IMG/VR virus record: IMGVR_UViG_3300021963_000661 | Location: 1-23,440 of that record | Reading direction: 5' to 3' (one strand) | DNA from: a virus | DNA length: 23,440 nucleotides | Translations under genes and position numbers: made by a program | Notes under the pieces: generated by a model | Database searches by the model: none | What the model was told of the DNA's origin: nothing | The model's input: the letters and a program-made list of their open reading frames with translations, nothing else | In this document: positions 1 to 23,440 of the stretch, piece after piece | Position numbering within the stretch: position 1 is the first letter of the stretch | Layout: each line of letters starts with the position of its first letter

Positions 1-932
1 TCTTCTAGTTCCAAATAGGTATAAATGTGGAAAACACGGCGCATGCCATCAATGTTTTCCTCGGCCTTGCGCCCTTCAATCTTGTTGTTGGCTTTTTCTG
101 GGCGCGTAGGCTCTGGCTCCATCGAAACACGCGTCAAACTGATGTCTCGATACAGCCCTGAAATGATTCTTTGCTTAAATTCAAACTCTGTGATGTCGTG
201 AATTTCCGCGGCACGCTGTGCGGTATAAAAGTTTGTAGCTGCAAAAGGAATCAAAACCTTGTCAATCGGCAAGAACTCAGCAATAGGTCGGCGTTTTTTC
301 TCGTCCCAGTACAGTTTTAGATACTGCGAGCCACCTAGAGGCAGTTGTGTCAGCAGTTGTTCCTGTTCATCGCGGAACTCTTCAATCTGTTCCGTCAACT
401 GCCAGTTCATCCAATCACGTTTGCGCTCTGCCCGCTTGGTTTTTTCCTCGTCCGTCTCACCTAAAATCTTGGTTTTAACAGGACCATCAGCCGGAAACAG
501 CTCCTTAATTGTCCTTGATGCAAAATCAACGCAGGCTTCTGCGATTACAGGGTGAACAACTTTGCTGGCACCAAAGAATGTTGCGCCGCCTGGCGCGTCT
601 TTACCCATTCCTGTGCGTTTTAATCCCTCTTCGTACTGCTTATCGCGGTCTTCTCGTGCGGTTTTGTCCTTGTCAAGCAAGTTGAGATAGCGCGATGCCA
701 TGTCATCCAGATCAAGCGGATTGACAACATCAGCAAGGTTTTCGTAAAAGTCTGGATCTTCTAGCGGTCCCTTGGTGCTCGGCATGTGAACGACTGCTGA
801 GCCGTCAGGCAACTCTTCAATCTCCGCCTCTTCGTCTGGCAGTTCTGCTGCAAGATCTGCAACCGGCACCTCATCATCAGCCATTCCGCTAATGAAGCGG
901 CCATAGTCCTGCTCAATAGGCATCTCAGGCAT
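1..932 (-). CDS. Portal protein, N-terminal part (cut by window edge)
   Basis: The frame is open from the ATG at 930-932 leftward to the window edge, giving about 310 residues. The protein starts MPEMPIEQDYGRFISGMADDE, has an acidic first 50 residues, then a block containing GGATFFGASKVVHPVIAEAC and IKELFPADGPVKT. I recognise this as the N-terminal half of the large portal proteins of podovirus-like phages. The portal is the dodecameric ring at the capsid vertex through which DNA is packaged and ejected. The start is supported by AAGGAAG a few bases upstream and overlaps the end of the preceding 657-residue gene by 8 bases, as expected in a translationally coupled late operon. The order small terminase, large terminase, one extra gene, portal fits a packaging module. 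The C-terminal half lies outside the window. Family recognition is from memory of such sequences and was not checked by a search. Confidence 0.8.
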   Translation of the reverse strand, partial: MPEMPIEQDYGRFISGMADDEVPVADLAAELPDEEAEIEELPDGSAVVHMPSTKGPLEDPDFYENLADVVNPLDLDDMASRYLNLLDKDKTAREDRDKQYEEGLKRTGMGKDAPGGATFFGASKVVHPVIAEACVDFASRTIKELFPADGPVKTKILGETDEEKTKRAERKRDWMNWQLTEQIEEFRDEQEQLLTQLPLGGSQYLKLYWDEKKRRPIAEFLPIDKVLIPFAATNFYTAQRAAEIHDITEFEFKQRIISGLYRDISLTRVSMEPEPTRPEKANNKIEGRKAEENIDGMRRVFHIYTYLELE

Positions 933-2898
933 GTTTCTTCCTTAGTAATTCAAGGCGCATCGTGTCAGGATTATTAGTAAATGTAACTTTACCGCCGTCT
1001 TTCAGCTCAACCGCGCCGCCACGGGCGAAACCGGGTTTTAGTTTGACTTCGCCACCGTTTTTGTAACCGAGGAACTTAGTAAACTGGTCCAAAGTCATGA
1101 AACGCGGGGCCGTGGGTTGAGCCTTAAGCGCTTTATCAAGCACCGCTCGTCCTGATGGCAACTTAGTAATGTCACGCAGGTAAGCATCCAACATTCGCTT
1201 ATCGCGCTTTAAATCAACAATATCGTAGAGATGCAAGTCTCTAACGTCGCCCCATTCGCCACTGTTTAAAAATTTAACAACGGAATCGGTAACTTTGGCC
1301 TTGTAATCAGGGTCGCGCTTGGCATACTCCATGGCGCGTTTGCTATCAAAAGCGTTGCCGGGAGGCTTAAGCTCAGTGATATCAGGAGCCGGTCCTTTAA
1401 CGCCCGCCTCTTTAAGTGCTTGAATTACGTCGTCATCTGTTAGCTCTTCAACCTCCGGATTGCGTTGCCGCCATTCCCGTACATACCGGCTATATTGCGC
1501 TTTAGTTTGCGGGTCCAAAAGCGCAAACCCCTCTCCGGAAACAGGCCATTCATTTTCCGTGATTTTTGCCTGCGCATGAGGGCGACCTTCGGCATCCACA
1601 AGTGCCGTGAGTCTGTGCTCGCCCGAGCCGTAACTTTCGGCGAGGTAGTCGCCTTGCGTACACCAGCCACCCGCCCTGCCGATGGAGGTGCAAAGTGCCA
1701 AGCCCTTTGGACCAGTGGTTTCAGGGATATCGACCCAAGCGCCCCCAGGCTTGTCAACGAATGAAAGTTGCAACGATTTGTCGGCAAGCCTAGGTGTTGC
1801 TTGTAAGTTTGCCAGCATACCCTCGCGTTCAGCCTTAATAGCTTGCTCGGTTCGCCATTCGTTGATCTTAGCCACCCGCTCAACAGCCTGCGGCACCGTG
1901 ACCTTTTCAAGCTGCTGAGGCGTCAACCGCAACGACGCTGGTAACCCAGAGTTGGGATTCAAGGCGTTGGTCAACTCGTCGATGATGTGCGGGAAGCCAA
2001 GCCTGGACATATCTGCGCTCAGATTCATGCCGTACACGGGCGTATCAGGCGACACTTTCTCAAGCCAAGGATTTCTTTCTAACTCACTTTTGATCGGCAG
2101 AAACACCTCAGCTTTATCAGGCTGTATGCTTACGTCAGCAAGAGACTCCCAATCCCTGGCAAGATTTGACTTACCTAAGCCTTCTGTTGGATAACCGCCC
2201 GCTTCTCGGCTTTCACGCAGCGCTCGACTCTCTTTTTCAAACCCCATAGGTCTCGGAACATCTTGCGGCTCAAAGTGCAGCGTGCCACGCTCAGCAAGCG
2301 CCCGAACGGGATCCTCGGGGGTGGCCATTTCGTTCTTGACATACTTCGTAAGCTTGGTGTCAATCCATTTGTTGAGGGCAGTTGATCGCTCCGCAAGCGG
2401 CAAGCGTTGCATTAACTGCGTGTAAACCTCGCCCTTCTGTGGCTTCTCAAGTTCTGATCGGATGTATGCAACTTCTTGCTCAGGGTTTTGATGGCGTTTC
2501 AACGACCCAAGAGCCTTCTCAGCCGAAAACGAGCCAGCGAGCCAGTTGCCGCCCTTGGGCTTGATGACGCCCGCTCCCAGTGCTCCGAGTCCCGTGGCCA
2601 CTTCGGGTAACGCGGAGGCCACTTTGCCGGGCACTGCTGCCAAGCCTACAGCAGGCATATTCGCTAGCGCTTGTCCTGTGCGGTAACCCTCGCCACCAGG
2701 AATGATGGCTTCTGCTCCAAGCAATCCACGACCCACATCGCCCATCTCTTGAAAGGCTCGCATGCCAGGCCCTTCGCCATATCCTGTTAATTGTGAGGCG
2801 CGTTTTAGTTTATTAAGTCTTTCAATCTCTTGCGGCGTGAGAGCACCACCATCTTGAAACCTTGGCGCGTACATCATATCCAGCAGTTTATTAGGCAT
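925..2898 (-). CDS. 657-residue phage protein between terminase and portal, possibly virion-associated
   Basis: This is a long protein with no catalytic family I can assign firmly. Residues 60-115 are rich in Gly, Ala and hydrophobic residues (AEAIIPGGEG, VGLAAVPG, TGLGALGAG) and could be membrane-active. Residues about 395-446 hold a cysteine-containing block (ALCTSIG, GWCTQG at 411-416, then HRLTALVDAEGRPHAQAKI) resembling the core of PcfJ-like domains found on mobile elements. The last 45 residues carry Gly-Gly motifs (KNGGEVKLKPGFARGG, LKDGG) like those in other virion proteins of this genome. GGGAG lies 8 bases upstream of the ATG. It sits 30 bases after the large terminase and overlaps the portal by 8 bases, so it belongs to the late operon. 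An ejected inner-virion protein is my inference; a non-virion effector carried in the packaging block is the alternative. Confidence 0.6.
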   Translation of the reverse strand: MPNKLLDMMYAPRFQDGGALTPQEIERLNKLKRASQLTGYGEGPGMRAFQEMGDVGRGLLGAEAIIPGGEGYRTGQALANMPAVGLAAVPGKVASALPEVATGLGALGAGVIKPKGGNWLAGSFSAEKALGSLKRHQNPEQEVAYIRSELEKPQKGEVYTQLMQRLPLAERSTALNKWIDTKLTKYVKNEMATPEDPVRALAERGTLHFEPQDVPRPMGFEKESRALRESREAGGYPTEGLGKSNLARDWESLADVSIQPDKAEVFLPIKSELERNPWLEKVSPDTPVYGMNLSADMSRLGFPHIIDELTNALNPNSGLPASLRLTPQQLEKVTVPQAVERVAKINEWRTEQAIKAEREGMLANLQATPRLADKSLQLSFVDKPGGAWVDIPETTGPKGLALCTSIGRAGGWCTQGDYLAESYGSGEHRLTALVDAEGRPHAQAKITENEWPVSGEGFALLDPQTKAQYSRYVREWRQRNPEVEELTDDDVIQALKEAGVKGPAPDITELKPPGNAFDSKRAMEYAKRDPDYKAKVTDSVVKFLNSGEWGDVRDLHLYDIVDLKRDKRMLDAYLRDITKLPSGRAVLDKALKAQPTAPRFMTLDQFTKFLGYKNGGEVKLKPGFARGGAVELKDGGKVTFTNNPDTMRLELLRKKHA

Positions 2899-2928
2899 CA
2901 GTGGCTCCCATTTGCGCGGGATAATACA

Positions 2929-4359
2929 TCACACAGAATACGGATTATCTCGTTTAATACCGGCGTCCACATAATCCTCAGGATCGTAATCGTCCGGCGG
3001 TGGCGGATCAATACTTAGCCAGCCGGCGTCTCGCAGATATCTCATCGCCTGGCTGAACGCGTCTACAAAGTCATCGTGCGTCGTTGATGGGAATGAGCAG
3101 ATCTGCGTAACCATGCCTTCAGCCCAGTCGCGGACAAATCCTGCGCGGTTGCTGGACTCAGGCACCCAGACTCTACCGGCTTTGACGATGTTGGCCACGA
3201 TGCTCAGGCGTTGGATCTTGTCTGCGCGGCCAGGGTTGTAGGATCGAACCGGAATGTGCGCACGCTGCAGGTCTTGGATTAGCACGATGCCTGCCGCTTT
3301 ATCTTCCACGAGCACCAGGTCAACGCGCTTGGCCTCCTTGCCCTCGCCAAAGACAATCTCAAACTCATCGATGACCTTGGGTTTGAGGTCAGGGTACTGC
3401 AGCCGGTCCTGCCAGGCGTCGATCACGAGCACGCACATGCCGCCGTCAGCGGGTTTAAACACGCCGAGCGTGATGCTTGCAGTCGGGTCGTTGACGGTTT
3501 TCTCTGTAAAGGCGCAGTCATACGATTGGATGACGTATTCGAGCTTTGGCAGCGGCTTGTCCGCGGGCCAGAGCTTGAACCATTCGCGTCGGACAATGCC
3601 ACCCTCTTCGGCATCAATAATTTCTGCGTGGATCTCTTGCCTTCCTAAATTCGTGCCTTCGTATTGCAAGATCTGGCGTTTAAAGTTTTCGGACAAGTTA
3701 CTTAAATTTGTATAGGTGCTTGCCGTAGCCAATACTACGTCATCACCTTCTCTGCCAATTAAATCCACGATTAAATCTCGCGGCTTAGGCGTTGTGGTGA
3801 CAATGATCCTGGTCTTCATATCAGGAAGCTTCAGGCGCATGCCAAACTGGATTTGGTCCCAAGCCTCCTGGATATACTCCCAAGCTGCCAGTTCGTCGCA
3901 CCAACCACCGTGGAATTGTGGTCCCCTGAATCGCTCCGGCTCCGAGGCGGGTATGCCCTTAATCAGCGAGCCGTTAGTCAGGCGTAGCTCGTGCAATGCT
4001 TTGTTGTAATCTGCCACCAGAACGGGCGGAATCACGTTCAGAAGGCCCGAATCACCCTCAAAGCATGTACCCCTCACGTCACTGCTTGTTGGGGCTGCTA
4101 CCAACCATCTCGTGGCTTTATAAGACCATGCCCACCAAGAAATCTGCTGAGCAGCCGCTAAAGTTTTGCCCGCGCCTCTACCAGCCAAAAGTAAAAAAAT
4201 TGACCAATCCGCGCCAGGCGGCACAATTTGATGCGGCAAAGCCTTCGTAAGCCACATCATGCGCCAAGCCCAGGCTGCAGCTTGATCAGCAGGCAGGCGC
4301 GTATATTCCGCCCTTACCTGCGGATCACGTAGTAACCCCTCAAGATCGCTACTCCCCAA
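2929..4359 (-). CDS. terL: Terminase large subunit
   Basis: This is the packaging motor ATPase and nuclease that pumps DNA into the prohead and cuts concatemers. Walker A is GRGAGKT at residues 60-66. The Walker B region ends in CDE (residues 154-156). A coupling motif TTTP lies near 188-191. The C-terminal RNase H-like nuclease shows its acidic residues in YDCAF (D281), VEDKAAG (E352, D353) and HDDFVDAF (D429, D430). At 476 residues it is the usual size. The only sensible start is TTG (4357-4359), preceded by AGAGG, and it overlaps the small subunit gene by 11 bases, which implies coupled translation. It lies directly downstream of the small terminase and upstream of the portal block. Confidence 0.93.
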   Translation of the reverse strand: MGSSDLEGLLRDPQVRAEYTRLPADQAAAWAWRMMWLTKALPHQIVPPGADWSIFLLLAGRGAGKTLAAAQQISWWAWSYKATRWLVAAPTSSDVRGTCFEGDSGLLNVIPPVLVADYNKALHELRLTNGSLIKGIPASEPERFRGPQFHGGWCDELAAWEYIQEAWDQIQFGMRLKLPDMKTRIIVTTTPKPRDLIVDLIGREGDDVVLATASTYTNLSNLSENFKRQILQYEGTNLGRQEIHAEIIDAEEGGIVRREWFKLWPADKPLPKLEYVIQSYDCAFTEKTVNDPTASITLGVFKPADGGMCVLVIDAWQDRLQYPDLKPKVIDEFEIVFGEGKEAKRVDLVLVEDKAAGIVLIQDLQRAHIPVRSYNPGRADKIQRLSIVANIVKAGRVWVPESSNRAGFVRDWAEGMVTQICSFPSTTHDDFVDAFSQAMRYLRDAGWLSIDPPPPDDYDPEDYVDAGIKRDNPYSV

Positions 4360-4786
4360 GCTGCCTCTTTGCCTCGAGGTTCTTCAGCATGGCGTCGAAG
4401 ATTGACACTTCGTTTTGTATCGCGCCACCGTCCGGCCCGCTTACCTCGTGTTTTTGCACCTCAGACCAGCGCATTTGTGTTTTTGTCCACCAAATTGCCG
4501 AAGCTGTATCGCCTGCTACGGCCTTCTGAAACAAAGACCTTGCCACCTGCGAATTAGCCTTAGCCTTTCCTTCGGCTAACTCTTTAGTAAAGTGGCTCCG
4601 CAGCGTTTCAACATGAATGCCGTCACGCACTAAGCAAGCAATTTGATCTTGCGGTAACCCAACGCCAGATAAAGCCGCTACCTGCGCACGTTCCTGATCC
4701 GTCGGAACAAACGCGGGCCTTCCAGCGCCCTCACGGGATCCGCCCCATATTTTCTTTTTTAACGTCGGTTTTTCATGATCAGTCAT
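4349..4786 (-). CDS. terS: Terminase small subunit
   Basis: This is a 145-residue DNA-recognition subunit of terminase, which selects the packaging site and recruits the large subunit. The N-terminus has a basic, AT-hook-like GGSREGAGRP (residues 15-24), followed by a helical segment with HTH character (about 29-65, ending VETLRSHFTKEL). The C-terminal part has AIWWTKTQMRWSE, a signature I associate with small terminases of this type, and then a helix for oligomerisation or large-subunit contact. The gene overlaps the large terminase by 11 bases downstream and the ParB-methyltransferase gene by 8 bases upstream, so all three are translationally linked. Position next to the large terminase makes the call firm even though small subunits diverge strongly. 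Confidence 0.85.
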   Translation of the reverse strand: MTDHEKPTLKKKIWGGSREGAGRPAFVPTDQERAQVAALSGVGLPQDQIACLVRDGIHVETLRSHFTKELAEGKAKANSQVARSLFQKAVAGDTASAIWWTKTQMRWSEVQKHEVSGPDGGAIQNEVSIFDAMLKNLEAKRQLGE

Positions 4787-6005
4787 TAGTATTTACCTCA
4801 AGCAAGGCCTTCTTGCCCGTAAATTCCTCCCATCGTTTGACGATGACATCGCAGTATTTTGGGTCTATTTCCATCAAATACGCAATACGGCCATTCTTTT
4901 CTGCTGCTACTAAAGTAGTGCCTGAGCCTCCAAAACTATCCAAAACAATGTCGCCGCCTTTCGTGTTGTTAAGCATTTGATATTCAAACAACGCCACGGG
5001 CTTCATTGTCGGGTGTTCCACGCTTCGGTTTGGCTTGTCAAACTCCAGAATAGTTGTTTGCTTTCTGTCAGCCGCCCAAAGGTGCCCTGCGCCTTCTTTC
5101 CAACCATATAAGCATGGTTCGTGTTTCCAGTGATAGTCTTGACGGCCCATGACAATCGTTGATTTCTTCCAAATCAGACACTGCCGCACTTTCCAGCCAG
5201 CGTCTTTGGCTGCGCCGCGGAAGTTATATCCCTCCGAATCAGCGTGCCAGATGTAAAAAACCGCGCCGGCTTTCATGACCGCGTCCGCTGCCGTATAAGC
5301 ATCTCGCAGAAACTGCCGGAACTTCTCGTCGTCCATACTGTCGTTCTTAATTGTCAGCGCGTCCTTTGTTTTGCCTTCATAAGCGACGTTGTACGGCGGA
5401 TCTGTAAGCCACATATCAACCTGCCGACCATCGCACAGCTTTTCCAGATGATCGATGCTCGTACTATCGCCACACATAAGCCTATGCTTACCAAGTATCC
5501 AGATGTCGCCAGGCTTAGTGATTGGCTCTGGTGGAGCCTCAGGGACAGCGTCCTCGTCCGTCAATCCTTCCGTGACGTTGACTGGAATGAGATTGTTTAA
5601 TTCCTCGTCAGTAAACCCTAAGATACTTAAATTAAAGTCCGTTGCCTTTAATTCTTGTATTTCTAAAGCCAAAAGTTCCGTGTCCCAACCCGCGTTTAAA
5701 GCAAGTTTATTGTCTGCAATAACGTATGCGCGTTTTTTTTCTTCGCTCCAATTGCTTGCTATGACTACCGGAACTTGTTTGTAATTTAACTTTTGCGCGG
5801 CTGCCAGCCTCCCGTGGCCGGCGATGATCATTCCCGTTTCATCAATAAGAATCGGTACAGTCCAGCCCCACTCTTTTATGCTAGCGGCAAGTTGGCTGAT
5901 TTGCGCATCTGAGTGCGTCCTACTGTTTCTTGCGTAGGGGATTAAGCGGCTGATATCCCAGATTTCTATGTTTTCTGCTGGTCCCATCACATATTCCAGT
6001 GACAT
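4779..6005 (-). CDS. ParB-like domain fused to DNA methyltransferase
   Basis: Residues about 13-110 form a ParB/Srx-like domain: LIPYARNSRTHSD, then GMIIAGHGRLAAAQKL, the family's catalytic-type motif. Residues 165-400 form a site-specific DNA methyltransferase of the N6-adenine/N4-cytosine class. DPPY (202-205) precedes HPTMKP (331-336) and the S-adenosylmethionine-binding FGGSGT (358-363), the beta-class order. Such fusions are common in phages and act as orphan methylases that shield DNA from host restriction or mark packaging sites. It is the first gene of the late operon and overlaps the small terminase gene by 8 bases. The start at 6005 leaves only about 5 bases after the predicted transcription start from the promoter at 6017-6045. 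An alternative ATG at 5985-5987 (MGPAENIEIW), with GGAA upstream, fits that promoter better. Confidence 0.9.
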   Translation of the reverse strand: MSLEYVMGPAENIEIWDISRLIPYARNSRTHSDAQISQLAASIKEWGWTVPILIDETGMIIAGHGRLAAAQKLNYKQVPVVIASNWSEEKKRAYVIADNKLALNAGWDTELLALEIQELKATDFNLSILGFTDEELNNLIPVNVTEGLTDEDAVPEAPPEPITKPGDIWILGKHRLMCGDSTSIDHLEKLCDGRQVDMWLTDPPYNVAYEGKTKDALTIKNDSMDDEKFRQFLRDAYTAADAVMKAGAVFYIWHADSEGYNFRGAAKDAGWKVRQCLIWKKSTIVMGRQDYHWKHEPCLYGWKEGAGHLWAADRKQTTILEFDKPNRSVEHPTMKPVALFEYQMLNNTKGGDIVLDSFGGSGTTLVAAEKNGRIAYLMEIDPKYCDVIVKRWEEFTGKKALLEVNTND

Positions 6006-6016
6006 ATAATCCGGCG

Positions 6017-6045
6017 ATACTAAGGTTTTGTTGCGCGGCCTGCAA
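6017..6045 (-). promoter_or_regulatory. Sigma70-type promoter for the leftward late operon
   Basis: On the minus strand TTGCAG (6045-6040) and TAGTAT (6022-6017) are separated by exactly 17 bases. This places the transcription start near 6010. It faces the ParB-methyltransferase and terminase genes and lies just beyond the terminator of the upstream early operon. That arrangement is expected if late genes are controlled separately from early ones. No phage-specific activator site is evident. Confidence 0.55.
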
Positions 6046-6108
6046 GCTTTTGTCGCGGCGCAGAAACGATCTCTTGTTTAACTGATTGATTTTACTACAG
6101 CTTTGCAC

Positions 6109-6136
6109 AAAAAGAAACCCCGGCATCGCGCCGGGG
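6109..6136 (-). terminator. Intrinsic terminator ending the leftward early operon
   Basis: The hairpin CCCCGGC/GCCGGGG has 7 GC pairs and a 5-base loop (6118-6136). On the minus strand it is followed by a T-rich run complementary to 6109-6117 (TTTCTTTTT). It sits 9 bases downstream of the last early gene (stop at 6145) and upstream of the late promoter, separating the two transcription units. Confidence 0.85.
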
Positions 6137-6144
6137 CAAACAGG

Positions 6145-6285
6145 CTAATGCCTGACAGGAAACAACCAGTCGTAGTCTATCTCGGGAGGAGGCTCGGGGT
6201 CAAACTCCTGCTCTTCCTGCTCGTTACGCTCGCAATCGTCGTTGTACCGAGCAAGCTCCCGGTCTAGGTAAAAGTCATAGTTCAT
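6145..6285 (-). CDS. Small acidic hypothetical protein (46 residues)
   Basis: This is the last gene of the leftward early operon. The start at 6285 (MNYDFYLDREL) is chosen because AAGGAGA lies 7-8 bases upstream; an in-frame ATG further upstream at 6330 has no such site and would run deep into the neighbour. The protein is strongly acidic with a Pro-rich segment (EEQEFDPEPPPEIDYDW). It overlaps the preceding gene by 11 bases and is followed at once by the terminator. I do not recognise a family; its small size and acidity are typical of phage accessory proteins. Confidence 0.6.
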   Translation of the reverse strand: MNYDFYLDRELARYNDDCERNEQEEQEFDPEPPPEIDYDWLFPVRH

Positions 6286-6457
6286 CTGCTGTCTCCTTGA
6301 TGTACTCACCAATTGCTTGGTGCAGTTCACGAAGCTGCTCTTGGTTCAAGTGAACGCTTGAGTGCGCACCAACCTTCCAGATCGTCATCCACAATCCTCC
6401 ATCGTGCTCGCTGAGCGCGATGCGGTCATAACTTTCTGCTGCGATACTATGTTCCAT
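6275..6457 (-). CDS. Small hypothetical protein (60 residues)
   Basis: AGGAG lies 7 bases before the ATG. The protein has a predicted beta-strand half (AESYDRIALSEHDGGLWMTIWKVG) and a helical C-terminal half (NQEQLRELHQAIGEYIKETADEL). No catalytic motif or membrane segment is visible. It is in the leftward early operon, 37 bases downstream of the 195-residue gene and overlapping the next small gene by 11 bases. Function is unknown. Confidence 0.65.
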   Translation of the reverse strand: MEHSIAAESYDRIALSEHDGGLWMTIWKVGAHSSVHLNQEQLRELHQAIGEYIKETADEL

Positions 6458-6494
6458 TTGTTTGCTCCTGTGATGGGGACGTAGCCTCTGTTAA

Positions 6495-7082
6495 TTAAAC
6501 AGCTTTGGGACGCTTAATTACTGTTTGTTTGACGCCGTCACGCACGCCGTGCTCGGATACCGTGGCCTTGACCGTGATGGTTTTGGTTTCGCCGCTTGGA
6601 AGGTCGAGATCGAATGCCTCGCAGTAGCCCTTGTAAATGACTACGTTGCCATCAGCATCCTCACAAATACACAACAGGGTGATGCCGTACTGGCCATCCA
6701 AGCGGATGATTTTTTTGACATTGAGCGTCAGCGTAATTTTTTCGCCAACCGTACCAATGTGTGTGCGGGTTGCGTTGAGCGCGGCCTGCTTATCAGCCCA
6801 CTCGGCGCGGCGCTTGGCACGCTCTGCAATGCTATTGCGAACTGCAGCAACCTGCTTTTCGGAAAGCTTGCCAAAGTTGTCATAGGCCTTAGCGAGCGAA
6901 CCAACGAAGTTGTCCTCGTAGCTGACAAAGCTTCCGCCGTCGAAGATGCGGCCATTGGCGATGAAGGCCAGAACCGCCTCGTAATCCTCGTGCGTCTTGG
7001 CAAAAGTTTTTTTCGCATTCGCAATGATGTTGCGACGTGCGCCTGCGTAGTAAGCCCTCTCGTCGTGAATGATTACAGCCAT
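6495..7082 (-). CDS. 195-residue early phage protein with a C-terminal beta domain
   Basis: Residues 1-100 are helical and charged, with a segment FDGGSFVSYEDNFVGSLAKAYDNFGKLSEKQ. Residues about 108-190 are beta-rich (IGTVGEKITLTLNVKKIIRLDGQYGITLLCICEDADGNVVIYKG) and resemble an OB-like domain that I associate with proteins of unknown function in many phages and plasmids. AAGGAG lies 9 bases upstream. It has its own promoter at 7121-7149, separate from the rest of the operon, so it may be made at a different level. A nucleic-acid-binding role is only an inference from the fold-like pattern and the replication neighbourhood. Confidence 0.7.
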   Translation of the reverse strand: MAVIIHDERAYYAGARRNIIANAKKTFAKTHEDYEAVLAFIANGRIFDGGSFVSYEDNFVGSLAKAYDNFGKLSEKQVAAVRNSIAERAKRRAEWADKQAALNATRTHIGTVGEKITLTLNVKKIIRLDGQYGITLLCICEDADGNVVIYKGYCEAFDLDLPSGETKTITVKATVSEHGVRDGVKQTVIKRPKAV

Positions 7083-7120
7083 TTCGTTTACTCCTTACGT
7101 TGTTAAGTACTACAGGACAA

Positions 7121-7149
7121 ATCCTACACGCTTTTAGTCCACTTGTGTA
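7121..7149 (-). promoter_or_regulatory. Promoter with a TGGACTAAA spacer element
   Basis: On the minus strand TACACA (7149-7144), a 17-base spacer and TAGGAT (7126-7121) precede the 195-residue gene. The spacer contains TGGACTAAA (complement of 7133-7141). The same element sits at nearly the same place in the spacer of the promoter at 15188-15216 (2 and 3 bases after the -35). The shared spacer suggests a common regulator. The -35 is weak, which would suit activation. Confidence 0.45.
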
Positions 7150-7460
7150 GACTTTCGCCATCCAACCGACAAGTGGTCGTTATGCGCTACCAAACGGCGT
7201 GTGATGTGCAGCAGCCCTGCCTCGTCAATGTCATAGTGTGCCGTGAATGCTTTTACCCCCATGCCGTGGATGCCGATGTCTCCTCGATGATGGGCTGGGC
7301 ATAGCGGGATTGCGTCGTAATGGCTTGCACGCTGGCCCATGCCGGTGCCCCGTCTAGGATGGTGAATCTCTGCCGGCGTGCCAGGCGTGCCCTGCAGGTG
7401 GCACAGGACGCAACCGATTGACGCAACTTTGTTGAGATGCTGCTTTTCGTCTTTTGTCAT
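7134..7460 (-). CDS. Ref-like HNH nuclease
   Basis: This is a small zinc-binding nuclease of the HNH superfamily, close in layout to the phage P1 Ref (recombination enhancement function) family. Ref cuts DNA at RecA filaments. The metal-binding and catalytic residues visible are C17/C20 (CVLC), H33-H34 (EIHHPRRG), C54/H57/H58 (CPAHHRG) and H65 (IGIHGMG). At 108 residues it corresponds to the compact nuclease domain alone. It overlaps the upstream gene by 4 bases (ATGA) and lies in the same operon as RusA and the helicase, which supports a role in recombination or replication-intermediate processing. A general HNH endonuclease is the alternative. Confidence 0.75.
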   Translation of the reverse strand: MTKDEKQHLNKVASIGCVLCHLQGTPGTPAEIHHPRRGTGMGQRASHYDAIPLCPAHHRGDIGIHGMGVKAFTAHYDIDEAGLLHITRRLVAHNDHLSVGWRKSTQVD

Positions 7461-7789
7461 ATCGTCGCCCTGCCCTCGGCTCTCAGGTTTGCTTGTTGCG
7501 TCCTGTAAATCTCAATCCTTGATTGCGCTGCGATCAAGTCCCAACGAAGCTTCTCCTCGATCCTTACCGCTTCCTTGATGCCTACGAGCAGCTCAAGATA
7601 TTCGGGGTGAGCATAAGCCTCGCGTTCCTGTGCTCCGAGTGCAGTCTCCAGACTATCTCGCATCAGCATCGCTTTTTTACTTTTCCTAAACTCCTCCAAA
7701 TAAACCCTTTGAGCTTTGGCATCCGCAAATTGAGATGCGTGCTTGATGATGTAGTCAACGGCGTCATTTGGGTCATGCTGCTTGCTCAT
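7457..7789 (-). CDS. Helical hypothetical protein (110 residues)
   Basis: The protein is almost entirely charged helix (YLEEFRKSKKAMLMRDSLETALGAQEREAYAHPEYLELLVGIKEAVRIEEKLRWDLIAAQSRIEIYRTQQANLR) and probably forms a coiled coil or helical bundle. There are no cysteines, membrane segments or enzyme motifs. It overlaps RusA upstream by 17 bases and the Ref-like nuclease downstream by 4 bases. A partner role for one of these DNA-processing proteins is plausible from position only. Confidence 0.7.
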   Translation of the reverse strand: MSKQHDPNDAVDYIIKHASQFADAKAQRVYLEEFRKSKKAMLMRDSLETALGAQEREAYAHPEYLELLVGIKEAVRIEEKLRWDLIAAQSRIEIYRTQQANLRAEGRATI

Positions 7790-8168
7790 AAATCCTCACT
7801 TTCACCATGCCGGCTATTGTTGATCGGTAAATCCTCAAATCTTCAATCTGACTGTCATCCTCCCAGACCCCTGCATGCGTCAGTGAATCAAGCAGGGATT
7901 TCAGGATGTTGTCCAAGTCTCTTTTCCTTCTGTCTGGCGGGAAAGCCTCAATCACTACTCGGACAGGCCCAACAGCCTTCAGATAGCGCTGCACCATCGC
8001 GGCCTCCATCACCAAGTCGTTCACCGCCTCACGGTAAGCCTTGCCCTCGGCGCTAACGTAAACGGTTGCCAACCTTCCGGTCACCTTATGCCGCCAGTAG
8101 TTATTGACGGACGGTGGCCACGGCAACGTGACCTCAAAAATCGGAATCGAATCTGTAGGGGTTTGCAC
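7773..8168 (-). CDS. rusA: RusA-like Holliday junction resolvase
   Basis: This is an endonuclease that resolves four-way junctions during phage recombination and replication. The core begins FEVTLPWPPSVNNYWRH, which is characteristic of RusA. The catalytic acidic cluster is visible in DRRKRDLDNILKSLLDSL and further on in WEDDSQIEDL. The start is placed at GTG (8166-8168) because GGAG lies 7 bases upstream. The ATG at 8202-8204 lacks a ribosome binding site and would enlarge the overlap with the helicase gene from 35 to 71 bases. Product length is about 131 residues, near the family norm. It is followed by an overlapping helical protein gene. Confidence 0.9.
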   Translation of the reverse strand: MQTPTDSIPIFEVTLPWPPSVNNYWRHKVTGRLATVYVSAEGKAYREAVNDLVMEAAMVQRYLKAVGPVRVVIEAFPPDRRKRDLDNILKSLLDSLTHAGVWEDDSQIEDLRIYRSTIAGMVKVRIYEQAA

Positions 8169-9042
8169 CGGGCTTCTCCGTAAATTGTTGGGACTTGCGG
8201 TCATACCAAAGTCTTAACCGCGGTTCGTTTTCTCCGTTTCTTTGCTTCTCACAAAGCAACATGGCATCAGGTTCATCCGGCTCGACAAGTAAGCCAGCCT
8301 CAATCAACCTTTCTTTTTTCTTGTTGCGCCAGACCATGAACACGTTATCAACCTGGTCAGCAATTGATCCGCTGCCCTTCAAGTCCACTTTTTGCGGCAT
8401 AGCTTCATCGGTTGCCCCTTTTCGGATGTGGTGGACTAGGTGAACGTGCAAGTTGGTATCGCGTGCCAGGTTAGTGCAGTCCGATACGAAATCTTTCTGT
8501 GCGTTGTAGTCATCTTCGCCCTTGACGCATTTCATTAATGAATCAATGAAGAAGTCCTGCATCTTAAGTTCACGCGCAGCATAGTTGCCAACACCGATCA
8601 CCTGCTCCCTGCTAGCTTCACCTTGCCGGTCATAAAACCACAGGTAATTTCCCGCCCAAGCTGCAAACCGCTGGTAATCCTCAATCGTCGGAAACTGCGT
8701 GTTTGCAAACTGCCTGACCATGCGCTGCAGCGTCGTTGTGGGTTTCATCTCAAAGCTTGCAATCAGGACATTGCGCTTTTGAGACATAAGCTGCAGCGCG
8801 ATCATAGTCGTAATCATTGACTTGCCGCTGCCGTTCTGGCCAGCGTAGACCGTGACCTCGCCGGCTCGGAATGAAAACATGTCCTTCAGCTTTTGCCAGG
8901 GCATGACCACAGGCGCCGGCGGATCAGCTTGCAGTAGCGCAATAGCCTCGCGGACAATGTCCCTAGCCGGCCTTATCTTGACCGCCGGCTCCATCAAGTC
9001 GTACCAAGTCTGAAAATCAATGTTGTCAGGTATCGTATTCAT
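8134..9042 (-). CDS. DnaB/RepA-type replicative helicase ATPase domain
   Basis: This is a RecA-fold ATPase of the DnaB/T7-helicase group, 302 residues. Walker A is AGQNGSGKS (67-75). A FEMK segment with the catalytic glutamate is at 97-100, Walker B FFIDS at 164-168, the DnaB motif 3-like VHHIRKG at 203-209, and the GSGSIADQVDNV loop at 223-234, typical of DnaB-like helicases. There is no N-terminal primase or DnaB docking domain, only about 50 residues before the core, so it is a short helicase. It overlaps its upstream neighbour by ATGA and follows a DnaT/O-like protein in the same operon, as in phage replication modules where an initiator loads a helicase at the origin. Confidence 0.88.
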   Translation of the reverse strand: MNTIPDNIDFQTWYDLMEPAVKIRPARDIVREAIALLQADPPAPVVMPWQKLKDMFSFRAGEVTVYAGQNGSGKSMITTMIALQLMSQKRNVLIASFEMKPTTTLQRMVRQFANTQFPTIEDYQRFAAWAGNYLWFYDRQGEASREQVIGVGNYAARELKMQDFFIDSLMKCVKGEDDYNAQKDFVSDCTNLARDTNLHVHLVHHIRKGATDEAMPQKVDLKGSGSIADQVDNVFMVWRNKKKERLIEAGLLVEPDEPDAMLLCEKQRNGENEPRLRLWYDRKSQQFTEKPGANPYRFDSDF

Positions 9043-9335
9043 GCATCCCTCTCAGAGTCCCATACAAGCCCTGGAAGCGTTTCGCGGTAGTGGGCGAATA
9101 TCCTCCTAGCCTTAAACAGTTTTAACGCCTCTACGGCCTCAAAAACGGCCTCAGAATCGATTCCTACAACATGGACAACCAAATCCTTCGCCCAGCGGTA
9201 GTCGCGCTCGAACGGCGCGGCCACAACAACCGGAATCGGCAGGGTCAGATCAGGCTCGCCATCAAACTCCACAAAAACGGCGCGGGGCGTGGAATTATTC
9301 AGCTTGCAAGCGATCACAAACTCATGACCTTTCAT
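9039..9335 (-). CDS. Hypothetical protein in the replication operon (98 residues)
   Basis: This small protein has an N-terminal beta-rich half (EFVIACKLNNSTPRAVFVEFDGEPDLTLPIPVVVAAPFERD) and a C-terminal helix (SEAVFEAVEALKLFKARRIFAHYRETLPG). No known motif is visible. It overlaps the DnaT/O-like gene and the helicase gene by 4 bases on either side (ATGA junctions). Tight coupling to both suggests a helper in replication, but no function can be assigned. Confidence 0.7.
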   Translation of the reverse strand: MKGHEFVIACKLNNSTPRAVFVEFDGEPDLTLPIPVVVAAPFERDYRWAKDLVVHVVGIDSEAVFEAVEALKLFKARRIFAHYRETLPGLVWDSERDA

Positions 9336-9937
9336 AGCGCACCTGCATACGGATTGATTGCAGAAGGCTTGGCTGGACCTTGCTTTTCCTTGAGCACCCA
9401 GTTTTTGAAAGTCTTATCCCAGTCAAGCTTCGTTGCGTCTTGGCCAGCTTTAGCGTGCCAGTAATTCATGAACGACATGATTGTTGTGCGCAAATTGAGG
9501 TCTGGCCTTTCTTTACGAGCAAAAGCGATTAGCTCTTCGCTTGGCTCCCAATCAGAGGGCAAGCGCGTAGCGATTTTTTTAGCGGGGGGCTTCTCTCCCT
9601 CTCCCTCTGTCTCTGTCTCTCCCTCTGTCTCTAGAGGATCATCTTGATATCCACCTGATATCGGCTTGATATCATCTTGCTCCAGCCAGTGATACAGGCG
9701 TGAAATGTCATGTTTCACCTGCTGAACTGACAATCTAAGCCTAAAAGCAATAGTTTCGGGGTCTGGCAGCCTGCCTTCGTCCTCGCTGGCTAAAAGCCAC
9801 AGCATCACGAGCATTTTTGCTGCTTTGGGGTCAAGGTTGTGCCAATCACGATCATCCAACAGATCGCGGTAAAGCTTTACCCAAGGTGGTTTCCGATCAC
9901 GAAAATGCTGGAAACGATTCCAGTTTTTAATGCGCAT
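9332..9937 (-). CDS. Phage replication protein, lambda O / DnaT-like
   Basis: The protein has 201 residues. The N-terminal part (1-95: WNRFQHFRDRKPPWVKLYRDLLDD, then a helical winged-helix-like region ending VKHDISRLYHWLEQ) resembles the DNA-binding half of phage replication initiators. A low-complexity linker of Glu, Gly and Thr (about 103-114) follows. The C-terminal part (126-186: LPSDWEPSEELIAFARKERP, FMNYWHAKAG, LDWDKTFKNWVLKE) matches the DnaT-like domain that contacts helicase or single-stranded DNA. GAGGG lies 8 bases before the ATG. It precedes the helicase in the operon. Three 11-bp iterons lie inside this gene (9646-9673), as the lambda origin lies inside gene O. Confidence 0.8.
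   Translation of the reverse strand: MRIKNWNRFQHFRDRKPPWVKLYRDLLDDRDWHNLDPKAAKMLVMLWLLASEDEGRLPDPETIAFRLRLSVQQVKHDISRLYHWLEQDDIKPISGGYQDDPLETEGETETEGEGEKPPAKKIATRLPSDWEPSEELIAFARKERPDLNLRTTIMSFMNYWHAKAGQDATKLDWDKTFKNWVLKEKQGPAKPSAINPYAGAL
9591..9632 (-). repeat. Purine/pyrimidine-asymmetric CT-rich tract
   Basis: The plus strand is built of CTCTCC and CTCTGT hexamers, so the minus (coding) strand is almost purely G and A. It encodes the acidic Glu/Gly/Thr linker of the replication protein. It lies only 14 bases from the GATATC iterons. Such a tract could bend, melt or form triplex DNA next to an origin; a simple slippage-prone linker is the alternative. Confidence 0.6.
9646..9673 (-). repeat. 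Three 11-bp iterons (GATATCARGNN), candidate replication origin
   Basis: GATATC occurs at 9646, 9657 and 9668, spaced exactly 11 bp, one helical turn. On the minus strand each unit reads GATATCA, A or G, G, then two free bases. Because 11 is not a multiple of 3 the encoded peptide is not repeated, so the repeat is kept at the DNA level. It lies in the middle of the O/DnaT-like gene, the location of oriLambda in lambda. Confidence 0.6.
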
Positions 9938-10039
9938 AATCTACCCTCGTCAAAGGTTCGTCGTCACTGAAGTTGGGCGTAGGCAGGCGGGTGACGAGTC
10001 CGCTTTTCCCTCCGTCGAGGTAGCCATGCCCGTTGGAGG

Positions 10040-10267
10040 TTACACGCTTATCGGCTGCTTTTCAACCCGCTCCCACAAGCGCTCAATCTGCTGTTCTTGG
10101 ATGTAAGTCTTGAAATCCAGTGCGGTATTGCTGACTGTTGCAAATGCCAACATGTGCGCCAGGCATGCAGCTTCATAACCGCTGCAGTTTTCTGGAATGG
10201 TCAGACGGTAACGCTCGTCACCCATCTCAATTTCGAGTGGGCCTATGGGTGAAAATTGCTGCGTCAT
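10040..10267 (-). CDS. Hypothetical protein (75 residues)
   Basis: AAGGAG lies 6 bases before the ATG, and the start overlaps the upstream HTH gene by ATGA. The sequence has a beta-like N-terminus (GPLEIEMGDERYRLTIPENCSGYE) and a helical remainder ending QEQQIERLWERVEKQ. No family is recognised. It is the second gene of the leftward early operon. The 102 bases between it and the O/DnaT-like gene contain a 7-base inverted repeat (TCGTCAC at 9961-9967, GTGACGA at 9991-9997) but no convincing terminator. Confidence 0.65.
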   Translation of the reverse strand: MTQQFSPIGPLEIEMGDERYRLTIPENCSGYEAACLAHMLAFATVSNTALDFKTYIQEQQIERLWERVEKQPISV

Positions 10268-10494
10268 GCGAACTCCTTAATGATTTGGTTGTAGCTGTAT
10301 TTCCGACTGGATAGCTGCTCTGCTACTGATGCCAGCAACAAAAGCCGCTTTAGCGGTACCCGGTTGTGCTTGCAGTAGTAATGCGCGGTAGATGGTGCAA
10401 CGCCCATTAGCCTAGCTGCAGCCCTGATCCCGCCCACGCTTTCCATCAGTTCTCGTATCGTCATAGCGTTAGAATAATCGAACGAGTCTAGCAT
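10264..10494 (-). CDS. Cro-like helix-turn-helix regulator
   Basis: This is a 76-residue DNA-binding protein. Residues about 11-48 (MTIRELMESVGGIRAAARLMGVAPSTAHYYCKHNRVP) form a helix-turn-helix of the Cro/C1 type. The start at 10494 is chosen because GAGGGG stands about 5-6 bases upstream. The longer in-frame extension to 10587 would translate the promoter and operator region. As the first gene of the leftward early operon, opposite the rightward early operon, it occupies the classic place of a lytic or lysogenic switch regulator. No second repressor gene is visible in the window, so it may simply autoregulate. Confidence 0.75.
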   Translation of the reverse strand: MLDSFDYSNAMTIRELMESVGGIRAAARLMGVAPSTAHYYCKHNRVPLKRLLLLASVAEQLSSRKYSYNQIIKEFA

Positions 10495-10514
10495 TGCAAC
10501 CCCTCGGAAAACAG

Positions 10515-10557
10515 TTGACAAGGTGTTCGAGATATGAAACACTTGCCTCGGAATCAA
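10515..10557. promoter_or_regulatory. Divergent early promoters with a palindromic operator
   Basis: Rightward: TTGACA (10515-10520), 17 bases, then a poor -10 AACACT (10538-10543). Leftward: TTGATT (complement of 10552-10557), 17 bases, then TATCTC (complement of 10529-10534). Between them is an imperfect 20-bp palindrome, GTGTTCGAGATATGAAACAC (10523-10542), covering both -10 sides. The direct repeat CCTCGGAA occurs at 10502-10509 and 10546-10553. The palindrome is a likely operator for the adjacent HTH protein, which would shut both promoters. Confidence 0.55.
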
Positions 10558-10573
10558 CCAACGGAGTACTGAC

Positions 10574-10744
10574 ATGAGAGATGACAACAGTGAATGGCAG
10601 CAGGTGATGGAAGAGCGCGAGAGGATGACTGAAGAGGCGTATCTCAGAGCGCGTAACGGGGTAGCAAGCCAGGAAGATTGGAGTTGGCTTGCAAGCGAAT
10701 TAGGGCTTACTTTTTACAAAAGGAATGACAATGTTTATATCTGA
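10574..10744 (+). CDS. Small hypothetical protein (56 residues), first gene of the rightward operon
   Basis: GGAG (10563-10566) lies 7 bases before the ATG, and the promoter at 10515-10543 lies directly upstream. The protein (MRDDNSEWQQVMEERERMTEEAYLRARNGVASQEDWSWLASELG) is acidic and helical. Its end overlaps the start of the SSB-like gene. No family is recognised. The position at the head of the early rightward transcript suggests an early takeover or regulatory protein. Confidence 0.65.
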   Translation: MRDDNSEWQQVMEERERMTEEAYLRARNGVASQEDWSWLASELGLTFYKRNDNVYI

Positions 10745-11447
10745 AGGCGGTACAACGGAGCGAGAGTTTAAGCTTGTTCCATCGGGAAGTCACCTAGCAA
10801 TTTGCTATGGGATCGTAGAGCTTGGAACCCAAAAGTATGTCTATATGGGCGAGGAAAAGGCCGGCAAACAGTTGCGGTTGATGTGGGAACTGCACGGCGA
10901 TGACGGCGATGGCGAGCCTCTTGCCTTGTCAGATGGCAGGCCGCTGTCGATCAGCCAGCGCTATACCAAAAGCCTGCACGAGAAGTCAAAGCTGCGGCAG
11001 CACATTGTTTCCTGGAGGGGCGGCAAGGACTTTACGCCTGAGGAGCTAGGTCAAGTCCGCGGCCAGAAGGGTTGGGATATCAGAAGCCTGCTTGGCAAGC
11101 ATTGCATGCTGATGATCAAACACTCGATCAAGGGTGATCGTACCTTTGCAAACGTAGACAACGTCACAACTGTTCCTGCAGTCATCAAAAAGCTCGGTCT
11201 ACCTACCCAACAGAATGAGTCAATCTATTTTAGTTTTGATCATTTCTCTGCTGAAGCGCTAAGTCAAGTCAGTCAAAACCTGCAGAAAACGATCATGCAA
11301 TCGCCAGAATATGAGCGTGCGTGTTCACCAAAACCTGCAGCAATAATTGGAAAGCCGTCAAAACATGCCGAGGCAGAGGATTGGTTTGACAAACACGATC
11401 AGCTTAACGGAATGAAAGGAATCGACGATGAAGATATCCCTTTCTAA
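10731..11447 (+). CDS. SSB-like phage protein with an acidic DEDIPF tip
   Basis: This 238-residue protein begins MFISEGGTTEREFKLVPSGSHLAICYGIVELGTQKYVY, an N-terminal beta-rich (OB-like) block I associate with phage single-stranded-DNA-binding proteins. A helical region follows, and the C-terminus ends EDIPF. E. coli SSB ends DFDDDIPF, the tip that recruits exonucleases, RecO, PriA and others, so the match is functionally suggestive. The ATG at 10731 is preferred because AGGA lies 6 bases upstream; the ATG at 10725 is too close to it. The last 20 bases overlap the next gene. A RecB-type exonuclease further along the same operon is a likely partner. Confidence 0.75.
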   Translation: MFISEGGTTEREFKLVPSGSHLAICYGIVELGTQKYVYMGEEKAGKQLRLMWELHGDDGDGEPLALSDGRPLSISQRYTKSLHEKSKLRQHIVSWRGGKDFTPEELGQVRGQKGWDIRSLLGKHCMLMIKHSIKGDRTFANVDNVTTVPAVIKKLGLPTQQNESIYFSFDHFSAEALSQVSQNLQKTIMQSPEYERACSPKPAAIIGKPSKHAEAEDWFDKHDQLNGMKGIDDEDIPF

Positions 11448-11697
11448 GCCGCGTAAAACGCCCAAGGCTCCCAAAACTTTTTTGGACCCGAGCGTTGTAG
11501 TACCCAAGATTGAAGATCGCATGGCCGAGCGGGTGTGGACCAAGGTCTTTATTTTATTTCAAGTTATTGCAGTCCCGCACTGGACTAAAAGAGGGATTTG
11601 GGTCTTGCCAACTCGGGAGGAGCTGACTGAGCCAGAGTTAATCAACAGGGGCGCTCACGAAACCACCACACTTCTTTGGCCTAGGTATTGGATGTAA
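11428..11697 (+). CDS. Hypothetical basic protein (89 residues)
   Basis: AAAGGA lies 7 bases before the ATG, and the gene overlaps the SSB-like gene by 20 bases. The first 15 residues are basic and Pro-rich (MKISLSKPRKTPKAPK). The middle has a short hydrophobic segment (VFILFQVIAV), and the end is rich in Trp (GIWVLPTREELTEPE, LLWPRYWM). It is too short for a confident membrane call. No family is recognised. It sits between the SSB-like and the RAMP-like genes. Confidence 0.65.
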   Translation: MKISLSKPRKTPKAPKTFLDPSVVVPKIEDRMAERVWTKVFILFQVIAVPHWTKRGIWVLPTREELTEPELINRGAHETTTLLWPRYWM

Positions 11698-11723
11698 TTT
11701 AACTTTTTTATTTGGAGCTATAC

Positions 11724-12293
11724 ATGAAAACAGTATCAGTTGAAATCCGCGGCACATCACCTCTTTTAATCCACCGCTTCGGCGAAGAGGCCGAGCAAGG
11801 CAAAGCAACCCGTCGGGTGAAGGTTGACAACTCAAACCCACGCGATGAGGCCACCAAGGTAGCTTATATCGCCTCTGATGGCACGTTTTACTTCAACGCT
11901 TTTAGTATTCCTGCTTGCATGGCTAATGCCGGTGCTAACCACAAAATGCGCGGCAGCAGGAAGACGCTGAAATTTATTGTCCCCTCTGCGGTTCGCATGA
12001 ACAGCGACTCGGTAACGATCCTAAACGGCGCCGGTCCCGCAAAGGATTTCGAGGTTGATAGCCGGCCTGTGACTATTCCAGCAACCAAAGGTCGGATCAT
12101 GCGCCACCGCCCGCGGTTTGACTGCTGGGGAGCCAAGTTTGATTTGGTCGTTAATGACAACCTGCTCGGCATTGATGATGCACATCGCTTGTTGACCGAG
12201 GCCGGCGAGTACATTGGTATCGGCGATTTTCGACCCGAGAAGCGCGGGCCATTTGGCTGCTTCAGGGTTACAGCGTTTGAAGAGCAGTCGTAA
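11724..12293 (+). CDS. RAMP/Cas7-like phage protein (189 residues)
   Basis: The start at ATG 11724 has GGAG 6 bases upstream; a TTG at 11712 would read through that site. The order of motifs resembles RAMP-fold (ferredoxin-like) RNA-binding proteins such as Cas7: an opening strand VSVEIRGTSPLLIHRF (residues 4-19), a strand-turn-helix YFNAFSIPACMANAG (56-70) in the place of the RAMP IPGSslkG motif, then a basic KGRIMRHRPRFD, and a glycine-rich end YIGIGDFRPEKRGPFGCFRV (163-182). Proteins of this type occur in many phages without known function. No histidine or aspartate arrangement proves nuclease activity. The 610-bp GGYNN repeat array with structured hairpins begins at the base after its stop codon. 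That adjacency is direct observation; RNA binding and a link to the array are inference. Confidence applies to the gene being real; the RAMP assignment is nearer 0.45. Confidence 0.8.
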   Translation: MKTVSVEIRGTSPLLIHRFGEEAEQGKATRRVKVDNSNPRDEATKVAYIASDGTFYFNAFSIPACMANAGANHKMRGSRKTLKFIVPSAVRMNSDSVTILNGAGPAKDFEVDSRPVTIPATKGRIMRHRPRFDCWGAKFDLVVNDNLLGIDDAHRLLTEAGEYIGIGDFRPEKRGPFGCFRVTAFEEQS

Positions 12294-12361
12294 GGTCTGG
12301 TCAGGCCTGGTCTGGCAGGGTTAGGTGCGGCCTGGTGGGGCGCGGTTTGGTGAGGTTTGGA

Positions 12362-12402
12362 ACTGAGAAATCAGTGGGTCGGGTGGTATTCCATCCTTCC
12401 CA
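12362..12402 (+). ncRNA. Array hairpin, copy 1 (GNRA stem plus 28-nt stem-loop)
   Basis: ACTGA-GAAA-TCAGT (12362-12375) forms a 5-bp stem with a GNRA tetraloop. The 28-nt element 12375-12402 then folds on itself: pairs G-C at 2-27, 3-26 and 4-25, a T-T mismatch at 5-24, and G-C, G-C, G-T, T-A, G-C, G-C for 7-22 to 12-17. GTGCTTTTTCA follows. The wobble pair and the GNRA loop exist only on the plus strand. Confidence 0.75.
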
Positions 12403-12470
12403 GTGCTTTTTCAGGCACGGTCTGGCCGGGCGTGGTTGGGTGCCGTTGGGTAGGGTCAGGTAAGGCATGG

Positions 12471-12511
12471 GCTGAGAGATCAGCGGATTGGGCAGCGTGC
12501 TGCTCCTTCCA
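12471..12511 (+). ncRNA. Array hairpin, copy 2 (GNRA stem plus 28-nt stem-loop)
   Basis: GCTGA-GAGA-TCAGC (12471-12484) has the same 5-bp stem length as copy 1, with its outer pair changed from A-T to G-C and a GNRA loop kept. The 28-nt element 12484-12511 differs from copy 1 by paired changes: 4-25 G-C to A-T, 10-19 T-A to C-G and 11-18 G-C to A-T. The T-T mismatch at 5-24 is kept. GTGCTTTTTCA follows, as in copy 1. Confidence 0.75.
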
Positions 12512-12668
12512 GTGCTTTTTCAGGCGTGGCAAGGCACGGCACGGTCAGGCCGGGTTAGGTGCGGTCAGGTTTGGCTCGGTGTGGTGTTGCGCGGCGAGGT
12601 TTGGTCCGGCAAGGCAAGGTGTCGTGAGGTTAGGCGATGCACGGTTAGGTTTGGTGTGGCGAGGGTAG

Positions 12669-12696
12669 TGGGTTGGGCGGCTTGCTGCCTATCCCA
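12669..12696 (+). ncRNA. Array hairpin, copy 3 (28-nt stem-loop)
   Basis: It has the same 28-nt length and T-T mismatch at 5-24 as the other copies. Pairs 4-25 (G-C), 10-19 (C-G), 12-17 (G-C) and 13-16 (C-G) hold, and 7-22 and 11-18 are G-T wobbles. It is preceded by GGGTAG instead of a GNRA stem and followed by GTGCCTTTGACTTT. It is most like copy 4 in its flanks. Confidence 0.7.
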
Positions 12697-12796
12697 GTGC
12701 CTTTGACTTTGGTCGGGTATGGCAGTGTTCGGCTCTGCAAGGCAAGGTTGGGTATGGCGCGTCCGGGCTGGGTCCGGCAGGGTATGGTAAGGGTAG

Positions 12797-12824
12797 TGGA
12801 TAGGGTAGCGTGCTACCCCTTCCA
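12797..12824 (+). ncRNA. Array hairpin, copy 4 (28-nt stem-loop)
   Basis: This is the most regular copy: GGGTAGC and GCTACCC (positions 7-13 and 16-22) pair perfectly, and TGGA pairs with TCCA outside the two-base internal loop. Relative to copy 3, 4-25 is A-T for G-C, 10-19 is T-A for C-G and 11-18 is A-T for G-T. It is preceded by GGGTAG and followed by GTGCCTTTGAATCCA. Confidence 0.75.
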
Positions 12825-12918
12825 GTGCCTTTGAATCCAGCGGGGTAAGGCGGGGCACGGCGGTGCATGGCAACGCAAGGTACGGTATGGTGAGGCACGG
12901 TGAAGATAGAAGGTTAAA

Positions 12919-13707
12919 TTGTTAACTCGGTACTTGATTTGTTTTGGCTGGGAAGGGTTCGGAGACAGGCTGCAGTCTTTGAGCTACTGCATTAATCTGG
13001 CTCGATCACGCAATCGGGTGTTGTTTGTTGACTGGTCTGATCGGATGTGGTCCGGTGGATTTCACGAGTTCTTCGATCTTGTGGATCTGCCGTACACCAC
13101 AGTCCGGCCAGAAGGACCAACTGACCCGAGCATCTTTGAGCACCTGAGAGTGCCAGTTGATGATTGGATTTATGACCTCAAGGAGTATCGAATTGATGAT
13201 TCCTCGCATCGCATTTCGGTTTATCCTGGTGTTGGATTTCGCGCCTACAACTATTATTTGCTAAGTCTGCATTTGCGGTTTAACAAGCAAACGGCTGAAG
13301 AAGTTCAGCGGGAAATGCAGCGCTTAGTGCCCACTGAAATGAAGCTCGTTCATCTGAGGGGCACTGATCGGGCGTGGAAGGCTGAGGATATTCATAAGTT
13401 TGCAAAACAACATGGCAACGTAGGACTGATTTCAGATGATCAGAAAGCTGTTGATGAGTACCTGAAGGTTTCGCCAGCGGTTTCTTTGTGTGCTGCAGAG
13501 ACTGATAGTACGCCGCTGCACAAAGGAAAGGTCACGCGAGAAAAGATTATTCGGATGCTAACGGACTTTTGTTTGCTGAGTCGGTTTGGTGCTGGAGCGC
13601 TCAACGATCAAAGCCTTTTTTATTATGTAGCAAAGATGGTTGATGTTAAGCGATGGTTAGAACCAAGCAAAGAAGAAATTCAGTATGAAGGTTTTTTACT
13701 TCGATGA
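12919..13707 (+). CDS. Fucosyltransferase-like glycosyltransferase (O-FucT/NodZ fold)
   Basis: The protein has 262 residues. GFGDRLQSL (13-21) matches the N-terminal nucleotide-fold loop, and VHLRGTDR (144-151) matches the HxRxTD-type motif I of alpha-1,6- and protein O-fucosyltransferases and NodZ, which bind GDP-fucose. It probably transfers a sugar to a phage or host surface glycan, or modifies a phage component; the acceptor is unknown. The start is TTG (12919-12921), with AGAAGG five bases upstream; no in-frame ATG precedes it. That Shine-Dalgarno follows the GGYNN array after only 4 bases (array end 12903, SD 12908), so the array is the leader of this gene. It overlaps the next glycosyltransferase by ATGA, making a two-gene unit. 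Confidence 0.78.
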   Translation: MLTRYLICFGWEGFGDRLQSLSYCINLARSRNRVLFVDWSDRMWSGGFHEFFDLVDLPYTTVRPEGPTDPSIFEHLRVPVDDWIYDLKEYRIDDSSHRISVYPGVGFRAYNYYLLSLHLRFNKQTAEEVQREMQRLVPTEMKLVHLRGTDRAWKAEDIHKFAKQHGNVGLISDDQKAVDEYLKVSPAVSLCAAETDSTPLHKGKVTREKIIRMLTDFCLLSRFGAGALNDQSLFYYVAKMVDVKRWLEPSKEEIQYEGFLLR

Positions 13708-14384
13708 ACATCCTTGCAATGTCTGCGTTTGGTGACAATCCTCGTTACGTTATCGGTGCATATAAACAAATTTTTTTAGCTAAGAGGTTTTTTCCAGACT
13801 TTGAAGTTTGGTTATTTGTTGATTGCCCAGAAAGATATCGTTGTGATGCAAAAGTAATTGGGATGCCAAACAAAACAGATGGAACTTTTTGGAGGTTTTT
13901 GGCTGGCGTTCAAACGGGCGTGGTTATTTTTAGAGATGTTGATAGCCGCATTTCCATGCGTGAAGTTATAGCAACAACCGAATGGATTTCAAGCGGCAAA
14001 ACACTTCACATCATGCGAGATCACGAAAGGCACAATAGCATTCATAACCCAATTTTGGCCGGCATGTTTGGAATAAGAGGGCCATGGCCATCTTCAATAA
14101 TTGGTCCCTTGATGACTTGTATGCATCGACCATTTGATTATGGAAACGATCAAGGGTTTTTACGCGATCATGTTTTTTCATTGTTAAGTCAGGACGCCTT
14201 GATTCATTCGCTTGATGAGGGTTGGTTCGGCGAAAGTAGGAAGCATTTAGTAAACCCTTACAACTGGATTGGACAGGGATGGGATGAAGATGATCGACCT
14301 ATGTATGCCAATTCAAATGACGGTTTTGTTGGTTTTGACAGGTTTTCTGTGCCCGCACAATTTCGATTCAATGATTATTTTTAG
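13704..14384 (+). CDS. Probable GT-A type glycosyltransferase (226 residues)
   Basis: The N-terminus ILAMSAFGDNPRYVIGAYKQIFLAKRFFPDFEVWLFVD and the FRDVDSR segment (76-82, with D78 and D80 as a DxD-like pair) suggest a GT-A fold enzyme that binds a nucleotide sugar through a metal ion. A later IMRDHERHNSIHNPILAGMFGIRG block and DYGNDQGFLRDH resemble phage and LPS glycosyltransferases of this size. The gene overlaps the fucosyltransferase-like gene by 4 bases, so the two likely act on the same glycan. It is visibly more AT-rich than its neighbours, with many T and A runs, which suggests separate acquisition. The exact GT family is not assigned. Confidence 0.7.
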   Translation: MNILAMSAFGDNPRYVIGAYKQIFLAKRFFPDFEVWLFVDCPERYRCDAKVIGMPNKTDGTFWRFLAGVQTGVVIFRDVDSRISMREVIATTEWISSGKTLHIMRDHERHNSIHNPILAGMFGIRGPWPSSIIGPLMTCMHRPFDYGNDQGFLRDHVFSLLSQDALIHSLDEGWFGESRKHLVNPYNWIGQGWDEDDRPMYANSNDGFVGFDRFSVPAQFRFNDYF

Positions 14385-14392
14385 GAAAATTT

Positions 14393-15145
14393 ATGGAAAT
14401 CAAAACTTACCTTAAAGAATCTGGCCACTGGTATACCCGCTCCGGCGAGCCGATGTATACGGTGAAAGCTAACAACGGCCAGCAACGCAATACAACGCTC
14501 AGGGACGCACGCAAGTACGACCTGGTACCAAGTGTCACAACCATCATAAACGTCGCAGCCAAGCCTGGTTTAGAGGCCTGGAAACAGCAACAGATTCTGC
14601 TAGCCGCGCTCACCCTGCCGAAGGCTGAGAATGAGTCAATTGATGCGTATGCCGAGCGCGTGCTAGAGGATAGTAAGAAGCAAGCTGCAGATGCTCGGGA
14701 TCTAGGCACTGAGATACACGCCAAGGTCCAAGGAGCATTTGAGGGTGGTGCTGACAATGACTTCTCGCGCTCTGTCAAACAACTGCTTGACCAGGCGTAT
14801 GGAAAGCAGACTTGGATAAGCGAGCGCTCTTTTGCTCACAGGCAAGGGTTTGGAGGCAAGGTTGATCTTCACTGCAATGTTGCAGTTGTAGACATCAAGA
14901 CCAAAGCTTTCGGTCCGGAGGACGATCCGGTCGGTTACGACGAACACCTGATGCAGCTAGCTGCCTACCGCGCTGGCCTGATGGGAATCGTATCTGCAAG
15001 CGCGAAATGCGCGAATGTGTTTGTCTCAACAACGCATCCAAACCTGGTGTCTATGTATGAGTGGTCAGATGCAGACGTAACCCGCGGTTGGAAGATGTTT
15101 GAAAGCCTTTTGAAGTTCTGGCAAGCAAAAAATAATTATCAATAG
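14393..15145 (+). CDS. RecB/Cas4-family PD-(D/E)XK exonuclease
   Basis: This 250-residue nuclease shows the full motif order: GTEIH (105-109), GFGGKVD (152-158, D158), VVDIKTK (165-171, the D-x-K core at D167/K169) and a Q-x3-Y motif in LMQLAAYRAG (Q188, Y192). This is the pattern of phage RecB-type exonucleases, which resect double-stranded ends for recombination or degrade DNA. AGGA lies upstream of the ATG. It shares the rightward operon with the SSB-like protein, and together they could form a single-strand annealing or end-processing system. No annealase of Beta or Erf type is recognised in the window. No iron-sulphur cysteine cluster of the Cas4 kind is visible. Confidence 0.85.
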   Translation: MEIKTYLKESGHWYTRSGEPMYTVKANNGQQRNTTLRDARKYDLVPSVTTIINVAAKPGLEAWKQQQILLAALTLPKAENESIDAYAERVLEDSKKQAADARDLGTEIHAKVQGAFEGGADNDFSRSVKQLLDQAYGKQTWISERSFAHRQGFGGKVDLHCNVAVVDIKTKAFGPEDDPVGYDEHLMQLAAYRAGLMGIVSASAKCANVFVSTTHPNLVSMYEWSDADVTRGWKMFESLLKFWQAKNNYQ

Positions 15146-15148
15146 GAC

Positions 15149-15179
15149 GAGCGGTAGGTTTTTTGGGTATGAGCGGTAG
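15149..15179 (+). promoter_or_regulatory. Direct repeat GAGCGGTAG x2 upstream of a promoter
   Basis: GAGCGGTAG occurs at 15149-15157 and 15171-15179, 22 bp apart, about two helical turns. The second copy ends 8 bases before the TTGACA at 15188. This spacing suits an activator or repressor that binds one face of the DNA. Confidence 0.45.
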
Positions 15180-15187
15180 ATAGCGCG

Positions 15188-15216
15188 TTGACAACTGGAC
15201 TAAACAGGCGCAATAT
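15188..15216 (+). promoter_or_regulatory. Promoter for the small-ORF operon, TGGACTAAA spacer element
   Basis: TTGACA (15188-15193), a 17-base spacer and CAATAT (15211-15216). The -35 is perfect and the -10 poor. The spacer holds TGGACTAAA (15196-15204), also present in the spacer of the minus-strand promoter at 7121-7149. The first gene starts about 50 bases downstream. Confidence 0.55.
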
Positions 15217-15266
15217 CCTACTTACAGCGACGTGCTGTTAACAAAGTAACTAACGGAGTAACTCAG

Positions 15267-15551
15267 ATGATTAACGATTTAGCACTCAACACCATCGACA
15301 CCCTCGGCGCACTGCTCGCTCAGATCGCCGACCTCACCAAGCAAGCTGATGCCATTAAAGACGCCATCAAGGACGCCGCCAACGCAGGCGGTCCTAAGGT
15401 TGTAGAGGGTGCGCTCTTCAAGGCCACCTATACCGAGACCAATCGCGCCACCTTCGACAAAGACGCGTTCATCGCAGTCCACGGCGCTGAGGCTTACAAG
15501 CAGTTCACCAAGACCAGCGCAGTCTTCTCAGTCAAAGTCACAAGCCGCTAA
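15267..15551 (+). CDS. Small helical phage protein (94 residues)
   Basis: GGAG lies 8 bases before the ATG. The first 40 residues (NTIDTLGALLAQIADLTKQADAIKDAIKDAA) form an amphipathic helix with coiled-coil character. The remainder (GPKVVEGALFKATYTETNRATFDKDAFIAVHGAEAYKQFTKTSAVFSVKVTSR) looks like a small beta-helix domain. I associate this architecture with abundant small phage proteins of unknown function. It is first behind its own promoter, so it is probably made in quantity. A host-takeover or DNA-binding role cannot be told apart. Confidence 0.7.
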   Translation: MINDLALNTIDTLGALLAQIADLTKQADAIKDAIKDAANAGGPKVVEGALFKATYTETNRATFDKDAFIAVHGAEAYKQFTKTSAVFSVKVTSR

Positions 15552-15556
15552 TAACC

Positions 15557-15572
15557 GGGGGCTACGGCCCCT
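15557..15572 (+). other. Intercistronic hairpin with a UACG tetraloop, and a repeated leader
   Basis: GGGGC-TACG-GCCCC (15558-15571) is a very stable hairpin with a C(UACG)G loop. It lies between two small genes and ends just before AGGAG (15576-15580). A weaker relative (GGC-TTA-GCC) precedes the next gene, and both are followed by AGGAGAACACCATGAA. The leader appears to have been duplicated. There is no T run, so it is more likely an mRNA stabiliser or translation element than a terminator. Confidence 0.5.
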
Positions 15573-15586
15573 ACTAGGAGAACACC

Positions 15587-15784
15587 ATGAAATACTTAAA
15601 ACTTTCTGATTGGGCAGGTAGCACAGTCAAAGCACGGGTTTATTACGACAACATTGATGAAGAATTTGCTTGCGACATCAATCCACACAATGATGCCTAT
15701 CATCGTATGGGTTCAGGTCGAAACCCAAAGCGTGCCGTTGAAGACGCAATCAAAAATTGGAATCAATTTGATCAAAGCAGGTAA
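15587..15784 (+). CDS. Small hypothetical protein (65 residues)
   Basis: AGGAG lies 6 bases before the ATG in the duplicated leader. The protein (MKYLKLSDWAGSTVKARVYYDNIDEEFACDINP, then a helix PKRAVEDAIKNWNQFDQSR) looks like a compact beta-sheet-plus-helix domain. It shows no motif I can name. It is the second gene of the small-ORF operon. Confidence 0.6.
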   Translation: MKYLKLSDWAGSTVKARVYYDNIDEEFACDINPHNDAYHRMGSGRNPKRAVEDAIKNWNQFDQSR

Positions 15785-15816
15785 ACACTAGGCTTAGCCC
15801 TTACCAGGAGAACACC

Positions 15817-16092
15817 ATGAACGCACAAAAACTCAGACAACATATCGAAGAAACTTTCCCAGCGTTTGCAACTAAGGCAAACAATGAGTTTGACAAGAGA
15901 CGCCTTGAGCTAGCGCTTGCGATGGTCGATAGCTTGTATGACCTTGCTAATCCACCCTGCACAACCCGAGAAGAAGCTGAAAAAGCTCGGATCATTTGGG
16001 ATGCAGTCACGGAAGCATTGAACAAAAGAGGCCATAACTATGCGAGCATTTTGTCCGCCAAGTCAGGCCTCGAAGCGCTGATTGAGGGTTAA
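15817..16092 (+). CDS. Small helical hypothetical protein (91 residues)
   Basis: AGGAG and the same AACACCATG leader as the previous gene precede the start. The protein is all helix (MNAQKLRQHIEETFPAFATKANNEFDKRRLELALAMVDSLYDLA, TREEAEKARIIWDAVTEALNKRGHNYASILSAKSGLEALIEG). No function is recognised. It runs into the next small gene with the stop codon touching the start region. Confidence 0.6.
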   Translation: MNAQKLRQHIEETFPAFATKANNEFDKRRLELALAMVDSLYDLANPPCTTREEAEKARIIWDAVTEALNKRGHNYASILSAKSGLEALIEG

Positions 16093-16097
16093 TGGTC

Positions 16098-16286
16098 ATG
16101 GATGAAATTGCAAGACCCTGGCAGGAAATCATTGAAAGTTATCGGATCTACGCATCCGCGGCTGACGTTGCTTATACCTGGCGGAAATACGGTTGGGTGC
16201 CGCCTAGCAAGGAGTGCCCTGAGACCATGGCAAAACAGAAAGCTTTTAGAGAATGGACCGCACAAATCGGAGGTGCAAATGGTTGA
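16098..16286 (+). CDS. Small hypothetical protein (62 residues)
   Basis: Two ATGs are possible. The one at 16098 (MDEIARPWQEIIESYRIYAS) is 9 bases from GAGGG; the one at 16092 is only 3 bases from it and is less likely. The protein is Trp-rich (RPWQEI, AYTWRKYGWVPPSKE, FREWTAQIGG). Its end overlaps the next small gene by 8 bases. No family is recognised. Confidence 0.5.
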   Translation: MDEIARPWQEIIESYRIYASAADVAYTWRKYGWVPPSKECPETMAKQKAFREWTAQIGGANG

Positions 16287-16386
16287 GTTATTGGAATATG
16301 TATGGGACATGTTGGGATATGGAAGTTTTTTAATCTTGTTTGGAGCAATTCCAATTCTTTGGAGGATTCCTTATGAGGACGAATGA
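16279..16386 (+). CDS. Very small membrane protein (35 residues)
   Basis: CGGAGG stands 5 bases before the ATG, one of the best ribosome binding sites in the window. The peptide has a single hydrophobic segment (MLGYGSFLILFGAIPILW, about residues 11-28) flanked by acidic residues, so it is a likely single-pass inner-membrane peptide. It is encoded between two small soluble proteins and overlaps both. A holin or membrane-effector role is possible, but no lysis gene lies beside it in this window. Confidence 0.6.
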   Translation: MVELLEYVWDMLGYGSFLILFGAIPILWRIPYEDE

Positions 16387-16612
16387 CCGAATGCTTTTGA
16401 TCGCTGCAGCGTTAAACGGAATCCTTTCTAGGGGCGCTCAACGCTACAAAGACGGACCGTTTACGCTCGACACCGACAACCCTGAGCGAATTGCTTGCCT
16501 AGCGGTTCGTATTGCAGATCAAACACTGGAGATAGCGAATGAGAGATTATCAAAGCAAGGACGTACAAATGCAGGTGCTCATAGATTACCTGCAGGTCAT
16601 GATAGCGCGTAA
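16373..16612 (+). CDS. Small hypothetical protein (79 residues)
   Basis: The start at 16373 (MRTNDRMLLIAAALNGILSRGAQRYKDG) is set by GGAGG 8 bases upstream; a longer in-frame start at 16340 lacks one. The sequence is helical, with a conserved-looking core GPFTLDTDNPERIACLAVRIADQTLEIANERL. It overlaps the membrane peptide gene by 14 bases and the next gene by 74 bases, which is long and may mean that its last 20 residues are not constrained. Confidence 0.55.
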   Translation: MRTNDRMLLIAAALNGILSRGAQRYKDGPFTLDTDNPERIACLAVRIADQTLEIANERLSKQGRTNAGAHRLPAGHDSA

Positions 16613-16712
16613 AGACTGGCACGGAGTTAGTGACGCTGCCAACGATCTGCGTGAGATGGAGGCTGAGATGCGTTCTTTTGACTCATGGAAAGCGCAACGA
16701 GACATAGACTAA
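16539..16712 (+). CDS. Small helical hypothetical protein (57 residues)
   Basis: GGAG (16528-16531) lies 7 bases before the ATG. The protein (MRDYQSKDVQMQVLIDYLQVMIARKDWHGVSDAANDLREMEAEMRSFDSW) is a two-helix hairpin type, common among small early phage proteins. It is the last plus-strand gene before a hairpin at 16734-16754. Its 74-base overlap with the previous gene is notable because both frames look protein-like. Confidence 0.55.
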   Translation: MRDYQSKDVQMQVLIDYLQVMIARKDWHGVSDAANDLREMEAEMRSFDSWKAQRDID

Positions 16713-16733
16713 GCAAGTAATAAAGAAATAAAA

Positions 16734-16754
16734 AACCCGCCTTGTGGGCGGGTT
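16734..16754 (-). terminator. Intrinsic terminator of the minus-strand phosphoesterase unit
   Basis: AACCCGCC and GGCGGGTT form an 8-bp stem. On the minus strand it is followed by TTTTTTATTTC (complement of 16725-16735). It lies 22 bases beyond the stop of the acidic small gene. On the plus strand there is no T run, though the stem may still stall rightward transcription. Confidence 0.75.
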
Positions 16755-16776
16755 GGTTAAGGCGCTACGACAAGTC

Positions 16777-16947
16777 TTACTCGTCTTCGCTTTCCTCTTC
16801 CTCGTCTTCGTCGGTTGCCTCAGATGCGGCAATCAGCTTGTCATACAGTTTTGACAGACCAGACGAGATTTCCTGCTCGCCAAGCCAATCAATCAGTGCA
16901 TCAAACTCGAATTCGGTCAGGTCTACGGTTACAAAAGTATCTTCCAT
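16777..16947 (-). CDS. Small acidic protein (56 residues)
   Basis: AAGGGG lies 7-8 bases before the ATG, immediately after the stop of the phosphoesterase gene. The first 40 residues are a regular domain (EDTFVTVDLTEFEFDALIDWLGEQEISSGLSKLYDKLIAA), and the last 15 are nearly all Glu and Asp (TDEDEEEESEDE). An acidic tail suggests DNA mimicry or binding to a basic partner, but no family is recognised. It forms a two-gene unit with the phosphoesterase. Confidence 0.65.
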   Translation of the reverse strand: MEDTFVTVDLTEFEFDALIDWLGEQEISSGLSKLYDKLIAASEATDEDEEEESEDE

Positions 16948-16957
16948 TTAAGGCCCC

Positions 16958-17908
16958 TTAAACTGATGTTCCACGAAAATATGCGACGCCGTCGATCACT
17001 TCACACAACTCCGGTGGAAGCAATCGACCATCATTATCATACGTCAAGATTGCAAATCCTTGACTCCAAGGAACCGGATTGTCCTCGGTGTAGAAGAATG
17101 CCTGCGAGGTTGGATCAGCTAGCATTCCCGTTGAAACGCCCCATCTCCTTCCTTGGTAATCCGTCCAACCCTTGATTTCGAGGAGGTGGGTGTGTCCTGA
17201 ACAAGTTGAAAGTCCACTTTTTAAAACATTGTTATAAGAACTATGCACGCCCGAATGCTGCAATCTATGCTTAATCATTGTGTTCTCATTCACAAGTACA
17301 GACCAAGACACCGACCATTCAGGAATGTGGTCAGCTAACTTAGTTCCTGAGATGTCCCTATATTCCGGAACTAATCCAGCAAGTCGTTTTTCAAAACGAA
17401 TGTCATGGTTTCCAATCGTCCTGTGAAGAATTGCACCGGTCCCTTTAGCGGCTTTGACAATGAGGTCCATGTGATATTGAACGCTTTCCAACTCCTGCTT
17501 CAGAGAAGGTCTCACATCCCAACACTCGGGTCCATATTTGCTAATGGTGCCGCCGTCCAGGATATCGCCGTTTGCGATGACCATCGCCGGCTTCAGTTTC
17601 TTGATAAGCTTAAGCAGCGCATGAAAAGCCACACTTGTCTCTTGTGGCATGAAGTGAGCGTCGGAAAAAACAATGACGGTGCCAGAGATGTTTGCAATCG
17701 ATCTTATCTTGTTTTCTGGATGAAGGATTTTGTAGGATCGTTGGTCGTTGAACGTGTTGAGAGGAATGCCGTACTTGGCCTCAATGTTTTTGCGTCGCTC
17801 TTGTGCTCGCCGAGCCGTGATTTTAAGTTCTTCTGAGACAAGCGTTATGCTGCCTAGACGCTTCCAAGCCTCGATAAACTCTTCATCAGTACACTTCATT
17901 TGTGTCAT
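16958..17908 (-). CDS. Calcineurin-like metallophosphoesterase with an N-terminal HTH
   Basis: This 316-residue protein has residues 74-300 as a metallophosphoesterase domain: FSDAH (81-85, D83/H85), NGDILDGG (113-120, D115), GNHD (166-169), a histidine near 222 and GHTH (238-241). These are the two-metal ligands of the family, and all are present, so it is likely active on phosphoesters (nucleic acid, nucleotide or protein). Residues 1-48 (CTDEEFIEAWKRLGSITLVSEELKITARRAQERRKNIEAKYG) are an HTH-like DNA-binding segment. Similar fusions occur in phages with unknown substrate. GGAG lies 6 bases upstream. It is transcribed against its neighbours on both sides. Confidence 0.85.
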   Translation of the reverse strand: MTQMKCTDEEFIEAWKRLGSITLVSEELKITARRAQERRKNIEAKYGIPLNTFNDQRSYKILHPENKIRSIANISGTVIVFSDAHFMPQETSVAFHALLKLIKKLKPAMVIANGDILDGGTISKYGPECWDVRPSLKQELESVQYHMDLIVKAAKGTGAILHRTIGNHDIRFEKRLAGLVPEYRDISGTKLADHIPEWSVSWSVLVNENTMIKHRLQHSGVHSSYNNVLKSGLSTCSGHTHLLEIKGWTDYQGRRWGVSTGMLADPTSQAFFYTEDNPVPWSQGFAILTYDNDGRLLPPELCEVIDGVAYFRGTSV

Positions 17909-17984
17909 GACCGCTCCAAGTTCTTGAAGACAAAAGGCTTATATCACAACTAGGAGTCAATGTATTTACGAGAAAAACTTACAG

Positions 17985-18161
17985 ATGATCAAGCGGCTGC
18001 ACGACAAGATGCAGAACCAAATCAGGACTGATCCAAGCGATGCTGATCAACTCTTACATGACCTTGCTTGGAATGTTTTAGAACTGCGGAAGGAAATTCA
18101 GAATGCTATGCCCGTTTTGCACAGACGCATCAGGGTCGTCCGTGAAGACCACCGTCCTTGA
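17985..18161 (+). CDS. Small hypothetical protein (58 residues)
   Basis: This short ORF (MIKRLHDKMQNQIRTDPSDADQLLHDLAWNVLELRKEIQNAMP) has a good helical pattern. Its ribosome binding site is weak, and its last 19 codons overlap the zinc-ribbon gene in another frame. A 23-codon ORF at 17960-18031 also overlaps it and has AGGAG too close to its ATG. I keep it with low confidence because the helical stretch looks protein-like and no other gene fills the region. Confidence 0.4.
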   Translation: MIKRLHDKMQNQIRTDPSDADQLLHDLAWNVLELRKEIQNAMPVLHRRIRVVREDHRP

Positions 18162-18342
18162 CACCAGAAGTTTCTGGGAACCTAACGACAAATACTTTTA
18201 CATTGAACGACGACGCGAATGCAAACACTGCAAAAGAAAATTTACAACAACCGAAAAGTCACCATCGGCTCGACAACGCTTACTCTTAAGGAGTGGGCCA
18301 GGCGCTCAAGAATCAGCTTCTACACCCTGCGCTGGAGGTTAG
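18103..18342 (+). CDS. NrdR-like zinc-ribbon protein, possibly frameshifted
   Basis: Residues 1-52 (MLCPFC, then LDTRSF, YIERRRECKHCKRKFTTTEK) match the N-terminal zinc ribbon of NrdR: CPFC, RRREC..C..RFTT.E. The ATP-cone that completes NrdR (about 150 residues) is absent, so it is not a full regulator of ribonucleotide reductase genes. After FTTTEK the frame gives a tail without protein character (SPSARQRLLLRSGPGAQ). The minus-one frame meanwhile opens into a plausible HTH and a second zinc ribbon. AAGGAAA precedes the ATG. Either two genes overlap by about 120 bases or one gene is joined by a frameshift. Confidence 0.6.
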   Translation: MLCPFCTDASGSSVKTTVLDTRSFWEPNDKYFYIERRRECKHCKRKFTTTEKSPSARQRLLLRSGPGAQESASTPCAGG

Positions 18343-18539
18343 ACCAAGGATGGCCAGAGGAGCGCTTATTTGAGCGCAGGCAAGGCTCAAAAGAGGGGTT
18401 TAAGGTCTGTAGTGCTTGCGGCGAAACGAAAGCCTTAGAAGCCTTCTACAAGCGTTCTAGAGGCGGTTACTACTCGGAGTGTAAGGGTTGTCATGGCAGC
18501 AGAATCAAGGCGCGGGCGGAGGCTGTTGGAAGTATTTGA
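18219..18539 (+). CDS. HTH plus zinc-ribbon small protein in the minus-one frame
   Basis: Credible sequence begins around residue 14: VTIGSTTLTLKEWARRSRISFYTLRWRLDQGW (an HTH-like segment seen in phage proteins). CSACGETKALEAFYKRSRGGYYSECKGCH follows, a four-cysteine zinc ribbon of the kind that precedes HNH domains. The ATG at 18219 has no ribosome binding site and its first 13 residues look like an off-frame reading of the NrdR-like ribbon, so the natural start may be through the upstream frame. The stop overlaps the end of the opposite virion gene by 35 bases. Confidence 0.5.
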   Translation: MQTLQKKIYNNRKVTIGSTTLTLKEWARRSRISFYTLRWRLDQGWPEERLFERRQGSKEGFKVCSACGETKALEAFYKRSRGGYYSECKGCHGSRIKARAEAVGSI

Positions 18540-19785
18540 GCGGACCTTCATAAATTGACGAGTTTGGTGTTTTGCTCATCTTGTCGTAAAAATACAATGC
18601 AAGCGGTGACGCAACGGCCATAGCCGGTCCAGCCAATCGAGTTGGAACTGTGGGTATGAGGGAAGCCGCAGCACCCAATGCGCCCATGCCGGCAATTGAT
18701 GCGCCAATAGGATCTTCTCTTCTGCGATACGCTTCTTGGCCAAGCTCTGCAGCAGCAAGACCGCTCAATGCGCCTGTTAAACCTGGCATAGCGCGAAACA
18801 TTGTGCTCATACCCCGGCCAGCCGCACCAGCACCTTGAGATACATTTTGCATGGCCTGCCTAAAGATGGATGGCTTTGGCGGTTGAGCCTGCGCGGCGCG
18901 ATACTCTGCTGCTTGTTCCGGCAACATAAGTTGAGATGGTCCTGATCCGCTTAAACGATAGTCGCCATGACCAAGGCTACGAATCTTTTCCATGTTCCTG
19001 ATGTCACGATCAATGATCGCCTGACCGCCTCTAGGATCGGACTTGCGCATAGACTCCGCGGACTCTGCAAGTACATCAGGAATGTCCTTACCCATAACCC
19101 GCGTCCAATTAGCCGCACCAGAAGAGCCAGGTACTTTTCTAGACAGATCAAGCGGCGTTGTTGGTTGCGCAGGTGGCATCGCGGGCGGTGCAGCAGCAGG
19201 CGTTGCCCTTTGCATTCTTCGTGACTCAACTTCAAACCTTCTGCGTGCAGCCTCTGCTTGTTGGCCAATATTTTGCCCAGCGGATGCGCCAGCAACATCT
19301 AATGCCACGCGAAGTGCTTCTGGATATTTCTCTGTGGCTTCTCCCGCAAGTTTTCTAGCTTCCTCTTCAATTTTGTCTACAGGACTTTTTGCGGTTTCTT
19401 GCTGTTGAGAGGCGTCTTCTGTTTGACTGAATCTTCCGCTTTCAAACTGGGTAATCAGCTTTGCAATCTTTGGCGCAGCATCTTTTGGAAATTCGTCATC
19501 AGTGCTCTTGAGGTTTAAACCAGCAGCCAAGTGAATAGCATACGATGCTTGATTCTCAGGCTTGTCGCCCTTTGTATATTCTCTAACGAATGCCATCGGC
19601 GTATTGAGTCCACGCTTAAGCTTTGCATTGATATCGCCTTCAAGAGCCTGCTCGCCAAACTTACGCTCTTTGAAAATGGCAAAGCCATTATCGTCAACAC
19701 CAAACTGACCTTCATAAAAATCTGGCTTGCCATTTGGCGGCTTGAGTGCGCCAGGATTGTTGTAGTACTCAGTTAAGGGTGTCAT
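18505..19785 (-). CDS. Virion/ejection protein with a NNPGAL N-terminal domain (426 residues)
   Basis: The first 65 residues (EYYNNPGALKPPNGKPDFYEGQFGVDDNGFAIFKERKFGEQALEGDINAKL) match the NNPGNL..G..G.D..GFA.F segment found in structural proteins and muramidase-associated phage proteins. Helical, Ala/Gln-rich and Pro-rich regions follow, then a Gly/Ala-rich hydrophobic stretch (about 310-410: GAGAAGRGMSTMFRAMPGLTGALSGLAAAELG, ASIAGMGALGAAASLIPT) that could insert into a membrane. This layout suits a protein ejected with the DNA. GGAAGGG precedes the ATG, which overlaps the upstream gene by ATGA. It is the last gene of the leftward virion operon. Confidence 0.7.
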   Translation of the reverse strand: MTPLTEYYNNPGALKPPNGKPDFYEGQFGVDDNGFAIFKERKFGEQALEGDINAKLKRGLNTPMAFVREYTKGDKPENQASYAIHLAAGLNLKSTDDEFPKDAAPKIAKLITQFESGRFSQTEDASQQQETAKSPVDKIEEEARKLAGEATEKYPEALRVALDVAGASAGQNIGQQAEAARRRFEVESRRMQRATPAAAPPAMPPAQPTTPLDLSRKVPGSSGAANWTRVMGKDIPDVLAESAESMRKSDPRGGQAIIDRDIRNMEKIRSLGHGDYRLSGSGPSQLMLPEQAAEYRAAQAQPPKPSIFRQAMQNVSQGAGAAGRGMSTMFRAMPGLTGALSGLAAAELGQEAYRRREDPIGASIAGMGALGAAASLIPTVPTRLAGPAMAVASPLALYFYDKMSKTPNSSIYEGPLKYFQQPPPAP

Positions 19786-21407
19786 TGTTGTGCCCTTCCT
19801 GTATCAGTCCATTTACCGTTTTTCAGTTCCCAGATTGTTTTCCGTCCGGCAGAGCCAGGTTGCACAAGCTGGCCCGTTCTTGGCACCGCTGATGGGGCGC
19901 TTGTAGGAGTAGATGGTCGGAAATTAATAATAGAATCGCGCACACGTTGAAGCTCAGTTTCATACTCCTGCAACGCCTTATCATACTGTTTATTGTCTTT
20001 TCTAAAATCTCTGACACTTACACCGCGACTTTGAGCATCACGGAAAATATTGGCAACCTTTTGATCAAATTCTGATCGAGCCTTAATCATTTCTGCTTTG
20101 GCTACCAAACCCTCTGGCGTATCTTTAATTGAACCGCCAAGTCTACGCACAGTCTCATTTTCCGCATTTGACACAGAGCCTGTGCCTTGATAAAACAATT
20201 TGCGGAAGTTCAGTTCTAACGATGTTGCCGCAGTTGCTGCTATTTCTGCAGCACGAATTTCTGCGGGAGATCGTGTTGCCGTGCGGATGGCGGTTTCGAT
20301 GGACGGTATGCCGATATTGATGCCTGGCCCTACTCGTAATGTATCTTCGCCTAATTGGCCCAACGCGCCTAAAAATCCAGCCTGCTGCAAAATTCCAAAC
20401 GTGCGTTTAGTGTTTGGACTGGTTGCAAGTTGGATGAGCGTTTCAGAATTGCGTATCAGGTCTGGCGCGATTAATGCATCACTTAAAATTTTTTCTTCCG
20501 TTTTTACGTTGCTTGTAGCGCGTTCCTTAGCTTCCTGCATTTGACCTGCAGCCCGAATCTCATCTTCTCGTTTTTGCGCCTCTCGCTCTTCCTGGGTTAC
20601 AGGAACCGATCTTCTTGCCGGCGTGGTTGTGGCTGGCGCGGTTGTGGTTGCTGCAGAACCAGATGGCACAGCTTCAGCGCCGGGCATTTGAGGTGCAACA
20701 GTATATTTTCTTACCACTTTGGACAATGATTCAGCATCGTTGTCTTCTAATGCTTTATCAATTCTGATAGCGTCTTCTAAGCTGACTCTAATGGTTCCTA
20801 CACCTGGAATTGTTCTTTCTGTCGGCGCTTGACCAGGGTGTGGAGTGAACTTTTGCGTGTAAAGATCTACAGTGCCACTAGGCTGGACTGCATATCTTTT
20901 ACCTCGTGCTTCAAGATATTGAAATGCTTGTTTTCCAAGTTCTGGATCAAACATCGCAATTTGTAAAGCTCTTTCTGGCGTCATGCCAGCAAACATATTT
21001 GCAGAATCCGTTGCAGAACCTGCAGTACCAGTTGCAGCACCTCCTGTTGGTGGTTGCATGGCACTTGAAAGCTGTTTCAGTGCCTCACCCTTTTGTGCTG
21101 CGCCGTACTGCCCTGCAGCCAACTCTGCGCGGATCTGTGCCATCTCAATATCGCGCTTGCGCTCGGCCTCTGCAACAGGTCCAACGGAAGCGGCTACATT
21201 AGCAATGCTTTCACCGAAAGAACCTGATTTCGTTGGCGCAAGAAATCCTTGGGCCATCGCAAGCAGTGTCGGATCAAATAACTGGTTGCGTGATTCTAAG
21301 GCTTCAAGAAGTTTTTTTTGCGTGTCAAGATATGACTGACGCGCTTCTGTCATTGCGCTTGATTCGCCTGGTATCTCAGCAAGTGCTAATGGTGATTTAG
21401 TTGCCAT
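19782..21407 (-). CDS. Virion/ejection protein, helical (541 residues)
   Basis: This long protein alternates helices and low-complexity stretches. The N-terminal 110 residues are helical (TEARQSYLDTQKKLLEALESRNQLFDPTLLAMAQGFLAP, AEAERKRDIEMAQIRAELAAGQYG). Then come Thr/Ala/Gly linkers, a central coiled-coil region (about 265-470) and a C-terminal beta-like tag (RKTIWELKNGKWTDTGRAQQ). No enzyme motif is visible. Such Ala/Gln-rich helical proteins next to one another are typical of internal core or ejection proteins of short-tailed phages. AGGAT lies 6 bases upstream. It overlaps the downstream gene by 4 bases. Confidence 0.7.
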   Translation of the reverse strand: MATKSPLALAEIPGESSAMTEARQSYLDTQKKLLEALESRNQLFDPTLLAMAQGFLAPTKSGSFGESIANVAASVGPVAEAERKRDIEMAQIRAELAAGQYGAAQKGEALKQLSSAMQPPTGGAATGTAGSATDSANMFAGMTPERALQIAMFDPELGKQAFQYLEARGKRYAVQPSGTVDLYTQKFTPHPGQAPTERTIPGVGTIRVSLEDAIRIDKALEDNDAESLSKVVRKYTVAPQMPGAEAVPSGSAATTTAPATTTPARRSVPVTQEEREAQKREDEIRAAGQMQEAKERATSNVKTEEKILSDALIAPDLIRNSETLIQLATSPNTKRTFGILQQAGFLGALGQLGEDTLRVGPGINIGIPSIETAIRTATRSPAEIRAAEIAATAATSLELNFRKLFYQGTGSVSNAENETVRRLGGSIKDTPEGLVAKAEMIKARSEFDQKVANIFRDAQSRGVSVRDFRKDNKQYDKALQEYETELQRVRDSIINFRPSTPTSAPSAVPRTGQLVQPGSAGRKTIWELKNGKWTDTGRAQQ

Positions 21408-21418
21408 GATTTATCCTA

Positions 21419-22375
21419 TTAGGTTGGAGGACCAAGGATTTCTTTAACCGCATCGGGCAAACCTGGATCACCAATGGTCACCGTCCCACCAGAATCAGAA
21501 AAGATATTTTTCAAGAAATTTTCTAACCTTGGTCCAATGCCGCCGCCACCTTGCGGATAGGCAGCTCCAACCAATGAACCAAGGCCTGCAATCTGTCCAA
21601 ACACGCTTGGACCATAAGTTTGAGCTGGACCCTTGTACGTCTCGGTTGTGGTTGTCGGATAACTATAGCCACGCAGCAGTTGAGCAACATTTGCAGCACG
21701 CGTGAGAGGCGCTTCAAGCTTGCTTTGCTCGTAAGCTGTTTGCTGGCCACCAAGATCTGCTAATCCTTTGGCCTCACCAAGGCCTGCAGCGGCCTGTGTA
21801 GCGCCTAATTGGCCAAGGGCTGATGTAGCACCCACCTGTTGTCCTTGCTCGCGTAGAGCGGCGTCTAAGGCCGTCTTAAAGCCTGCTGAACGAGCGCCGG
21901 TCTGTTGTGCCTGCAAGTTAGCAGCAATATCTGCTAAAGCCTGTCCACTGATGTCGCCAACCCTGCTACCTCGAAACTGACCGCCGCTGACTCCTAAGGC
22001 TTTTAACCCAGGCAACACACTTCTTTGCAAGTTGATATCTGACTGCTTTTGCATCTCATCAATGACTTGCTGCTGATACGGATCGTAAAACCTAGAGATG
22101 TCCTCTGGGCTGACACCCATCGCGGACTTGCCGGCGGTCAAAGCTTGATTAAGAGGCGACTGATAAGCACCTAACAATCCTGGAGCTTGCGTGTAAGCAG
22201 ACTTTTGCAAGTCTGACATCGGCGCAATAAGCTCTTGGCCAGTCTTGCCAAGCATGCCTGATCCTTCTGTTGCAAGCTTCGTCAAATAATCAGTAAGATA
22301 TTGAGGAGCCTGCTGCGCAGTACTCCTTGTTGTTTCTATGTTTGGCGGCGCAATGCCTTCAAATAATCCGGCCAT
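21419..22375 (-). CDS. Virion structural protein, Gln/Ala-rich (318 residues)
   Basis: The core (about residues 35-225) is a long array of helices rich in Gln, Ala and Leu (DLQKSAYTQAPGLLGAY, FYDPYQQQVIDEMQKQSDINLQRSVLPGLKALGVSGGQFRGSR, LGATQAAAGLGEAKGLADLGGQQTAYEQSK). A Gly-rich C-terminal segment follows (SLVGAAYPQGGGGIGP). I associate the FYDPYQQQVID pattern with internal or tail-associated proteins of phages of this kind. AAAGGG precedes the ATG. It is 2 bases from the upstream gene and 11 from the downstream one, so it is co-transcribed with both. Confidence 0.7.
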   Translation of the reverse strand: MAGLFEGIAPPNIETTRSTAQQAPQYLTDYLTKLATEGSGMLGKTGQELIAPMSDLQKSAYTQAPGLLGAYQSPLNQALTAGKSAMGVSPEDISRFYDPYQQQVIDEMQKQSDINLQRSVLPGLKALGVSGGQFRGSRVGDISGQALADIAANLQAQQTGARSAGFKTALDAALREQGQQVGATSALGQLGATQAAAGLGEAKGLADLGGQQTAYEQSKLEAPLTRAANVAQLLRGYSYPTTTTETYKGPAQTYGPSVFGQIAGLGSLVGAAYPQGGGGIGPRLENFLKNIFSDSGGTVTIGDPGLPDAVKEILGPPT

Positions 22376-22377
22376 GA

Positions 22378-23440
22378 TTACTTACCCTTTTTAACGTAAT
22401 CAAGAGGAGATTTTAATGCTGGAGGCGGCAATTCTTTGGGTCCAGTGGATCTTGCTCGCCGCCGTATTGCATACATCATCTCGTAAAGCTTATCAGTTCC
22501 CGCCTTAGTTGAGCCATTTCCTAATGCTGCTACAACATCCGCTGGCAATACAAATTCAGAATCAGCAAGCCACGCAGGAATGTCATCGGACTGACCGTCA
22601 CCCTCGCCGGCAACGTGTTTGCCATGTTTAAAGTCCTCGCGGCCTAGTCCTCCGGCTCGGTACATGAACTGCGGATTCATCGCCGTGGATCTTAACGGCT
22701 CTACATAGCCTCCCTGAGCGTATTCACGGCCACCAAGCCCTAAAACATCATCAATGGATGTTTCCTTGCCATAGGTGTATGAAGGCTCTTGTGGAGGCTG
22801 TGGTAGGCCTAGACGCTGTGCCATCACTGAGGCAAGTTCTGGCTCAATTGAATCCATCTCTTTAATCCTTCGTTTCAGTTCCGCTAGCGGATCAATTAAC
22901 CTTTCTTGCAAAACTTTTGCCTCAAGCATTTTACCAAGCAGCCGCGATATTTCTGGTCCTGATATCGGCCCTGCAGGCGTTGATGGACCGCCGCCTAATG
23001 ATATTGGCGGTTTAGTCCCCGTTCCTGGTCCTGCGCCTGGTCCTGTACCCGTTCCCGTTCCAGTTCCAGTTCCAGTTCCAGTTCCGGTTCTAGTACCAGT
23101 ACCAGTACCCGTTCCAGTACCAGTTCCAGTACCAGTTCCAGTACCAGTTCCGGTTCCAGTACCCGTTCCAGTTCCAGTTCCAGTACCAGTACCAGTTCCA
23201 GTACCAGTTCCAGTTCCCGTTCCAGTTCCGACAGTTGTTGTTCCTGTGCCTGTTCCAGTTCCTTGTGTGCCGGTGCCAGTTCCTTGAATACCTGTTCCCG
23301 TACCTTTAGTTCCGGTTCCGGTTCCTGTACCAGTACCAGTACCTGTTCCCGTCCTAGTTCCAGTGCCAGTACCCGTTCCAGTTCCAGTTCCGGTTCCCGT
23401 CCCAGTTCCAGTACCAGTACCAGTTCCAGTTCCAGTTCCG
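22378..23440 (-). CDS. Virion protein with a long Gly-Thr repeat, 5' end outside the window
   Basis: A short version starting at the ATG 22927-22929 is possible. However, the same frame has no stop up to the window edge, giving at least 354 residues. Upstream of that ATG it reads [27 protein letters not shown] and, before that, about 140 codons of alternating Gly and Thr with rare Arg, Gln, Pro and Val. There is no ribosome binding site at 22929. The C-terminal domain ([41 protein letters not shown]) matches a segment I recognise in many phage virion proteins, and AQGGYV motifs precede it. It is the first visible gene of the virion block; its true start lies to the right of the window. Confidence 0.8.
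23041..23440 (-). repeat. In-frame 6-bp repeat encoding (Gly-Thr)n
   Basis: On the coding (minus) strand the unit is GGA or GGT, then ACT, ACG or ACC. It encodes alternating Gly and Thr in one unbroken frame of about 133 codons within the window, still continuing at the edge. Third codon positions vary widely while Gly-Thr is kept, so the peptide itself appears selected. Rare interruptions give Arg, Gln, Ile, Lys and Val. Confidence 0.85.

Follow-up and report, generated by a model that had tools for sequence, protein, structure and literature searches.

A GGYNN pentamer array beside a vipr gene in an uncultivated phage, a further member of the VIPR system

The window (the whole stretch of viral DNA analyzed here, 23,440 nucleotides, positions 1 to 23,440 of IMG/VR record IMGVR_UViG_3300021963_000661) carries at 12294-12903, on the + strand, a long series of pentamers of the form GGYNN, and the question raised by this locus is what such strictly spaced GGY triplets could serve for. 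Counting from the formatted sequence, we found 81 in-register pentamers, in five blocks of 13, 11, 28, 16 and 13 units. The initial annotation, which had described eighty units in five blocks with no indel in runs of up to 28 units, was thus correct. Its statement that G-G-pyrimidine is kept holds for about 88% of the units (exact GGY in 71 of 81), the 10 others (CGTTG, TGCGC, CGTGA, TGCAC, TGTTC, TGCAA, GTCCG, AGCGG, TGCAT, CGCAA) being exceptions that leave the register intact. The autocorrelation of the region was 0.474, 0.460, 0.437, 0.420 and 0.398 at lags 5, 10, 15, 20 and 25, compared with about 0.29 after dinucleotide shuffling (0.291 at lag 5), with z values of 10.8, 10.5, 7.8, 7.2 and 5.9, so that the periodicity expected at lags 5, 10 and 15 stands far above shuffled sequence. 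Also, strict GGYNN runs reach 13 units in two places, compared with usually 2-3 and at most 6 for the longest run in 300 shuffles. Tandem Repeats Finder barely detected the array, as its units are too diverse. An Rfam search of the array gave no hammerhead and no other known RNA, blastn of 10000-14400 against isolated phages gave no match, and neither the repeat-family lists nor the ORFs contained CRISPR repeats with unique spacers or cas genes. Elsewhere in the window, an int-alpA RNA (RF02996) match lies at 9961-10030 on the - strand (36.8 bits for a gathering score of 35.8), with no integrase evident in the window, and at the contig end (22378-23439, -) an open-ended reading frame encodes a long Gly-Thr repeat (GTGTGT), in which a 6-nt unit recurs in tandem about 63 times.

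The array and its neighboring gene are a further member of VIPR (Viral Interference Programmable Repeat), a system described in a 2026 preprint, for example in Escherichia phage SUSP1 and in a Pseudomonas fulva prophage (PMC13142463). According to its main text, VIPR associates a phage-encoded ancestral RAMP protein, Vipr (about 20 kDa, single RRM), with vrRNAs made of 9-16 YNNGG repeats followed by a 3' tail; the NN bases of the vrRNA pair with double-stranded DNA, at each step one target base is skipped, usually the one at the codon wobble position, and genes of competing elements are silenced (PMC13142463). We are highly confident that the locus works in this way, its array being transcribed with vipr into vrRNAs that Vipr would coat and that would bind DNA and repress genes of rival mobile elements. 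The parts of the locus are the following.

11724..12293, +: vipr gene, 189 aa, single-RRM RAMP homologue (36pp_D, phrog_4652, AlphaFold, Foldseek)
12294..12363, +: guide block 1, 13 GGY units and GGAAC; candidate target in the exonuclease gene of contig L162
12363..12414, +: hairpin 1, G.G mismatch and 2x2 internal loop, -28.3 kcal/mol, z = -5.4, covariation; putative tail or processing element
12414..12468, +: guide block 2, 11 units, one irregular (CGTTG); without credible target
12472..12523, +: hairpin 2, -23.5 kcal/mol, z = -1.5 alone; same structure by covariation
12523..12662, +: guide block 3, 28 units, apparently fused guides 3a (12523-12587) and 3b (12588-12662)
12660..12705, +: hairpin 3, -30.9 kcal/mol, z = -4.6, covariation
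12711..12790, +: guide block 4, 16 units, 13 of them GGY; without viral match
12788..12833, +: hairpin 4, -28.1 kcal/mol, z = -4.4, covariation
12839..12903, +: guide block 5, 13 units, 10 of them GGY; no hairpin of the hairpin 1-4 family after it; without viral match

The first base of the array is the base directly 3' of the vipr stop codon; neither this nor the hairpins between the blocks had been noted in the initial annotation. We placed the start of vipr at the ATG at 11724, the ORF listing giving a TTG start at 11712. In a phmmer search against the PDB, the product matched 36pp_D, "SUSP1 Vipr protein" (E = 1.7e-5), the sole relative of solved structure found by sequence, with which it shares about 23% identity. 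It also matched PHROG family phrog_4652 (E = 4.9e-22), and a Pfam search returned no family. The AlphaFold model, built on an alignment of 21 relatives, had a pLDDT of 84 and a pTM of 0.79, and its best Foldseek matches were Csm3/Cas7 subunits of type III CRISPR complexes (E = 5e-6, TM 0.5-0.6). From this homology and the predicted RAMP fold, gene 11724-12293 encodes a Vipr. The lattice for an oligomeric nucleic acid-binding protein initially suggested by analogy with TRAP is thus sound as to its partner, as a RAMP-fold Vipr adjoins the array and Vipr binds GGY/NN RNA (PMC13142463), and mistaken as to a TRAP-like ring, the partner belonging to the CRISPR RAMP lineage. With tblastn, Vipr found 131 remote records, SUSP1 included; the homologues in isolated phages (Felixounavirus; Gordonia, Pseudomonas and Mycobacterium phages; several host phyla) are mostly annotated as hypothetical proteins.

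The association of array and gene was observed well beyond this window. The metagenome search proposed with the initial annotation was run by scanning IMG/VR with ten strict GGYNN units, using no protein information, and returned at least 119 contigs. Among the array contigs listed, a Vipr homologue was detected with an iterated profile within the fetched stretch in 85 of 119; in these listed matches array and vipr were on the same strand in 85 of 85, at a median distance of 28 nt and at 500 nt or less in 75 of 85. Neither Vipr nor array occurred in any of 44 control loci. Conversely, a protein search yielded 34 close Vipr relatives, and GGYNN runs were present on the same strand at 23 of the 23 tabulated loci. 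A pattern scan from raw sequence thus shows independently that GGYNN arrays occur widely among uncultivated phages, mostly beside a Vipr gene.

The 34 listed array contigs without Vipr in the fetched stretch (e.g., L006, L015, L019, L039) carry diverse GGYNN arrays, a few being plain microsatellites (L093, L100, L107, L108); arrays without Vipr nearby could come from shortened contigs, have a more remote Vipr, or be orphan arrays acting in trans. Upstream of vipr in two contigs (L149, L143), the array changes phase by 2 nt after GGTAC (GGTACat/gc/ac), which may be the boundary, staggered or single-guide, of another type of VIPR array. In two others (L132, L135) the array, also upstream of vipr, terminates with a distinct hairpin (GGATGGTC/GACCATCC in L132) that a GGTGCA/TGCACC stem may enclose, a candidate tail of another design.

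The blocks of the window are separated by four related elements of 45-52 nt (repeat family D3), each of which folds as a hairpin whose stem has a G.G mismatch at a conserved position and, usually, a 2x2 internal loop. When six distinct copies were compared (four from the window, two from the sister contig L128), 96% of the pair cells were standard and five pairs changed on both sides, compared with 43-61% paired and at most one both-side change in slid controls. A hairpin of this family follows blocks 1-4 and none of them follows block 5; because the hairpins stand between blocks and are missing after the last one, a role in processing is as likely as a role as tail.

The sister contig L128, whose Vipr is 99% identical to that of the window, carries a homologous array with five hairpins. 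Its blocks 3 and 4 correspond to the two halves of block 3 of the window and are split there by a hairpin and a degenerate stretch. This comparison shows block 3 of the window as two guides apparently fused by loss of a hairpin; a deletion between GGTGT-type units would do so. Most NN are kept between the two arrays in blocks 1, 3 and 4, with Y switching between C and T, and block 2 differs in its 5' half. Also, the two genes located between array and exonuclease gene in the window (12919-14384, +) appear to have been inserted at the array's 3' end, since L128 lacks them and has the exonuclease gene directly after its array; the first of them is weakly similar to NodZ (fucosyltransferase), below cut-off (E = 0.011). 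Frequent indels inside the blocks of related phages had been expected at first to speak against a spaced array, which was a misjudgment: between the blocks of relatives, indels and phase shifts do occur, as is expected of separate guides. The comparison with L128 shows how guides of such arrays fuse and turn over.

The guides were then read by the rule of the preprint, in which each NN stands for two target bases and one target base is skipped between units (PMC13142463). The NN of block 3a (GT AA AC AC CA CG TA GC CA TT TC GT GT) give the target GTnAAnACnACnCAnCGnTAnGCnCAnTTnTC, which decodes as V-[KN]-T-T-[HQ]-R-Y-A-[HQ]-[FL]-S-V-V, the active-site motif of tyrosine integrases (KTTQRYAHLS). 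Nine units searched against viral contigs had four matches, all four in integrases and in the sense codon frame. Ten units searched against 84,980 genomes had 19 exact matches (18 loci), 19 of 19 in integrases and again in the sense codon frame, where about 0.5 would be expected by chance in random sequence of that size; the backwards pattern, used as a control, had none. Unit 11 was matched as well in 4 of the 19 integrases (Acidovorax, Methylobacillus, Comamonas and Comamonadaceae records), and units 12-13 in none of the 19. These matches are not independent, being homologous, and amount to about one event; with the cluster so counted and six guides tested, the chance of this decode is roughly 0.01. 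The surroundings of one integrase target (L198, L209) revealed no obvious prophage. Block 3a most likely targets the active-site codons of tyrosine integrase genes, as judged from these matches.

Block 1 (CT CA CT CT AG TA GC CT GG GC TT GA TT) had, with nine units, one viral match, located in a PD-(D/E)XK-like exonuclease of contig L162 at "LQLLSYALGALD" (QxxxY motif), and with the L128 version of the block 11 consecutive units match this exonuclease, "NNLQLLSYALGALD", including two that were not used in the search. L162 looks like a phage, as its ORFs comprise a terminase-like gene and replication genes. The exonuclease of the window phage itself (phrog_298) is not matched by this guide. With up to 3 mismatches allowed, block 1 had no match in 349 genomes belonging to the same order as the Comamonadaceae target genome. 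A RecB-like exonuclease gene of a rival phage is most likely the target of block 1, and the joint chance of this match and the integrase decode is, by a rough estimate, about 1e-4 after multiple testing. These two candidate decodes, a guide spelling an integrase active site and another matching the exonuclease of a rival phage, come from a clade remote from the studied systems.

Blocks 2, 3b, 4 and 5 have no credible target. The matches of block 3b (17 contigs) were rejected because the flanking units mismatch and the sense frame usually contains a stop, those of block 2 because the flanks fail, and blocks 4 and 5 had no match in viral contigs. Against the own genome of the phage no guide had a good match, the best being 17 of 22 for block 2 and 16-19 of 24-32 for the others. 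With skip lengths of 0-3, all IMG/VR guides searched against 1.3-1.7 Mb of local DNA showed no excess over shuffled guides, this set being too small and the comparison underpowered. Taken over all guides, TA is underrepresented among the NN pairs (observed/expected 0.71), as it would be at codon positions 1-2. The last two bases of the units, at first taken to vary freely, are better described as guide sequence, depleted in TA and, in blocks 3a and 1, decoding in codon frame.

By analogy with the relatives studied in PMC13142463, we infer transcription, ribonucleoprotein formation, DNA binding and repression for this locus as follows. Array and vipr would be co-transcribed on the + strand and give several vrRNAs. 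Vipr subunits would be arranged along the RNA, each step taking up one GGYNN unit, with GGY seating the protein, and each NN would pair with two bases of a double-stranded DNA target, one base being skipped, which in coding targets would be the codon wobble position. The bound complex would then block transcription and repress genes of competing mobile elements. The hairpins between blocks may be vrRNA tails, processing sites, or both.

Other explanations of the array were considered. The TRAP target is a series of 11 NAG triplets (about 11 (G/U)AG) bound by TRAP, and the strict spacing of conserved triplets would suit an attenuation target of this kind, or a general RNA-binding lattice on which an oligomer counts GGY and NN are mere spacers. 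However, the partner is a RAMP and not TRAP, NN are non-random (TA being depleted as in codons) and decode in codon frame to mobile-element genes, and the NN of blocks 1, 3 and 4 are largely the same in L128, where C and T are exchanged at Y, so that we regard this explanation as very improbable. Even less probable is an element acting as DNA, such as replication origin iterons, a packaging site or a PAM-like decoy for CRISPR. The position of the array between early genes and its G-richness on one strand would agree with it, but the array lies on the vipr strand in 85 of 85 contigs among the matches listed, wherever the pair sits, the units are not a common binding sequence, and the hairpins covary as RNA pairs, G-U changes included. 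We give as little credit to a simple microsatellite or coding repeat, of which the array has only the tandem period of 5, since unit diversity is high, the period is not divisible by 3 and the array is linked to vipr.

Within VIPR, the preprint assigns vap genes to types II-VII in its text, calls vap "typically" present, and reports that a single small protein with a single guide RNA is enough (PMC13142463). No conserved vap gene was found here: besides vipr, no gene is conserved across the 23 loci within about 5 kb, and the other families common to many Vipr loci are solely ORFs antisense to or overlapping vipr and arrays. The upstream genes 10725-11447 (phrog_862) and 11428-11697 were rejected as vap because they are absent from other Vipr loci. 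As vap is only "typically" present, we did not take its lack as defining, and because the types with vap are II-VII, this clade may be the remaining type of the preprint; the count of six vap genes against seven types likewise suggests a type devoid of vap. The hairpin-punctuated, vap-less architecture is not described in the main text of PMC13142463. We would tentatively go further, and consider it possible, if somewhat doubtful, that this architecture extends beyond that text as a whole: a vipr without vap, whose guides are set apart by covarying G.G-mismatch hairpins acting at once as tail and processing site, and guides that fuse and recombine via their own repeats and read conserved catalytic motifs (integrase, RecB nuclease), one vrRNA hitting a whole gene family despite synonymous changes.

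Among known systems, the TRAP target shares with the array spaced conserved triplets and a protein oligomer as partner; here, however, the triplet is GGY and not NAG, the spacing is fixed at 2 nt, the spacer bases are informative and the protein is unrelated. Class 1 CRISPR-Cas complexes (Csm3/Cas7 with crRNA) share the RAMP fold and a protein oligomer on a periodic guide whose pairing is interrupted at regular steps, whereas here a single phage-encoded protein is found, the guide is interrupted by GGY every 5 nt, and no CRISPR repeats, spacers or cas genes were seen. In contrast to the VIPR systems of the preprint, the array begins directly after the stop codon of vipr, whose product is only about 23% identical to that of SUSP1; instead of the pseudoknot tail or hammerhead ribozymes reported for VIPR (PMC13142463), G.G-mismatch hairpins stand between the blocks; and unlike in typical VIPR, one block is a fused one of 28 units and no vap is conserved within 5 kb. 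The repeat number would agree with the 9-16 of a vrRNA for the blocks of 13, 11, 16 and 13 units, the block of 28 being two blocks in L128, and the 3' tail may have as counterpart the covarying hairpin after blocks 1-4, though not block 5. As in VIPR, a Vipr RAMP protein adjoins an intergenic GGY/NN array. The blocks of 11-16 units, most of them followed by a structured element, resemble the vrRNAs of that system, and the two candidate decodes point to genes of mobile elements, the skipped base coinciding with the wobble position.

Follow-up and report, generated by a model that had tools for sequence, protein, structure and literature searches.

What is the row of hairpins that lies downstream of a small gene in this virus, and do the GNRA tetraloops beside some of them act as docking elements? 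The window, by which we mean the whole stretch of DNA analyzed, comprises 23,440 bases and is a virus record according to both the window itself and the sequence collections. Positions 12294 to 12903 on the + strand proved to be a row of GGYNN pentamer arrays with hairpins in between, adjoining the gene at 11712-12293. A GGYNN array is present on either side of each hairpin, which the coordinates of the initial annotation had missed. Runs of nine consecutive GGYNN units gave ten overlapping matches, compared with none expected from 100 shuffles.

A predicted VIPR locus

This arrangement resembles the Viral Interference Programmable Repeat (VIPR) systems of a preprint first posted in April 2026 (PMC13142463; bioRxiv 2026.04.26.720920), the sole report found in a literature search under the VIPR names. 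According to its main text, a VIPR system consists of a RAMP protein, Vipr, and of vrRNAs in which 9 to 16 GGY/NN repeats precede a structured 3' tail; double-stranded DNA is recognized through the NN pairs, with a one-base skip, and most targets are competing phages. At the window locus, sequence and model together revealed a gene for a RAMP/Csm3-like protein and, downstream of it in the same orientation, five to six GGY/NN tracts, four of which have a structured tail at their end. The features are as follows.

11712-12293, + strand: vipr gene (193 aa; phrog_4652; RAMP/Cas7-like)
12294-12358, + strand: vrRNA 1 repeat tract, 13 GGYNN units, 0 aberrant
12359-12414, + strand: vrRNA 1 tail, subtype A, with the GNRA stem at 12362-12375 or the favored outer helix 12363-12370/12407-12414
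12414-12468, + strand: vrRNA 2 repeat tract, 11 units, 1 aberrant
12469-12523, + strand: vrRNA 2 tail, subtype A, with the GNRA stem at 12471-12484 or the favored outer helix 12472-12479/12516-12523
12523-12587, + strand: vrRNA 3a repeat tract, 13 units, 0 aberrant; the window has lost the tail of this guide
12588-12662, + strand: vrRNA 3b repeat tract, 15 units, 3 aberrant; in the window it is fused to 3a
12660-12705, + strand: vrRNA 3b tail, subtype B (GGGTAG), outer helix 12660-12667/12698-12705
12711-12790, + strand: vrRNA 4 repeat tract, 16 units, 3 aberrant
12788-12833, + strand: vrRNA 4 tail, subtype B (GGGTAG), outer helix 12788-12795/12826-12833
12844-12903, + strand: vrRNA 5 repeat tract, 12 units, 2 aberrant; no recognizable tail

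Tandem GGY/NN repeats thus lie directly beside vipr, and structured 3' tails follow tracts 1, 2, 3b and 4, with none for 3a (lost) or 5. The last base of the vrRNA 1 tail (12414) is also the first base of the following array. The NN series of vrRNA 1 reads CT CA CT CT AG TA GC CT GG GC TT GA TT. The block of later tracts carries more aberrant units than the first three tracts, as though it were decaying. We consider it highly probable that the locus is a phage VIPR system, with guides capped by tails, an outer helix in those tails, and at least one guide directed at an integrase. Experiments on other VIPRs in the preprint suggest how it would work: one tract plus its tail would make up a guide RNA, the GGY repeats would be where Vipr subunits load, and the NN pairs would recognize double-stranded DNA, skipping one base between one pair and the next, and would block transcription of the target. 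The hairpins would then cap the guides as their 3' tails and probably serve as a handle, whether for the protein or for processing.

The adjoining gene encodes a protein with a predicted RAMP fold

The vipr product matched phrog_4652 (E 4.9e-22), a family of unknown function in PHROGs. Its AlphaFold model, built with 50 homologues, had a pLDDT of 85.2 and a pTM of 0.81. The best Foldseek match of this model was Csm3 (6xn3_F, E 1.9e-6); 86 rows had E values up to 0.001, and the best 50 of these 86 were all RAMPs, either class 1 or Cas7-11/type VII. With VIA-align, the best match was again a Csm3 (6ifk_E), with Z 11.2 over 167 residues, 12% identity and an rmsd of 4.3. The C-terminal part of the protein reads GIGDFRPEKRGPFG..FRV, and residues G14, L18, F136, W139, G169, R174 and P175 are invariant in 28 of 28 homologues. 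Pfam and PADLOC searches with the RAMP protein returned nothing useful, PADLOC giving no match at E values up to 10 for the window protein and nine homologues.

For the comparison with Vipr of phage SUSP1 we used the annotated ORF agp039, which was picked by the family profile (E 1.1e-51), as the preprint text carries no accession for this protein. The window protein matched it by BLASTP with an E value of 2e-11 and 24% identity, and hhalign of the window protein's group against it gave a probability of 98.7. A RAMP fold, a glycine-rich loop and kinship with SUSP1 Vipr are therefore all found in the window protein and, by analogy, it should bind guide RNAs. Phage and E. coli sequences searched by blastn contained no DNA relative of the locus.

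Arrays and vipr genes occur together

The window's protein as query identified 34 viral loci, and in 33 of them arrays adjoin the gene; the remaining locus, L026, has a degenerate array only. A search with the distant LESphi2 homologue yielded 46 loci. Every one has an array on the coding strand, the criterion being 9 or more of 12 GG in phase no farther than 1 kb away; on the opposite strand of these loci, never more than 5 GG of 12 were in phase. Among loci from bacterial genomes, arrays at the threshold used were present in 8 of 10.

The reverse test was a scan by the repeat pattern alone (fourteen GGYNN units), which detected at least 120 loci. Among the 120 array loci listed, 88 encode Vipr within 1 kb of the array, and 87 of these 88 genes are on the same strand as the array, the exception (L221) being a fragment. 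No vipr gene was detected in the other 32 of the listed loci, 18 of which have the array within 800 bases of the locus end. A side set of 80 loci collected by their exonuclease contained a vipr gene only in L036, which lies on the same contig as L002. These figures provide an independent count of how tightly the arrays accompany the protein. Two departures from the usual pattern were observed. At 3161-3513 of L178, another type of tail, GCCTTA-...-TAGGGC, occurs four times after arrays on the - strand. In phage phiHSIC (L118, 3826-3900), a five-base periodicity of GC, not GG, lies beside a distant Vipr homologue and perhaps represents a changed repeat consensus.

Two tail subtypes share one predicted outer helix

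The sequences that the initial annotation had pointed out are present: ACTGA-GAAA-TCAGT at 12362-12375 and GCTGA-GAGA-TCAGC at 12471-12484 can be read directly, their closing pairs differ (A-T versus G-C), and each stem adjoins the hairpin that follows. Copies 3 and 4 have GGGTAG in place of the stem, and the 3' flanks differ as well, with GTGCTTTTTCA in copies 1 and 2 versus GTGCCTTTGA in copies 3 and 4. The proposed division into subtypes 1/2 and 3/4 is borne out by the nearest relative, L002, whose vipr is 99% identical to that of the window. Its five tails are in the order A, A, A, B, B, that is, three with the GNRA stem and then two with GGGTAG, so that both subtypes are kept as blocks. 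Within this nearly identical pair of phages, the third of these tails is absent from the window (L002 4802-5024 versus window 12523-12662). Since the window has lost it, the tract of 28 units there represents two guides, 3a and 3b, fused.

The two loci also differ 3' of the array. In L002 the exonuclease gene starts directly after it; in the window, two ORFs of 262 and 226 aa with no Pfam or PHROG match lie between the last array and the exonuclease gene (12904-14392), and because of this difference the ORF pair looks like an insertion. Judging by sequence, the two products may resemble glycosyltransferases.

Folded as single strands, the four tails were more stable than shuffled sequences (z of -5.6, -1.76, -4.95 and -4.89), with 14 of 200 shuffles as good as tail 2. 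The minimum-energy folds of tails 1 and 2 do not contain the GNRA stem. Instead, in tail 1 CTGAGAAA (12363-12370) pairs with TTTTTCAG (12407-12414) beyond the hairpin, and in tail 2 the 5' arm CTGAGAGA (12472-12479) pairs with the 3' arm TTTTTCAG (12516-12523). The probability of the GNRA stem was 0.0027 in tail 1 and 0.0066 in tail 2, and forcing it cost 4.0 and 3.8 kcal/mol, respectively, relative to the best fold. It did not form in a fold of the whole transcript either. For tails 3 and 4 the predicted pairings are CGAGGGTA with TGCCTTTG and TAAGGGTA with TGCCTTTG. Tails 1 and 2 would therefore each most likely be one long interrupted hairpin, and tails 3 and 4 would form the same outer helix in other letters.

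Over 6 distinct tails the outer helix was 97.4% paired, compared with 44 to 61% when it was slid, with two-sided changes between subtypes A and B at columns 10-61 and 17-54. Such a helix, pairing the same two regions in both subtypes, would explain why a changed 5' element comes with a changed 3' flank. Different jobs for the two subtypes, as first suggested, look less likely in light of flanks that change together and stay paired; the subtypes look more like variants of a single outer helix.

The local GNRA stem plus hairpin 2 scored equally on the same tails (97.6% paired). Related tails were selected by a GG start and a stem at offset 1 to 3, and candidates that overran genes were removed by hand (L172 5104, L007, L008, L183 2843, L283, L232, L247 and L182); of 65 non-redundant candidates 49 were kept, and 48 remained after L270 was also taken out. 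Covariation was assessed on an alignment (A6) of 28 chosen tails. In these 28 tails from the wider family, stem 1, the position of the GNRA stem, was 95.5% paired and two of its four pairs had changed on both sides, hairpin 2 covaried strongly, and an alternative extension of hairpin 2 was also well kept. Since the local stem counts as well and stem 1 covaries, the long helix is favored by energy alone.

The loop of stem 1 gave a different picture. Thirty-one different loops occur among the 48 tails and just five are GNRA; four of those five come from the window/L002 pair of phages, where the stem probability is at most 0.009. Stem 1 is a real feature of the family, and its GNRA loop is not. 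GNRA tetraloop-receptor motifs have a conserved GNRA loop on a formed stem. The window resembles them in that two of its four copies carry a 5-bp stem with a GAAA or GAGA loop, and differs from them in that the loop is not conserved in relatives, the test that the initial annotation itself had named, and the stem lies outside the predicted fold. Its suggestion of a higher-order fold is plausible, but the GNRA docking loop on which that suggestion was built is probably wrong. The GNRA stem is probably a competing local fold retained from an ancestral stem.

The strongest competitor of the long interrupted hairpin is a GNRA stem that forms once the tail is mature and protein-bound, the loop of the stem then docking onto or kissing the 3' flank as a pseudoknot. 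A pseudoknot has been reported for the SUSP1 tail in the preprint's text (PMC13142463), and this reading would account for a stem 1 that is kept and covaries over the 28 tails and whose local probability reaches at least 0.5 in 14 of the 48 related tails. The GAAA of tail 1 can pair with TTTC in its 3' flank, and in a tail of L130 the two are reversed, TTTC facing GAAA. The longest run of Watson-Crick pairs that loop 1 can form with the 3' flank was 2.88, compared with 2.66 in permuted tails (16 of 500 permutations reached the observed value), yet with G-U pairs allowed 68 of 500 did so, and by duplex energy 93 of 500. Moreover, in several tails the loop is unable to pair with its own flank, and the energy cost of the stem in window tails 1 and 2 and the scarcity of GNRA loops speak against it. 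Complementarity between loop and flank is weakly above that of permuted tails, and a pseudoknot of loop 1 with the 3' flank is possible; as an account of the window tails we judge this reading unlikely. Less probable still, with perhaps a slim chance, is that the tails of copies 1 and 2 are transcription terminators, a hairpin followed by TTTTT, that separate the guides and that copies 3 and 4 have lost. Five T residues do follow the hairpin in copies 1 and 2, and 12497-12515 is one of two terminator-like sites in 10500-13000, but shuffled sequences contained 2.8 such sites, copies 3 and 4 and most related tails have no T run, and in the predicted fold the T run pairs with the 5' arm.

Guide 3a is predicted to target integrase genes

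The NN pairs of guide 3a are GT AA AC AC CA CG TA GC CA TT TC GT. By the one-base-skip rule, in codon register and with a free third base, they translate as V K T T Q R Y A H L S V. Read in this way, guide 3a spells VKTTQRYAHLSV, the catalytic motif of tyrosine integrases. An exact scan of viral contigs with nine NN pairs of this guide gave four matches, two of them identical over the 39 bases compared. All four are in open frames, in codon register, at KTTQRYAHL or NTTQRYAHL, the integrase active-site motif. Guide 3a also had one match with up to 3 mismatches among 303 genomes from the class of a Rhodoferax locus, again in an integrase, and the reversed pattern had none in the same genomes. 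All five database matches are in integrase genes; Pfam Phage_integrase was detected in the four target proteins scanned, and the fifth (L306) is a near-copy of L303. Among 533 guides parsed from all loci, only those of the window and L002 spell the motif, the next best reaching 13 of 20 letters.

Other target searches were negative. Guides 1, 2 (in the L002 version) and 4 had no exact match in viral contigs, guide 3a had no match in the four records searched, including that of L002, and the fetched loci (2.56 Mb; 264 of 490 guides) contained no excess of targets for any skip length, one included. The window itself has a match to int-alpA RNA (RF02996) at 9961-10030 on the - strand (36.8 bits versus a gathering score of 35.8); despite this match, the scanned window proteins included no integrase. 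Elsewhere in the window (4779-6005, - strand), a ParB-like domain is fused to an N6/N4 DNA methylase, adjoining the terminase gene.

We also weighed an array that has no guide function and is instead a cluster of binding sites, in DNA or in vipr mRNA, for autoregulation. Arrays do flank the vipr gene on its coding strand, as such sites might, but GGY is kept while NN varies, a 12-codon integrase motif in guide 3a is unexpected of binding sites, and the preprint's text describes guide function in relatives (PMC13142463). We regard autoregulation by binding sites as highly improbable. Under the guide reading, the predicted target of guide 3a is the catalytic motif of phage tyrosine integrases, and on this prediction the system probably acts against competing prophages; we infer that the phage aims at competitors' integrases.

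Relation to known systems

Like the VIPRs described in the preprint's main text, the window locus is phage-encoded, has a RAMP protein of about 20 kDa, tracts of about 9 to 16 GGY/NN units and a structured 3' tail, has a guide that can be read as coding sequence, the skipped bases falling on wobble positions, and is predicted to aim at competing elements. It differs in the low identity of its Vipr to the SUSP1 protein, in tails that favor a long outer helix, and in its integrase target, the word integrase being absent from that main text (PMC13142463). Unlike type II VIPRs (SUSP1/P. fulva), it has no vap1 homologue beside vipr, and for this reason we did not file it as type II. The proteins SUSP1 agp038, HY02_088, LES P21_8, Medea_08 and BWHA_42 match one another and no ORF of the window or of L002 to L035; the only matches in the vap1 search, to Uma_40, were translated arrays. 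In contrast to VIPRs with hammerhead-interspersed arrays, the window has no hammerhead recognizable by Rfam between its tracts: no hammerhead or other known RNA was found in 12280-12930 at E values up to 1, a search that a strongly diverged ribozyme would escape.

The fold and glycine-rich loop of the window Vipr are shared with the Csm3/Cas7 backbone subunits of type III CRISPR. Compared with these, it is a single small protein, about 12% identical, and goes with GGYNN tracts in place of spacers and repeats. A CRISPR array was rejected, as the repeats are 5-nt units, unlike CRISPR repeats.

The locus places an environmental phage among the carriers of a recently described family of RNA-guided systems related to CRISPR, a kind already known (2026). 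The locus shows that a convincing local motif, here the GNRA stem, can belong to a different and longer helix. Tentatively, and with somewhat more doubt than belief, we suggest that the tail may be a two-state handle switching between the local stem and the long hairpin and, jointly, that the phage carries a broad anti-integrase guide. If true, a codon-register guide over KTTQRYAHL would read a protein motif and ignore wobble bases. Because the VIPR code skips every third base, one such guide could hit the integrases of unrelated prophages, and the integrase catalytic motif is a testable target for this system.
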